Shown here: positions 1-64,000 of the stretch, in pieces
How positions within the stretch are numbered: the first letter of the stretch is position 1
Layout: each line of letters begins with the position of its first letter
DNA from: Klebsiella pneumoniae
Lineage (GTDB): Bacteria > Desulfobacterota > Binatia > UBA12015
Direction: 5' to 3'
Length of the DNA: 64,000 nucleotides
Assembly (NCBI GenBank): GCA_945872365.1
Contig: CAMBZJ010000012.1
Span: forward strand, 1-64,000
The notes under the pieces: model-generated
What the model was told of the DNA's origin: nothing
The model's database searches: none
The model's input: the letters and a program-made list of their open reading frames with translations, nothing else
Position numbers and translations under genes: made by a program

Positions 1-14
1 GGGGGGGGGGGGGG
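1..14. repeat. Poly-G run at window edge
   Basis: Fourteen consecutive G residues open the window, 18 bases beyond the stop codon of the metallopeptidase gene. No comparable homopolymer was noticed elsewhere. A run like this at a contig end is typical of two-colour Illumina no-signal reads or of a gap edge, so it is probably not genomic. Confidence 0.6.
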
Positions 15-32
15 CGTTTCCGCTCCGCTTGG

Positions 33-881
33 TCACAGCTGCGGCGAATTGAACGTGTCGCAGGACGAGAAGCGCCCGGTCTCGAGTCCGCGCTTGAACC
101 ACCGCACCCGCTGCTCCGAAGAGCCGTGCGTGAAGGCGTCGGGCACGACGTAGCCGGCCGAGCGGTGCATCATCTTGTCGTCGCCGATGGCGCTTGCGGC
201 GCGCAGCCCGTCCTCGAGGTCGCCCGACTCGAGGATGCCGCGCGCGCGATCCGCATTCGCCGCCCAGACGCCGGCCAGGCAGTCGGCCTGGAGTTCGGTG
301 CGGACCGAGAGCTGGTTCGCCTCGCCCTTGGGCATGCGCGCCATCGCGGACTGGACCTGGCGCGAGATCCCTAGCTGGTTCTGGACGTGGTGCCCGATCT
401 CGTGGGCGATCACGTAGGCCTGCGCGAAGTCCCCCGGAGCCCGGAAGCGATTGCGCATCTCCTCGTAGAAGTCGAGATCGATGTACACCTTCTCGTCGGC
501 CGGACAGTAGAACGGCCCGACCGCAGCCTGCGTCATCCCGCATGCCGACTGCACGGACCCCTTGAAGAGCACGAGCTTGGGTTCGCGGTATTCGCGGCCA
601 CTCTGGCGGAAGATCGAGTGCCAGGTCTGCTCGGTGTCGGCGAGGACCAGCGATACGAACTTGGCGAGTTCGTTCTCGCGCGGGTCGGTCGGACGGTCCT
701 GTTCCACGTAACGTGGTCGTGGCGGCCCGGCGACCTGCAGCACAAAGCGCGGGTCGATGCCGAAGTACATCGCCACCAGGGCGAGCAACAGCAGGCCCAG
801 CCCACCGCCCCCCACGGCGACCATGCCGCGGCCACGGTGATCCTCGACGTTCGAACTGGTCCGATCCTCTTCGAAGCGCAT
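33..881 (-). CDS. Membrane-anchored neutral zinc metallopeptidase (YpfJ family)
   Basis: The 282-residue protein has one N-terminal membrane segment (about residues 22-42) after a glycine-rich stretch. A putative zinc peptidase domain follows, with the HEIGH motif at residues 160-164 inside a YVIAHEIGHHVQNQLG context typical of the YpfJ/neutral zinc metallopeptidase family. A downstream acidic segment (TELQADCLAGVWA) would supply the third zinc ligand. The length is normal for the family. The start is ATG with GAGGA upstream. It is transcribed divergently from rlmN. The substrate is unknown; the catalytic domain is expected on the outer face of the inner membrane. Confidence 0.9.
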   Translation of the reverse strand: MRFEEDRTSSNVEDHRGRGMVAVGGGGLGLLLLALVAMYFGIDPRFVLQVAGPPRPRYVEQDRPTDPRENELAKFVSLVLADTEQTWHSIFRQSGREYREPKLVLFKGSVQSACGMTQAAVGPFYCPADEKVYIDLDFYEEMRNRFRAPGDFAQAYVIAHEIGHHVQNQLGISRQVQSAMARMPKGEANQLSVRTELQADCLAGVWAANADRARGILESGDLEDGLRAASAIGDDKMMHRSAGYVVPDAFTHGSSEQRVRWFKRGLETGRFSSCDTFNSPQL

Positions 882-965
882 TGCCGGTCTCCTCGCCGGG
901 TTCGCCGGTCGCGGACGCTTCGAGCGCCCGCGGAGCCGGGCCGGCGGTGATCCTGCCCGTTTCCG

Positions 966-2066
966 GTGTTACAGGGAATCATGATCGCGGTCCACGGGCT
1001 TTCGCCCGCTGCGCTCGGCCCCGTCCTCGAGCGCCTCGGGGCCCCGGCCTGGCGCGCCGGGCAGATCCTCGACTGGGTCTACCGCCGGGCGACCCCCGAC
1101 CCGGCCGGGATGAACAACCTGCCGGCCGCGCTGCGCTCGGCGCTGGCCGCGGAGATCTCCGGGCCGGCGGTCGAGGTCGCGGTGCTCTCGCGGTCGACCG
1201 ACGGAACCCGGAAGTTCGCGCTGCGCCTCGGCGACGGCGAACTGGTCGAGAGCGTCCTCATCCCCGACCGCCATCGACTCACGCTGTGCGTCTCCTCCCA
1301 GGTCGGGTGCGCCATGGCGTGTCGGTTCTGCTCGACCGCCCGGCTGGGCCTGCGCCGCCAGCTGCGGGTCGAGGAGATCATTGGCCAGGTCCTCCTCGCG
1401 CGCGTTGAGGTCGCCCGCGAGCCGTTCGGCGGGAACGGGCTCACCAACCTCGTGTTCATGGGCATGGGCGAGCCGCTGCACAACCTCTCGAACCTATTGC
1501 CGGCAATCGAGATCCTGACGTCGCCCTGGGGGCTTGGCATCTCGCCGCGCCGGATCACCGTATCGACGGTCGGGCTGGTGCCCCAGATGCAGGAGCTCCT
1601 CGAGCGAACGCAGGTGAACCTTGCCGTCTCGCTCACCGCGACGACCGAGGAGGTGCGTCTCGACCTGATGCCGGTGAATCGGCGCTGGGGGCTCCGCGAA
1701 TTGCTCGACGCCTGCCGCGCGCTGCCTCTGCCGCGTCGTCGGCGCATCACGTTCGAGTACGTCCTGCTCGAGGGGGTGAACGATACCGACGAAGATGCGC
1801 GACGCCTCGTCGCACTGCTGCACGGCATCCCCTCGAAGGTGAACCTGATCCACTTCAACCCCTTCCCCGACGCTCCTTTCCGGCCGACCGTCCGGGGGCG
1901 CGCCGAGAACTTCCAGCGCCTGCTTCTCGACCGCCACCTGAACGCGACGCTGCGCGAGAGCCGGGGTTCGGACATCGCGGCCGCCTGCGGGCAACTCGCG
2001 GCGACGAGCCGGACCGGTCCGCTGGTGGCTCGGCCCGGCGGAGATGCGCCCCTGATGCCGGCCTGA
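966..2066 (+). CDS. rlmN: 23S rRNA (adenine2503-C2)-methyltransferase RlmN
   Basis: This is a radical SAM enzyme that methylates C2 of A2503 in 23S rRNA and A37 in some tRNAs. The 4Fe-4S ligands are C115, C119 and C122 in GCAMACRFC. Family blocks such as VFMGMGEPLHN and RRITVSTVGLVP follow, and a C-terminal Cys in AAACGQL matches the methyl-carrying cysteine. The start given is GTG at 966. An ATG at 981 (MIAVHG) is equally plausible and would remove five residues. The stop is one base before the next ATG, so the two genes are probably translationally coupled. Confidence 0.95.
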   Translation: MLQGIMIAVHGLSPAALGPVLERLGAPAWRAGQILDWVYRRATPDPAGMNNLPAALRSALAAEISGPAVEVAVLSRSTDGTRKFALRLGDGELVESVLIPDRHRLTLCVSSQVGCAMACRFCSTARLGLRRQLRVEEIIGQVLLARVEVAREPFGGNGLTNLVFMGMGEPLHNLSNLLPAIEILTSPWGLGISPRRITVSTVGLVPQMQELLERTQVNLAVSLTATTEEVRLDLMPVNRRWGLRELLDACRALPLPRRRRITFEYVLLEGVNDTDEDARRLVALLHGIPSKVNLIHFNPFPDAPFRPTVRGRAENFQRLLLDRHLNATLRESRGSDIAAACGQLAATSRTGPLVARPGGDAPLMPA

Positions 2067-2067
2067 G

Positions 2068-3003
2068 ATGGCCGGCATCGCGGTCATCCTGAACCCGCAC
2101 GCCGGCGGGAACCTGGAGGAGGTGGCGCGGGGCGAGCGCCTGCGCCGCATCATCGGGGGGCAAGGCGCGGTCTTCGAGACGGAGGATCTCGACCGGCTGC
2201 GCGAGGCCATTGCGCGCGCCCTCGAGGGCCGTCCCGAGATCCTCGCCATCTGTGGCGGCGACGGGAGTTACTTCCGCGCCTTTAGCGCGATCGAGTCGCT
2301 GCTCGGCGATCGGCCCTGGCCGGAGATCCTGCCGCTGCCGGCCGGAACGATCAACAACCTCACCCATGCCGTGCAGTCGATGGCCGGGTCGCCCGAGAAG
2401 CTGCTCGCCCGGGTCGTGTTCGACCACGCTCGCGGCATCGCGCACGCCAAGGCCGAGTGCGACCTGTTTCGGATCGGCGAGAGCGACGTCGGCTACATCT
2501 TCGGCGCCGGCATGATCGTGAACTTCCTGCGCGCCTATTACGCGACCGAGCATCCCTCGCCGGTCTCGGCGGCTCGGCTCATCGCCCGGCTGATCGGTTC
2601 GGCGGCGGTGCGCGGCCCCCTCCAGGCGAAGATCTTCCAGCCCTTCGAGGCGGACATCGTCTGCGACGGCGAGCGAGTCCCGCATCGCCACTACCGCATG
2701 CTGATCGCGAGCAGCGTCCGCGCGATCGGGCTCGGGTTCGAGCCGTTCTACCTCGCGGGTCGCCACCCGGGGCAGTTCCACGTGCTCGGCGGCCCGGCCC
2801 GGGCGTCTCGTCTCATCCGGCGGCTGCCGCGCTTCCGCAAGGGCTTTCCGGCGGGTGATCCGCAGCTCTACGACAATCTCGTCGCCGAGATGCGGGTCGA
2901 GTTCGCGCGCCCGGCCTACTACACGGTGAACGGCGACCTCCTCGGCCCGGTCACGCGCATCGATCTGCGGCGCCTGCGGCGGATCACGGTCATCCGGGGC
3001 TAG
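2068..3003 (+). CDS. Diacylglycerol kinase-family lipid kinase
   Basis: The 311-residue cytoplasmic protein has a DAGK catalytic domain. The N-terminal VILNPHAGG block, the nucleotide-binding GGDGS at residues 63-67 and LPLPAGTINNL at about 90-100 are all present. Such enzymes phosphorylate diacylglycerol, sphingoid bases or related lipids, and the substrate cannot be read from sequence. The ATG lies one base after the rlmN stop, so the gene depends on rlmN transcription. There is no membrane segment, as in YegS/BmrU-type kinases. Confidence 0.85.
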   Translation: MAGIAVILNPHAGGNLEEVARGERLRRIIGGQGAVFETEDLDRLREAIARALEGRPEILAICGGDGSYFRAFSAIESLLGDRPWPEILPLPAGTINNLTHAVQSMAGSPEKLLARVVFDHARGIAHAKAECDLFRIGESDVGYIFGAGMIVNFLRAYYATEHPSPVSAARLIARLIGSAAVRGPLQAKIFQPFEADIVCDGERVPHRHYRMLIASSVRAIGLGFEPFYLAGRHPGQFHVLGGPARASRLIRRLPRFRKGFPAGDPQLYDNLVAEMRVEFARPAYYTVNGDLLGPVTRIDLRRLRRITVIRG

Positions 3004-3074
3004 GCGTCGCCCGGTCGGGCAGCCCGGTCGGGTAGCATTGCCGCGGCCGGGCCCGGTGTGCGAAGGAAGCGCCC

Positions 3075-3938
3075 GTGGACACACGAACCCCTTCCCTCGG
3101 CATCATCGGCGGCAGCGGCCTCTACGAGTTCGCCGAACTCCGCGAGGTCGAGCGGGTCCGGCTGACGACGCCCTTCGGAGACCCTTCCGACGAGATCGTC
3201 ATCGGGAGCCTCGGCGAGCGCCGCGTCGCCTTCCTGCCTCGCCACGGCCGCGGTCACCGGATCCAGCCGAGCGAGCTGAACTTCCGCGCCAACATCCACG
3301 CGATGAAGCAACTCGGCGTCGTGCGGCTGGTGTCGACCGGTGCGGTCGGCAGCCTCCGCGAGGAGATCGTTCCCGGGCACTTGGTGGTGCCCGATCAGTT
3401 CTTCGACCGCACCTTCGGCCGCCAGGCCACCTTCTTCGGGGACGGTATCGTGGCGCACGTCCAGTTCGGCGACCCGGTCTGCGCGCGGCTGGCCGGTGCG
3501 GTCGCGGACGCCGCGGCCACGACGGGGGCGACCGTCCATCGCGGCGGCACCTACGTCTGCATGGAGGGGCCGCAGTTCTCGACCCGCGCCGAATCGATTT
3601 TCTATCGCTCGATCGGTGGATCGATCATCGGGATGACCAACCTGCAGGAGGCGAAGCTCGCCCGCGAGGCCGAGTTGTGCTTTGCGTCGCTGGCGCTGTC
3701 GACCGACTACGACTGTTGGCACGAGAGCGCGGCCGAGGTCGACCTGGCCGCGATCCTGAAGGTGATGCACGAGAACGCGGACCACGCGCGCGCCACGGTG
3801 TCGGCCCTCGCGCGGACGCTGCCCGAGGGGGATTGCGCCTGCCAGCACGCCCTCGACGGTGCAATCGTGACCGACCGCGCGGTGATCCCCGAGGCGACGC
3901 GCAGCCGCCTCTCGCTCGTGGCCGGCAAGTACCTATGA
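3075..3938 (+). CDS. mtnP: S-methyl-5'-thioadenosine phosphorylase
   Basis: This enzyme cleaves methylthioadenosine with phosphate to adenine and 5-methylthioribose-1-phosphate, salvaging the by-product of polyamine and other SAM-dependent reactions. The N-terminal GIIGGSGLY phosphate-binding loop, LPRHGRGH, the YVCMEGPQFSTRAES block and the MTAP-type signature MTNLQEAKLAREAELC...TDYDCWHE are present, favouring MTA over inosine or guanosine. The start is GTG with GAAGGAA 6-12 bases upstream. The stop overlaps the next gene in ATGA, placing it at the head of the downstream glycosyltransferase run. Confidence 0.92.
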   Translation: MDTRTPSLGIIGGSGLYEFAELREVERVRLTTPFGDPSDEIVIGSLGERRVAFLPRHGRGHRIQPSELNFRANIHAMKQLGVVRLVSTGAVGSLREEIVPGHLVVPDQFFDRTFGRQATFFGDGIVAHVQFGDPVCARLAGAVADAAATTGATVHRGGTYVCMEGPQFSTRAESIFYRSIGGSIIGMTNLQEAKLAREAELCFASLALSTDYDCWHESAAEVDLAAILKVMHENADHARATVSALARTLPEGDCACQHALDGAIVTDRAVIPEATRSRLSLVAGKYL

Positions 3939-4894
3939 CCGCGGGCGAAGTCGCGCCCGCAATCTCGGTCGTGGTGCCCTTCTTCGAGGAGGAGGAGTCG
4001 GTGCCGCGCTTCTTCGAGGAGTTGCTCGGCGTGCTCGATCGCAGCGGACTCGACGCCGAGGTGGTGGCCGTGGACGACGGCTCCGGCGATGCAACCTGGG
4101 ACCGGCTCGCGGCGGTTCGCGACCGCGACCCGCGCGTGCGGGCGATCCGTTTCCGGCGCAACTTCGGGCAGACGGCCGCTCTCGCCGCGGGCTTCGAGGC
4201 GGCCCGTGGCGGCGTGATCGTGACGATGGACGGCGACCTGCAGAACGACCCGGCCGACATCCCGGCCCTGCTCGCGACGCTCGACGAGGGATGGGACGTC
4301 GTCTCCGGGTGGCGTCACCAGCGCAAGGACGACGCGCTCACCCGGATCCTGCCGTCGCGGATGGCCAACGGGATGATCTCCTGGGCCACCCAGGTTCAGC
4401 TCCACGACTATGGATGCGGCATCAAGGCCTACCGCGCCGAGATCGCGAAGTCGTTGAACCTGTATGGCGAGATGCACCGCTTCTTGCCCGCCATCGCCGG
4501 CGACCTGGGCGCGCGGGTGACCGAGATGCCGGTAAACCACCGCCCACGCACGCTCGGGCGTTCGAAGTACGGGCTCTCGCGGACGGTGCGGGTGGTCCTC
4601 GACCTGCTGACGGTGAAGTTCTTGTCGGACTATTCGACCAGGCCGATCCAGGTCTTCGGCCTGCTCGGGCTCGCCGGGGCGAGCATCGGAATACTGCTAC
4701 TCCTGCTGCTCGGAGTGGAGCGGCTGCTCCTCGGCATGGACATCGGCAACCGACCGATCGTCCTGCTCGCGATCCTGCTCGTGGTGACAGGCCTCCAGTT
4801 CATCACCTTCGGCCTGCTGGGCGAGATGCTGGCCCGGACCTATCACGAGTCGCAGGGCAAACCGGTCTACGTCGTGCGCGAGCGCCTCGGGTAG
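3935..4894 (+). CDS. GT2 glycosyltransferase, DPM1/GtrB type (polyprenyl-phosphate sugar transferase)
   Basis: The 319-residue protein has a GT-A domain with VDDGS at 46-50, a DGDLQ DXD motif at 99-103 and the NFGQTAALAAGF block typical of DPM1/GtrB enzymes. Two C-terminal membrane helices follow (roughly 240-300). Such enzymes transfer a sugar from a nucleotide donor to undecaprenyl phosphate on the cytoplasmic face. The ATG overlaps the mtnP stop (ATGA). Within this run it may supply a lipid-linked sugar for glycan decoration. The transferred sugar is unknown. Confidence 0.85.
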   Translation: MTAGEVAPAISVVVPFFEEEESVPRFFEELLGVLDRSGLDAEVVAVDDGSGDATWDRLAAVRDRDPRVRAIRFRRNFGQTAALAAGFEAARGGVIVTMDGDLQNDPADIPALLATLDEGWDVVSGWRHQRKDDALTRILPSRMANGMISWATQVQLHDYGCGIKAYRAEIAKSLNLYGEMHRFLPAIAGDLGARVTEMPVNHRPRTLGRSKYGLSRTVRVVLDLLTVKFLSDYSTRPIQVFGLLGLAGASIGILLLLLLGVERLLLGMDIGNRPIVLLAILLVVTGLQFITFGLLGEMLARTYHESQGKPVYVVRERLG

Positions 4895-4896
4895 CG

Positions 4897-6012
4897 GTGG
4901 CGACGATCCGGATCGCGATCGACGCACGCAAACTCGAGGACGGCGGCATCGGACGCTACGTCCGGGAGATTCTCGCCCGCGCGCCCGGCGAGATGCCGGA
5001 GGCTTCGTTCTCGGCGATCGTGCCGGAAGGGAAGGTCGATCGTCTGCGCTCGCTCGCCCCGGCGGTGGCACCGATCGCCTCGCGAGCGCAGGGCTACTCG
5101 CTGGCGGAGCAGCGCGAACTCCCCCGCTTGCTCGCGCCCGGGGCTTTCGATCTGGTCCACTTTCCGCATTACGTCGTGCCGGCGGCCCTGCCGGGGCCGG
5201 TCCTGGTCGCGACGGTCCACGACCTGATCCACGTTCGACTGCCGCGCAGCATCCTCCACGAGGGCTACGCGCGTCTGATGCTGCGGTTGGTGCGCCGGCG
5301 CGCCCGCCTCGTCCTGGTGCCCGGGGCGGCGGTCGCGCAGGACCTGACTTCGATCGCGGGGTTTCCCCCGCACATGCTGCGGGTGGTGCCCAACGGCGTT
5401 GCCGAGACGTTTCTCGTCGGCGGGGCGCCGTCGCCCGACGCGACCACGGCGTTCGAGGGGCGCCACGGGCTGCACTCACCCTGGTTCCTCCACGTGACCA
5501 ACGGCCTGCCGCACAAGGGCCTCGATGTGCTCGTCGCGGCGCTGCGGGAACTCCCGCCGCTCGGTCTGGTCCTGGCCGGCGAGGGCTCCGACGGCCCTCG
5601 CGTGCGCTCGGAGGTCGCACGCGCCGGGCTGGTCGGCCCGGTCGTGTTCCTCGGGAGGATCCCCGACGCCGAACTGCGGCTCGCCTATGCTTGCGCGTCG
5701 GCGGTGGTCGTCGCGTCGCGCCAGGAAGGGTTCGGCTTGCCGGCTCTCGAGGCCATGGCCGCCGGTGGCGTGGTGGTGGCGACGCAGGCCGGTGGCCTCG
5801 CCGAGGTCTGTGGCGATGCCGCGATCCCGGTCGAGGCGGGCTCGGTTGCCAGCCTCCGGTCGGCGCTCTATAGCGTTGCGTTCGACCTGAAGCAGACGGA
5901 GCGGGAGGGGTTGATGCGACGTGGTCTGGTTCGGGCAGCGCGGTTCCCCTGGGGCCGCTCGGTCCGCGCGACCTGCGCCGTCTATCGTGAGGCGCTCTCG
6001 GGATCCAAGTGA
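4897..6012 (+). CDS. GT4 family glycosyltransferase
   Basis: The frame stays open far upstream. I place the start at GTG 4897, two bases after the previous stop, because the protein then begins with the family-typical IRIAIDARKLEDGGIGRYV. The 371-residue product has the GT-B fold with the C-terminal EGFGLPALEAMAAGG motif (EX7E) that binds the nucleotide-sugar phosphates. The family is retaining and cytosolic. It overlaps the next gene by GTGA. Donor and acceptor are unknown; the context indicates extension of a lipid-linked glycan. Confidence 0.85.
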   Translation: MATIRIAIDARKLEDGGIGRYVREILARAPGEMPEASFSAIVPEGKVDRLRSLAPAVAPIASRAQGYSLAEQRELPRLLAPGAFDLVHFPHYVVPAALPGPVLVATVHDLIHVRLPRSILHEGYARLMLRLVRRRARLVLVPGAAVAQDLTSIAGFPPHMLRVVPNGVAETFLVGGAPSPDATTAFEGRHGLHSPWFLHVTNGLPHKGLDVLVAALRELPPLGLVLAGEGSDGPRVRSEVARAGLVGPVVFLGRIPDAELRLAYACASAVVVASRQEGFGLPALEAMAAGGVVVATQAGGLAEVCGDAAIPVEAGSVASLRSALYSVAFDLKQTEREGLMRRGLVRAARFPWGRSVRATCAVYREALSGSK

Positions 6013-7130
6013 AGATCGCTCTGGTCCACGATTGGCTGGTCGGGATGCGGGGCGGGGAGAAGTGCCTCGACCTGATGTGCGAGCTGCTTCCGGACGCCGA
6101 GATCTTCACCCTGGTCCATGCGCCGGGATCGGTCGGCGCTCGTATCGAGTCGCGGCGGATCCACACCTCTTTCCTGCAACGGGTGCCTTTCGCGACGCGC
6201 GCCTATCCGTATTTCCTGCCGATCTTTCCCTGGGCGATCGAGCAATTCGACCTGCGCGGCTATGACGCGGTGGTGAGCGTCAGCCATTGCGTAGCCAAGG
6301 GCATCGTCCCGGCGCCTAGTTCCTGGCACGGCTGCTACTGCCTCACTCCGATGCGCTACATCTGGGACGCCTACGGCGCCTACTTCGACCGGGGCTCCCG
6401 TGCGCTACGCGTCGCCGGCCGGGTGGCGGCACCTTGGTTGCGGATGTGGGACGTGGCGTCCGCGGCGCGCGTCGACTCGTTCGTCGCGATTTCCGAGCAT
6501 GTTCGCCAGCGTATCGCCCGCTACTACCACCGGGAGTCGAGTGTCATCTATCCCCCGGTCGACGACTTCTTCTTCGCGGATCCCCCCTCGGACGAGCCCG
6601 GCGACTACTTCCTCTCGGTCGGCGCAGCCGCCCCGAACAAGCGACTCGACCTGACCATCGAGGCGTTCCGGCGTCTGAAACTTCCGCTGGTCGTGGTCGG
6701 CGCCGGGCCGGGCACGGATCGCCTCCGCCGCGAGGCGCCGCCGAACGTGTCGTTCTTCGGCTGGAGCACCGAGGCGGAGCTGGTCGCGCTCTACCAGCAA
6801 GCGCGGGCTCTGGTCTTTCCGGGCTACGACGACTTCGGACTCACCCCGCTCGAGGCGGCGGCGGTCGGCCGCCCGACGATCGCCTTCGCCGGTGGCGGTG
6901 CGCTCGAGACGGTCCTGGGCAACGGGCCCGCGCCGACCGGGGTGCTCTTCGAGGAGCAGACCGCCGACGGTCTGGTCGAGGGCGTCGAGCGTTTTCTGGC
7001 GGTGGAGGCCTCCTTCGATCCCGCCAGGCTTCGCGCGCATGCGGCGCCCTTCGCGCGGAGCGAGACGCGACAGGCGCTCGCGCAGTTCCTGCGGTCGGGC
7101 ATCGGATCCCGGGGGGTGGTGTCGTGCTGA
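6009..7130 (+). CDS. GT4 family glycosyltransferase (WbaZ-like)
   Basis: The 373-residue GT-B enzyme starts at a GTG that overlaps the preceding stop. The N-terminal block MKIALVHDWLVGMRGGEK and the SVSHCVAKG segment resemble WbaZ-type mannosyltransferases of O-antigen clusters. The C-terminal donor site has the YDDFGLTPLEAAAVGRP motif. It lies directly upstream of an initiating sugar-phosphate transferase, so it probably adds an early sugar. The mannose assignment rests on family resemblance only. Confidence 0.82.
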   Translation: MKIALVHDWLVGMRGGEKCLDLMCELLPDAEIFTLVHAPGSVGARIESRRIHTSFLQRVPFATRAYPYFLPIFPWAIEQFDLRGYDAVVSVSHCVAKGIVPAPSSWHGCYCLTPMRYIWDAYGAYFDRGSRALRVAGRVAAPWLRMWDVASAARVDSFVAISEHVRQRIARYYHRESSVIYPPVDDFFFADPPSDEPGDYFLSVGAAAPNKRLDLTIEAFRRLKLPLVVVGAGPGTDRLRREAPPNVSFFGWSTEAELVALYQQARALVFPGYDDFGLTPLEAAAVGRPTIAFAGGGALETVLGNGPAPTGVLFEEQTADGLVEGVERFLAVEASFDPARLRAHAAPFARSETRQALAQFLRSGIGSRGVVSC

Positions 7131-8533
7131 AGGAGCGCCACCAGATGTTCATCGGGCTGTTCGCGGCGGCCGATCTGCTGGTGCTCGGACTCGCGTGGAT
7201 CGGAGCGTATGCTCTTCGTTTTGTCTTCCCACTGGTGCCGGTGACCAAGGGCACGCCGCCCGCGGCGAACTACCTGGGGCTGCTGCCGGTCATCTGGGCG
7301 ATCTGGGGTCTGACCCTCCGCGCCGCCGGCCTCTACGACCCGATGCGCGGGCGAGCGGACGCCTCTGAGCGGCAGCGACTGCTCCGGGCCTCGTCGCTCG
7401 CGATGCTCGTGTTCACCGCGGTGAGTTTCCTGCTCTTCGAGAAAGCCTACCCGCTCTCCCGGCTGTTGCTGCTCACGTTCTACGTGCTGGGCACGACGGC
7501 GCTGGTGGTCGAGCGCTCGCTCGTCCGCGAGGTCCTCCGGGCGGGGCGCCGCCGCGGCTACAACCAGCGCCACGTTTTGATCGTCGGCGACGGCGACCTG
7601 GCCCGCGGGGTGGCCGAACGGATGGCGCGGCATCCCGAACTCGGGCTGCGCGTCTCTGGCTTTCTCAGCGACGAACCATCGCGGGTCGGTGCGCAGATCG
7701 AGGGCCGTCCGGTGCTCGGCACCTGGGAGGAGGTTTCGGAAGTCTCCGAAAGCCGGGGGATCGACCAGGTGGTCCTCGCCCTTCCGTTCGAGAGCCTGCC
7801 CCGGCTCGGCGGGCTCGTCGCGCGGCTCGACGGTGCCGTCGTCGACGTGAAGGTCGTGCCCGACATCGAGCGCTTCGTCAGCCTGAAGAGCGGCATCGAG
7901 GACTTCGAGGGCCTGCCGGTGATCGGGCTGCGGTCCACACCGCTCGCAGGGTGGGGGCGGGTTGCCAAGCGGGCGATGGACGTGGCCGGCGCCGCGGCCG
8001 CACTGGTCCTCTTCGCGCCCCTGTTCGCGCTCCTCGCCCTGCTGGTCAAGGCCTCCTCGGCCGGAACGGTCTTCTTCTCCCAGGAGCGGATGGGACTCGA
8101 CGGGCGGGTCTTCCGGGTCTGGAAGTTCCGCACCATGCGGCAGGACGCCGAGGCTGAGACCGGGCCGGTCTGGGCGGTCGAGGACGATCCCCGCCGGACC
8201 CGGATAGGCACCTTTCTGCGCCGGTTTTCGCTCGATGAGCTGCCGCAGCTCGTGAACGTCCTGCGGGGCGAGATGAGCCTCGTCGGCCCTCGGCCGGAGC
8301 GCCCGGTCTTCATCGAGGAGTTTCGCCGCCGCATTCCCCGGTACATGATGCGCCACATGGTCCAGGCCGGTATGACGGGCTGGGCGCAGGTACATGGCTG
8401 GAGGGGCAACACCCAGATCGAGAAGCGCATCCAGTACGACCTGTATTACATCGAGAACTGGTCCCTTTGGCTGGACCTGAAGATCCTCCTGCTGACCTTC
8501 GTCAGGGGGTTCACAGATCGCAACGCCTACTGA
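7124..8533 (+). CDS. Initiating polyprenyl-phosphate sugar-1-phosphate transferase (WcaJ/WbaP-type)
   Basis: This enzyme starts a lipid-linked glycan by moving a hexose-1-phosphate from UDP-sugar to undecaprenyl phosphate. From GTG 7124 the 469-residue protein has about four membrane helices (10-135), a Rossmann-like domain (about 150-245) and a catalytic sugar-transferase domain (275-469). KFRTM, SLDELPQL (catalytic Asp-Glu), VGPRPERP and a GMTGWAQVHGWRGNT end match WcaJ-type glucose-1-phosphate transferases. It overlaps the upstream gene by seven bases. A second enzyme of this class is fused to a Wzy-like domain at 46062-47987. Confidence 0.9.
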   Translation: MLKERHQMFIGLFAAADLLVLGLAWIGAYALRFVFPLVPVTKGTPPAANYLGLLPVIWAIWGLTLRAAGLYDPMRGRADASERQRLLRASSLAMLVFTAVSFLLFEKAYPLSRLLLLTFYVLGTTALVVERSLVREVLRAGRRRGYNQRHVLIVGDGDLARGVAERMARHPELGLRVSGFLSDEPSRVGAQIEGRPVLGTWEEVSEVSESRGIDQVVLALPFESLPRLGGLVARLDGAVVDVKVVPDIERFVSLKSGIEDFEGLPVIGLRSTPLAGWGRVAKRAMDVAGAAAALVLFAPLFALLALLVKASSAGTVFFSQERMGLDGRVFRVWKFRTMRQDAEAETGPVWAVEDDPRRTRIGTFLRRFSLDELPQLVNVLRGEMSLVGPRPERPVFIEEFRRRIPRYMMRHMVQAGMTGWAQVHGWRGNTQIEKRIQYDLYYIENWSLWLDLKILLLTFVRGFTDRNAY

Positions 8534-8551
8534 GAAAATGGAGAACCGGAA

Positions 8552-9877
8552 ATGAAGATCTGTGTCGTGGGCACCGGCTACGTGGGACTCGTCGCCGGGA
8601 CGTGCTTCGCGGAGAGCGGCAACGACGTCACTTGCGTCGACGTTGTGCCCGAGAAGGTCGCTTCGCTCCAGCGCTGCGAGATTCCGATCTATGAGCCCGG
8701 CCTCGAGGAACTCGTCCGCCGCAACACGGCCGAGAAGCGGTTGCTCTTCACGACCGACCTGGCGTCGGCAGTACGGGCATCGGACATCTGCTTCGTCGCG
8801 GTCGGGACGCCGATGGATCACTCCGGCGCGGCGGACCTGACCGCCGTCATGGCGGTAGCCGAGGCGATCGCGAAGTCGGCCGACCGCGACAAGGTCGTCG
8901 TCATCAAGAGCACGGTGCCGATCGGTACGGCCGACCGCGTGCGCCGCGTGCTGGCCACGCACGGCAAGCACCGGATCGAGGTCATCTCGAATCCGGAATT
9001 CATGAAGGAAGGCGCGGCAATCGAGGACTTCATGAAGCCCGACCGGGTGGTCATCGGCGGCAACGACGAGGCCGCGATCGAGAAGGTGAAGGAACTCTAC
9101 GCTCCGTTCATGCGGACCGAGAACCCGATCCTCACGATGGACAACCGCTCGGCGGAGATGACCAAGTACGCGGCGAACTCGCTGCTCGCCACGAAGATCT
9201 CGTTCATCAACGAGGTCGCGAACCTCTGCGAGAAGGTCGGGGCGGACATCAACGCGGTACGCCGCGGCATCTGCACCGACCGCCGGATCGGCCCCCACTT
9301 CCTGTTTCCCGGAGTCGGCTACGGCGGCAGCTGCTTTCCCAAGGACGTCCGTGCCATCATCTCCACGGCCCAGGACCACCAACTCGATTTCACACTGCTG
9401 CGCGCCGTCGACGAGGTGAACGACCGCCAGAAGCGGGTGCTCGTCGGGCGCATCCTCGACTATTTCGGCGGCGACGTCCACGGGCGGCGCTTCGCGGTCT
9501 GGGGGCTTGCGTTCAAGCCCAAGACCGACGACATGCGCGAGGCGCCGTCGGTCGTCATCTGCGACCGGCTGCTCGCGGAGGGTGCGCAGATCGCGGTGCA
9601 CGACCCCGAGGCGATGAGCGAAGCGCGCCGTCATCTCGGCGAACGCGTCACCTACCAGAAAGTGAACTACGACGCGCTCGACGGCGCGGACGCGCTCATC
9701 ATCGTGACCGAGTGGAACGAGTTCCGCCGCCCCGACTTCGCTCGGATGAAGAAGCTCATGAAGAGTCCGGTCATCTTCGACGGCCGCAACCTCTACGAGC
9801 CCCAGCAGATGGTCGAGGAGGGCTTCTCGTACTTCTCGATGGGCCGTCCTGCCGTGCGTAGCGAGGGGGCGAAATGA
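8552..9877 (+). CDS. ugd: UDP-glucose 6-dehydrogenase
   Basis: This enzyme oxidises UDP-glucose to UDP-glucuronate with two NAD+. GTGYVGLV (7-14) binds NAD and C261 in GGSCFPKDV is the catalytic thiol. The [12 protein letters not shown] block (149-160) and the [12 protein letters not shown] block near the C-terminus are canonical. The length of 441 is normal. The ATG has GGAG about 10 bases upstream and the gene overlaps the following decarboxylase-like gene by four bases, which couples UDP-GlcA supply to its use. Confidence 0.95.
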
Positions 9878-10827
9878 GAATCCTCATCACCGGCGGTGCC
9901 GGCTTCATCGGCTCGCATCTCGCCGACCGCCTGATCGGCGAGGGCCATTCGGTCATCGCGATCGACAATCTGGCGACCGGACACACCCGCAACATCGAGC
10001 ACCTCGCCGGGCACGAGCGCTTCAAGTTCATCCGGCATGACGTGACCGAGTACATGTACATCGAGGGGCCGGTGGACGTGATTCTCCACCTCGCCTCGCT
10101 GCCGAGCCCGGTCGACTACCTGCGCAAGCCGATCCCGACGCTCAAGGTCGGCGCGCTCGGCACCCACAAGGCCCTGGGGCTCGCCCGGGGGAAGGGCGCG
10201 CGCTTCCTGCTCGCCTCGACGTCGGAGGTCTACGGTGACCCCCTGGTCCACCCGCAGCCGGAGTCCTACTGGGGCAACGTGAACCCGGTCGGGCCGCGCG
10301 GGGTGTACGACGAGTCGAAGCGCTTCGCCGAGGCCATCACGATGGCCTACCACCGCTACCACGGTCTCGACACCCGGATCTTCCGCATCTTCAATACTTA
10401 CGGCCCGCGGATGCGGCCGGACGACGGCCGCGTCGTGACGAACTTCATCTCCCAGGCGTTGCGCGGCGAACCGCTCACGGTCTACGACGACGGCTCGCGC
10501 ACCCGGAGCTTCTGCTTCGTGAGCGACCTGGTCGACGGGATCGTCGCGCTCATGCACTCGAAGTACAGCGATCCGGTGAACCTCGGGAACGCCAAGGAGA
10601 TGAAGATCATCGAGTTCGCGGAGGCCGTCATGCGGCTCACTGGCGGCACGAGCAAGATCCAGTTCGTCGCTCCGACCGACGAGCGCACCAAGGACGATCC
10701 GCAGGTTCGGCGTCCCGACATCACGGTGGCGCGGCGCGAACTCGGCTGGGAGGCCCGTGTCACGCTCGACGAGGGGCTCTCGCGCACGATCGACTACTTC
10801 CGCGGCCGCTTGGCCGCCGGGGACTGA
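9874..10827 (+). CDS. UDP-glucuronate decarboxylase-like SDR (UDP-xylose synthase type)
   Basis: This is an extended short-chain dehydrogenase of 317 residues with GGAGFIGSH (7-15) and catalytic Y145-K149. The hallmarks [14 protein letters not shown] and [14 protein letters not shown], and a C-terminal block with [17 protein letters not shown], match UXS enzymes. These oxidise and decarboxylate UDP-GlcA to UDP-xylose. Its ATG overlaps the ugd stop, so the two steps are coupled. A dTDP-glucose dehydratase function is less likely because the YLRKP context is UXS-specific. Confidence 0.85.
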
Positions 10828-10839
10828 AGGGGGCGGGCG

Positions 10840-11763
10840 ATGAAGATCGCGGTGACCGGGGGGGCGGGCTTCATCGGCTCGCACGTCGCGGAGGCCTGCC
10901 TGGGCGCGGGCCACGAGGTTCTCGTGCTCGACGACCTCTCGAGTGGCAAGCGCCATCAGGTGCCGGCGGCGGCGACCTTCCATCAGGTCGACATCCAGGA
11001 TCCGGCCGTGAAGGAGATTTTTGCGCGCGAACGGCCGGAGATCCTGATCCACCACGCGGCGCAGATGGACGTGCGACGGTCGGTCGCCGATCCGGCGTTC
11101 GATGCGCGGGTGAACATCCTGGGTCTCATCAACCTGCTCGAGGCCGGACGCGTCGCCGGATTGCGACGCGTTCTCTTTGCGTCCTCGGGGGGTGCTGCTT
11201 ACGGCGAGCAGGACGAGTTTCCGGCCCCGGAGACGCACCGGCTCGAACCGGTCAGTCCCTACGGTGTGAGCAAGCGGGCCGGGGAACTCTACCTGTCGTG
11301 CTTCGGGGCGATGTACGGACTCGAGTGGGTCGCGATGCGCTATGCGAACGTCTACGGCCCGCGCCAGGACCCGCACGGCGAGGCCGGGGTGGTCGCGATC
11401 TTCAGCGAGAAGCTGCTCGCCGGCGAGGAACCCACGATCAACGGTGACGGCAAGCAGACGCGGGACTACGTCTACGTCGGCGACCTCGTGCGGGCGAATC
11501 TGGCGCTCGTCGGCAGCGCCTACTGCGGTCCGTTGAACTTCGGAACCGGAGTCGAGACCGACGTGAACCGGCTCTTCGGGCTTCTTTGCAAGGCGTGCGG
11601 GGTGTCGGTGCCGGAGCGCCACGGACCAGCGAAGCCCGGAGAGCAGCGGCGGAGTTCGATCTCGCCGCGCCTTGCGGCCGAGTTGATCGGCTGGCGACCG
11701 GAGGTCGACCTGCCCACCGGGCTCGCCCGGACGGTCGAGTTCTTTCGGGCTCGTCGCGGCTGA
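10840..11763 (+). CDS. NAD-dependent epimerase/dehydratase, UDP-glucose 4-epimerase-like
   Basis: The 307-residue extended SDR has GGAGFIGSH (7-15), a SSGGAAYG serine block (115-122) and catalytic Y141-K145. Lengths and motifs fit bacterial GalE-like epimerases that interconvert UDP-Glc/UDP-Gal or the N-acetyl forms, but substrate specificity is not readable. It is the last gene of the run that begins at mtnP, 12 bases after the UXS-like gene. No clear terminator follows; 65 bases separate it from lepA. Confidence 0.8.
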   Translation: MKIAVTGGAGFIGSHVAEACLGAGHEVLVLDDLSSGKRHQVPAAATFHQVDIQDPAVKEIFARERPEILIHHAAQMDVRRSVADPAFDARVNILGLINLLEAGRVAGLRRVLFASSGGAAYGEQDEFPAPETHRLEPVSPYGVSKRAGELYLSCFGAMYGLEWVAMRYANVYGPRQDPHGEAGVVAIFSEKLLAGEEPTINGDGKQTRDYVYVGDLVRANLALVGSAYCGPLNFGTGVETDVNRLFGLLCKACGVSVPERHGPAKPGEQRRSSISPRLAAELIGWRPEVDLPTGLARTVEFFRARRG

Positions 11764-11828
11764 GCGAGCCCGGGCGCCTAGGTCGGGGGGCGGGCCGTGA
11801 ACCCCTCTGGTAAGACTTCCGCTCCCCG

Positions 11829-13624
<1,796 letters not shown>

Positions 13625-13625
<1 letters not shown>

Positions 13626-14293
13626 TGAAGAGCGCCGTCGCATCGACCGCCTCTTCCGGCGCGGCCCGCAGGTCGCCCGCGGAGGCCCCGGGCGGGCCGC
13701 CGCAGAAGTCGATCCTGCGCGAATATGCGGAAGCGTTGGCGGTCGCCCTCGCGCTCGCCATGTTCATCCGTACCTTCTTCGTCCAGGCCTTCAAGATTCC
13801 CTCCGGGTCCATGCTGCCGACCCTCCAGATCGGCGACCATCTTCTGGTCAACAAGCTCCTCTACGGCCTCCGGGTCCCGGTCCGCGGGACCCGTTACCTG
13901 AGCTTCTTCAAGCCCGAGCGGGGTGACATCGTGGTCTTTGTCTACCCCGAGGACCGGGACAAGGACTTCATCAAGCGGGTGGTCGGAATTCCGGGTGACC
14001 GGATCGAGATCCGGCACAAGATCCTGTATCGGAACGGGGAAGCGGTCGACGAGCCGTTTGCTTACCGAAGCGAGCCCGAAGGGCCTGCGCCTCGGGACAA
14101 TTTTGGCCCGGTGACGGTGCCGGAGGGCAAGGTCTTCGTCATGGGTGACAATCGGGACCACAGCTTCGATTCGCGATTCTGGGGCTTCGTCCCCTTCGAG
14201 GACATCAAGGGCAAGGCTTTCGTGATCTACTGGTCCTGGGATGGCGAGGACTCTTGGGTGCGCTGGTCGCGCATCGGCCACCCGGTGCGCTGA
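13625..14293 (+). CDS. lepB: Signal peptidase I
   Basis: This membrane Ser-Lys protease removes signal peptides of exported proteins. The start is GTG 13625, sharing one base with the lepA stop. The 222-residue protein has one membrane helix (about 35-55), catalytic S62 in IPSGSMLPTL and K117 in FIKRVVGIPGD. Box E (GDNRDHSFDSRFWG) lies near the C-terminus. Only one N-terminal membrane helix is seen, versus two in E. coli, as in many short bacterial LepB proteins. Longer upstream starts in frame would lie within lepA and are unlikely. Confidence 0.95.
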
Positions 14294-14349
14294 ACGTCGA
14301 GGCGGGGGCGACGGCCCCCGACGGCGGAAATTCAACCGAGGAGAAGGCA

Positions 14350-15699
14350 ATGCAACTCAGTGAAAAGCTGGCGTCGCGCAAGGCGAAGCTGGGCGTGATC
14401 GGACTCGGCTACGTCGGCCTGCCGCTTTCGATGGAGATGGCGGAGGCCGGGTTTCACGTGGTCGGCATCGATTCGGACGAGCGCAAGATCGTCGAGATCG
14501 CGGCGAAGCGGTCGTATATTGCCGACGTGCCCACCGAGGTCCTCGCAAAGATGGTCTCGGCCGGACGCTTCGAGGCGACGACCGATCCGTCGGTCCTCGC
14601 CACCTGCGACGCAATCAGTATCTGCGTTCCGACGCCCCTGTCCAAGACGAAGGACCCCGACGTCAGCTACATCCTCGACGCGGTCGAAAAGATCGAGAGG
14701 TGCCTGCACGACGGCCAGCTCATCGTGCTCGAGAGCACGACCTACCCGGGTACGACCGACGAACTCATCCGCGAGAAGCTCGAGGCCAAGGGCATGCGGG
14801 TCGGCCGCGACTTCTTCCTCGCCTTCTCGCCGGAGCGCATCGATCCGGGCAACAAGACGCACGGCACCCGCAACACGCCCAAGGTCGTGGGCGGCATCAC
14901 GCCGAAGTGCACGGAACTCGCGGTCCAGCTCTACTCGCAGTTCATCGACAAGGTGGTGCCTGTGTCCTCGGCGCGCACCGCAGAGATGGTGAAGCTGCTC
15001 GAAAACACCTTTCGGAGCGTGAATATCGGTCTCGTGAATGAACTCGCCCAGATGTGCGACGTTCTCGGCGTGGACGCCTACGAGGTGATCGAGGCCGCTG
15101 CGACCAAACCGTTCGGGTTCCTGCCGTTCTTCCCGGGCCCGGGGCTCGGCGGGCACTGCATTCCGATCGACCCGCACTACCTCGCCTGGAAGATGAAGGC
15201 GCACGACTTCACCGCGCGCTTCATCGGTCTCGCCGCCGAGGTGAACCAGGAGATGCCGCACCTCGTCGTCGAAAAGGTGTCCGCCGGCCTGAACCACCAT
15301 GGTAAGCCGATCAAGGGCTCGCGCATTCTGGCGCTGGGCGTGGCCTACAAGAAGGACGTCAGCGACATGCGCGAGTCGCCGGCGATCGAGGTCATCGACG
15401 AGCTGCGCAAGCGGGGCGGCGAGGTCCGCTACCACGATCCCTACGTGCCGGAACTCGTCCTGAATACCGGCACGCTGCACAGTGTTGCCTTCACCGACGA
15501 GGAATTGAAGAGCGCCGACTGTCTGGTGGTGCTGACCGACCATTCGAGCTTCGACGTGCCGCGCATCGTCCGTAACGCGAAGCTCGTCGTCGATACCCGC
15601 AACGTGACGCGGGGACTCGACCCGCAGTACCGGGACCGGGTGCTGAAGCTCGGCGCGCCGGCGCCGTTCGGGGGCGAGTCGCAGGGCCGGGCCGCCTGA
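14350..15699 (+). CDS. UDP-N-acetylglucosamine 6-dehydrogenase-like nucleotide-sugar dehydrogenase (WbpA type)
   Basis: The 449-residue enzyme has an NAD-binding GLGYVGLP (18-25) and catalytic C270 in LGGHCIPIDPHYLAW. That block distinguishes WbpA/WecC-type dehydrogenases of N-acetylated sugars from Ugd. PERIDPGN (161-168) and GVAYKKDVSDMRESP are also typical. ATG 14350 is chosen because GAGGAGAAGG precedes it; the frame is open further upstream. It would provide UDP-GlcNAcA-type precursors for surface glycans. It stands 56 bases after lepB, outside the main glycan clusters. Confidence 0.88.
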   Translation: MQLSEKLASRKAKLGVIGLGYVGLPLSMEMAEAGFHVVGIDSDERKIVEIAAKRSYIADVPTEVLAKMVSAGRFEATTDPSVLATCDAISICVPTPLSKTKDPDVSYILDAVEKIERCLHDGQLIVLESTTYPGTTDELIREKLEAKGMRVGRDFFLAFSPERIDPGNKTHGTRNTPKVVGGITPKCTELAVQLYSQFIDKVVPVSSARTAEMVKLLENTFRSVNIGLVNELAQMCDVLGVDAYEVIEAAATKPFGFLPFFPGPGLGGHCIPIDPHYLAWKMKAHDFTARFIGLAAEVNQEMPHLVVEKVSAGLNHHGKPIKGSRILALGVAYKKDVSDMRESPAIEVIDELRKRGGEVRYHDPYVPELVLNTGTLHSVAFTDEELKSADCLVVLTDHSSFDVPRIVRNAKLVVDTRNVTRGLDPQYRDRVLKLGAPAPFGGESQGRAA

Positions 15700-15725
15700 C
15701 CGGGCCGGCCGGGAGCGAGGTCAAG

Positions 15726-17171
15726 ATGGCGGAAGGCGACGAGGGCGCGGGCGCGCAGGGCTCGCCGGAGGCGAGTTTCGCCGAGATGCTCGGGGCGAGT
15801 GCGCCGGGCAAACGACCGCGTCCCGGCGAGCGGATCACGGGTCGGGTTCTGCAGGTCGGCTCCGAGGAGGTCTTCGTCGATCTCGGTGGTCGCGGCGAGG
15901 GCATGATCTCTCGCGCCGAACTGTTGGCCGACCCCGGCAGCTCGCTGCCACTCCCGGGAGACGAGATCGAAGCGATCGTCGTCGCGGTCGAACCCGACAT
16001 ACGGCTGTCGCGCCGGCTCGTCGCCGGAGTCCACGCCGCGGAAGTCCTTCACGCAGCGGCCGAGAGCGGCCTCCCGGTGCAGGGGCGGGTTGCCGGGCTC
16101 CTGAAGGGCGGCTTCGAGGTCATGGTGGCCGGGATGCGTGCGTTTTGTCCACTCTCGCAGATGGACCTGCATCGCGTCGAGGATCCCTCCGCCTTCCTCG
16201 GCCAGACCCTCGACTTTGTGGTCACGGAGCTGGGGGAGGATGCCCGCCGGCTCGTCGTGTCGCGGCGACGCCTGCTCGCGTCCGAGGCGAAGCGCCTCGA
16301 AGCGGAGACCCGTGTGCGGATTGTCCCCGGTGCCGTGCTCGAGGGCAGCGTCGCCTCGCTCGCGGCCTACGGTGCCTTCGTCGACCTGGGGGGAGTGCAG
16401 GGGCTCCTCCACGTTTCCGAGATCTCGCACGCCAGGCTCGAAAAACCGTCCGACGCGCTCGCGGTCGGGCAGCGGATCACCGTGCAGGTGCTGAAGACCG
16501 ATCCGGCGACGGGCCGCGTGAGCCTGAGCTGCAGGACGCTCGAACAGGACCCGTGGTCGACCGCGGCGGTCCGGTTGCAGCCACGGCAGGTGGTTGAGGG
16601 CAGGGTGGTCCGGGTGGCCGACTTCGGTGCATTCATCGAGGTTCTGCCTGGCATCGACGGGTTGTTGCACGAGAGCGAGTTGCCGCACGGGGCACTGGGG
16701 AAGTTGCGCGAGGCGGCGCGGGTGAGGGCACTCGTCGAGGTCCTCGTCTTGGAGGTCGATGCGGCCCGCAAGCGGGTCTCGCTGGCGCTCGCTCCGCAGG
16801 GCACGGAAGTCGGGTCCCGGGTCGAGGCAACCGCGGCACGGGTGGGCGACTCGGTCACCGGGATCGTCGAGAAGATCGAGCCCTTCGGGATCGTGGTGCG
16901 CTTCGGGCCGGGACAGACCGGCGTCGTGCCGAAACCGGAGAGCGGCGTTCCGCGTGGCGATGACCTCGCGCGCGTTTTTCCCGCCGGTTCCGAGGTCGTC
17001 GCCGAGGTCACCGCAATCGAAATGGGTGGACGCCGGCTGCGTCTCTCGGTCGCGCGCGCCCGGCAGCGGGAAGAACGCGCGGCGCTCGAAGAACATGCCC
17101 AGGGTATGCCTTCGGCGAGCCTGTCGAGCTTCGGTGACCTCTTGCGCAAGGCGCAGCAGAAGGGCCGCTGA
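15726..17171 (+). CDS. S1 RNA-binding-domain protein with five S1 repeats
   Basis: The 481-residue protein holds about five S1/OB domains: 33-98, 117-185, 204-272, 285-355 and 373-440. The third (GAFVDLGGVQGLLHVSEISH) and fourth (GAFIEVLPGIDGLLHESEL) are the most canonical; the others are divergent. It may be this organism's ribosomal protein S1 or a separate S1-like RNA chaperone; rpsA usually has four to six repeats. The gene follows the dehydrogenase by 26 bases with GAGG before the ATG. I cannot decide between S1 proper and a paralogue from sequence alone. Confidence 0.8.
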   Translation: MAEGDEGAGAQGSPEASFAEMLGASAPGKRPRPGERITGRVLQVGSEEVFVDLGGRGEGMISRAELLADPGSSLPLPGDEIEAIVVAVEPDIRLSRRLVAGVHAAEVLHAAAESGLPVQGRVAGLLKGGFEVMVAGMRAFCPLSQMDLHRVEDPSAFLGQTLDFVVTELGEDARRLVVSRRRLLASEAKRLEAETRVRIVPGAVLEGSVASLAAYGAFVDLGGVQGLLHVSEISHARLEKPSDALAVGQRITVQVLKTDPATGRVSLSCRTLEQDPWSTAAVRLQPRQVVEGRVVRVADFGAFIEVLPGIDGLLHESELPHGALGKLREAARVRALVEVLVLEVDAARKRVSLALAPQGTEVGSRVEATAARVGDSVTGIVEKIEPFGIVVRFGPGQTGVVPKPESGVPRGDDLARVFPAGSEVVAEVTAIEMGGRRLRLSVARARQREERAALEEHAQGMPSASLSSFGDLLRKAQQKGR

Positions 17172-17996
<825 letters not shown>

Positions 17997-17999
17997 ACC

Positions 18000-19007
18000 A
18001 TGTTGTTTGCGCGTCCGCACCTGCTGGGCCTCGAGGGCCTGACGGCCGAGGAGATCAGTTTCCTGCTGGACTCCGCGGAGTCCTTCAAGGAAGTCTCCGA
18101 GCGCGAGATCAAGAAGGTGCCCGCCCTGCGGGGCCGTACGGTGGTGAACCTCTTCTACGAGGCGAGCACGCGCACCCGGACCTCCTTCGAGATTGCCGCG
18201 AAGCGCCTTTCGGCCGACACGATCAACCTCTCGGAGTCCGCTTCGTCGGCTGCCAAGGGCGAGACGCTCACCGACACCGCGCGCAACCTGGCGGCGATGC
18301 GTCCCGATGCGATCGTCGTCCGGCATCCGTCCTCCGGTGCACCCGACCTCCTCGCACGTCACGTCGACTGCCCGATCATCAACGCCGGCGACGGTGCGCA
18401 CGAACATCCCACGCAGGCGCTTCTCGACCTGCTGACGATCCGCGAGCGCAAGGGGCGTCTCGACGGTCTCACCGTGGCCATCGTCGGCGACGTGCTGCAC
18501 AGCCGGGTCGCCCGTTCGAACCTCTTCGGGCTCCTGACGATGGGTGCGAAGGTCCGCTTCGTCGGCCCGCCCACGCTGGTGCCGGCGGGCTTCGCGGAAC
18601 TGGGAGCGGAGATCGTCTGGGATCTGCACGAGGGACTCAAGGACGTCGACGTCGTCATGATGCTGCGCATCCAGCGCGAGCGAATGAACGGGCGCTATTT
18701 TTCCTCCCTCGACGAGTACTCGCGCCTCTACTGCCTTTCGGCCGATGCGCTGGCGCGGGCCCGCAAGGACGTGATCATCCTGCACCCGGGGCCGATGAAC
18801 CGCGGCGTCGAGATCTCGAGCACCGTCGCCGACGGTCCGTATTCGGTCATCATGGATCAGGTCACCAATGGTGTCGCGGTCCGCATGGCCGTGCTCTACG
18901 TGCTCGTCGGTCGCCGCCGGTCCGACGCGGAGGAGTCCGAGGAGACCCAGGCACGCCCGCTCGCGCTGGCCGAGGCCGCACCGAGGAGGGTCGCCACCGG
19001 TGACTGA
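18000..19007 (+). CDS. pyrB: Aspartate carbamoyltransferase catalytic subunit
   Basis: This enzyme forms carbamoyl aspartate, the second step of pyrimidine synthesis. The carbamoyl-phosphate loop STRTR is at 56-60, with [17 protein letters not shown] and HPGPMNRG further on. The protein has 335 residues, with a charged Ala/Glu-rich tail of roughly 25 residues beyond the usual catalytic-chain end ([12 protein letters not shown] onwards). The start lies three bases after the pyrR stop and the end overlaps pyrC by eight bases. No pyrI is present, so allosteric control by a regulatory chain is not expected from this locus. Confidence 0.96.
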
Positions 19008-20379
19008 ACGCTCCGCCCCCTCCGCCGGGCGCTCCGAGCCGCCGCTCCTCATCGCGGGCGGGACGCTCGTCGACCCGGTCGCCCGTCGCACGCGTCGCGC
19101 TGACGTGCTCGTGCGCGATGGCGTCATCGCCGCGATCGAGGCAGGAATCTCGGAACAGCTGCCGCGCCGGGGCGCGGCGACGATCCAGCGCGTCGATGCC
19201 ACCGGGCTGCTGGTCGTGCCGGGTTTCGTCGACATGCACGTCCACCTTCGCGAGCCAGGCTTCGAGTACAAGGAGACGATCGCGACCGGGACCCGGGCGG
19301 CGGTCGCCGGCGGGGTGACCAGCGTCGCCTGCATGGCGAACACGCGCCCGGTGAACGACTCGCCGGCGGTGACACGCTTCATCCTCGAACGCGCGCACGC
19401 GGCTCAACTCGCCAAGGTGTTCCCGGTGGGAGCCGTGTCGATCGGGCTCGCGGGGGAACAGCTGGCCCCCTTTGCCGGCATGTACGAGGCCGGGATCGTC
19501 GCAGTCTCCGACGACGGCCACCCGGTGATGGACGCGGAACTCATGCGGCGGGCGCTCGAGTGCGCGAAGATGTTCGGCATGCCGGTCATCGACCACGCCG
19601 AAGACCGGGCACTGGTCGGGGGTGGCGTCATGCATGAGGGTGCGGTCTCGCTACGCCTCGGCCTGCGCGGAATTCCCGCAGCGGCGGAGGACGTCATGGT
19701 CGCGCGCGACATCTCGCTCGCCGGGTTGACCGGGGCGCACCTGCACGTCGCCCACATCTCGAGCGGCGGGGCCGTCCGCATGGTCCGGATGGCCCGGGCC
19801 TCGGGAATTCGGATCACCGCGGAGGTTTCACCGCATCACCTGTGGCTCACCGACGAGGCCGTCTGCTCCTACCGCACCAACGCGAAGATGGCGCCGCCGC
19901 TCCGCACCGAGGCGGACCGCCTCGCTCTGCTCGAGGGACTGTCGGACGGAACGATCGACTGCATCGCGACGGACCACGCGCCGCACCATCGCGACGAGAA
20001 GGACGTGGAGTTCGACTGTGCCGCGAATGGCGTCATCGGCCTCGAGACGATGCTTCCGCTGGTCCTCCGACTCGTCGAGAAGGGGGTGATCGACTTGCCG
20101 ACCGCGATTGCCAAGATTAGCAGCGAACCGGCGTCGATCCTGGGTCTGCCGGTCGGTACGCTCGAAGTGGGTCGGGCGGCGGACCTCGCCCTGGTGGATG
20201 CGGAGCGGGAGTGGACCGTGGACCCCTCGGAGATGTCGAGCAAGAGCAAAAACACGCCCTTCGAGGGCTGGACGATGCGCGGTCGCGCCGTGTTCACGAT
20301 GGTGGACGGCCGCACGGTGCACGACCTCCGCGGCGGAACGTCGAATTCGCGCGATGCGCGGGGGGAGGCGAGGCCGTGA
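19000..20379 (+). CDS. pyrC: Dihydroorotase (class I)
   Basis: This enzyme cyclises carbamoyl aspartate to dihydroorotate. From GTG 19000 (GAGGAGGG 10-17 bases upstream) the 459-residue amidohydrolase shows the metal-binding [10 protein letters not shown] at 78-87 and [16 protein letters not shown]. The intact metal ligands argue for an active enzyme, not the inactive partner chain seen in some bacteria. An N-terminal extension of about 13 residues is Ser/Pro-rich. Both ends overlap the neighbouring genes. Confidence 0.95.
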
Positions 20380-21527
20380 CCGGCGAAGCGATGCGCGCCG
20401 GGGGCAGCGAGGCGGTGCTCGCGCTTGCCGACGGTACGGTCTTCCGAGGCCGGGGTTTCGGGGCTTCGGGCACCACGACTGGCGAGGTCGTCTTCAATAC
20501 CTCCATGACGGGCTACCAAGAGATCCTGACCGACCCTTCCTACGAGGGGCAGATGGTCGCGATGACCTACCCGGAGATCGGCAACGTTGGAGTGAACGAA
20601 GCCGACGTGGAGTCGAGACGCCCCTGGGTGAGCGGCTTCATCCTTCGCGAGTACTGGTGGGAGCCTTCGAGTTGGCGCTCCGAGGGGAGCCTCGCCGACT
20701 ACATGGCCCGCCACGGCATCGTCGGGATCGACGGCATCGACACGCGTGCACTGGTGCGCCATCTCCGTACCGCCGGGGCTCAGCAGGCGGTGCTCTCCAG
20801 CGAATCGACCGACGCGCAGGCTCTGGTCTCGCGCGCGCGAGCCTTGCCGAGCCTCGAAGGCCAGGACCTGGCAAGCCGCGTGACGACCCGGGAACCCTAT
20901 GACTGGACGGAGGGCTGCTGGCGACTCGGGCGCGGCTACACGACCCCCGCCGTGGCGCCCTCGAGATTCGTCGTCGCTTACGATTTCGGTCTCAAGCGCA
21001 ACATCCTGCGCAACCTCGTCGACGCCGGTTGCCGGGTCCGCGTGGTCCCGGCGCAGACGCCGGCCTCCGAGGTGCTCGCGATGAAGCCCGACGGTGTTTT
21101 CCTGTCGAATGGCCCGGGCGATCCCGACGCCGTTCCCTATGCGAAACGCGAGGTCGCGAACCTCGTCGGTGCGGTGCCGATCTTCGGCATCTGCCTCGGC
21201 CACCAGATTCTGGGACTCGCGCTGGGCGGAAAGACCTACAAGCTCAAGTTCGGCCACCATGGCGCGAACCAGCCTGTGAAGGACCTGCGCACCGGCAAGG
21301 TCGAGATCACCTCCCAGAACCACGGCTTCGCGGTCGACACCGACTCACTGCGCGGTACGGCCGTGCTGACCCACGTCAACCTGAACGACGGCACGGTGGA
21401 GGGCCTCGCCCACGAGAAGTTGCCGCTTTTCTCCGTCCAGTACCACCCCGAGGCCTCGCCCGGGCCCCGCGAGTCGGATTACCTCTTCCGGCGTTTCGTC
21501 GACATGATCGACGCGCACCGACGCTGA
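20376..21527 (+). CDS. carA: Carbamoyl-phosphate synthase small (glutaminase) subunit
   Basis: The 383-residue protein supplies ammonia from glutamine to CarB. The N-terminal CPSase domain ([17 protein letters not shown]) is followed by a class I glutamine amidotransferase domain with C273 in GICLGHQ and the His-Glu pair in YHPEASPGP. The start is GTG overlapping the pyrC stop, with GGGGAGG upstream; an ATG 15 bases in is an alternative. carB follows after five bases. Confidence 0.96.
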
Positions 21528-21532
21528 TCACC

Positions 21533-24755
<3,223 letters not shown>

Positions 24756-24763
<8 letters not shown>

Positions 24764-27440
24764 GAAGCGGCTTCACGACCCGTTCGCGGAGCTGGTCGCG
24801 AGCCTCGAACCGCCGCTTCGCTTCCTGCGCGATGCCGATGCGGACCGCGGTGGACGGGTTCGCCTGCCGCTGCGCGCCTGGACCGATCGGACGGCGGAGC
24901 TTCTCGGCGGCGAGCGCACTTCGGCCGAACGGGCCGCCTTGGGAAGGCTAGGGCAGATCCTCGGTACCCTCGAGCAGGCGGACCCCGGCTCGACGGCCGC
25001 GATCGCGACGGAGTGCCTGGAGATTCTCGAGGCGCTGCGGGGAGACACCAGACGTTCGGCAGGGCTCGAGGCGGTGGCGGACGGCCCGCCGGGCACGCGC
25101 CGGTCACCACCCCGCAAGCCATCGAAGGGCGTTCCTGACGGTCCTACCCCGGAGCGACCGGTCGCGCCGCGGGAGGGAGCGGTCGCGCCGCGGGAGGGAC
25201 CGGGCCGGATGATGGAACCGGCTGGCCACGCAGACGGTCACGCCGGGGGAACTGCCGCGAGGGGCGTCGTCTCGGGGCGCGCCGCGGGCGGCTCGGGCGA
25301 TGCGACGCCGGGCGCGGTCGAGTCGCGGCTGCGAGCAGTGGCACAGCCGACCTCGGTCGTACCCGGAATCGGTCCGACGCGCGCGACCGAACTCGAGCGG
25401 TTCGAGATCGCCTCGGTCGACGACCTGCTCTACCACCTGCCGTTTCGCTACGAGGACCGTCGTGCGCTCGCCCAGGTACGCGACTTTTCTCCCGGCGAGA
25501 ACGCGACCTCGCTCCTCGAGATTCGACGCGTCGAGGAGCGACGAGTGGGACGCGGCGGTCGGCGCGCGGTCCTCTCGGCGGTCGCCGGGGATGACACGGG
25601 CACCGTCGAACTTTCGTGGTTCAACCAGATCCGGTGGTTCCGCTCCCGGCTGAAGCCGGGTGGAAGGTGGATCGTGCACGGGCGGGTCGAGCGCGGCTGG
25701 GACGTCGGCCTGCGGATCACGCACCCGGAGATGGAAAGTGCCGACGAGCGCGAGGACTCGGCGCCGTCGAACCGGGTCATCCCGGTCTATGCGAAGCCCA
25801 CGACGATGCCCGCTGCCGCGATGCGCCGGATGGTTCATGCCGCGGTGGACGCATGGGCGTCCAACGCCGTGGACGCGGTGCCGGACGAGATACGCACCCG
25901 TCTCGGGCTCCTGCCGCTCGGCGAGGCCCTGCGCCGAGTCCACCGACCCGAGGGGGACGCCGACGTCGAGGCTCTCGGTGCGTTCCGCTCGCCGTCGCAC
26001 CGCAGCATCGTGTTCGACGAATTCTTCTTCCTGCAACTCGGACTTCTCCTGCGCAAGGCGCAGGTCGCGCGCGAGACCGGGATCGCCGTCGATCCGCCGG
26101 GGGTGCTCGCCGGGCGGATGATCGAGGCGTTGCCGTTCCCGCTGACGCGGGCCCAGCAGCGCGTGATCGCGGAGATCGCGGCCGACCAGGCGAAGCCCCA
26201 CCCGATGCACCGGCTCCTTCAGGGCGACGTCGGCAGCGGAAAGACGGTTGTCGCCGTGGCCGCGGCGTTGCGCGCCATCGAGTCGGGCTGGCAGGCCGTG
26301 CTCATGGCACCGACCGAGTTGCTCGCCGAGCAGCACTGGGAGACCGTGGGCCGTGTGGCCGGCGGTCTCGGAGTGCCGCTTTGGTACCTGAGCGGCGTCG
26401 TCGGTGTGGGCGAGCGCCGTGAGGTATTGCCGCGGCTCTTGGCGGGCGAGCCGGGACTTGTCGTCGGCACCCATGCCCTCATCCAGGACGACGTGCGCTT
26501 CGCCCGCCTCGGGCTCGCCGTGATCGACGAGCAGCACCGCTTCGGCGTCATGCAGCGAGCGACCCTGTCCCGGGCGGCCGCAACCGGCGCGGCACCCGAC
26601 GTGCTGCTCATGAGCGCGACCCCGATCCCGCGCACGCTCGCGCTCAGCTCCTACGGCGATCTCGACCTCTCCTACCTCGACGAGATGCCACCCGGTCGGA
26701 AGCCGGTGGCGACCACCGTCCACGGGATGAACCAGCGGCGCCGTGCCTACGAGATCGTGCGTCGCGAGATTACCAAGGGGCGCCAAGCCTTCATCGTCTA
26801 TCCGCTCATCGAGGAATCGGAAGCGTCGGACCTGCGCGATGCGACGAGTGCGCTCGATGAGCTCCGTACCGGGATCTTTCCGGAGTTCCGCATCGCGATC
26901 GTCCACGGTCGCATGCCGGCTGCCGAGCGGGACGCCGTCATGCGTTCGTTCAAGGCGCGCGAGTTCGACGTGCTCGTCGCGACCACCGTGATCGAGGTCG
27001 GCATCGACGTCCCCAACGCGAGCGTGATCGTGATCGAGCATGCCGAGCGCTTCGGACTCGCCCAACTCCACCAGTTGCGCGGACGGGTGGGGCGGGGCAG
27101 CGACGAGTCGTTCTGCCTGCTCGTCGCGGATTGGGCGCAGTCCCGCGAGGCGCGCGAGCGGCTCGCCGTCATGACGGAGACGCGCGACGGGCTCAGGATC
27201 GCGGAGGCCGACCTGGCGATCCGGGGACCCGGGGCGCTCCTCGGGACGCGGCAGGCCGGGATGCCGGACTTCCGGGTGGCGAATCTCCTGCGCGACGGCG
27301 CAATCCTGCGGGAGGCGCGCGCGGCGGCGGAGTCCGTGCTCGCGATCGATCCGGGACTCGAGTCGCCGGAGCACCGTGCCCTCCGGCAGGTCCTGGAGGC
27401 GCGCTGGGCCGGTCGACTTTCGCTCTCCCGCGTCGGGTGA
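24756..27440 (+). CDS. recG: ATP-dependent DNA helicase RecG with long N-terminal extension
   Basis: RecG regresses stalled forks and remodels branched DNA. The start is GTG 24756 inside the end of carB. The wedge domain begins near residue 195 ([16 protein letters not shown]), followed by Walker A GDVGSGKT, the DEQHRFGV box, [10 protein letters not shown] and [22 protein letters not shown], all intact. At 894 residues it is about 200 longer than E. coli RecG. The extra N-terminus has a helical part (1-110) and a Pro/Gly/Ala-rich part with a tandem VAPREG repeat (136-148). Confidence 0.93.
25161..25199 (+). repeat. Short in-frame tandem repeat within recG
   Basis: Two near-identical copies of an 18-base unit encode VAPREG at residues 136-141 and 143-148, separated by one alanine codon, in the low-complexity linker of the RecG N-terminal extension. 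The pattern fits recent slippage or duplication in a disordered segment. Confidence 0.8.
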
Positions 27441-27499
27441 GGCGAGGCCGTGAGCCGCACGACGGCCCGAGTTGGGTGGTGCCAGGCCGGGAAGAACCC

Positions 27500-28954
27500 A
27501 TGATGTCGACGCAAGAGCATGCCGGGGCCGCTTCGACGACCCGCCGACTCGTGATGCTGGTTGCGCTCGGCCACTTCGGCTGGGCGCTCCGCATCGCCGC
27601 AACCCATCCCGGACTCGCTTGGGAACCCGACCGGGTGGCGAATCGCCTCTACCTCAGCGGGTTGCTTACGGGGACGCCTCGCCTGGCCGAGTTCTGGTAC
27701 TTCCCGGCACCGAAGATCCTCGGCGTCCTGCTCTCGGCTCCGCTCGTCGGCGAAACCGGGGAGGCCCTCCTCGCGGCGCTTGCAGCCGCCATTCTTGCGG
27801 GCAGCGCAAGCTGGATCCTGGCGCGATCCTTCGGCCCGCTCGCGGGGCTCGGTCTCGGGGCGGTGCTCGCGCTCGATCCCTGGTGGACGAGCCTCGTCGC
27901 GACCGCGAGCGGCGACCTCCACCTCGCGGCGGGCGTCACCGCCGCGATTGCTGCATGGGAGGCGGATCGGCCGCGACTGGCTACCGCGTTCGTATTGCTT
28001 TCGACCCTCGCCAAGACTCCGGGTGCGGTCGTGATTCTGCCGATGCTGGTCGATGGTCGTCGCTCGTTCACGGCGCGCGCCTGGCCGCTCGCCGCAGCTT
28101 TCGCGGGTTTACTCGCGACGCTGGTCGGCTACGCGGCACTCCTCGGTGATTCGGCCGTCCCGTTCCGTTTCCTGCGGGCCTACACGGAGATGTCCGGCGC
28201 CCCGGCTCCAACGGTGGTTCCCTGGATCGCGCACTGGCTCGGGTACGAGGTCTTCGGCGGCGTGCTCGGGTGGTGCTGGCCGCTCGGGGTCGTCGGTCTC
28301 GCGGCTACGTTCCGCGAGGCGCAAGCCGGGCCGATGCGGCGTTGGCTCGCGGCTTCGGTCGGTGTCGCGGCCGGGTTCGCCGTACTCGCAGCGCTCACCG
28401 CGACACTTCTCTTCCCGCGCTTCCTCTGGTCCCTCGAACTGGTGTCGGTCGCGCTTTGCGTCGCCGGCGCGGTCGTCGCCGGACGATTTCTTGGTCGGCG
28501 GGTCGCCGACAGTCGGTCTGCGGGATGGCTCGCTGCGGGCTTCGGCGTCGCGGGTTGCGTGCTTGTCGGCGCCAGTCTCGCCCGGCTCGAGGGCCAGGCG
28601 AAGCACTACGAGGTTCTCTTCGAGTACGGCGCGCGCACCGCCGTGCCGTGGCTCGAGCAACTGCGCGATCGCGTCGCACCCGGTGAACGCATTCTGGTGC
28701 CGGTCTGGTTCCAGCCCGCGGCCATGTCGATTCTTCCCGGAAGCCGAGTCGAGGCGGGCGAGGTCCTGATTGCGAATCCCCCGTCCGACCACCTGCCGCC
28801 GCCTGAATGGATCCTCTTGGCTCCGGCCTATGTCGACCCGCGCACCGCCCGCTGGCTGGTGGAGCAGGCGAGGACGGGGGAGGTGGTGGCCTCGAGCGAC
28901 CTCCCGCGGATGTCCCTGCTGCGCCTGGCGCGTCCCCCGACTTCGGTCGATTGA
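27500..28954 (+). CDS. Polytopic membrane protein, possibly GT-C/GT39-like
   Basis: From ATG 27500 (GGGAAGAA upstream) the 484-residue protein has roughly 8-10 hydrophobic segments up to residue 360, then a soluble C-terminal part of about 120 residues. Loop residues such as EFWYFPAPK and DPWWTSLVA with a periplasmic-type GDLHLAAG recall GT-C membrane glycosyltransferases. I cannot identify a catalytic motif with confidence, so the function is open. It lies 59 bases after recG as last gene of the pyr operon and is followed by a strong hairpin. Confidence 0.6.
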   Translation: MMSTQEHAGAASTTRRLVMLVALGHFGWALRIAATHPGLAWEPDRVANRLYLSGLLTGTPRLAEFWYFPAPKILGVLLSAPLVGETGEALLAALAAAILAGSASWILARSFGPLAGLGLGAVLALDPWWTSLVATASGDLHLAAGVTAAIAAWEADRPRLATAFVLLSTLAKTPGAVVILPMLVDGRRSFTARAWPLAAAFAGLLATLVGYAALLGDSAVPFRFLRAYTEMSGAPAPTVVPWIAHWLGYEVFGGVLGWCWPLGVVGLAATFREAQAGPMRRWLAASVGVAAGFAVLAALTATLLFPRFLWSLELVSVALCVAGAVVAGRFLGRRVADSRSAGWLAAGFGVAGCVLVGASLARLEGQAKHYEVLFEYGARTAVPWLEQLRDRVAPGERILVPVWFQPAAMSILPGSRVEAGEVLIANPPSDHLPPPEWILLAPAYVDPRTARWLVEQARTGEVVASSDLPRMSLLRLARPPTSVD

Positions 28955-29001
28955 TCCGCACCGGTCGGCCCGGTTGCTGCTCCGCCCTGGCCCCCATGCG
29001 C

Positions 29002-29034
29002 AAGAGGCCGACCGGGACTTCCGGTCGGCCTCTT
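29002..29034. terminator. Perfect 14-bp hairpin between convergent genes
   Basis: The stem runs 29002-29015 against 29021-29034 with a 5-base loop (GACTT), all 14 pairs Watson-Crick. It sits between the ends of the membrane-protein gene (28954, plus) and the pyrophosphatase gene (29067, minus). There is no long U-tract on either side, only TCTT and AAGA ends within the stem, so it may act as a bidirectional terminator or an mRNA 3'-end protector. Confidence 0.7.
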
Positions 29035-29066
29035 CGATCCAGCGGCGACGCCGAGGAGGTTTCTGC

Positions 29067-31541
29067 TCAGTCCTTCTCCTCGATCCGCATGCCGTAGAAC
29101 GAGCGGCGCGCGAAGTAGGCCGAGGTTAGGAAGAAGAGCAGCGACAGGGCTCGGGTGAGACCCGGGTTCTCCGGACGCATCGACTCGGCGAGTTCCACCG
29201 CAAGCAGCCCGAACAGTGTCGTGAACTTGATGACCGGGTTCATCGCGACCGAGGAAGTGTCTTTGAACGGATCGCCGACGGTATCGCCGACGACGGTCGC
29301 CTCGTGGAGCTTGGTACCCTTCTCCTTCAGTTCGACCTCGACGAGCTTCTTCGCGTTGTCCCACGCACCACCGGCATTTGCCATGAAGAGCGCCTGGTAG
29401 AGCCCGAAGATCGCGATCGAGATCAGGTAGCCGACGAAGAAGTACGGATCGAGGAACGCGAAGGCGAGCGTCGAGAAGAACACCGTGAGGAAGATGTTGA
29501 ACATGCCCTTCTGCGCGTACTGCGTGCAGATCTCGACGACCTTCTTCGAGTCGGCGATCGAGGCCCTCTCGACCCCGTCGAGCTTGATGTTCTTCTTGAT
29601 GAACTCGACTGCACGATAGGCGCCGGTGACGACGGCCTGGATGGTCGCGCCGGTGAACCAGTAGATGACCGCGCCGCCGGTGATCATGCCAAGCAGGAAG
29701 GGCGCGTTCAGAATGGAAAGCTTGGCCACGCCGGCCTTGTCGGTGAGGCCGCTCGTCAGCACCATGATGATCGAGAAGATCATGGTGGTCGCGCCGACCA
29801 CCGCCGTGCCGATGAGCACGGGCTTGGCGGTCGCCTTGAACGTGTTGCCGGCTCCGTCGTTCTCCTCGAGGAAGTGCTTCGCCTTGTCGAAGTTCAGGTC
29901 GAAGCCGAAGTCGCGCTTCACCTCCTGCTTGATGTTGGGGATCGTCTCGATGACCGAGAGCTCGTAGACGGATTGGGCGTTGTCGGTGACCGGTCCATAG
30001 GAATCGACGGCGATCGTGACAGGGCCCATGCCGAGAAAGCCGAACGCGATCAGGCCGAAGGCGAAGACCGGGCCTGCGATCTCGGCGATCTGCGGGATGA
30101 AGAGCCCGAGCCCGCTGCCGGTCGTGGCGAGCCAGTACCCGATCCCCATCAGGCCGGCGATGATGAGGCCGAGCCAGTAGGCGCTCATGTTGCCGGCGAC
30201 GAGCCCGGAGAGCACGTTGAGCGATGCTCCTCCCTCGCGCGAGGATATGACGACCTCGCGCACGTGGGCCGACTCGGTCGAGGTGAAGATCTTGACCGCC
30301 TCGGGGATGATCGCGCCGGCAAGGGTTCCGCAGCTGATGATCGCGGAGAGCTTCCACCATAGGTCGGTGTTGCCGGCGACATCGGGGATGAGGAGCTTCG
30401 AGACGATGAAGGTCATCACCACGCTGATGATCGAGGTCAGCCACACAAGGTTCGTGAGCGGGGCCTCGAAGTTCATCTTGTCGGCGTTGCCGTAGCGACC
30501 CTTCTGGAAGCTCTCGTTGATCAGGTACGAGGCGCCGCTGACCAGCACCATGACGATGCGCATCACGAAGATCCAGACGAGGAGCTGGACCTGGACCGTC
30601 GGGTTCCCGGCGATCGCGAGCACGATGAAGGTGATGAGAGCGACGCCGGTCACACCGTAGGTCTCGAAGCCATCGGCGCTGGGGCCGACCGAATCTCCGG
30701 CGTTGTCGCCGGTGCAGTCGGCGATGACGCCCGGATTTCGCGCGTCGTCCTCCTTAATGTTGAAGACGATCTTCATCAGGTCCGAGCCGATGTCGGCGAT
30801 CTTCGTGAAGATACCGCCGGCGATGCGCAGGGCGGAGGCGCCGAGCGACTCGCCGATCGCGAAGCCGATGAAGCACGGTCCCGCGCTGGTGGCGGGCACG
30901 AACAGCAGGATCATCAGCATGATGAAGAGTTCGGTCGAGATGAGCACCATGCCGATCGACATGCCCGCCCGAAGCGGGATCTCGTAGGTCGGGAAGGGCT
31001 TGCCCTTCAGGCTCGCGAAGGCGGTCCGCGAGTTGGCGAAGGTGTTGATCCGGATGCCGAACCACGCGACCCCGCAGCTCCCGGCGATGCCGACCAGACT
31101 GAACAGGAGAATCGCGAGGACCTTCGAGAACTCCAGGTGCCGAAGCCAGCCGAAGTAGGCGATGATGATCGCACCGATGAAGAGCTCGAGCAGCAGGATG
31201 AACTTGATCTGGGTGAGCAGGTAGGTCTTGCAGGTCTCGTAGATCAGTTCCGAGATCTCGCTCATGGACTTGTGCACCGGCAGATCGCGGATCTGCGAGT
31301 ACATGGTCACGCCGAAGACGAATCCGAGCAGGCTCACCAGCATCCCGATGAGCAGGATGTTGTGGCCGTTGATGCCGCCGAGGAACGACGCGCTCCGGAA
31401 ATCCGGCAGGATGATGTCCGTCTCGCTCGCCCGTGCGACGAGCGGCAGCAGGCCGACGAGAACGGCTCCGAGCAGAGCCTTGACGAAGGGGCGTACACGC
31501 CCCGATACCTTCCCCGCGAGGGGACCTGATTGTGCCAACAC
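29067..31541 (-). CDS. hppA: Membrane-bound proton/cation-pumping pyrophosphatase, divergent type
   Basis: This pump couples pyrophosphate hydrolysis to ion export across the inner membrane. The start is set at GTG 31541 because a perfect AAGGAGG precedes it by five bases; the frame is open 66 bases further. The 824-residue, about 16-helix protein has DNAGDSVG, VDSYGPVTDNA and GDPFKDTS blocks. It deviates where most family members read DLVGKVE (here DLMKIVF, one residue shorter) and GPSLN (here SVAMN). GNTFKA carries Lys at the position that marks K+-independent enzymes. The N-terminus resembles a signal sequence (RASETD). Confidence 0.93.
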   Translation of the reverse strand: MLAQSGPLAGKVSGRVRPFVKALLGAVLVGLLPLVARASETDIILPDFRSASFLGGINGHNILLIGMLVSLLGFVFGVTMYSQIRDLPVHKSMSEISELIYETCKTYLLTQIKFILLLELFIGAIIIAYFGWLRHLEFSKVLAILLFSLVGIAGSCGVAWFGIRINTFANSRTAFASLKGKPFPTYEIPLRAGMSIGMVLISTELFIMLMILLFVPATSAGPCFIGFAIGESLGASALRIAGGIFTKIADIGSDLMKIVFNIKEDDARNPGVIADCTGDNAGDSVGPSADGFETYGVTGVALITFIVLAIAGNPTVQVQLLVWIFVMRIVMVLVSGASYLINESFQKGRYGNADKMNFEAPLTNLVWLTSIISVVMTFIVSKLLIPDVAGNTDLWWKLSAIISCGTLAGAIIPEAVKIFTSTESAHVREVVISSREGGASLNVLSGLVAGNMSAYWLGLIIAGLMGIGYWLATTGSGLGLFIPQIAEIAGPVFAFGLIAFGFLGMGPVTIAVDSYGPVTDNAQSVYELSVIETIPNIKQEVKRDFGFDLNFDKAKHFLEENDGAGNTFKATAKPVLIGTAVVGATTMIFSIIMVLTSGLTDKAGVAKLSILNAPFLLGMITGGAVIYWFTGATIQAVVTGAYRAVEFIKKNIKLDGVERASIADSKKVVEICTQYAQKGMFNIFLTVFFSTLAFAFLDPYFFVGYLISIAIFGLYQALFMANAGGAWDNAKKLVEVELKEKGTKLHEATVVGDTVGDPFKDTSSVAMNPVIKFTTLFGLLAVELAESMRPENPGLTRALSLLFFLTSAYFARRSFYGMRIEEKD

Positions 31542-31949
31542 GAATGCCTCCTTCAGACTGCGCGCCGCCCTCGCTCGCGCGAGGGAATCGGCACGAACCG
31601 CAACCATTTCGAGGGGTTGGCCGCCCGGGAGGAGATGCGCGCGACCCGGGTCGGACCCCCGACGCCGGTCTCCACGGACGCTTCAGCGCAGCCTCGCCCT
31701 CGAGGCCGAAGGCACCCGAGGCGCCTTGTGCCTAACACAGCCGGGTGGTGCCGTCGAGGGTCTGGCAGCCGAAGTCCCGGGGTGGGGCTCTCCGTGTCGG
31801 GGGGTGAGAGTGGGCGGCACCGGGCAGGCGGAGCCCGGGCTGGAGCGCCGATGCTTGTCGCCGGCGGCCGGGGCGGCTAGGACCGGCGGGACCCAACGGC
31901 GGGTCGGCCCGGCACCCGGAGGTGCCATGAAGCCTCGCAGAGGACCCGA
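31542..31949. other. 408-base divergent intergenic region between hppA and the DedA gene
   Basis: No gene is recognisable here on either strand. It holds the hppA ribosome binding site at its left end, a 7-bp hairpin CCCTCGC/GCGAGGG (31568-31585) in the hppA leader, an imperfect stem GGCACCCG...CGGGTGGTGCC (31711-31752) enclosing TGTG-CCTAA-CACA (31727-31739), and the DedA ribosome binding site at its right end. Promoters for both genes must lie here, but I see no convincing -35/-10 pair. Confidence 0.6.
31547..31553 (-). promoter_or_regulatory. Ribosome binding site that fixes the hppA start
   Basis: On the minus strand AAGGAGG is a full match to the anti-16S sequence, five bases before GTG 31541. 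It is the best Shine-Dalgarno I found in the window and rules against the longer upstream reading of hppA. Confidence 0.85.
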
Positions 31950-32609
31950 ATGGAAACGCTCCGCCACCTTCTCGATGTCTTCCTGCACCTCGACCAGCAC
32001 CTGAACGCGCTCGCCGGAAGCCTTGGGCCCTGGTTGTACGTGGTCCTGTTCCTGATCGTGTTCTGCGAGACCGGACTCGTCGTGACGCCGTTTCTGCCGG
32101 GCGATTCCCTGCTGTTCGCGGTCGGTGCACTGGCGGCCGCGCCGGGGTCCCCGATCCACGTCGGCTGGACGGCGCTGCTCCTGATCATAGCGGCGGTCCT
32201 CGGAGATGCTGCGAACTACGCGATCGGGCGCAGGCTCGGTCCACGGGTCTTCCAGACGAATTCGAAGCTGCTCAACCACGAGCATCTCGCGCACACGCAG
32301 CGCTTCTATGAGCGGCACGGCGGCAAGACGATCATCCTCGCCCGTTTCATGCCGATCGTCCGGACCTTCGCACCCTTCGTCGCCGGGATCGGGAAGATGC
32401 GCTACCCGCGGTTCGCTGCGTTCAACGTGGCAGGCGCCCTGGCCTGGGTGAGCCTCTTCGTTTTCGGCGGGTATCTCTTCGGCAACCTACCCGCGGTGAA
32501 GCAGAACTTCCACTACGTCATCCTCGCGATCGTCATCCTGTCGATCGTACCGGCGGTCCTCGAATTCCTGCGCGCCCGCGCGGCCTCCGGTCCAGCTCCG
32601 CAGGTCTGA
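31950..32609 (+). CDS. DedA/SNARE-associated family membrane protein
   Basis: The 219-residue inner-membrane protein has the DedA core. Hydrophobic hairpins flank the FCETGLVVTPFLPGDSLLF block (about 37-56), and the second conserved part reads ARFMPIVRTFAPFVAGIGKMRY. Members of this family act as phospholipid or undecaprenyl-phosphate scramblases/flippases and depend on proton-motive force. That would suit an organism with large lipid-linked glycan output, but the ligand is not readable. GAGGAC lies before the ATG. Confidence 0.92.
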   Translation: METLRHLLDVFLHLDQHLNALAGSLGPWLYVVLFLIVFCETGLVVTPFLPGDSLLFAVGALAAAPGSPIHVGWTALLLIIAAVLGDAANYAIGRRLGPRVFQTNSKLLNHEHLAHTQRFYERHGGKTIILARFMPIVRTFAPFVAGIGKMRYPRFAAFNVAGALAWVSLFVFGGYLFGNLPAVKQNFHYVILAIVILSIVPAVLEFLRARAASGPAPQV

Positions 32610-32731
32610 GGCTCGCCGTGAGGGCGGGTTGCCCGGGCGGTGGGCCGCGCTCGGCGATCGTCGAACCGGTCGAAGCGGGGGCCGTTCCGACCGCTCTCGG
32701 GCTGTGCTACGGACGCGAGCCAGGAGGATTC

Positions 32732-32872
32732 ATGGTGTTCCCTCGCATCAAGCGCCTGGAAGTTCGGCCGTTCGACCTCATCGGCGATCCCGAGTCGCGG
32801 CCCGGGCGCGCAGCGAGGACATCGTCCGACTCCGCGCCGCAGCTTGCGGCGAGTGGACACCGTGAAAGCTGA
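32732..32872 (+). pseudogene. Probable decayed 5' fragment of an AlaC-type aminotransferase
   Basis: An ATG with AGGAGG four bases upstream opens a 46-codon frame beginning MVFPRIKRL, then EVRPFDLIGD, ending inside the start of hom. AlaC/DapL-like aminotransferases typically begin FxRIKRLPPYVFNITGELKM, AARRRGEDII. A shift to the adjacent frame near 32794 yields VAARARSEDIV at the expected distance. The 5' end of such a gene seems retained with a frameshift and the remaining roughly 360 codons lost. Alternatively this is a leader peptide that couples translation to hom. The assignment rests on remembered family sequence. Confidence 0.45.
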
Positions 32873-34214
32873 GCGACGCGGCCGCTCCGAACGAGGAGCG
32901 GACGGTGTCGCACCGGTCCGGGTGGGACTCATCGGCTGGGGCACGATCGGCTCCGGTGTGATCCGGATCCTGCGCGAGCGTGGGGCGGAACTCGACGCGC
33001 GTCTCGGGGCCCCGCTGCGTCTCGTGCGGGTCTGCGACCTCGACCTCGATCGCAAGCGCGAGGTGTCGGTTCCGCGGCGGCTTCTGACCAGGCGCGCGGA
33101 GGAGATTCTCGGCGACCCGGACATCGACGTCGTGGTCGAACTGATGGGCGGTACCGGCGCAGCACGGACGCTCGTTCTCGCGGCCCTCGCGGCGGGCAAG
33201 GCGGTCGTCACGGCCAACAAGGCACTGCTGGCCCGCCACGGCGGAGAGATCTTCGCCGCGGCGGAGAAGGCCGGCGTGGGCCTGCAATTCGAGGCGAGCG
33301 TCGGTGGCGGGATCCCGATCATCCGGACGCTTCGCGAAGCCCTCGGCGCCGATCGGAAGACGGCCGTCTTCGGCATCGTGAACGGAACCTCGAACTACAT
33401 CCTCAGTACGATGGCTGCGGAGGGACGGAGCTTCGCCGACGTTCTCGCCGCAGCGCAGAAGGCCGGGCTGGCCGAAGCCGATCCGGCCTACGACGTCGAC
33501 GGCGTGGACGCCGCCCACAAGCTCGCGCTGCTCGTGCAACTCGCCTTCGGCGTGCGCCTGCCGCTCGAATCGGTCCACACCGAGGGGATCCGGGACGTGG
33601 ATGCGACCGACATGACCTATGCGCGCGAGTTGGGCTACGCGATCAAACTCCTTGCGATCGCGAAGCATCACGGGGACGCCATCGAGGCGCGCGTCCACCC
33701 GACGATGATCCCGCTCGACGACCCCCTCGCCGGGGTTGGCGGGGCGTTCAACGCCGTCTGCGTGCACGGCGACTTCCTCGGACGCACGATGTACTACGGG
33801 CAGGGGGCCGGCATGCTGCCGACCGCGACCGCCGTCGTTGCCGATCTTCTCGACGTCGCCCGCGATCGGCGTCGCGGTGGGCCGCGTCTGCCCCCCCTGG
33901 GGTACCCGGTCGCCGCCCAGCAGGAGGCCCGGGTGCGCCCTATCGGCGACGTGCAGAGCGAGTTCTACCTGCGGGTCGCGGCCCGCGACGAACCCGGTGT
34001 TCTCGGCCGCATCGCCTCCTTGCTCGGCAAGGGGGGCATCTCGATCGCGTCGGTCGTGCAGCGGGAGCGCCGCAGCGACGGACCGGTGCCGATCGTCATC
34101 CGCACGCACGAGGTGCGGGAGAAGGCGCTGCGGCGCGCGCTCGCGACGGTCGCCGCGCTACCGACGGTCGCGAGCAAGCCGGTCGCCATCCGCATCGAGG
34201 AGAACCCCGGCTGA
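32862..34214 (+). CDS. hom: Homoserine dehydrogenase with C-terminal ACT domain
   Basis: This enzyme reduces aspartate semialdehyde to homoserine for threonine, methionine and isoleucine. The 450-residue form (GTG 32862) has an NAD(P) loop GWGTIGSG (25-32), TANKALLARHG, the catalytic-region block FGIVNGTSNYIL and GLAEADPAYDVDGVDAAHK. A C-terminal ACT domain (about 365-445) is expected to bind threonine. The start is uncertain; GTGs nine bases upstream or about 15 codons downstream are possible. It overlaps the end of the aminotransferase-like remnant by 11 bases. Confidence 0.94.
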   Translation: MKAERRGRSERGADGVAPVRVGLIGWGTIGSGVIRILRERGAELDARLGAPLRLVRVCDLDLDRKREVSVPRRLLTRRAEEILGDPDIDVVVELMGGTGAARTLVLAALAAGKAVVTANKALLARHGGEIFAAAEKAGVGLQFEASVGGGIPIIRTLREALGADRKTAVFGIVNGTSNYILSTMAAEGRSFADVLAAAQKAGLAEADPAYDVDGVDAAHKLALLVQLAFGVRLPLESVHTEGIRDVDATDMTYARELGYAIKLLAIAKHHGDAIEARVHPTMIPLDDPLAGVGGAFNAVCVHGDFLGRTMYYGQGAGMLPTATAVVADLLDVARDRRRGGPRLPPLGYPVAAQQEARVRPIGDVQSEFYLRVAARDEPGVLGRIASLLGKGGISIASVVQRERRSDGPVPIVIRTHEVREKALRRALATVAALPTVASKPVAIRIEENPG

Positions 34215-34246
34215 ACAGGCCGTTTGCCGGGGGTGAGGGCAGAACG

Positions 34247-35203
34247 ATGGATCGCAACTTGGCACTCGAGGTGGTCCGCGTGACCGAGGCCGCGGCACTT
34301 GCCTCGGCCCGACTCATGGGGCGTGGCGACGCGGTGGCCTGCGACCGCGCCGCGGCCGAGGCGATGCACCGCGCCTTCGAGGGCATCGCCGCGGACGGCA
34401 GCATCGTGATCGGCGAAGGGCGTGCAGGCGAGACGGAGAGGCTGTGGGTGGGCGAGCGGATCGGCGCCGGCGACGGATCCCCTGCGATCGACGTCGGACT
34501 CGATGCGCTCGAGGGCGCGACGGTGTGCGCTACCGGAGGCGCCAACGCCCTCTCGATCATCATGATCTCCGAGCGCGGGCGCGTCCTGCCGTGTCCCGAA
34601 ACCTACATGGAGAAGATCGCGACCGGCCCGGAGGGCCGCGGCGTCGTGAGCCTCGACAAGTCGCCGACCGAGAACCTCCAGGCACTCGCCGACGCGAAGG
34701 ATGTCTACGTCGAGGACCTGACCGCGGTGATCCTCGACCGGCCCCGTCACGACCGGCTCGTGGACGAGGTGCGCCGTGCCGGCGCGCGCGTGCAGATGCT
34801 CGCCGACGGCGATCTCGCCGCCGCGATCGCGACCGCGCGTCCCGGCAGCGAGGTCGACATCCTGCTCGGAATCGGCGGGGCACAGCAGGGGGTCCTGGCC
34901 GCGGGCGCGATCGAAGCCCTTGGAGGGCATCTCGAGGTGCGCTTCCGACCGCGTACGTCGGACGAGACCGCGCGCCTGCGCGACGCGGGTATCGCTGATC
35001 TCGATCGGATCTACCGTGCGCGCGACCTCGTCGGCGACAACGTCATGTTCGCCGCCACCGGCGTGACCGGCGGGCATCTGCTCTCGGGCGTGCGGTTCTT
35101 TCGCGGCGGAGCGCGCACGAATTCGGTGGTGATGCGCTCGCGCACGCGAACGGCGCGCTGGATCGACGCCTACCACCACTTCGACTTCAAGCCCGAATAC
35201 TGA
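34247..35203 (+). CDS. glpX: Fructose-1,6-bisphosphatase class II (GlpX)
   Basis: This Mn2+/Mg2+-dependent phosphatase of gluconeogenesis belongs to the Li+-sensitive fold. The 318-residue protein shows EGRAGETERLWVGERIG followed by IDVGLDALEGATVCATG, the metal-binding DxxEGT-like block of the class, and a GVTGGHLLSGVRFF block near the C-terminus. It lies 32 bases after hom. Some GlpX proteins also hydrolyse sedoheptulose bisphosphate; that cannot be decided here. Confidence 0.93.
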   Translation: MDRNLALEVVRVTEAAALASARLMGRGDAVACDRAAAEAMHRAFEGIAADGSIVIGEGRAGETERLWVGERIGAGDGSPAIDVGLDALEGATVCATGGANALSIIMISERGRVLPCPETYMEKIATGPEGRGVVSLDKSPTENLQALADAKDVYVEDLTAVILDRPRHDRLVDEVRRAGARVQMLADGDLAAAIATARPGSEVDILLGIGGAQQGVLAAGAIEALGGHLEVRFRPRTSDETARLRDAGIADLDRIYRARDLVGDNVMFAATGVTGGHLLSGVRFFRGGARTNSVVMRSRTRTARWIDAYHHFDFKPEY

Positions 35204-35234
35204 CCGCCGCACGACGCCGGCCGGAGGGAACCAG

Positions 35235-36008
35235 ATGGCGAGCAGCGCGCTGAGCCGCGAGGGTGCGATCGCGACACTGAAGATCGATCGCGCCGAGAAG
35301 ATGAACGCCCTCGACCGCGCGACGCTGCTCGAGCTCCGCGAGCATGTGGCCGACCTCGCGCGCCAACCGGCCGCGGTCGTCGTGGTGGAGAGCGCGGGCG
35401 ACAAGGTGTTCGTCGCCGGGGCCGACATCGAGGCGATGTCCGTGATGGGGGTCGAGGAGGCGCGCCGGTTCTCGGAACTCGGCCACGCGGTCTTCGATGC
35501 GATCGAGGCCTTGCCCTCGATCGTCCTGGCGGTGGTCCAGGGCGCGGCGCTCGGCGGTGGCTGCGAACTCGTGCTCGCCTGTGATCTCGTACTCGCCGGG
35601 GAGAAGGCCCGCTTCGGGCAGCCGGAGACCAACCTCGGCCTGATCCCGGGCTTCGGTGGCTGCGCCCGCCTGCTGCGCCGCGTCGGGCCGATGCTCGCCC
35701 GCGACCTCGTCTACACCGGTCGACTGCTGTCGGCGGCGCAAGCGCATGGCGCGGGCCTGGTCAGCCGGGTGGTCGCGCAGGAGGAACTCGCCGGCGAGGC
35801 GAAAGCGCTGGCGGAACAGCTCGCAAAGCGTCCACCGCTCGCGCTGGCACGCGCCAAGGCGGTGCTCGCAGCCGCGGAGTCGGCGGACGCCCGCACCGCG
35901 GCACGTGTCGAGATCGAGGCCTTCGCCGGGCTGTTCGCCCTCGAAGACACGCGCGAGGGACTCGGGGCTTTCCTCGCCAAGCGCCCCGCCGTGTTCCGGG
36001 GATGCTGA
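35235..36008 (+). CDS. Enoyl-CoA hydratase/isomerase (crotonase family)
   Basis: The 257-residue protein has the crotonase oxyanion-hole blocks AGADIEAM and GAALGGGCEL. Both catalytic glutamates of hydratases are kept, one in GGGCELVLACD and one in GQPETNLGLIPG, so hydration of 2-enoyl-CoA is plausible. It lies 31 bases after glpX and before a B12-binding subunit and a thiolase, a group suited to acyl-CoA turnover. Chain-length specificity is unknown. Confidence 0.87.
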   Translation: MASSALSREGAIATLKIDRAEKMNALDRATLLELREHVADLARQPAAVVVVESAGDKVFVAGADIEAMSVMGVEEARRFSELGHAVFDAIEALPSIVLAVVQGAALGGGCELVLACDLVLAGEKARFGQPETNLGLIPGFGGCARLLRRVGPMLARDLVYTGRLLSAAQAHGAGLVSRVVAQEELAGEAKALAEQLAKRPPLALARAKAVLAAAESADARTAARVEIEAFAGLFALEDTREGLGAFLAKRPAVFRGC

Positions 36009-36024
36009 CCGCGGGCGAGTAGGC

Positions 36025-36054
36025 TTGCCCCGGCCCCGTCCGCGTCGTTATACA
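36025..36054 (+). promoter_or_regulatory. Candidate promoter giving a near-leaderless transcript
   Basis: TTGCCC (36025-36030) and TATACA (36049-36054) are spaced by 18 bases. Transcription would start near 36061, about five bases before the ATG at 36066. The intervening TTCCCTCCGAG has no Shine-Dalgarno, which fits leaderless initiation. Confidence 0.4.
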
Positions 36055-36065
36055 TTCCCTCCGAG

Positions 36066-36473
36066 ATGGATCGCCGGGTACGAATTCTCGTCGCCAAGCC
36101 GGGCCTCGACGGGCACGACCGCGGGGCCAAGATCATCGCGCGCGCGCTCCGGGATGCCGGTTTCGAGGTCATCTACACGGGGCTGCACCAGACTCCCGAG
36201 ATGATCGTCGAGGCGGCGCTCCAAGAGGACGTCGACGCGATCGGTCTCTCCATCCTCTCGGGTGCCCACCTCGTGCAGTTTTCCGCGGTGATCGACCTCC
36301 TGAAGCAGCGCAGCGCGGGCGACGTCGCGGTTTTCGGCGGCGGCATCATCCCGGAGGAGGACATCGAGAGGCTCGCGCAGATGGGGGTGGCGAAGGTCTT
36401 CACGCCGGGCGCGACCACGCAGGATATCATCCGCTGGGTGCAGGAGAACATCCACCCCCGCGAAGTCGGCTGA
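36066..36473 (+). CDS. Cobalamin B12-binding subunit/domain of methylmalonyl-CoA mutase type
   Basis: The 135-residue protein consists only of the B12-binding domain. GLDGHDRGAK (14-23) carries the DxHxxG motif whose His replaces dimethylbenzimidazole as lower cobalt ligand; SILSGAH and GGGIIPEED are the remaining family signatures. It resembles the C-terminal part of methylmalonyl-CoA mutase alpha chain or the small subunit of archaeal-type and ethylmalonyl/isobutyryl-CoA mutases. The TIM-barrel partner is not in the window. The promoter candidate upstream suggests separate expression from the hydratase gene. Confidence 0.9.
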   Translation: MDRRVRILVAKPGLDGHDRGAKIIARALRDAGFEVIYTGLHQTPEMIVEAALQEDVDAIGLSILSGAHLVQFSAVIDLLKQRSAGDVAVFGGGIIPEEDIERLAQMGVAKVFTPGATTQDIIRWVQENIHPREVG

Positions 36474-36495
36474 CCGCGGAAGACGGGGCGGTTCC

Positions 36496-37650
36496 GTGGA
36501 GCACCGCGACATCGTCATCGTCGGTGGTGGACCGGCCGGTGCAGCCACCGCCCTGTGGCTCGAACGAACGAACCCGCAGCTGGCGGAGCGCTGTCTCGTG
36601 CTCGACCGAGCCGACTTCCCGCGGGACAAGACCTGTGCGGGCGGGCTGATTCCGCACACCCTCGCGCTCCTCGCCGAGCTCGACCTCGGACTCGACGTGC
36701 CGCACGTCCGGGTCGATCGCGCGCGCGTCGAAACCGGCGGGTCGCCGGTGGGGGTGGCGCAGCGGGGTTGCTGCTGGGTGATCCGGCGTCGCGAGTTCGA
36801 CGCCATGCTGCTCGATGCGGCAAGGAGCCGCGGCATCGAGGTGCGCTGCGGCGTGAAGGTTTCGGGCCTCCGGCGGCTCGATGGTGAGATCGTCCTCGAA
36901 ACCTCCAGCGGACCCATCGCGGCCCGCGCGGTCGTCGGTGCTGACGGCTCAGGAAGCCTCGTGCGGCGGCGCATGGTCGACCCGGGGGAGGGTTGGGTGG
37001 CTCGCGCCACGATGGCCGACGTGCCGACCGGGCGCGACCGACCGGACGACATCTTCGAGTTCGACTTCAGGGCGATCCGCGGCGGCCTAGCCGGCTATGA
37101 GTGGTCCTTTCCGTGCCTGGTCGACGGCCGTCCGCACAGGAACGTCGGCGTGTATTCCGTGATCCGCTCCGGACAGGGTGAGCGCATCTCGGCCCTGCTC
37201 GAACATCGCGCCGGCGGGCCAGGTCCGCGCCACCAGGCCGCCCCGATCCGGTTGTACGACGGCCGTGGCCCGCTTGCCGCACCGGGTGTCTTGCTGGTGG
37301 GTGACGCAGCCGGTGCCGAAGCGCTTCTCGGCGAGGGGATCTCCTTCGCACTCGAGTACGGGAAACTCGCCGCGGGGGCGCTCTCGGCCGGATTCGCGGC
37401 CGATGACCTCTCGTTCGCGGGATGGGCGGAGACGATACGGCGCTCTCCGATGGGCCGAAAACTGCGGTGGCTGGCCTTCTTCGCCCGACTCTTCTACGGT
37501 CCCAAGAGTTGGTTGTGGTTCTCCCTGATGCGTCTCTCCGGGCGCGTCCAAGCGATCGGCTTGAATTGGTACAACGGTGTCGGGGCGTCCGGCGACGCGC
37601 CGGAGCGCTTCGGTTCCGGGGCCGTCGAAGGCCCCTCTTCACGGAGGTAG
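36496..37650 (+). CDS. Geranylgeranyl reductase-family FAD-dependent oxidoreductase
   Basis: The 384-residue flavoprotein has an N-terminal GGGPAGAATALWLER dinucleotide loop (11-25), the DFPRDKTCAGGL segment and a second FAD block GVLLVGDAAGAEALLGEGIS, as in geranylgeranyl reductases. These reduce isoprenoid double bonds in chlorophyll, archaeal lipids or quinone/dolichol-type side chains. The substrate here could be a polyprenyl lipid, which would be relevant to glycan carriers. The start is GTG 36496. Other flavin monooxygenases of the same superfamily cannot be excluded. Confidence 0.82.
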   Translation: MEHRDIVIVGGGPAGAATALWLERTNPQLAERCLVLDRADFPRDKTCAGGLIPHTLALLAELDLGLDVPHVRVDRARVETGGSPVGVAQRGCCWVIRRREFDAMLLDAARSRGIEVRCGVKVSGLRRLDGEIVLETSSGPIAARAVVGADGSGSLVRRRMVDPGEGWVARATMADVPTGRDRPDDIFEFDFRAIRGGLAGYEWSFPCLVDGRPHRNVGVYSVIRSGQGERISALLEHRAGGPGPRHQAAPIRLYDGRGPLAAPGVLLVGDAAGAEALLGEGISFALEYGKLAAGALSAGFAADDLSFAGWAETIRRSPMGRKLRWLAFFARLFYGPKSWLWFSLMRLSGRVQAIGLNWYNGVGASGDAPERFGSGAVEGPSSRR

Positions 37651-37652
37651 TC

Positions 37653-38834
37653 ATGGCAGACGCAGTCATCGTATCGGCGACCCGTACCGCGATCGGCTCG
37701 ATGGGCGGATCCCTCTCCGGCATGCCGGCGACGCAGCTCGGGGCCATCGCGATCCGCAGCGCGCTCGCGAAGGCGGGTGTCGATGGCAAGGACGTGGGCG
37801 AGGTCATCCTCGGCAATGTCCTTGCCGCCGGACTCGGCCTGAACGCCGCCCGCGTCGCCTACCTCGAAGCGGGAATCCCCAAGGAAGTTCCCGGCTACGG
37901 CCTGAACAAGGCCTGCGGCTCTGGTCTGAAGGCGGTCGCGCTCGCGGCCGCGGGCATCATGCTCGGTGAGTACGACGTCGCGGTGGGTGGCGGCATGGAG
38001 AGCATGTCGAACGCGCCCTACCTTCTTTCCAAGGCGCGGTACGGCTATCGCCTCGGTCACGCCGAACTCCTCGACTCGATGATCAACGACGGACTCACGT
38101 GTCCGATCACGCACGTCCACATGGGTGTGACGGCCGAGAACGTCGCCAAGAAGTACTCGCTGACCCGCCAGGAGCAGGACGAATTTTCCGCCGCGAGCCA
38201 GATCAAGGCCGTCGCCGCGATCGAGGCGGGGCGGTTCAAGGCGGAGATCACGCCGGTGCAGGTGCCGGGCAAGAAGAAGGGCGAGACGGTCGAGTTCGCG
38301 ACCGACGAATTTCCCCGGGCCGGGACGACGGCCGAGAAACTCTCGTCACTCAAGGCGGCCTTCCAGAAGGACGGGACGGTGACCGCCGGCAACGCCTCCG
38401 GCATCAACGATGGCGCCGCGGCGCTCGTGGTCATGAGCGAGGCGGAGGCCAAGCGGCGCGGTCTCGCGCCGATCGCGAAGATCCGTGGTTGGGCAGCGGC
38501 CGGTGTCGACCCGTCGATCATGGGCATGGGCCCCTGGCCAGCTTGCGAGAAGGCGCTTGCCCGGACCGGGCTCAAGCAGGACGACATCGGGCTCTGGGAA
38601 CTGAACGAGGCCTTCGCCGCGCAGTCGCTAGGCGTCCTGCGCGAACTGAAGATCGACCCGGCCCGGGTGAACGTGAACGGCGGGGCGATTGCTCTCGGCC
38701 ACCCGATCGGTGCGAGCGGGGCCCGGGTGCTGGTGACTCTGCTCCACGCCATGCAGGACCGCGACGTGAAACGGGGTATCGCCTCCCTCTGCATCGGCGG
38801 CGGGCAGGGCATCGCCATGGTCGTGGAGCGCTGA
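37653..38834 (+). CDS. Acetyl-CoA acetyltransferase (thiolase)
   Basis: This enzyme condenses two acetyl-CoA to acetoacetyl-CoA or runs in the degradative direction. From ATG 37653 with GGAGG upstream the protein has 393 residues, the nucleophile C88 in NKACGSGLKA, the NEAFAAQ motif, GGAIALGHPIGASGAR with the catalytic His, and CIGGGQGIA with the second Cys. The length and the MSNAPYLL block are typical of biosynthetic thiolases (AtoB/PhaA). It follows the reductase gene by two bases, so the pair is co-transcribed. Confidence 0.94.
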   Translation: MADAVIVSATRTAIGSMGGSLSGMPATQLGAIAIRSALAKAGVDGKDVGEVILGNVLAAGLGLNAARVAYLEAGIPKEVPGYGLNKACGSGLKAVALAAAGIMLGEYDVAVGGGMESMSNAPYLLSKARYGYRLGHAELLDSMINDGLTCPITHVHMGVTAENVAKKYSLTRQEQDEFSAASQIKAVAAIEAGRFKAEITPVQVPGKKKGETVEFATDEFPRAGTTAEKLSSLKAAFQKDGTVTAGNASGINDGAAALVVMSEAEAKRRGLAPIAKIRGWAAAGVDPSIMGMGPWPACEKALARTGLKQDDIGLWELNEAFAAQSLGVLRELKIDPARVNVNGGAIALGHPIGASGARVLVTLLHAMQDRDVKRGIASLCIGGGQGIAMVVER

Positions 38835-38930
38835 TCGGAGTAGCAGCGCGGGAAAGCAAGTGATGACCAGCCTCCCGCGCCGCTCGAACCGCCCCCAGCC
38901 ATCGGACCAGGCAGGGCGAGGGCAGGCTCG

Positions 38931-39605
38931 ATGAAGGTGGCCGCCTTCTTCGACATCGACGGCACGCTGCTCTCGGTCAACACGGCTCCGCTTTATGCTC
39001 GCTACATGCGACGGCACGGGCGGGCACGTCGACGGGATATCCTGCGCACCGCCTACTATCTCGTGCGCTACAAGTTGAACCTGCTCGATCTGGAGTCCGC
39101 GATGGAACAGGCGAGTGGGATGATCGCGGGGAAGTCGGAAGCCGAAGTCGCCGAGTTCTGCGAGCGCTGGTACCGCGAAGTCGTGCGCGACTACCTGGTT
39201 CCGGGCATGGTCGAGATCCTCGAGGAGCACCGTGCCGAGGGCCATGAGATCGCCTTTCTCTCGAGCAGCACGCAATACCTCGCCGGGCCGCTCGCCCGGG
39301 ATCTCCGGGTCGAGCACCTGCTCGTCACGCGGCTCGAAGTCGTTGACGGCCGCTTTACCGGTCGCCCGGTTCGTCCGGTCTGTTACGGGCAGGGCAAGGT
39401 CCATTGGGCACGCTCGTTCGCCGAGGAGCGTGGCGTGGATCTCGCCGAGAGTTGGTTCTACACGGATTCCGTGACCGACCTCCCGGTCCTGGAACTCGTG
39501 GGGAACCCGCGCGTGGTCAATCCCGACCGCCTGCTCCGGCGCGAGGCGAGGCGGCGCGGCTGGCCGATCCTTTCGCCGACCATGGACCTGCATGCCGCGT
39601 CGTGA
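38931..39605 (+). CDS. HAD-IB family phosphatase (SerB-like)
   Basis: The 224-residue cytosolic hydrolase has motif I FFDIDGTL with nucleophile D8 and general acid D10, motif II in FLSSSTQY and motif IV as YTDSVTDLPVLE. The family covers phosphoserine phosphatases and lipid-phosphate phosphatases of the same HAD-IB class. The small alpha-helical cap (40-110) is normal. The 14-base overlap with the next gene suggests coupling. The substrate is unknown. Confidence 0.85.
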   Translation: MKVAAFFDIDGTLLSVNTAPLYARYMRRHGRARRRDILRTAYYLVRYKLNLLDLESAMEQASGMIAGKSEAEVAEFCERWYREVVRDYLVPGMVEILEEHRAEGHEIAFLSSSTQYLAGPLARDLRVEHLLVTRLEVVDGRFTGRPVRPVCYGQGKVHWARSFAEERGVDLAESWFYTDSVTDLPVLELVGNPRVVNPDRLLRREARRRGWPILSPTMDLHAAS

Positions 39606-40113
39606 GCGTCCGACCCCGCCGCCCACAAGCCGCTGGCCATGGGTCGCACTCGGGCTTGCGTTGCTGGCCCTCTGGGGCGGCTTCCGCTGGACGTCCCAAC
39701 TCCTCTATCCGGGGCCGGGTCGCCCGCCCGGGGAGACGATCCGGTTCGCGGAACCGCGCGAAGGCGCGAGTGGCGGAGAACCTGAAGCGGCGCCTGCGCG
39801 TCCGGGCACCGAGAAGCCCAAGCCACCGGTCCAGGTGATCGTCCCCGAGACGGCCCCTGCGGCCGTCGGAGCTAAGCCCGTCACGGGTTCGCCCGGCGGG
39901 CTGGGCCAGGTGGTCGCGGACCTACCTTCCACGCAGGCCACAGCGGTTCCGGCGGCGGCGTCCTCGCCCCGTCCTGTCCCTTCGCCATCGCCCTTCGCCC
40001 GGACCGCCATCCGGAAGAGCAGGCCCCGCGAGAGCTTCGACGACCTCGACCGTCGCACACTCGAGGCGATCCTCGAACGACGGTCGCACCCGGCGCGCAA
40101 GCCCGCTCCCTGA
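39592..40113 (+). CDS. Small single-span membrane protein with Pro/Ala-rich linker
   Basis: This is not a family I recognise. The 173-residue product has a Pro/Arg-rich N-terminus, one membrane helix (about 16-33), a long Pro/Ala/Thr-rich linker (45-140) and a short charged C-terminal helix (ESFDDLDRRTLEAILERRS). The layout is like periplasm-spanning linkers such as those of TonB or division proteins, but no domain signature is visible. It overlaps the HAD phosphatase gene by 14 bases and ends 79 bases before dnaB. Confidence 0.6.
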   Translation: MPRRERPTPPPTSRWPWVALGLALLALWGGFRWTSQLLYPGPGRPPGETIRFAEPREGASGGEPEAAPARPGTEKPKPPVQVIVPETAPAAVGAKPVTGSPGGLGQVVADLPSTQATAVPAAASSPRPVPSPSPFARTAIRKSRPRESFDDLDRRTLEAILERRSHPARKPAP

Positions 40114-40192
40114 CCGGACCGCTTGCGGGTCGGGCAGGCTGGGTCTAGTGCCGTTGGCCCGGGCGCGCGTGCTCCCGGAACGAGGTGCGAAC

Positions 40193-41575
40193 GTGAGCGA
40201 GAACGTTGTCGGAGGTCTCCGGGTCCCTCCGCAGAGCATCGAGGCCGAGGAGGCCGTGCTCGGCGGGATCCTGCTCGACAACCAGGCCCTCGAGCGCGCC
40301 GGCGACATCCTGGCCGAGGAGGACTTCTACCGGGAGTCGCACCGTCGCGTCTGGAGGTCTCTCGTCGAACTCGACCAGCGGCGCGAGCCGGCCGACGTCA
40401 TCACGGTGACGGAGTGCCTGAAGCGCCGCGGAGACCTCGACGCAGTCGGCGGCGCGGCGGCGATCGCCGAACTGGTCGAGCGCACGGCGACCGCGGCGAA
40501 CGTCATGCTCTACGCACGCATCGTCAAGGAGAAGGCTATCCTGCGCGGGCTCGTCGACGTGGCGAGCGACGTCGTGGGCCGCGCGATGAGCGGCAATACC
40601 GGCGACGTCGAGCAGTTCCTCGACGAAGCGGAGAACGCCGTCTACCGCATTTCCGAGCGGCGGGTCCGGGCCGGGTTCTCGAAGGTCGAAGAGATCATCG
40701 TCGGCTCGATCGAGCGCATCCAGCAACTCTACGAGCGGCGCGAACTCGTGACCGGCGTGCCCACCGGTTTCTACGAGCTGAACAAGCTGACAGCGGGTCT
40801 CCAGGGCGGCGACCTCATCATCATCGCCGGGCGACCCTCGATGGGAAAGAGCGCGCTCGCGACGAATATCGGTCAGAAGGCTGCGGAAGCCGGCTATCCG
40901 GTCGCGCTCTTTTCGCTCGAAATGTCCAAGGAATCTCTGGTGCTGCGCATGCTCTGCGGCGAGGCGCGCGTCGACGGGCAGAAGGTGCGCACCGGCCACC
41001 TCGGTGACCGCGAGATGCCCCGACTCGCGATGGCGGCAGCGAGGCTTGCCGAGCTTCCCTTCTACATCGACGACACGCCTGCACTCTCCGTCATGGAGGT
41101 GCGATCCCGTTCGCGGCGCCTCATGCGCGACGTCGGCCAGCGCGGCCTGATCATCGTCGACTACCTCCAGCTCATGCGCGCGAACCGGGACGTCGACAGT
41201 CGAGAGCAGGAGATCTCGATGATTTCGCGGTCGCTGAAAGGGCTCGCCAAGGAACTCGACGTCCCGGTCGTCGCGCTCTCGCAGCTCAATCGCCAGGTCG
41301 AGAGCCGGGCCGACAAGCGACCGATGCTCTCCGACCTGCGCGAGTCGGGTGCCATCGAGCAGGACGCCGACCTGATCGCCTTCGTCTACCGCGACGAGTT
41401 CTACAACAAGGCCTCCACCGAGGAGGGCGTGGCCGAGATCATCATCGCCAAGCAGCGCAATGGGCCGCTCGGCACGGCGAGGCTGCTTTTTCGCAAGGAA
41501 TACACCCTCTTCGAGAACCTGAGCGAGCGCGAGGAGGAGCCGGTGGGCGAGGAGCGCAACGCTTTCGAAATGTGA
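40193..41575 (+). CDS. dnaB: Replicative DNA helicase DnaB
   Basis: The hexameric helicase unwinds the fork on the lagging strand. From GTG 40193 (GAGGTG upstream) it has 460 residues; a GTG at 40148 would add 15. The N-terminal domain (VPPQSIEAEEAVLGGIL) is followed by the RecA-type motor with Walker A GRPSMGKSA, ALFSLEMS, the DYLQLM block and the SQLNRQVE motif. No intein or insertion is present. It is separated from its usual partner rplI. The stop is one base from the convergent thiE stop. Confidence 0.96.
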   Translation: MSENVVGGLRVPPQSIEAEEAVLGGILLDNQALERAGDILAEEDFYRESHRRVWRSLVELDQRREPADVITVTECLKRRGDLDAVGGAAAIAELVERTATAANVMLYARIVKEKAILRGLVDVASDVVGRAMSGNTGDVEQFLDEAENAVYRISERRVRAGFSKVEEIIVGSIERIQQLYERRELVTGVPTGFYELNKLTAGLQGGDLIIIAGRPSMGKSALATNIGQKAAEAGYPVALFSLEMSKESLVLRMLCGEARVDGQKVRTGHLGDREMPRLAMAAARLAELPFYIDDTPALSVMEVRSRSRRLMRDVGQRGLIIVDYLQLMRANRDVDSREQEISMISRSLKGLAKELDVPVVALSQLNRQVESRADKRPMLSDLRESGAIEQDADLIAFVYRDEFYNKASTEEGVAEIIIAKQRNGPLGTARLLFRKEYTLFENLSEREEEPVGEERNAFEM

Positions 41576-41576
41576 C

Positions 41577-42206
41577 TCAGGGAATGCGCCAGCGCCGGAC
41601 CAGGCTCGCGGGATCGGGCGCGGTTTCGAGCGCACCGATCATCGCAACGGCATCCGCACCGGCTGCGAGGACCGCATCGGCACGCGGCACGTCGATCCCG
41701 CCGATCGCGACGATCGGGAGTCGCACCGCGGCGCGCAGCGTGGCGAGGGCTTCCGGGCCGCGGGGCGATCGGGCGTCGCTCTTGCTCGACGTCGCGTAGA
41801 TCGCTCCGAAGCCGATGTAGTCGGCGCCGTCGGCCTCGGCCGCGCGAGCCTCGTCCGCGTCGTGGGTAGAGACCCCGATGACGGCCCGGGGCCCGAGGAT
41901 CCGGCGGGCGTCGGCGATGGCGAGGTCCTCCTGTCCCAGGTGGACGCCGGCGGCGCCGGCGATGGCCGCGATGTCGCAGCGGTCGTTGACGATGATCCCG
42001 GCGCCGGTGTGCGCGGCGACTTCGACCAGCTCGCGCGCGAGGGCGAGATGCGCGCCATCCCCGAGAGTCTTCGCGCGGAGTTGCAGCCAGGGCGCCCCCG
42101 CCTCGAGCAGGACGCGGGCGAGATCCCGCGCCCGGTCGATGCGATGGTCGCGCACGTCCACGATCGGGTAGAGCCGGGCAAAACGAGGAGGAGTGCGGCG
42201 CTTCAT
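41577..42206 (-). CDS. thiE: Thiamine phosphate synthase
   Basis: This TIM-barrel enzyme joins HMP-pyrophosphate and thiazole phosphate to thiamine phosphate. The 209-residue protein has QLRAKT (42-47) for pyrophosphate binding, VNDRCDIA, GVHLGQEDL, GVSTHDADEA and the phosphate-binding IGGID near the C-terminus. All are canonical. It is convergent with dnaB with a one-base gap. The 111 bases upstream show no TPP-riboswitch elements (no CUGAGA or ACC-U-GAUC blocks), so regulation is unclear. Confidence 0.95.
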   Translation of the reverse strand: MKRRTPPRFARLYPIVDVRDHRIDRARDLARVLLEAGAPWLQLRAKTLGDGAHLALARELVEVAAHTGAGIIVNDRCDIAAIAGAAGVHLGQEDLAIADARRILGPRAVIGVSTHDADEARAAEADGADYIGFGAIYATSSKSDARSPRGPEALATLRAAVRLPIVAIGGIDVPRADAVLAAGADAVAMIGALETAPDPASLVRRWRIP

Positions 42207-42231
42207 CGGCAGGTTGGGCAGTTCGATAACG

Positions 42232-42262
42232 AAAAAGGGGCGGCGGGTTCACCCGCCGCCCC
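42232..42262 (-). terminator. Intrinsic terminator downstream of the YdcF-like gene
   Basis: On the minus strand an 11-bp all-GC stem (42252-42262 with 42237-42247) with a 4-base loop is followed by TTTTT (42236-42232). It lies 56 bases beyond the stop of the YdcF-like gene and just before thiE, separating the two transcripts. Confidence 0.9.
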
Positions 42263-42317
42263 TTCGGGGTCGGTCACAGCCTCCGGCGGCGCCAAGCCGG
42301 CCATCCTCGACTCGTTC

Positions 42318-42962
42318 TCAGTTTGCGCGAAGTCGCGCCGGAAGGAAGTAGCGCAACTCATAGAGAATCGTCTTGGCCGCCTCGACGAAGACCGCGATCA
42401 GCGAGTGTTCGTCCCACCACCAGGCGGGCCCGCTTGTCCGGGGGCCGCATGCGAGCAGCGCGACCCGCGCGCCGGCGGCACCCAGCGCGATCCGCAGGGA
42501 CCGGCGCGCCCGGCGCGAGTGCAGGGGCGAGGTGACGGCGACAATCTCGCGCGCCTCGTGCGCCTCGGCCCAGTCGGCCAGTGCGCGAGCGTCCTCCCAG
42601 GTCGAGGTGCCTTCCGGGACGATGAACTCCACGGCCTCGGGGACCCCGGCCGCCCGTGCGATCCGCGCACCCACCTCCGCGTCGGTCATCGGCTGGCCGA
42701 CGGCCGCGAGCGAGCGGTCGAGAGAGCCGCCTGTGAACACGATGCGCGGGGCGACGCCGCGACGCCAGAGTTCGGCTGCGCAAAGCGGCCGGGAGGGAAT
42801 CTCGCCGGGAAACACGTAGATCGCATCGGCACGTGCGGGCAGGGGATCGGAGACGGTCATGAGGGTCGGCAGAGAGAGAAAAGCGCCACCGGCAGCGAGC
42901 AGGACGATCAAGGCATGTGGCCATCGCGGACGTCCGCTCGCGGTCGGGTGTTCGGGAGTCAC
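42318..42962 (-). CDS. YdcF family (DUF218) membrane-anchored protein
   Basis: The 214-residue protein has one N-terminal membrane helix (about 15-40) and a DUF218 domain. An ADAIYVFPGE block, an FTGGSLDRS Ser/Gly block, the VPEGTSTWEDARAL motif and AVTSPLHSRRARRSL are the conserved family elements. Members such as ElyC/SanA act in envelope lipid-carrier or peptidoglycan metabolism, which suits its place at the edge of a glycan locus. Its ATG overlaps the stop of the upstream HTH gene (ATGA), so both are translated together. Confidence 0.85.
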   Translation of the reverse strand: MTPEHPTASGRPRWPHALIVLLAAGGAFLSLPTLMTVSDPLPARADAIYVFPGEIPSRPLCAAELWRRGVAPRIVFTGGSLDRSLAAVGQPMTDAEVGARIARAAGVPEAVEFIVPEGTSTWEDARALADWAEAHEAREIVAVTSPLHSRRARRSLRIALGAAGARVALLACGPRTSGPAWWWDEHSLIAVFVEAAKTILYELRYFLPARLRAN

Positions 42963-43240
42963 GTTTCCCGGCGGCTCCCGTCGTCCGCCTTGGCGCGCTG
43001 GCCGATCACGCGATCGTGGTGCGCGACGAGCGTCTCCAGCTGGCGCAGCCTCGTCAGGGTAGGCTCGTCGCCGGCCAGCGCCCGGCGACCACCTTCGATG
43101 AAGGCGTTGCGCACGGTGTACGCGGTGGTGTGGCTCACTTGGTAGAATTCGCAGATCTGCTGAAAACTTCGTGTTTCCTTCAGGACGTCGAGGGCGAGAG
43201 CCACCTTTTCTTCGGGTGTGAGTTTCTTTCTTGCTCGCAT
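42959..43240 (-). CDS. Stand-alone transposase-type helix-turn-helix protein
   Basis: The 93-residue protein has a homeodomain-like HTH (LTPEEKVALALDVLKE ... FQQICEFYQVSHTTAYTVR) followed by a short Leu-rich coiled segment (TLTRLRQLETLVAHHDRVIGQ). This is the layout of IS3-type OrfA proteins. No orfB, terminal inverted repeats or target duplication is visible, and it is coupled in frame order to the YdcF gene. It is either an IS relic or a domesticated DNA-binding regulator. GAGGAAC precedes the ATG. Confidence 0.65.
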   Translation of the reverse strand: MRARKKLTPEEKVALALDVLKETRSFQQICEFYQVSHTTAYTVRNAFIEGGRRALAGDEPTLTRLRQLETLVAHHDRVIGQRAKADDGSRRET

Positions 43241-43264
43241 GACGGGTTCCTCGTTTGGTTCTGG

Positions 43265-44803
43265 TCAGACTGGTGGGCGGGCGTCGGGGCGTTCGACCGT
43301 GGCGGGTGCCAGCCGGACCAGTGGTTCGAGGAGGCGGACGGCACCCGCGGAGGCGGGCAGGCGGCCGCGGATCCAGTCGAGGCCGCGCATGAGGTCCTCG
43401 CGCTGGAAGAAGCCGAGCGCGAGCAGCGTGAGCGGATAGATGCCGAGAAGCAGAGTCTTGACCACGATCGAGAGGATGACGTTGCTCATCGTGAGCTCGA
43501 TCGAGGCCAAGTAGATGCCGATCGCGAGCCCGATCGCCGAGAGCAGCCGCGTCCAGTGATAGGGAACGTAGTACTCGCGGAGCGAAAGGGTCAGCGCGAC
43601 GCAGACCTGGACGAGGAAGCCGAAGAGTGTCGCCCAGGCCGCGCCCATCATTCCCCAGCGTGGGATCAGCAGGAAGTTCAAGGCGATGTTGACGATGGCG
43701 GCGGCCACGACCGCCGCCATGCGGAGATAGGACTTCTTGGAAAGCAGGATCCCGATGTTGAACGTGAAGGTGAGTCCGTCGAGGGCAAGCGCGAAGCCGA
43801 CGACCGGCACCACGGAGGCGGCGGCGAAGTAGGCCGGGGTGGCCATGACCCGGAGAAGCTCAGGGGCTGCGACCGAGAGCCCGAGCCACATGAAGAAGAG
43901 AAGCGCCGTGTAGTAGGTCGTCATCTGGGCGAACAACTCGGGCGCGTCGTCCTGCTTGCGGTGTGCGAAGACGAACTGCGGCCAGGAAAGCTGGAACGCG
44001 GTGACGACGAAGGAGAGAATCTCCCCGAAGCGGTAGCCCAGGGAATAGATGCCGACCTCCCCGACGGATGCGTAGTGCTTGAGGAACCAGCGATCGAGGA
44101 GGTCGAGCGCGAAGGCCGCGGCGCCGGCCGGGATGAGCGGGAGTCCGAAGATCAACTGCTTCTTGATGTCGTCCCAGTGGAAGCCGGCTCGCAACATGCG
44201 AAAGGTGACCCCGGTGAGGAGTACGCACATGGTGAAGTCGGCCAGGAACTGACTCAGGACGACGCCCGTCGCCCCCATGTGGATGCCAGCGACGAGAGCG
44301 AGTGCGAGGAAGGTCGTGAGCCCGTTGCGCAGCACCGACCAGGACGCGTAACGATGAGCCTGGTCGCCGGCGCGCATCAGCGAGAAGGGCATGCGCAGCA
44401 GCACCTTGCAGAGCACGGTCGCCGTGCCGATGAGCATCAGGTACCAGAGCTTCGAGTCTCCGAGAATGGTTGCAGCGAGGGGGCCGGAGAAGAGCAGCGG
44501 GATCGAGGCGAGAGGGAGTGCAAAGAGGAGCACGATCCACATGGCGGCCGCCACGACCCGTTCCCGGGCCTCGTCCGAGTCCTTGTCGTAGTAGAAGCGG
44601 AACAGCGAGAAGCCTTGGCCGAGGTTCATCAGGACGAACATCACCTGGCTGTACATGGCGACCAGCGCGATCACGCCGTAGTCCGAGGGACTCAGGTAGC
44701 GGGTGTAGAGGGGAATGAGCAGGAAACCTATGAGCTTCACCCCGTAGTTGCCGAGGCCGTAGATCAGCGTGTTTCCGAGCAGAGTGCGAAATTTGTCGAT
44801 CAT
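43265..44803 (-). CDS. Wzx-like lipid-linked oligosaccharide flippase (MATE/PST superfamily)
   Basis: The 512-residue protein has about 12-14 membrane helices with the family start FRTLLGNTLIYGLGNYGVKLIGFLLIPLYTRYLSPSDYG split across helices 1-2. Wzx proteins move undecaprenyl-linked repeat units across the inner membrane for polymerisation. The C-terminal tail of about 40 residues is soluble and Pro/Arg-rich. The ATG lies only 18 bases from the ATG of the divergent beta-helix gene, with no Shine-Dalgarno. It is the only flippase in the window and would serve both glycan clusters. Confidence 0.88.
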   Translation of the reverse strand: MIDKFRTLLGNTLIYGLGNYGVKLIGFLLIPLYTRYLSPSDYGVIALVAMYSQVMFVLMNLGQGFSLFRFYYDKDSDEARERVVAAAMWIVLLFALPLASIPLLFSGPLAATILGDSKLWYLMLIGTATVLCKVLLRMPFSLMRAGDQAHRYASWSVLRNGLTTFLALALVAGIHMGATGVVLSQFLADFTMCVLLTGVTFRMLRAGFHWDDIKKQLIFGLPLIPAGAAAFALDLLDRWFLKHYASVGEVGIYSLGYRFGEILSFVVTAFQLSWPQFVFAHRKQDDAPELFAQMTTYYTALLFFMWLGLSVAAPELLRVMATPAYFAAASVVPVVGFALALDGLTFTFNIGILLSKKSYLRMAAVVAAAIVNIALNFLLIPRWGMMGAAWATLFGFLVQVCVALTLSLREYYVPYHWTRLLSAIGLAIGIYLASIELTMSNVILSIVVKTLLLGIYPLTLLALGFFQREDLMRGLDWIRGRLPASAGAVRLLEPLVRLAPATVERPDARPPV

Positions 44804-44821
44804 CGGGGGGGCCGGGTCTTC

Positions 44822-46042
44822 ATGAGATCAGTTCTCGGGTTTTCGATCGGGTTACGGGGCTGGAGCATCGTCTTCGGAGCGGTCGTGTCGCTGGCGCTCC
44901 GGGGCGGCGGGGCGAGTGCGAAGGAGTGCGGCGGTGCTCGACCGTGCGAGTGCGGGGACCGGGTCGTCGAGGGAACACGCCTCGAAACCGATCTCGGACC
45001 CTGTCCCGGAGAGGGGTTACGCCTCGTCGCACCGGTCTCCCTCGACGGCGGCGGTCATGTGATCCGCGGGAGCCGCAGACCCGACACGGGTGGCATCGTG
45101 GTCACCGAGAAGGCCTCGGGGGGCTTCCTGCAGAACGTGGAGGTGACGGGCTTCGAGCGCGGAATCCGCCTGGTCGGCGCGAAGGGCGTGCAGTTGACCA
45201 ACATCCAATCGCACCACAACGGGGACGTGGTCGCTCACGTCGGCTACGGCATCGACGTCGCCGGCGGTTCGTCCAGCAATCGCATCGAGCGTTCCCGCAT
45301 CCACGACAACGCCGATGAGGGCATTCACTTCGGCAGCCAGTCGAGGGGAAACCGCCTCGCGCACTCGGAGGTCCGCGACAACTTTCGAGAGAACGTCTAC
45401 TTCCTGGAATCGGCCGAGAACGTCGTCGAGGATTGCGAGGTTCGAGGCGGCGGCAACGACTCGTTTTACGTGAAAAACAGTCGGGGAACGATCCTGGCTC
45501 GAAACCGGATTGCGGACCGTCCCCTCACGGTACGAGGGTCTTCGACCGGAACCCAATTGATCGACAACCAGCTGAGCGGGGCCGCCCTCGTCCTGCGGGA
45601 CTACCGCGACCGCGGTGGAAACCCGCTCGTGCCGGCCCGGACCGTCCTGCGGGGCGGTCGGATCGAGGGTGCGAAGGTGTGCATCCGCAGCGATGCGGGA
45701 ACCGACACGACGGTCGAGGGGGTGCAACTTGACTGTCCCGACCAGCTCGTCCTCTCCGGCGAAAGCAGCGTCGCGGCGGTGGGGCAGCGGATCAAGGTCC
45801 GCTGCAACGGAGGCGGGGAGTTGCGCGAAGCCGAGATCGCGGACGCTCCCGGTGCCTTGGCGGTAACCGGACGGGCGGACGGGCCGGGCGTTCCCCGGGT
45901 GACCTCGATTCGGCGATGCCCAGACCTGGTGCGCGAGACGGTCGTACCGACGGGGGAGACGGAGTCGGTCGCCGCACCCGCCACACCGGAGGCAAAGGCC
46001 GCTGCGAGCGGTCTCCGGCGACGGGTGCGCGGTGGTCGCTGA
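44822..46042 (+). CDS. Secreted right-handed beta-helix protein (NosD/pectate-lyase-like repeats)
   Basis: The start at ATG 44822 is supported by a clear signal peptide (residues 1-31, cleavage near GASAKEC); the frame is open far upstream only as antisense to the flippase gene. The 406-residue product has parallel beta-helix repeats from about 75 to 300 (HDNADEGIHFGSQSRGNRL, VRDNFRENVYFLESAENVV, FYVKNSRGTILARNRI). There are several cysteines near both ends. Such folds occur in polysaccharide lyases, C5-epimerases and phage-type tailspikes. No catalytic residues are identifiable. The C-terminus is basic, without a PEP-CTERM or LPXTG signal. Confidence 0.75.
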   Translation: MRSVLGFSIGLRGWSIVFGAVVSLALRGGGASAKECGGARPCECGDRVVEGTRLETDLGPCPGEGLRLVAPVSLDGGGHVIRGSRRPDTGGIVVTEKASGGFLQNVEVTGFERGIRLVGAKGVQLTNIQSHHNGDVVAHVGYGIDVAGGSSSNRIERSRIHDNADEGIHFGSQSRGNRLAHSEVRDNFRENVYFLESAENVVEDCEVRGGGNDSFYVKNSRGTILARNRIADRPLTVRGSSTGTQLIDNQLSGAALVLRDYRDRGGNPLVPARTVLRGGRIEGAKVCIRSDAGTDTTVEGVQLDCPDQLVLSGESSVAAVGQRIKVRCNGGGELREAEIADAPGALAVTGRADGPGVPRVTSIRRCPDLVRETVVPTGETESVAAPATPEAKAAASGLRRRVRGGR

Positions 46043-46061
46043 GGAGTGGCGGGGTGCGCGC

Positions 46062-47987
46062 TCAGTGTCCGAGTTTGACCGCGATCCGATAGTCAGCGGG
46101 TCGTTCGCCCAGGCGCACGACGATGCCGATGCCGATGCCGAGAAGGCCCCAGAACAGGAGCTGGATCGCGATGTTGTTGAAGGGGTCGAAGCTCTGCATG
46201 GCGACGCAGAAACCGATGAGTCCGGCCATGACGGCCCAGAGAATCTCCCGCAGGCCGGGATCCTCGGTGGAGCGCTGGGCGCGGTAGAGTGCGAACAGGG
46301 ACTGACCGAGGATCCAGAGCATGGCGAGCCAGCCGAGGAGCCCATTTTCGAGGAGGAGGCGCACGTTGCCGTTCGCGTCCGAGATGACCTGGGAGGTGAA
46401 CTGGTCGCTGCCGAGTTTCACCTGCCCGAGCGTCCGGGGGCCGAGCCCGAACAGCAGTTGGCGCGGGCTCATCTCGGAGATCGCATGGCAACCCGCCGGG
46501 CTGCTCCCGCAGACGAGCGACCACCAGCCGGTTTCGGGCATGCTGCGCATCAGGGAGAGGGCTGCCGCGGGTACGACGATCGCGAGGAACACGACAGCCC
46601 AGAGCGGCGAGAAGTGCCGCCAGAGGTAGATCGCCGCGATGATCGAGAGGGTGATGAGTCCCGCCGGATGCCGAGTGAGGAGAATCCCGAGCAGGCAGAG
46701 GGTTGAGGCGGCAACCCAGAAGTCGCGCCCCTCGCGGGTGTGGGCGCGGGATAGGCTGCAGAGGACGCAGGGAACCCCGAGCAGCAGGTAGGTCGCGAGC
46801 GCGACCGGGCTCCCGAGGGTGGACGAGATGCCGGTCGGCATCATCCCGAGGCCGGTCTCCATCGGACTCGAGTGCGCCGGCATGTAGTCGGCGAATACGA
46901 CTTCGAGGATCCCTACGGCGGAGATCGCGACCGAGGTGAGCGCCACCGCCGAGACTGCGCTGCGAGCGAAACTGCGGGTGAAGGTGCCGTTGACGATGGC
47001 GAGCAGGACCATGAAGCCGGTGATGAGGTAATACACGGCTCCGCGAACCGCCTGGACGCGGGCCTCGGGCGCCGCGAAGGCGGCTGAGGCGAGCGACAGC
47101 AGGAGAAAGCAGGCCAGCGGCAGGTTGATCGGCGTGCGGTAGAGGCTGATGCGATCGCTCGGGCTGCGTCGCATCAGCATCCAGAGCGCGGCAAACGCGA
47201 TCAGGCCGTGCAGGGGATTCAACTTCGCGCCGCCGACGCTGACGTACATCCTCTCGAACGAGTCCGGCGGGATGAAGGAGACGAACAGGAGCAGGAGGAG
47301 CAGCGAGGCACCGAGCGTGATCCAGCGGTTGAGCAGCTTGAGGGCGGTCAGGCCCACCAGTTGGGCGTCGAGCCAGAGCGAGCGGTGCGTGACGTAGAGC
47401 TGGTCGTAGCGCAGCTTGTTCCGCGGAGAGGTGAAATAACCGCCGCGGACCTGGGCGAGGCCGGTCATGCCGGGGGCGACGCGGAAGCGATCGGCGTAGT
47501 GCTCGATCTCGCCCAGGTACCGATCGAGAAAGATCGGGCGAAGGGGGCGGGGCCCGGCGAAGTTCATCTCGCCGCGGAGCACGTTGATCAGCTGGGGAAT
47601 CTCGTCGAGCTTCGACCGCTTCAGGAACTTGCCGATCGGCGTGTAGAAGTCGTCCTGCGGGCTCAGCAGGCGAGCGCCGATCTGCCGCTCCGACCCCTCG
47701 CGGAGGGTGCGGAACTTGAACATGGTGTAGAGTTGCTGGTTTTTGCCGACACGCACGCCGCCGTAGAAGAGCGGACCCTTGCTGCTGAGTTTCACGGCGA
47801 GGGCGACCAGGGCGAGGACCGGCGACAGGAGCACGATCGCGACGACGGCGAGGATCGACTGTGCCAGGTAGCGGATACGCGATTCAGGCAGTCCGGGAGG
47901 TATCTCCCGTCCCGGGGCATGCTCCTCGGAAGCGAGCTGGCCCGTGGCGATCGCATCGTTGCGGAGTGCGAGTCTGGGTGTGGACAA
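46062..47987 (-). CDS. Fusion of initiating sugar-phosphate transferase with Wzy/O-antigen ligase-type polytopic domain
   Basis: The 641-residue protein combines two functions normally on separate chains. Residues 40-220 form a sugar-transferase domain with one membrane helix, KFRTL (91-95), KLDEIPQL with catalytic D128-E129, FAGPRPLRP and APGMTGLAQVRG. Residues 225-635 hold about ten membrane helices with a large loop near 500 (FGLGPRTLGQ) like O-antigen ligases/polymerases. The start is TTG 47987 with GGGAG nine bases upstream. It may both start and polymerise or transfer the same glycan. A long leader contains an inverted repeat. Confidence 0.85.
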   Translation of the reverse strand: MSTPRLALRNDAIATGQLASEEHAPGREIPPGLPESRIRYLAQSILAVVAIVLLSPVLALVALAVKLSSKGPLFYGGVRVGKNQQLYTMFKFRTLREGSERQIGARLLSPQDDFYTPIGKFLKRSKLDEIPQLINVLRGEMNFAGPRPLRPIFLDRYLGEIEHYADRFRVAPGMTGLAQVRGGYFTSPRNKLRYDQLYVTHRSLWLDAQLVGLTALKLLNRWITLGASLLLLLLFVSFIPPDSFERMYVSVGGAKLNPLHGLIAFAALWMLMRRSPSDRISLYRTPINLPLACFLLLSLASAAFAAPEARVQAVRGAVYYLITGFMVLLAIVNGTFTRSFARSAVSAVALTSVAISAVGILEVVFADYMPAHSSPMETGLGMMPTGISSTLGSPVALATYLLLGVPCVLCSLSRAHTREGRDFWVAASTLCLLGILLTRHPAGLITLSIIAAIYLWRHFSPLWAVVFLAIVVPAAALSLMRSMPETGWWSLVCGSSPAGCHAISEMSPRQLLFGLGPRTLGQVKLGSDQFTSQVISDANGNVRLLLENGLLGWLAMLWILGQSLFALYRAQRSTEDPGLREILWAVMAGLIGFCVAMQSFDPFNNIAIQLLFWGLLGIGIGIVVRLGERPADYRIAVKLGH

Positions 47988-48330
47988 GGTCTTGAACTCC
48001 CGTGGGTTTTCGAGAGGTGCTTGGTCGATTCCGCCGTCGCCTACCCGCCCGATCGCCCTCTCGAAATCGCTAGCAGCACCGGCGGCACCGCGTCAAAGAT
48101 TCGGTGACCGCTCAGTCGAGTCGTGGTGGGCGGCGACGATCGCAGTTTCGCAAGCGGGTGGGCAGGCCGACAAGGCCACCGGGCGGCTTATGTGAAGAAT
48201 CCGGCTCGTAACGTGACGAAACGGGCAGGATACGGGGACTCGGGAGCGGCGCGAGGCCCGGTGCGGCCTGCGGTGGTCGCGTGCGCCGCTCCGGCAGAGC
48301 TGTCCGACGAAGTCAGGCCGGACGAACCGG
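47988..48330. other. 343-base intergenic region upstream of the transferase-Wzy fusion gene
   Basis: No gene is recognisable. On the minus strand TTGACG (48096-48091) is a plausible -35 box for the fusion gene with only a weak TAGCGA-like -10 about 18 bases further, giving a leader near 70 bases. The inverted repeat at 48008-48066 lies in that leader. A short GCCGG/CCGGC hairpin (48317-48331) abuts the asnB stop without a U-tract. Confidence 0.4.
48008..48066 (-). repeat. 10-bp inverted repeat in the leader of the fusion gene
   Basis: TTTCGAGAGG (48008-48017) and CCTCTCGAAA (48057-48066) are perfect reverse complements separated by 39 bases. In the mRNA they would form a stem ending about 20 bases before the TTG start. 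It could be an RNA switch-like structure, an operator, or chance. Confidence 0.55.
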
Positions 48331-50226
48331 CTAGCCAAGCGGGGCAGAGGGGACACCGCCCAACCGATCGTACCAGGTCTGGAACATGAGGAGGGTCCAG
48401 ATGTCCCGGCTGCAGTCTCGCTCCTTGGCCTCGTGGGCCTGGATCAGGCCCGAAACGACCTCCGGACGGAAAAGGCCGGTCGCCTCGATTCGCGCAGGGG
48501 CGAGGGTGTCACGAACCCGCTCGCGCAAGGGGCCGAGGAGCCAACTCGGGATCGGCACGTTGAAGCCGCGCTTGGGGCCCCCGGCCGTGGTTGCCGGAAG
48601 ACGATCGGCCATCGCCCTTCGCAGGAGCACCTTGGTCGTGAGTCCCCGCATCTTGAAGCGGCTGGGGATGGTCGCAACGCGCTCGACGAGCAGATGATCG
48701 AGGAACGGAACTCGTCCTTCGAGCGAGGTCGCCATCGTCATGCGATCCGCCTTCACCAGCATGTCGCCCTCGAGCCCGAGATGCGTGTCCACGGCGAGCA
48801 GCCGGGAGAGGAGATCCCTCTGCGGGCTTCCGGCCGCCGCGGATTCATAGAGGCGAACGGTCGGCTGCAGCGTGGGATCGACGGCGCGGTAAAGTTCCCG
48901 CTTGCGCTCTTCGTCGAAGATCGCCTTCCACGAGAAGTGCGCTTCGAGCGGCGGACTCGAGGCGCCCGCGGCGAATCGCTTCGCCATGTAGTCGAAGCTC
49001 ACTCGGCCGTGGGAGACCGGCAGCAGGCCGGCGAGTCGCGGAACGAGCTGCCGCAGCGGGCCCGGAAGGGCACGTCGGTACAGCTCGGCGAGCCGGGTCG
49101 CGGTGTAGGTCTTGTAGCCGGCGAAGACCTCGTCGCCGCCTTCTCCGGAGAGGGCGACCTTCACGTGTTCGCGGGCCAGACGCGACACGCAAAGAACCGG
49201 GATCGCCGAGGAATCGGCATATGGTTCGTCGAAGGAGTCGACGAGCCGCGGCACGAGATCGACGGTGTCCGGCGTCACGACGAGTTCGTGGTGCTCGGTC
49301 TCGAAGTGGCGCGCGACCGCGCGGGCCCCATCGAGTTCGCTGAAGGTCTTCTCCTCGAAACCGATCGAGAAGGTGCGCAGCGGACCGGTGTGAAAACGCC
49401 GCATCGAGGCGACGATGGCCGCCGAGTCGACCCCACCGGAGAGAAAGACGCCGAGCGGAACGTCGGCGACCAGGTGGCTGCGGACCGCTTCGTCGACGAG
49501 TTCTCGAACGATCTCGACTGCCTCGTCCTCCGTCCGGATGGTGGGGTCCGGTTCATAGCGGAGCTGCCAGTAGCGCTCGAAGCGGACCGATCCCTTCTCG
49601 GCGACGAGCATTGTCCCGGGCAGGAGTTTGCGGGCGTCGCGGAAAATCGTCGCCGGCGCCGGCACGTAGGTGAGGCTCAGGTAGTCGTGGAGGGCCTGGT
49701 GGTCGATCGTGCGGTCGAGTCCGGCTGCGAGCAGGCTCTTCAACTCGGAGCCGAAAAGCAGCCGCCCGCCGCCGAGGGCGTAATGGAGCGGCTTGATGCC
49801 GAGGCGATCGCGCGCGACCACGAGGCGGCGCTCCCTCGCGTCCCAGAGCGCGAAGGCGAACATGCCGCGCAGCCGGGCGGCGCAGCCCGTTCCGAACTCC
49901 TCGTAGAGATGGACGATGACCTCGGTGTCGCTGTGCGTCGCGAAGCGATGACCACGAGCCTCGAGATCGCTCCGCAGCTCCTGGAAGTTGTAGATCTCCC
50001 CGTTGAGGATGACCGTGACCGTACCGTCCTCGTTGGAAATCGGCTGGTGCCCGCCCGCGAGGTCGATGATCGAGAGACGACGCATGCCCATCGCCAGTGG
50101 TCCGTCGACGTGGAAGCCCTCGTCGTCGGGGCCTCGGTGGACGATGACGTCGCACATCGCGCGGGCGAGGTCCCGGGGCGCGGGGACGCCCGGGTCGAGC
50201 GCGAGGAATCCGGCGATGCCACACAT
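48331..50226 (-). CDS. asnB: Glutamine-hydrolysing asparagine synthetase-type amidotransferase (AsnB/XrtA-associated type)
   Basis: The 631-residue enzyme has an N-terminal class II glutaminase domain starting MCGIAGF with C2 as nucleophile, RLSIIDLAGGHQP and NGEIYNFQEL. The C-terminal ATP-pyrophosphatase domain has the PP-loop SGGVDSAA and SGEGGDEVF. Start ATG 50226 is fixed by the need to expose the Cys. The length and glycan-locus position resemble amidotransferases of XrtA/PEP-CTERM loci, which may amidate sugar acids. It is the last gene of the 14-gene minus-strand operon, 34 bases after a deacetylase gene. Confidence 0.9.
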   Translation of the reverse strand: MCGIAGFLALDPGVPAPRDLARAMCDVIVHRGPDDEGFHVDGPLAMGMRRLSIIDLAGGHQPISNEDGTVTVILNGEIYNFQELRSDLEARGHRFATHSDTEVIVHLYEEFGTGCAARLRGMFAFALWDARERRLVVARDRLGIKPLHYALGGGRLLFGSELKSLLAAGLDRTIDHQALHDYLSLTYVPAPATIFRDARKLLPGTMLVAEKGSVRFERYWQLRYEPDPTIRTEDEAVEIVRELVDEAVRSHLVADVPLGVFLSGGVDSAAIVASMRRFHTGPLRTFSIGFEEKTFSELDGARAVARHFETEHHELVVTPDTVDLVPRLVDSFDEPYADSSAIPVLCVSRLAREHVKVALSGEGGDEVFAGYKTYTATRLAELYRRALPGPLRQLVPRLAGLLPVSHGRVSFDYMAKRFAAGASSPPLEAHFSWKAIFDEERKRELYRAVDPTLQPTVRLYESAAAGSPQRDLLSRLLAVDTHLGLEGDMLVKADRMTMATSLEGRVPFLDHLLVERVATIPSRFKMRGLTTKVLLRRAMADRLPATTAGGPKRGFNVPIPSWLLGPLRERVRDTLAPARIEATGLFRPEVVSGLIQAHEAKERDCSRDIWTLLMFQTWYDRLGGVPSAPLG

Positions 50227-50260
50227 GGATCGATTGCCTTCGTATGAGGTGCGGGTCGGT

Positions 50261-51094
50261 TCAGGCGTTCGCGGGCGCGTACGCCCCATCGGACATTCGC
50301 TGGCGGACCGCGTGGAGCAAGTCCCAGGTTCCGGCGAGCTTGTGCGCGAAGTCGCGCACCCCATCGTCGCGCGCGACGAACGTGCGGCGCAGCCGCAACG
50401 GTGGCGAGTCCGCCGTGACGGGCCCCGGCAGGGTGGTGCAGGCAAGACGGTAGCCGGCCTCGCGCACGGCGCTCACGACCCGCTCGTCGAGTTTTCCGCG
50501 GGGGTAGCAGAAGCTCCCGACCGGCCGGCCGAGCCGCTCCTCGATCGCCCGTCGGCAGTCGAAGACCTCCCGGCGGAGCGCCGTGTCGTCCAGCCCGGGA
50601 AGCTCCGGGTGGGTCACCGTGTGGGCGCCCATCTCGATTCCGTGCTGCGCCATCTCCTCGACCTGGTTCCACGAGAGCGGCGCGACGCCGGAGCGGTCCC
50701 GGAGGACGGGCAGGGCGTCGCCGCCGATGAAGCCGGTGGCGAGGAAGATGGTCGCGGGAATGCCTTCGCTTGCCAGGACCGGAAAGGCGTTGCGGTGGTT
50801 GTCGGCGAAGCCGTCGTCGAAGGTGATCACGACGGAGCGCTCCGGAAAGGGGCGACCGCTCTCGAGGTACTCGGCGATCGCATCGAAGCGCAGCACCGAA
50901 AAGCCCTCGGTCCGAAGCCATCGCATCTGCTCCGCGAAGGCCCGCGGCGTGACGCAGGAGCGATGGTCCTCGTCGTCGATCCGGTGGTAGTAGACGATCC
51001 GCAGCGACGGAACGCCGGCTGGAAGCAGGCGCCGCAGGGCGCCCAGCGTCTCGCGCGCCACGAGGCGAGCGGATCTCTCGAGCGGGGAGCGCAT
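50261..51094 (-). CDS. NodB-type polysaccharide deacetylase
   Basis: The 277-residue protein has the carbohydrate esterase family 4 motifs TFDDGFADN (D93-D94) and GAHTVTHPEL (H157, H161) for metal and catalysis, and SFCYPRGK. No signal peptide is evident, so it may act on a cytosolic or lipid-linked substrate by removing N- or O-acetyl groups. It is one of three deacetylases in this locus, and lies two bases after the GT4 gene, in the same operon as asnB. Confidence 0.88.
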   Translation of the reverse strand: MRSPLERSARLVARETLGALRRLLPAGVPSLRIVYYHRIDDEDHRSCVTPRAFAEQMRWLRTEGFSVLRFDAIAEYLESGRPFPERSVVITFDDGFADNHRNAFPVLASEGIPATIFLATGFIGGDALPVLRDRSGVAPLSWNQVEEMAQHGIEMGAHTVTHPELPGLDDTALRREVFDCRRAIEERLGRPVGSFCYPRGKLDERVVSAVREAGYRLACTTLPGPVTADSPPLRLRRTFVARDDGVRDFAHKLAGTWDLLHAVRQRMSDGAYAPANA

Positions 51095-51096
51095 GC

Positions 51097-52305
51097 TCAG
51101 GCGGGTGCCCCGGCGAGGTCCGCCGCGCGGAACTTCTCGAAGAGCCGGTCGACCGTGCGTCGCATGTCGAAGTTCTCGGCGACGCGCCGTCGACCTTCGG
51201 CGGCGAGCGCCGCGCCGCGCTGCGGATCGTCGAGCAATTCGGCGATGGCTGCGGCGAGCCTCTCAGGGTCCCGCTCGGGAACGAAGAGCCCGCTTCGCCC
51301 GTGCTCGACAAGTTCGCCGAGCGAAGGCAGTTCTGTGCAGATCACCGGTGCGCCCGCGGCGAGACCCTCGATCAGGATGTTGGGAATCCCGAAGTGGTCC
51401 TCGTGGTGGGCGGGCAGCACGACGGCCGAGGCGCGGTGGTATGCGGGAACGACCTCCTCTTGAGGGAGATAGCCGAGCAGACGTACCCGGTCGCCGACGT
51501 CCAAGCTGGCGACGAGCCGCTCGAGAACCGGTCGGTCCTCTCCCTCGCCTAGGATCTCGAGACGCACCCGGCGCCCACGGTCGCGCAGGAGTGCTATGGC
51601 CCGGATCAGGTCGTCGAAGCCCTTGCAGGCGCGCAGTGTACCGACGCTCACGACGAGGTCGCTTTCGCGCGGTGGCCCGCCGCGCTCGAAGCGCGGCAGG
51701 TCCACGCCGTGGTACACGGTCTCGACGCGATCGCCATGGGACGGCGCGATCTCCGCCAGGTAGCCGCGGTTGAACCGGGTGCAGGTGACGACGAAACGCG
51801 CCGCCGCGATCTTCTCCCGTAGCATGGCCTTGTGGATGAAGATGTCGGTCGCATGCCCGGAGAAGCTGAACGGAATGCCGGTGAGGCCGGAGATGACATA
51901 GGCGGCGGTCGCGGGATAGGTGGCCCAGTTGGCGTGCATGTGGCGCACCCCGCGTCGTTCCATGTCCTCGGCGAAGGAAAGGCTCTGGGGGACGATGGCC
52001 ATCGCCTTCGCGAACTGCGTCGGGAGTCGGCGATGCCCCCAGGCCACCCGGCCGATTCGACCGAGTGCGCGGCGCGGTCCCTGCAGGACCCGGCGCCCGG
52101 CGCGCAGTGCAGTCGCGACGGCGGCCGCCGGATAGACGGTCCGCGGCAAGAGCGCCTCGGCATCAGCATGCACCTTCCAGCCTTGCGGTGCGGGCAGGAG
52201 CGAATAGATCGTGAAGTCGAGGCCACGCTCGGCGAGCCCGGAGAGTTCGCGCAGGAAGTAGGCGTCCACCTGCCGCGGGAACTGGTTGACGAGGAAGGCG
52301 AGCAT
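51097..52305 (-). CDS. GT4 family glycosyltransferase
   Basis: The 402-residue GT-B protein starts at ATG 52305 (MLAFLVNQFPRQVDAYFLREL), a start typical of exopolysaccharide GT4 enzymes. VSVGTLRACKGFDDLI opens the donor domain and EDHFGIPNILIEGLAAGAP gives the EX7E-type motif. The HMHANWATYP block also fits colanic-acid-type transferases. It follows the next GT4 gene by one base in the operon. The transferred sugar is unknown. Confidence 0.87.
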   Translation of the reverse strand: MLAFLVNQFPRQVDAYFLRELSGLAERGLDFTIYSLLPAPQGWKVHADAEALLPRTVYPAAAVATALRAGRRVLQGPRRALGRIGRVAWGHRRLPTQFAKAMAIVPQSLSFAEDMERRGVRHMHANWATYPATAAYVISGLTGIPFSFSGHATDIFIHKAMLREKIAAARFVVTCTRFNRGYLAEIAPSHGDRVETVYHGVDLPRFERGGPPRESDLVVSVGTLRACKGFDDLIRAIALLRDRGRRVRLEILGEGEDRPVLERLVASLDVGDRVRLLGYLPQEEVVPAYHRASAVVLPAHHEDHFGIPNILIEGLAAGAPVICTELPSLGELVEHGRSGLFVPERDPERLAAAIAELLDDPQRGAALAAEGRRRVAENFDMRRTVDRLFEKFRAADLAGAPA

Positions 52306-52306
52306 G

Positions 52307-53533
52307 TCAGGCCGCGACGCGGGCGCCCGCGCTCGAGATCGAGAGGTAGAGTCCCTGCGTCCGCTCGACCATCCGCTCCACGGAAAACAGGTCGTGGACG
52401 CGATCCTTCCCGAGTCGCCCGAATTCCCGGATCCTCTCGTCGGAAACCGCAAGGCGCGCGATCGCCTGGGATAGCGCGGCCGGGTCGCGGGCCGGGACGA
52501 GGTAGCCGGTCTCCCCCTCGACGATGACCTCGGCATTGCCGCCGACGTCGGTCGCGATCATCGCACGGCCCGCCGCCATCGACTCGAGCACGGTGTTCGA
52601 GAGCCCCTCCTTGACCGAGGAGAGAACGGAGAAGTCGACCGTCTGCAACCACTCGGCCGCATCCGTACGCGGGCCTGTGAAGTGGACGCGATCGCCGATT
52701 CCAAGCTCCCGAGCCAGCTCGCGGAGGGTGTCGAGTTCGCTACCCCCACCGACGACGGCGAGGTGCAGGCGCGGAACGCGCTCGGCGATCAGCGCCATGG
52801 CCCGCAGCAGCGTACCGTGATCCTTCGCCGGCTCGACGCGGGCGACGGTCCCGGCCAGGATCGCGTCGGGGGGAATCGAGAGTTCGGCACGACGGATCGC
52901 GGGATCGCAGGGCTTGCGGAAACGATCGAAATTGACACCGTTGTAGATCGTCACGACCTTGTCCGGCGATACTCCCTGCGTAAGCAGGTAGCTGCGTACG
53001 GCCTCGGAGTTCGCAATGATCCGGTCGGTGCCGCGTGCGAGCAGCCGGCCGAGGACACGCTTGTAGCGCTCTTCCCAGATGTCGACGTTGCGCTCGGACG
53101 CGAGCACGTGCGGCACGCCGGCCATGCGCGCGGCGATGCGCCCCCAGGTGTTGGCTCCCCAGAGATAGGTCTGGACGATGTCGAAGCGCTCGCGGCGCAT
53201 CATCCGCGCGAGTCGCACGACCAACCCGGGATCGGCCTTGAGACTCTTGGGCTCGTGCAGGACTCGTATGCCGAGGGACTCGATCTCGCGTGCCTTCGCA
53301 CCGTGCCTGAAGCAGCAGACGACCGGTTCGAACCTGCGCCGGTCGATCCTCCGGGTGAGCTCGAGGATCTGCTGCTCGGTGCCACCGATGTCGAGTTCGT
53401 CGATGACGAAGAGGGTGCGCAAGGCGCGTGTTGGCAGCCCGTCTCCCGTGTTCGCTTGACGCGGGCGCAATTCGACGACCTTGTCGTAGGGGGGTCGCGC
53501 AGAAGTCGTCCCCGGAGTGTTCGCCCGGTTCAC
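52307..53533 (-). CDS. GT4 family glycosyltransferase
   Basis: The frame is open far upstream; I start it at GTG 53533, which overlaps the stop of the preceding gene (GTGA). That leaves 408 residues, with a disordered first 35. The GT-B core begins RTLFVIDELDIGGTEQQIL, has the ASERNVDIWEERYK block, and the donor motif EGLSNTVLESMAAGRAM. It is closest in feel to WecB/PelF-like retaining enzymes. Later starts near residue 35 are possible. Confidence 0.85.
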   Translation of the reverse strand: MNRANTPGTTSARPPYDKVVELRPRQANTGDGLPTRALRTLFVIDELDIGGTEQQILELTRRIDRRRFEPVVCCFRHGAKAREIESLGIRVLHEPKSLKADPGLVVRLARMMRRERFDIVQTYLWGANTWGRIAARMAGVPHVLASERNVDIWEERYKRVLGRLLARGTDRIIANSEAVRSYLLTQGVSPDKVVTIYNGVNFDRFRKPCDPAIRRAELSIPPDAILAGTVARVEPAKDHGTLLRAMALIAERVPRLHLAVVGGGSELDTLRELARELGIGDRVHFTGPRTDAAEWLQTVDFSVLSSVKEGLSNTVLESMAAGRAMIATDVGGNAEVIVEGETGYLVPARDPAALSQAIARLAVSDERIREFGRLGKDRVHDLFSVERMVERTQGLYLSISSAGARVAA

Positions 53534-54516
53534 GTGCCCGTCCCCGGATGCGAGCTCTCCAGTCCGGCGACGCCCTCGGGGAGGCCGATCCGGGGCTGCC
53601 AACCGAGTTCCTCCCGGGCGCGACGGGTGTCGTAGCGCAGGCTCTCGGTTGCACGCTTGAGCTTGTAGCGCGACAGCGGGAGCGAACGCCCGGTCGCGGA
53701 AGAGAATACTTCGCAGGCGACCGCCACAGGCGCGAACCAGGACGGTGACACGTAGACGGGAGAAAAGTTCGCGGCACCTCGGCTGCTCAGGAGTTCGAGG
53801 TAGTCGCCCTGCTCGAAGAGGCCATCGACGACGTTGTAGGACTCTCCGGCCCGCCCGCGCTCGGCGGCGAGCAGCAGGGCGTCGGCGGCGTTGTCGACAT
53901 GGGTCAGCGGGAGGAGAGCCCGCGGCGACCCGACGATCACACGACGACCGCTTGCACCCGGGATCGGGAGGGCGAGGCGTGCGAAAAACGGCGGCTGCTC
54001 CGCTCCGTAAAGGATTCCGGGCCGCACCACGATGCAATCGAGACCGGGTGCGCTGAATCCCCGCACGAGGCGGTCGGCCTCCGCCTTGGACCATGCGTAA
54101 TCACCCCGCTTCTCGATCTCCGGGTCGAGCGGGGTGCTCTCGGTGATCGGCGTATCGGCGGCTCCGGCTCCGAAGATTCCCGCCGAACTCACGTGCACGA
54201 AGCGCCGAACGCCCGCCCGCGCCGAAGCTTCGAGCAGGACCCGGGTGCCCGTCACGTTGTCGTGCTCGAAGGCGGCCCGACCACCGCCGCCGCTCACGCG
54301 GGCTGCGAGGTGGAAGACGGTGTCGATGCCCGCCACCGCCCGTTCGATCGCGGCGGGCTCGTCGAGCCCACCCCAAACGATCTCGGTGATCTCCGCGGGG
54401 ATCCGCTTCTTGTCGGTTCCCGCCCGGACGAGCGCGCGCAGTCGCCGGCCATCGGCCACCAGTCGTTGCGCGAGGTGGCGACCGAGGAAGCCGGTGCTGC
54501 CGGTCAGGAGGTCCAT
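53530..54516 (-). CDS. Extended SDR: NAD-dependent sugar epimerase/dehydratase
   Basis: The 328-residue enzyme has GSTGFLGRHLAQRL (6-19) for NAD(P), an SSAGIFG serine block and the YAWSK catalytic Tyr-Lys pair. The C-terminal DTRRAREELGWQPRIGL is typical of nucleotide-sugar epimerases and reductases. It overlaps the Gfo/Idh/MocA gene by 13 bases. Together they may oxidise and rearrange the same nucleotide sugar. No specific reaction can be assigned. Confidence 0.8.
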   Translation of the reverse strand: MDLLTGSTGFLGRHLAQRLVADGRRLRALVRAGTDKKRIPAEITEIVWGGLDEPAAIERAVAGIDTVFHLAARVSGGGGRAAFEHDNVTGTRVLLEASARAGVRRFVHVSSAGIFGAGAADTPITESTPLDPEIEKRGDYAWSKAEADRLVRGFSAPGLDCIVVRPGILYGAEQPPFFARLALPIPGASGRRVIVGSPRALLPLTHVDNAADALLLAAERGRAGESYNVVDGLFEQGDYLELLSSRGAANFSPVYVSPSWFAPVAVACEVFSSATGRSLPLSRYKLKRATESLRYDTRRAREELGWQPRIGLPEGVAGLESSHPGTGT

Positions 54517-55628
54517 GTACGCTCCCCCTCCGCATGGCCGTTGGCCCGTCCGGCCTGGCCGAGCGTCGCCTTCGCGGACAGCGTGTCCTCCACGAGGTTC
54601 AGCAGGCGCACGTTCTCGCGGCCGGCGTTCCCATCGACAGGAGGTACATCGCCGTTTTCGATGCTCTTGTAGAACCGCCGAATCGTCTCCCCGATCCCCG
54701 GATAGAGCTTCATGCGGCGCGTCGCGACCCCGATCGCGTTCTCCGCCGTTCCGGCGAGCAACTGGGCCGCGGGTTCCACGTTCGAGGCGAGCTTCGCCAC
54801 CAGCTTGGGTAGATTGCGCACCCGCTCGGTGAGGATCGTCATCGTGTTCAGATTGACGCGCAGGGTCGCCTTGGTGCCGAAGACGTTCAGGTGGTTCAGG
54901 TAGGGCTGGGCACCCATGGAGAACACCACGAAACCGTAGGCCGACTCACCCTCGAGGAGGGCGCGGATCTCCGTCAGCAGGGCGCTGCCGGGGTGGGTCG
55001 CACGTCCCATGATGTGCGCTTCCTGCACCGGCCCGAGAAGGCGGCTCACCAGGTAGAAGGGGTGCGGCGCCAGGTTGTAGAACGGAGCGAACGGGTTCTC
55101 GATGCGCCATTCGCTTGTCGCCGTCGCGCCGCCGCCGAGATCGACCTGGTTCACGCCCTGGTGGCACTCGACCGACACCACGTCGCCGACGACACCCTTG
55201 TCAACCAGGTCGAGTGCACGCCTGACGACCGGATCGAAGAGGCGGTTGTGATCGATGCACAGGCGTCGCCCGTTCGCGTGCTCGGCCGCGATCATGCGAT
55301 CGCAGTCGGCGACACGCATCGCCATCGGCTTCTCGACGAGCACGTTCGCGCCGGCCTCCATCGCCCGGATCGCGATGTCCGCATGAGTGGCGGGTGGTGT
55401 GACGACATGCACGACACTCGGCTCGACCTCCCGCAGCATCGCGTCGATGTCGGTGTAGCAGGCGGTCTCGAGATCCTTGGCCGCCGCGAGTTCACGGGCC
55501 TTGTTGGGCAACGGGTCGCAAAGCGCGACCACCGAAGCGTTCCTCACCCCCTTGATGAAGCCGAGGTGGGTCGCGGCGATGGCGCCCGCCCCGACGAGGG
55601 CGACCCGGTGCTTCTTTCCGCTGCTCAT
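54504..55628 (-). CDS. Gfo/Idh/MocA family oxidoreductase
   Basis: The 374-residue enzyme has an N-terminal Rossmann domain with GAGAIAATH (13-21) and the EKPMAM block whose Lys is catalytic, followed by a long beta-sheet domain. The family includes sugar 3-dehydrogenases (such as WlbA-like enzymes acting on UDP-GlcNAcA) and reductases. A WbpA-type dehydrogenase at 14350-15699 would supply such a substrate, but the link is inference. It follows the radical SAM gene by four bases. Confidence 0.85.
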   Translation of the reverse strand: MSSGKKHRVALVGAGAIAATHLGFIKGVRNASVVALCDPLPNKARELAAAKDLETACYTDIDAMLREVEPSVVHVVTPPATHADIAIRAMEAGANVLVEKPMAMRVADCDRMIAAEHANGRRLCIDHNRLFDPVVRRALDLVDKGVVGDVVSVECHQGVNQVDLGGGATATSEWRIENPFAPFYNLAPHPFYLVSRLLGPVQEAHIMGRATHPGSALLTEIRALLEGESAYGFVVFSMGAQPYLNHLNVFGTKATLRVNLNTMTILTERVRNLPKLVAKLASNVEPAAQLLAGTAENAIGVATRRMKLYPGIGETIRRFYKSIENGDVPPVDGNAGRENVRLLNLVEDTLSAKATLGQAGRANGHAEGERTWTS

Positions 55629-55632
55629 CGGG

Positions 55633-56832
55633 TCATCCGATCGCCGGCAGGTAGCGCCAGAAGTCGTTGTTCAACGCGCAGCACTTCGCGCACTTCGGGA
55701 AGAGCCGGCGCTTCTTCAGGGTCCGACGGAAGGTCTGGTAGGAGTCGTTGTTCCAGATCTCCTTGACGCTCTTGTCGCGCACGTTGCCGAAGGCGACGTC
55801 GATCGAGCAGGAGTAGACGTCGCCGTAGGGGCTGATCCGGAAGGTCTTCCAGGGATAGAAGCACTTCTCGACGAACGCGTACTCGTCGTCGAGGAAACGA
55901 CGCTCCATCTCCTCCGGCGTCTTGAGGGGTGGACCGAAGCCGATCGAGATGCCGTACTCCTCACCCTTGCGGATCGCCTTCTGCGACTCCTCGTAGAGGG
56001 CTTGGCCGTCGACCTGCCGGAGGTACATGGGCAGATCCTGGTCCTCTTCCTTGTGGTGCACCGGGAGTGGGATGAGCTTCTCGGTCTGCTCGTTGTGTTC
56101 CGGGGTGGTGTAGAACATGTAGTCGAAGTCCACCGTGTCGACTCCGGTGTCCTTGAGCCAGTCGAGAACCTCGCTGTAGCGGTGCTGGTTCAGGGCGGAA
56201 ACCGTGACGGTGATCCCGATCTTCGGGCGCTTCACCCCGAGTTCGCGCTTGGCCTCCTGGACGTTGCGGATGCCCTCGAGGAGCCGACGGAAGCTGCCCT
56301 TGCCGCGCCGGATCTCGTCATGGAGATCGTCAGGCCCGTCGATCGAGATCGAGAGGGCATGCGGCTTCAGCGAGACCAGTTGGCGTGCTTCGTCGGGCCG
56401 GAGAAACCAGCCGTTCGTGTTGATGCACAGGTGGATCGGCGTCGCCGTGATGTGTTCGACGATCTCGAAGACGTCCTTGCGCAGGAAGACTTCGCCCCCG
56501 GTGATGGTCATGTCGCCGACGCCCATCTCCGCGATGTCGGTGATGACCCGCTTGACCTCCTCGGTCGACAGCTCGGCCTGCTGGCGCGACTTGATCAAGT
56601 CAGGGTCGGACTTGTCGTGCATGATTCGGGGCAGGTCGAGCGGGCACATCTGGCAGGAAAGGTTGCACCGCAGGGTGAGTTCGAAGGTCACCGACTGGGG
56701 GGTTCCGGCGCGCCCGTTCCCGACGAGATAGGGCAGGTAGTACTTGTAGGACTTCAGGTTGCTCTTGGTGATGCCCCGGTCGCGCAACCAGCCCTTCATG
56801 TCGTCGAGGACCGAGTTTTCGTCGTTCGTCAT
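55633..56832 (-). CDS. Radical SAM/SPASM-type protein in a glycan locus
   Basis: From ATG 56832 (GGAG upstream) the 399-residue protein has the radical SAM cluster motif C56-C60-C63 in RCNLSCQMC, a GGEVFLRKD block, and a C-terminal SPASM-like Cys set (CFYPWKTFRISPYGDVYSC and CAKCCALN) for auxiliary Fe-S clusters. The substrate is unknown. The long N-terminal segment before the CxxxCxxC is shared by radical SAM proteins of surface-glycan clusters. Its position between the formyltransferase and the Gfo/Idh/MocA gene suggests modification of a sugar or lipid-linked intermediate. Confidence 0.88.
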   Translation of the reverse strand: MTNDENSVLDDMKGWLRDRGITKSNLKSYKYYLPYLVGNGRAGTPQSVTFELTLRCNLSCQMCPLDLPRIMHDKSDPDLIKSRQQAELSTEEVKRVITDIAEMGVGDMTITGGEVFLRKDVFEIVEHITATPIHLCINTNGWFLRPDEARQLVSLKPHALSISIDGPDDLHDEIRRGKGSFRRLLEGIRNVQEAKRELGVKRPKIGITVTVSALNQHRYSEVLDWLKDTGVDTVDFDYMFYTTPEHNEQTEKLIPLPVHHKEEDQDLPMYLRQVDGQALYEESQKAIRKGEEYGISIGFGPPLKTPEEMERRFLDDEYAFVEKCFYPWKTFRISPYGDVYSCSIDVAFGNVRDKSVKEIWNNDSYQTFRRTLKKRRLFPKCAKCCALNNDFWRYLPAIG

Positions 56833-56875
56833 TTGGATCTCCGCAATGCCCCCGGTCGGGGCCTGAGTCGAAGGT

Positions 56876-57694
56876 TTAGAGGAAGCGGCGGCCCTGCCTG
56901 CGCAGGCGCCGACCGTCCTCGCGGGTCGGAAACGAGTTGTAGGTGGCCTGGGCGCGGTCGTTCGGAATCGTGTCCGCGACGCCGCGTTCCAGCCGGTCGA
57001 TCGCCTCGATGACGAGGCGGGCACCGAGTGTCTTGGTCTTGCCGATCAGAGTGTCCTGCGTGTCCTCGGGCTCGATGGCGACCTTCTTCTGCAGGAGGAT
57101 CGGCCCGTCGTCGAGGTCTTCGTTCATGAAGTGCACGGTGGTACCGGTCTCGTGCTCGCCGTTCACCAGGACCCAGAAGCTCGGCAGGCGTCCGCGGTAG
57201 CGTGGCAGCAGAGCGCCGTGGACGTTGATGCAGCCGAGCCGCGGTAGTTCCAGGATCCCCTTGCGGAACTTCTGGCTTGCGTTCACCGACAGGACGAGGT
57301 CGAGATCGAGGGAGCGTAGCCGCTCAAGGTACTCGGGTGCGTTCACGCTGGTCGTCTCCAGGATGGGTATGCCGTGTTTCCGGGCGGCGGCCGCAACCGA
57401 GTGCAGACCGGGGACCGGCACCCGCTCCCCGAGGATCCCGAGGCCGCGGCGCCATGCGTAGCGCACCGACTGCTTCAGGAACTGCACTGGTCCGTAGAGG
57501 GCCAGGTGGTCTCGCAGGGTCGAGGACCAGGTCTGCTTCGGCATCAACGTGGGAAGAATCGTCATGCCGACGACGTTGGGGCGTCGCGCGGACAGCACGG
57601 TATCCAGGAATTGCGGCAGGAAGAGACAGTCCTCCTGCGTCACGACGAAGACGTGCAGCGGCTTGCGCGGCAGGGCAGGGCCGGGATCGCTCAT
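56876..57694 (-). CDS. Methionyl-tRNA formyltransferase-like enzyme, probable sugar N-formyltransferase
   Basis: The 272-residue protein has the formyltransferase catalytic block CINVHGALLPRYRG with N157 and H159, and the DLDDGPILLQ segment carrying the catalytic Asp. It lacks the C-terminal tRNA-binding domain of Fmt and has a divergent N-terminus. N-formylation of an amino sugar, as in ArnA or the WlaRD/VioF group, is therefore likely. No aminotransferase lies in the window to provide the amine. It overlaps the deacetylase gene upstream by four bases. Confidence 0.85.
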   Translation of the reverse strand: MSDPGPALPRKPLHVFVVTQEDCLFLPQFLDTVLSARRPNVVGMTILPTLMPKQTWSSTLRDHLALYGPVQFLKQSVRYAWRRGLGILGERVPVPGLHSVAAAARKHGIPILETTSVNAPEYLERLRSLDLDLVLSVNASQKFRKGILELPRLGCINVHGALLPRYRGRLPSFWVLVNGEHETGTTVHFMNEDLDDGPILLQKKVAIEPEDTQDTLIGKTKTLGARLVIEAIDRLERGVADTIPNDRAQATYNSFPTREDGRRLRRQGRRFL

Positions 57695-58584
57695 GCGGCC
57701 TCCGCCGTGCCAGCGAGGAAGCCGCGTTCGGCGAGGACGTCGCGGACCGGAGCGAAGCGGAAGTCCGTCAGGAGCCGGCGAAGTTTGCCTTCCATGGCGT
57801 CGAGGTTCAGGTAATGGGTCGAGAAGCCGCGCTTGCCGCGGGTCTTGATGCGCGGGTGGCCGGGATCGACCTCCCAGGGGTGGAGGTACACGACGGCGGC
57901 TTCCCCCGCCCGGTTCACCTGACGCATGCCCCAGCGCATGTAGGAGTAGGGAAGCAGGCGCAGATAGGCTCCTCCGCCAAGCGGAAGATTGCGCCTTCCC
58001 AGCCGCGCGGTGGTCATAGGAAATTCGACCAGGCGGCGGTCGTTCTCGGCGTGGATGACGAAGGGGAAGCGCTGGGCGCCTGGCACGCCGTAGAGGGCGT
58101 CCTGTACCGGGAAGACGCTGGAGTCGTATTCGAGTCCCGCCGCAAGCATGGTCGGAAGCGCCCACATGGACCGCGCGGTGACCGAGAACGAGGGTGCCCG
58201 GTAGCCTTGCGGCAGGCGCCCGGTGATCCGCTCGAGGATGCTGATCGAACGCTCGAGGTCGCGGCGGTAGAGGTCCGGCCCGAGTTCGTAGACCAACCGG
58301 TGGCCATGCCCGTGGGTGGCGATTTCGTGCCCCTCGGCGGCGATCTCCTCGACCAGCGATGGGTGACGCTCGGCGTTCCACGTGAGGATGAAGAAAGTTC
58401 CCTTCACCCGGAACTCCGCGAGCAGTCGGAGGAGGCGACGGGTATTCGGAACCACACGGCTTTCGAGTCGATCCCAGTCCTCGGGTCGCACCTGCTCCTC
58501 GAAGTCGGAGACCTGGAACCAGTCCTCGACGTCGACCGAGAAGGCGTTCGTCACCGGCCCCATGGCTGGATCGATCGGGCTCAT
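57691..58584 (-). CDS. XrtA/PEP-CTERM-locus-type polysaccharide deacetylase
   Basis: The 297-residue protein starts at ATG 58584, overlapping the GT2 gene upstream. It begins MSPIDPAMGPVTNAFSVDVEDWFQ; the SVDVEDWF motif with the metal-site Asp and HGHGH (CE4 His pair) define the deacetylase subfamily (with a C-terminal DUF3473-like region, YLHPWEVDPGHP and KTRGKRGFSTHYLNLD) found in exosortase A loci. Those deacetylases act on the exopolysaccharide that accompanies PEP-CTERM sorting. No signal peptide is seen. Confidence 0.9.
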   Translation of the reverse strand: MSPIDPAMGPVTNAFSVDVEDWFQVSDFEEQVRPEDWDRLESRVVPNTRRLLRLLAEFRVKGTFFILTWNAERHPSLVEEIAAEGHEIATHGHGHRLVYELGPDLYRRDLERSISILERITGRLPQGYRAPSFSVTARSMWALPTMLAAGLEYDSSVFPVQDALYGVPGAQRFPFVIHAENDRRLVEFPMTTARLGRRNLPLGGGAYLRLLPYSYMRWGMRQVNRAGEAAVVYLHPWEVDPGHPRIKTRGKRGFSTHYLNLDAMEGKLRRLLTDFRFAPVRDVLAERGFLAGTAEAA

Positions 58585-59783
58585 TGCAGACCCGCGTCGA
58601 CCACCGGGGGATTGGTGTCCGATTCGAAGGGACGATCGGCGGTCTGCCAGCGGCCCAGTTCCGATCCTGAGAGGATCTTCCACCATCCCAGGACCGCCGC
58701 GAGGGAGCCGATGCCGAAATAGACCGCCGGCGAGATGACCCGCATGAGCGGTCCGCCCGTGAGAAGAAACCCGAGCGGCAGGCAGGCGTAGATCCCGAGC
58801 TGTGCGAGGAAGATCAGCTTGTAAAGGATCCCGGGTGCGAGCGCGGAACCGACCAGCAGCATCGCGAGCCAGAGCGGGGTCAGGTAGCGCAACCCCTTGC
58901 GCGAGAACAACTCCCAGCCGATCAGCCGGGCTCTCCGCCGTGCGATCTCCGGCCAGACCAACTGGATGCCGCGGATGCCGCGTCCGATGATCCGGGAGCG
59001 GCGCTTCAACTCGTCGTTCAGGTTCCTCGACCCGGCTTCGTACGACATCGCACGCGGCTCGTAGAGGCAGAGATGACCCGCTGCGGCGACCCAGATGGGC
59101 TGCACCATGTCATTGCAGACGTCGTTCGCGATGGGCCGGCAGAGCGAGCGACGCACCGCGAAGATCGAACCGTTCGCACCGAGCAGGGAGCCGAGGCGGC
59201 TCTCTAGCCGCTTCTGCATCTGATCGAGTTCCCAGTAGCGATTGTAGCCTTCGGCGATCGGGTTCTCGTTGAAGTTCTTGTAGACGAGTTCGCCGCACAC
59301 GCTGCCCACCCGGGGGTCGGCAAAGGGGCGCACGAGGTGGCGGATTGCGTCCTTCTGGTACATCCCGTTCGCGTCGGTGAATACGACAATGTCGCCTTTC
59401 AGCAGGGGGAGCACGTCGTTGAGCACGAGGTTCTTGCCGCGATTCGGGCGGAAGGCGTGGAGAACGACGCCACGGTCCGCGAATCGGCGCGTGATCTCCT
59501 CGGTCCGGTCCTTGGATCCGTCCGACGCGACGACGATCTCGAGGAGTTCGCGCGGGTAGTCCAGCAAAAGCGCGTTCTCGAGCTTGCGGGCGATGACCTC
59601 TTCCTCGTCGTAGGCGGAGATCACGAGCGAGACCGACGGCGTCTCGCTGCTGCGCGACTCTTCCGCCACGAGGGCGTCACCACGTCCACGCCACCGCGCA
59701 AGCCCCGCGAGCGCGAGGGGATAGCCGACGTACTGGTAGGCGAGGACGGTGATCGCGGTCCAGAAAAGGAGGAGTCCGAGCAT
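58581..59783 (-). CDS. Membrane-associated GT2 glycosyltransferase
   Basis: The 400-residue protein has an N-terminal membrane helix, a GT-A domain with SLVISAYDEEEVIARKLENAL and the DxD-containing FTDANGMYQKDAIRHL, a conserved NGSIFAVRRSL loop, and three to four membrane helices at the C-terminus. This resembles processive or membrane-anchored transferases of exopolysaccharide loci. The RSRIIGRGIRGI segment takes the place of the QxxRW motif of processive cellulose-synthase-like enzymes, so a single-sugar transfer is as likely. It overlaps the XrtA-type deacetylase gene. Confidence 0.83.
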   Translation of the reverse strand: MLGLLLFWTAITVLAYQYVGYPLALAGLARWRGRGDALVAEESRSSETPSVSLVISAYDEEEVIARKLENALLLDYPRELLEIVVASDGSKDRTEEITRRFADRGVVLHAFRPNRGKNLVLNDVLPLLKGDIVVFTDANGMYQKDAIRHLVRPFADPRVGSVCGELVYKNFNENPIAEGYNRYWELDQMQKRLESRLGSLLGANGSIFAVRRSLCRPIANDVCNDMVQPIWVAAAGHLCLYEPRAMSYEAGSRNLNDELKRRSRIIGRGIRGIQLVWPEIARRRARLIGWELFSRKGLRYLTPLWLAMLLVGSALAPGILYKLIFLAQLGIYACLPLGFLLTGGPLMRVISPAVYFGIGSLAAVLGWWKILSGSELGRWQTADRPFESDTNPPVVDAGLQ

Positions 59784-59803
59784 GATGTCTTTCGCCGGGC
59801 CGC

Positions 59804-60967
59804 TCAGGCGACCCGGGCGGCTCCGGGCGGTTCGCTCGCCGCCGGCTCGGGGACGTCGACTCCGACACGGGCCAATTCGTCTCGGTAGAGACGGTCGATC
59901 GATCTCAACATCGTCGCCTGGTCGTACTCGCGGCGGACCCGGCGCTCGGCCTCCGTGCCCAGGCGCTTGGCCAAGGCTGGATCGCGCAGGATTCGCAGGA
60001 CGCCCTGCGCAAGCGCGTCGGCATCGCGGGTCGGCACGACAATGCCCGATTCCCCGTGCACGACCACCTCCGCGCTGCCGCCTGCCGACGTCGTGACCAC
60101 CGGTCGGCCCAAGGCCATCGCTTCGAGGAGGGCATTGGGCATGCCCTCGATGACGGAGGAGAGCATGTAGCAGTCGAAGCCCGCCATGAGCTCGGCGACG
60201 TCGCGTCGCTTGCCGAGGAAGCGAACGGTGCCATCGAGCCTCAGGTCCCGTGCCATCGCCTCGAGTTCGACGCGCAGGGCGCCGTCACCGACGATGTCGA
60301 AACGGACGGCGGGGATCGCGTCGCGCACGATGACCGCGGCCCGAAGGGCGAATTCGTAGCCCTTCTTCCAGCCGAGCCGGCCCACCATGCCCACGACTGG
60401 CAAGTCTTGGCCTCCGGTTGCGGGGGCGGCTTGGAAGGAGCGCGAGGGCAGCGAGACCCCATTGGGAATCAGGACCATGCGATCCGTCGGGCACCACTCA
60501 TGCTCTGCCACCAGGTCGCGGACCGCCCTGGCGTTCACCGTGACGCGGTCGGCGAGGCGATTGGAGAGTGCCGCGGCGAGGCGGCGATCGAGTCGATCGT
60601 AGCGGTCGAGACTCCGCTTACTGACGAGCGTCACCGGTCGGCGACCGAGGCGTCCGACCAGTGCCGCGAGGAAATTGCCCTCGAAGAGGTAGCCGTGGAT
60701 GACGGCGACGTCGCGCGCCCGCATTTCCCGGGCCACCCGTCTTGCCGCCGAGAGCGTACGCGTCGACATAAGGGTCGAGTCGATGCCGAAGCTCCTGACG
60801 GGGACGCCTTCCTGCTCGAAGACCGGTGCGAGGTCGCCGGGCTCGGCACTCGCGGTCCACAACTCCAACTCCCAGGTGCCGCGGTCGAGGCCGCGCACGA
60901 CCTGGAGGAGGTGCGACTGGGCGCCACCGATCTGCAGGTGGTCCACGACGTAGGCTACACGGGTCAT
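59804..60967 (-). CDS. GT4 family glycosyltransferase
   Basis: From ATG 60967 the 387-residue GT-B enzyme begins VAYVVDHLQIGGAQSHLLQV, with VGMVGRLGWKKGYEFAL opening the donor domain and EGMPNALLEAMALGRPVVTT as EX7E motif. The start overlaps the Wzy-like gene (ATGA). It follows the operon order Wzz, deacetylase, Wzy, GT4, GT2. Sugar specificity is unknown. Confidence 0.87.
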   Translation of the reverse strand: MTRVAYVVDHLQIGGAQSHLLQVVRGLDRGTWELELWTASAEPGDLAPVFEQEGVPVRSFGIDSTLMSTRTLSAARRVAREMRARDVAVIHGYLFEGNFLAALVGRLGRRPVTLVSKRSLDRYDRLDRRLAAALSNRLADRVTVNARAVRDLVAEHEWCPTDRMVLIPNGVSLPSRSFQAAPATGGQDLPVVGMVGRLGWKKGYEFALRAAVIVRDAIPAVRFDIVGDGALRVELEAMARDLRLDGTVRFLGKRRDVAELMAGFDCYMLSSVIEGMPNALLEAMALGRPVVTTSAGGSAEVVVHGESGIVVPTRDADALAQGVLRILRDPALAKRLGTEAERRVRREYDQATMLRSIDRLYRDELARVGVDVPEPAASEPPGAARVA

Positions 60968-62520
60968 GCCGCGACCTTCGGGCGGTAGAGAGCGCGGCTC
61001 GCGGCCCGGCGCGCAGCCGGGGTGTTCGCTTTGAGGCCGGGCAGGGCGCGGGCTTTCAGTTCCTCGTCGAAGGCCCAGCGCGACAGGACGATCGAGAATG
61101 CCGCGATGAAATAGATGTGCACCTCGAGCCATACGTCGGCGAAGATCGAGAAGAAGAGGAAGAGGATGATGTAGAGGTTCAGGAAATCCGGAAGATCCGG
61201 TAGCACTGGGTGGTTCTTGTACTTCTCCCGCAAGCGCTGGATGCGCGCATAAACGAATGCGAAGAGCGTGAGGTAGGCGAGGGTCGTGACGATACCGCCC
61301 TCGGCCCACGACCAGACGTAGGAGTTGTGCGGCGGCTTGTAGGACCCGTGCAGGTACATGTTGAACCAGCGGAAGTTGCCGAGGCCGACGCCGAAGATCG
61401 GATAGCTACCGATGATCGAGAGCGCGTCCTCGAGCGTCGCGACGCGCTGCTCGGTCGAGTGGGTTCCCTCGCTGTACTGCTGCGGGCTGAAGGGGTTCAG
61501 GTTCAGGAGACGCTCTTGGCTGCTTTCCGGGAGCACGAAGAAAAAGATCAGAACGCCGAGAACGAGCCCGCTGATCGAGCCGACGATCTTCCACTGCCGG
61601 GGGACCTGGTTGCTCGTCAGCAGGGTCAGGCCGACGATGCCGAGCCCGATGAAACCGCTGCGGGAGGCGCTGAGAAGGACCAGCGGGACACAGCCGATGG
61701 CGCCGGCGATCGCGCCCAGGCGCAGCAGCGGGGATTTTGCGATGTGGGCGAGGTAGAGAAAGAGCCCGATACCCACGTTCACCATGAAGGCGAAGCGGTT
61801 CGCGTTCTGAGCCCATCCGACGAGCTTCGATGTGATACGACCGTCGGCGGTCCCGCGGGCGATGTCTAGCCCGATGCTCGGAAGAACGGTAATGATGCAA
61901 AGTGCGAAGATGATGAGTACGGTCCGAAGTTGCTTGGGCTCGCGGATCCAGTTGACGAAGAAGATCGTGAAGACGATGCGCGAGGCCAGTTCGAAGAAGA
62001 ATCGCGGCGTCACGTTTGCGTCGCCATATGCCCCCGATGCGCCGCGCGCATGCGCCAGTTTCGGTAGCATGTGCTTTACGTTCGGCAGGAAAAAGATGCT
62101 GAGTGTGTAGGTGAAGAGCAGGAGCCCGGCGATCAACAGGAGCATCCGGATCTCGGGCTCGCGCATGAACCAGTAGTCGCCTTCGCGGTACAGCTGGATC
62201 GCCATCACGACGAGTAGCGTCATGCCGATCAGATTGTTGATCGTGAAGGGTCCGATGCCGCGCAGGGCCGCCGGGTAGGAGACCAGCATCGTCGTCATGA
62301 TGACGATCAGGCCGATGCTCGGCCGGTAGAGAACGATGGTTCCCCCCATGAGCAGGAAGGTGACGATCGACGCACGCACCAGCGCGGTGTCGGAGACGAG
62401 GGTGGCGATGCCGAGCCCGATCGCGGCGAGTACGAGTGCGATCAAGACCCACGGCGGTGCCGATGGTGCGGGAGTCGCACTCCGCAGGGCAAGCCGCGCC
62501 GGGCCCGAGGCGGTCGTCAC
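60964..62520 (-). CDS. O-antigen ligase/Wzy-type polymerase (Wzy_C family)
   Basis: The 518-residue inner-membrane protein starts at GTG 62520, overlapping the deacetylase stop. About 12 membrane helices are visible; SASRSGFIGLG sits in a helix and the large periplasmic loop with GTHSTEQRVATLEDAL, FGVGLGNFRW and PPHNSYVWSWAEGG matches the Wzy_C/O-antigen ligase domain. It can either polymerise repeat units or ligate glycan to an acceptor. This is a second such protein in the locus besides the fusion at 46062-47987. Confidence 0.88.
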   Translation of the reverse strand: MTTASGPARLALRSATPAPSAPPWVLIALVLAAIGLGIATLVSDTALVRASIVTFLLMGGTIVLYRPSIGLIVIMTTMLVSYPAALRGIGPFTINNLIGMTLLVVMAIQLYREGDYWFMREPEIRMLLLIAGLLLFTYTLSIFFLPNVKHMLPKLAHARGASGAYGDANVTPRFFFELASRIVFTIFFVNWIREPKQLRTVLIIFALCIITVLPSIGLDIARGTADGRITSKLVGWAQNANRFAFMVNVGIGLFLYLAHIAKSPLLRLGAIAGAIGCVPLVLLSASRSGFIGLGIVGLTLLTSNQVPRQWKIVGSISGLVLGVLIFFFVLPESSQERLLNLNPFSPQQYSEGTHSTEQRVATLEDALSIIGSYPIFGVGLGNFRWFNMYLHGSYKPPHNSYVWSWAEGGIVTTLAYLTLFAFVYARIQRLREKYKNHPVLPDLPDFLNLYIILFLFFSIFADVWLEVHIYFIAAFSIVLSRWAFDEELKARALPGLKANTPAARRAASRALYRPKVAA

Positions 62521-63536
62521 GGGGCCACCTTCCCTCGTTCGATGTCGAGCGTGAATTCGGGCAGTGCGCCGTGGCGGCTATAGATGCCGATGCGCTTCAA
62601 GGCGAGCAGGTCGTCCCCGGGCAGAACGCTGCCCGTGACCGAGGTGGTCGACGAATCGAAGCCGGCCTCGCTCACCAGGCTCTTGACGCCGTCGGTCAGG
62701 TGGGCGCTGCCTCGGCCGTTCGGGTAGGAGAAATGGCGCACACGCCCGACGTGCGCGGCGAGTTCGTCACGGGAGCCGACGATCTCGCCGCGGGCCTCCT
62801 CGTGCGTGGCGTTCGGCAGATTGGGGTGGGTGATCGTGTGCGCCCCGAAGATCATGCCGGCACGGTGCATCTCCTCGACCTGCTCCCAGGACATCATGAT
62901 CTTGCGCAGCGGCGAGAGATCCTCGATGTCGGCCGCACGGCGCACCGAGTCGAGCAGGGCGAGGCGGGTCGCGGTTGGAACGTTCTTCATCGTGATGATC
63001 AGCTTGGTGAAGGCCTCGCGCCGCTCGGCATCCGAACCTACCGGCAGGCTGAACGGCATCGGTTCTGCGATCTTGAGGACCGGCACACGGGTCGTGAAGA
63101 CGCAGAAGCGCAGGATTCCCGTCCAGAGGATCGTGCGGTTGTCGATGCAGCCGGTGCTCACATAGAAGGTCGCGTTCAGCCCGTGGCGGCGAAGAATCGG
63201 GAAGGCGCGCGTGTAGTTGTCGAGGTAGCCGTCGTCGAAGGTGAGTGCGACGGCCTTCGGCGGTAGCGCGCGTCCGGCCTGGAGAGAGTCGACCATCTCG
63301 TCGAGCGAGATCACGCGGTAGTGCCGCCGCAGGTAGGCGCATTGCCGGTCGAAGTGCTCAGGCAGAACGGCGAGTCCCGGGTCGAGACAGAGATGCGTGC
63401 CGTCGGCCGCGCTGCTCACCGAGTGGTAGCGCAGAATGACGGCGCGGCCCGCGAGGCAGGCGCGTGCGAGGCTCGCGAGCCCGCCGTGGTGGATGGCGGT
63501 CTTCGCGAGACCCGTGAGAGTGCGACGGATCGGCAT
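62517..63536 (-). CDS. NodB-type polysaccharide deacetylase family protein
   Basis: The 339-residue protein has the CE4 motifs TFDDGYLDN (D101-D102) and GAHTITHPNL, plus HFSYPNGRG near the C-terminus. A region of about 70 residues (140-210) inserted between the two motifs distinguishes it from the two other deacetylases nearby and may set substrate range. No signal peptide is visible. It overlaps the Wzy-like gene by four bases and follows the Wzz-like gene by eight. Confidence 0.87.
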   Translation of the reverse strand: MPIRRTLTGLAKTAIHHGGLASLARACLAGRAVILRYHSVSSAADGTHLCLDPGLAVLPEHFDRQCAYLRRHYRVISLDEMVDSLQAGRALPPKAVALTFDDGYLDNYTRAFPILRRHGLNATFYVSTGCIDNRTILWTGILRFCVFTTRVPVLKIAEPMPFSLPVGSDAERREAFTKLIITMKNVPTATRLALLDSVRRAADIEDLSPLRKIMMSWEQVEEMHRAGMIFGAHTITHPNLPNATHEEARGEIVGSRDELAAHVGRVRHFSYPNGRGSAHLTDGVKSLVSEAGFDSSTTSVTGSVLPGDDLLALKRIGIYSRHGALPEFTLDIERGKVAP

Positions 63537-63544
63537 GGGGGGTC

Positions 63545-64000
63545 TCAGCGAGCGAAGTGCTCGTTGGCCTCGCGGAAGTCGGTGATGAGTCCGAGGACCG
63601 GCAGCTCGAGCTCGCGCTCGATGTCGGTCGCGAAGTGGTAGGTACGGTAGAGGAATTCCAGGCCGAAGGCGCCGGCCACGCCGAGGCCGAGACCGGAGAG
63701 CAGTGCGACGGCCGTCGCCAGAAGCGTATTCTGGTTGTAGGGCTTGACCGGTGGGGTCGCCCGGTCCACCACGCGCACCGAATCCAGGCGGTTCGCAGTC
63801 ATGTCCTGGGAGAGTTGGGCTTCCTGCCGGCGGGTCTCGGTCGCCTGCAACTCGACCCGCTTGTTCTGTACCAAGCTGTCGAGTTCCTGGAAGCGCACCC
63901 CGCGACGGTTCATCGCGTCGAGCGAGTCGTTCAGGTTGGCCATGGTGGTTTCGAGCGACCCCTTCTTGGCGATCAGAGCCTTCAGGTTCGCCCCTGCACG
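63545..64000 (-). CDS. Polysaccharide chain-length determinant (Wzz/GumC type), C-terminal part
   Basis: This gene runs off the window; the last 151 residues are visible. They show a coiled-coil end (LNDSLDAMNRRGVRFQEL), the GNVR-type segment with RVVDRATPPVKPYNQN before the final membrane helix (about 80-105), and a short cytoplasmic tail. Such proteins set glycan chain length and, in XrtA loci, belong to a PEP-CTERM-associated subfamily. No tyrosine kinase domain follows the helix, so any kinase would be a separate gene upstream. Confidence 0.85.
   Translation of the reverse strand, partial: RAGANLKALIAKKGSLETTMANLNDSLDAMNRRGVRFQELDSLVQNKRVELQATETRRQEAQLSQDMTANRLDSVRVVDRATPPVKPYNQNTLLATAVALLSGLGLGVAGAFGLEFLYRTYHFATDIERELELPVLGLITDFREANEHFAR

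Follow-up and report, generated by a model that had tools for sequence, protein, structure and literature searches.

In the usual view, separate proteins carry out the initiation and the late steps of lipid-linked glycan assembly. Small monotopic phosphoglycosyl transferases (PGTs) of the PglC type comprise a re-entrant helix and a PF02397 core with an Asp-Glu dyad, and PglC ends after this catalytic core. The large PGTs of the WbaP/WcaJ type possess an extra membrane bundle and a PF13727 domain, both N-terminal. Fusion of an additional domain to the PGT core, either N- or C-terminally, is known from the bifunctional monotopic PGTs (Bi-PGTs; PMC10942596). The O-antigen ligase WaaL (7tpg; CAZy clan GT-C1) has a 12-helix fold with a large periplasmic loop near the C-terminus. 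In this enzyme R191 and R265 bind the diphosphate and H313 activates the acceptor; the ligase histidine is replaced by Asp or Glu in most polymerase families, and the conserved residues of the known families reportedly all face outward (PMC10920833).

Here we describe a gene that joins a PGT to a membrane domain of the ligase fold. No description of this architecture was found in the papers searched in full text, a scope that stops short of the main survey of PGT fusions (O'Toole 2021, PNAS).

Results and Discussion

Identification of the Fusion Gene

The window analyzed here is a stretch of DNA of 64,000 nucleotides from a genome of 3.1 Mb. The gene at 46062..47987 on the minus strand encodes a protein of 641 amino acids. 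A previous sequence-only reading had proposed that this chain combines an initiating sugar-phosphate transferase with a Wzy/ligase-type membrane domain. Indeed, both halves are contained in one uninterrupted open reading frame with exactly these boundaries, and homologous single reading frames occur in about 25 genomes. The TTG start assigned in that reading was confirmed; a likely ribosome-binding site GGGAG (47997..48001, minus strand, by direct reading) is located 9 nt before it, and TTG is also the start, at this position, in the sister species L007. The motifs KFRTL, KLDEIPQL and GPRPLRP, on which the assignment of the first half had been based, are all present; across 24 homologues they are invariant or almost invariant.

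Reading frames were extracted from 26 homologous loci, 24 of which were aligned. The reading frame is open across residues 215-230, with neither a stop codon nor a frameshift, both in the window protein and in all 26 loci, which come from separately assembled genomes. The genomes were assembled from metagenomes, and many spurious open reading frames occur in the GC-rich sequence; both would be compatible with an assembly or annotation artefact. Such an artefact is nevertheless extremely improbable: the junction is open alike in 26 loci assembled independently and from different sites, and dN/dS is far below 1 on either side of it. The fusion of a PGT with a ligase-fold domain is real.

The N-Terminal Phosphoglycosyl Transferase Domain

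Residues 37-223 (47319..47879, minus strand) form a monotopic PGT domain with the folds of PglC and WbaP. Using hmmscan, Bac_transf (PF02397) was found at residues 44-219 with E 3.7e-49 and 167.1 bits at a cut-off of 27. This is the sole Pfam match of the protein, and PF02397 was matched by 24 of 24 fusions. The corresponding part of the structural model (residues 31-221) matched PglC (8g1n) with Z 19.1 and WbaP (8t53) with Z 20.6, and the re-entrant helix comprises residues 37-68. Alignment to PglC placed the catalytic Asp-Glu dyad D128-E129 of KLDEIPQL (codons at 47601..47606, minus strand) on the DE of the PglC motif SLDELPQL. The dyad is invariant in all 24 fusions. An acid of the "DPR" region was also considered for the catalytic dyad and was rejected, since the alignment to 8g1n puts the dyad in LDEIPQL. 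Fold and intact dyad suggest that a UDP-sugar is most likely the substrate of this half, which would pass its sugar-1-phosphate on to undecaprenyl phosphate (Und-P) at the cytosolic face of the membrane.

Re-entrant helix, PF02397 core, Asp-Glu dyad and fold are thus common to the fusion and the PglC type, but the fusion continues beyond the core with a membrane domain of 418 residues. The catalytic core and the likely role as an initiator of surface polysaccharide are shared with the WbaP/WcaJ type. In contrast to these large PGTs, the fusion has only about 36 residues ahead of the core, and its membrane domain is added at the C-terminus and resembles a ligase. With a core that starts at residue 37 there is no N-terminal four-helix bundle, and a match to PF13727 was not found either. 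In carrying an extra domain fused to the PGT core the protein resembles the Bi-PGTs, for which no partner of the ligase fold was found in the papers searched.

Fold and Topology of the C-Terminal Domain

Residues 224-641 (46065..47318, minus strand) constitute a membrane domain with 12 predicted helices and the O-antigen ligase (GT-C1) fold. An AlphaFold2 model calculated with the family alignment had a mean pLDDT of 77 for the whole protein and 79 for the C-terminal half alone. In a structure search with this model residues 218-629 matched WaaL (7tpg_B) with Z 23.4 and an rmsd of 4.7 over 348 residues; the next-best matches were the SEDS polymerases RodA/FtsW with Z 11-14. The isolated domain gave Z 23.5 against 7tpg and the same order of structural matches as the full protein. 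Profile homology was also detectable: when the C-terminal half was compared by hhalign with an HMM built from 29 canonical Wzy_C proteins encoded in these genomes, the probability was 98.2% over 277 columns. For the window protein itself hmmscan gave no match to Wzy_C (PF04932), even at E<1, and in a Wzy_C scan of the whole genome it obtained 10.3 bits (E 0.65), while six other proteins obtained 40-67 bits. Wzy_C was matched by 9 of the 24 fusions (best E 1.3e-7), and a single one of them, from genome G030, passes the PF04932 cut-off with 35.3 versus 31.7 bits. Because of the WaaL fold, the HMM-HMM match and the direct Wzy_C matches in relatives, the C-terminal half belongs, as a divergent member, to the WaaL/Wzy_C superfamily. 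A structure search against viral proteins with this half and a scan of viral contigs yielded nothing of use.

Helices and charges point to 12 membrane passes, with the PGT half and the C-terminal tail in the cytosol. The large loop of residues 483-547 (46347..46541, minus strand) would on the same grounds be periplasmic and corresponds to the large loop of WaaL. The sequence-only reading had therefore recognized the type of the membrane domain from its sequence features, as the WaaL fold demonstrates, but its expectation of a Pfam match was borne out for Bac_transf only, and its count of about ten membrane helices has to be raised to 12. Prediction for the full chain gave the PglC/WbaP fold followed by the WaaL fold, and the predicted topology puts the two sites on opposite membrane faces, as had been supposed.

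Ligase Catalytic Residues

PDB sequence searches with the profile of the C-terminal half and with the canonical Wzy_C neighbour returned no match, so residues were mapped through the Wzy_C proteins of Binatia. The 24 aligned fusions were compared with 12 unfused relatives, which had been picked regardless of the residues in question, and residue correspondence in this comparison derives from sequence alignments at a low identity of about 15%. The unfused relatives have the His and the first Arg in 12 of 12 cases; the second Arg is present in 10 and replaced by Lys in 2. Unlike WaaL, the C-terminal half is fused to a PGT and has no His at the usual place in any of the 24 fusions. This position is occupied by Ala, Leu, Thr, Asn, Arg, Ser or Glu, an acid not being consistent. 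In the window protein Ala538 (46374..46376, minus strand) is aligned with WaaL His313.

A further difference from WaaL is the absence of both diphosphate-binding arginines in the clade of the window, which comprises family f1 and L018. Where ligases have the "SR" motif, the window protein has TRHPA (residues 438-442; 46662..46676, minus strand), with Pro441 for the first Arg, and the second Arg is replaced by a Cys-Gly-...-Cys loop. The cysteines of this loop, C493 and C500 (46488-46511), are conserved throughout the clade including L018 and may form a disulphide. Both arginines are likewise absent from the f5 clade. The f6/f8 clade has kept them ("SR", "RR"), and in it a His stands three positions later, at 541 (NMHLTL), which makes an altered active site plausible there.

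Since the His and both arginines were lost in the lineage of the window, its C-terminal half most likely no longer performs a transfer of the WaaL type, as judged from these alignments. In the clade of the window R315, E362, R518 and E547, further charged residues close to the outer face, are invariant and might represent a new site. In this clade 35% of the positions in cytosolic loops and 19% of those in periplasmic loops are invariant, which contrasts with the outward-facing conservation reported for the known families and favours a role other than that of a ligase; over all 24 fusions both kinds of loop are conserved about equally (6% versus 5% invariant). The ligase site would have been either lost or rebuilt in a domain that is still under selection, and sequence alone is compatible with both.

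Genomic Context

The fusion gene ends a run of sugar genes. It follows, on the same strand and after 343 bp, the gene of an asparagine-synthase-like amidotransferase of the XrtA type (48331..50226, minus strand; TIGR03108-like, below cut-off), which is its conserved preceding neighbour. Beyond the fusion gene there is a beta-helix gene on the opposite strand and then, still in the same cluster, the gene of a Wzx-type flippase (43265..44803, minus strand; PF01943, E 7e-19), a neighbour in many relatives. The same arrangement is found throughout family f1 and partly in f5, f6 and f8. The earlier description of the fusion gene as set apart, with its own promoter region, could not be upheld: the gene keeps its position after the asparagine-synthase gene in relatives, and a scan of the 343-bp gap revealed neither a sigma-70-like promoter nor a terminator.

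The cluster also encodes an XrtA-system deacetylase (TIGR03006, 338 bits, cut-off 276), TIGR03097- and TIGR03088-like proteins that score below their cut-offs, and a separate canonical Wzy_C protein with a PHNSY motif (60964..62520, minus strand; PF04932, 55.5 bits, cut-off 31.7; TIGR03097-like). The fusion sits in an exopolysaccharide cluster of the XrtA/PEP-CTERM type. One exosortase match (PF09721) was obtained in the host genome, on another contig (C26), and an exosortase was found in only 4 of 11 fusion genomes, on a different contig where present. All of the fusion genomes tested (15) encode separate Wzy_C proteins, usually on the contig that carries the fusion. With separate Wzy_C and Wzx proteins encoded, the fusion protein appears to initiate a Wzx/Wzy-type pathway that can do without it in the polymerase, ligase and flippase steps.

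Some other genes of the contig deserve mention. About 40 kb away, at 6434-8533 (plus strand), lies the gene of a further initiating transferase, which belongs to the large WcaJ-type PGTs and scores above the TIGR03023 cut-off. Beside the flippase gene a 93-amino-acid reading frame (42959-43240, minus strand) resembles the helix-turn-helix part of a transposase and is possibly the remnant of a mobile element. The reading frame at 41401-42252 (minus strand) matches no Pfam family; several related clusters contain short stretches of it at 76-83% identity, and it may be an unnamed conserved gene. The most conserved gene of the cluster, with 78-89% identity across f1, encodes a radical SAM/SPASM protein (55633-57024, minus strand), which is unusual for exopolysaccharide clusters.

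Distribution, Selection and Origin

The architecture is shared by other genomes. Full-length fusions were found in about 25 Binatia genomes of at least four families when 118 related genomes were searched; they are 41-85% identical over both halves and contain no internal stops. A scan of public contigs with two short conserved patterns detected homologues mostly in Candidatus Binatia or deltaproteobacterial metagenome-assembled genomes from lakes, soil and groundwater, and a few under other labels. In a phylum-wide sample of 395 genomes full-length C-terminal domains occurred only in Binatia, and the search with this domain gave only weak partial matches outside the class, mostly to separate ligase-like proteins. 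A tblastn search of plasmids gave no match. Given two motifs in the pattern scan and 395 genomes in the phylum sample, independent fusions in other groups are possible.

Six pairs of fusions were compared by NG86: the PGT half had a dN/dS of 0.06-0.13, the C-terminal half one of 0.07-0.17. Purifying selection acts strongly, and to the same degree, on both halves, so that both are maintained. Among the relatives sampled the fusions form one clade in the tree of the PGT half and one in that of the C-terminal half, each with 100/100 support.

Six of the unfused PGTs nearest in sequence (L032, L033, L035, L072, L078 and L086, all from related genomes) directly precede a ligase-family gene on the same strand. 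In these loci a large PGT gene is followed by a canonical O-antigen ligase gene, likely as a functional pair. At first sight L033 was a candidate for a fusion with one stop; it was rejected as an ordinary pair, a large PGT gene with a separate ligase gene immediately after it. As a model, such an adjacent pair is an arrangement from which the fusion could have arisen. A derivation of the C-terminal half from the neighbouring ligases of these pairs is unsupported, as it groups weakly with other ligases in the tree.

Function of the Fusion Protein

The best explanation, which we consider somewhat probable when its parts are taken jointly, is that the domains were fused once, early in Binatia, and that the product is a dedicated priming enzyme whose membrane domain, of ligase fold, has been repurposed, probably as a scaffold or carrier-lipid site. 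The N-terminal half would be the cytosolic priming PGT of the XrtA-type exopolysaccharide cluster. The C-terminal half would descend from an O-antigen ligase/Wzy_C protein, with the membrane-spanning 12-helix fold retained and, in the lineage of the window, the residues for diphosphate binding and acceptor activation lost. It probably holds the priming step beside the flippase and the separate Wzy_C protein, as a scaffold or as a domain that binds the carrier lipid. The fusion, the folds, the lost residues, the gene neighbourhood and the purifying selection are shown by the analysis; this role is inferred.

Alternatively, the protein could be a true bifunctional enzyme that combines cytosolic initiation with periplasmic polymerization or ligation in a rearranged active site, formed by the shifted His in the f6/f8 clade and by a new set of Arg and Glu residues in the clade of the window. 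We regard this as a tentative possibility. The modelled WaaL fold with its 12 helices and large periplasmic loop would suit such an enzyme, as would the strong purifying selection on this half. In f6/f8 "SR" and "RR" are kept and the His at 541 lies one helix turn from the usual place, R518 and E547 are invariant in the clade of the window, and other polymerase families have Asp or Glu where ligases have the His (PMC10920833). However, the clade of the window and the f5 clade lack both usual arginines, no conserved acid is found at the His position, and the cluster already encodes a canonical Wzy_C protein. The missing residues and the separate Wzy_C protein also speak against the channelling from initiation to polymerization or ligation envisaged by the sequence-only reading. 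Its other suggestion, a single-sugar lipid product made without a flippase, does not agree with the separate Wzx flippase encoded in the same cluster. An altered but active site in the C-terminal half is possible, and a single protein for both initiation and ligation or polymerization is possible but not favoured. In its specific form, in which one protein acts on both membrane faces, the PGT making Und-PP-sugar and a rebuilt periplasmic site processing the lipid-linked glycan, we consider the idea unlikely.

Handling of the carrier lipid by the C-terminal half, which would bind Und-P or Und-PP-sugar or move it across the membrane and thereby feed or unload the priming site, appears still less probable. 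The domain is fused directly to an enzyme that consumes Und-P, and its ligase-fold ancestor binds Und-PP (PMC10920833). On the other hand, the gene of a Wzx-type flippase is two genes away, and we know of no transport precedent for the ligase (GT-C1) fold. The dedicated priming enzyme with a repurposed membrane domain is our preferred explanation.

The fusion bears on the question, still open, of how the initiation and late steps of glycan assembly are kept together. The f6/f8 clade, with its arginines kept and its His shifted, and the clade of the window, in which all three residues are lost, offer a natural direct comparison. If the enzyme did act on both faces, the first and a late glycan step would be physically coupled by a set of residues unlike that of known GT-C1 enzymes. 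Kept stably across a bacterial class, the fusion either links both steps or shows that the ligase fold has been reused as the membrane partner of a priming enzyme.
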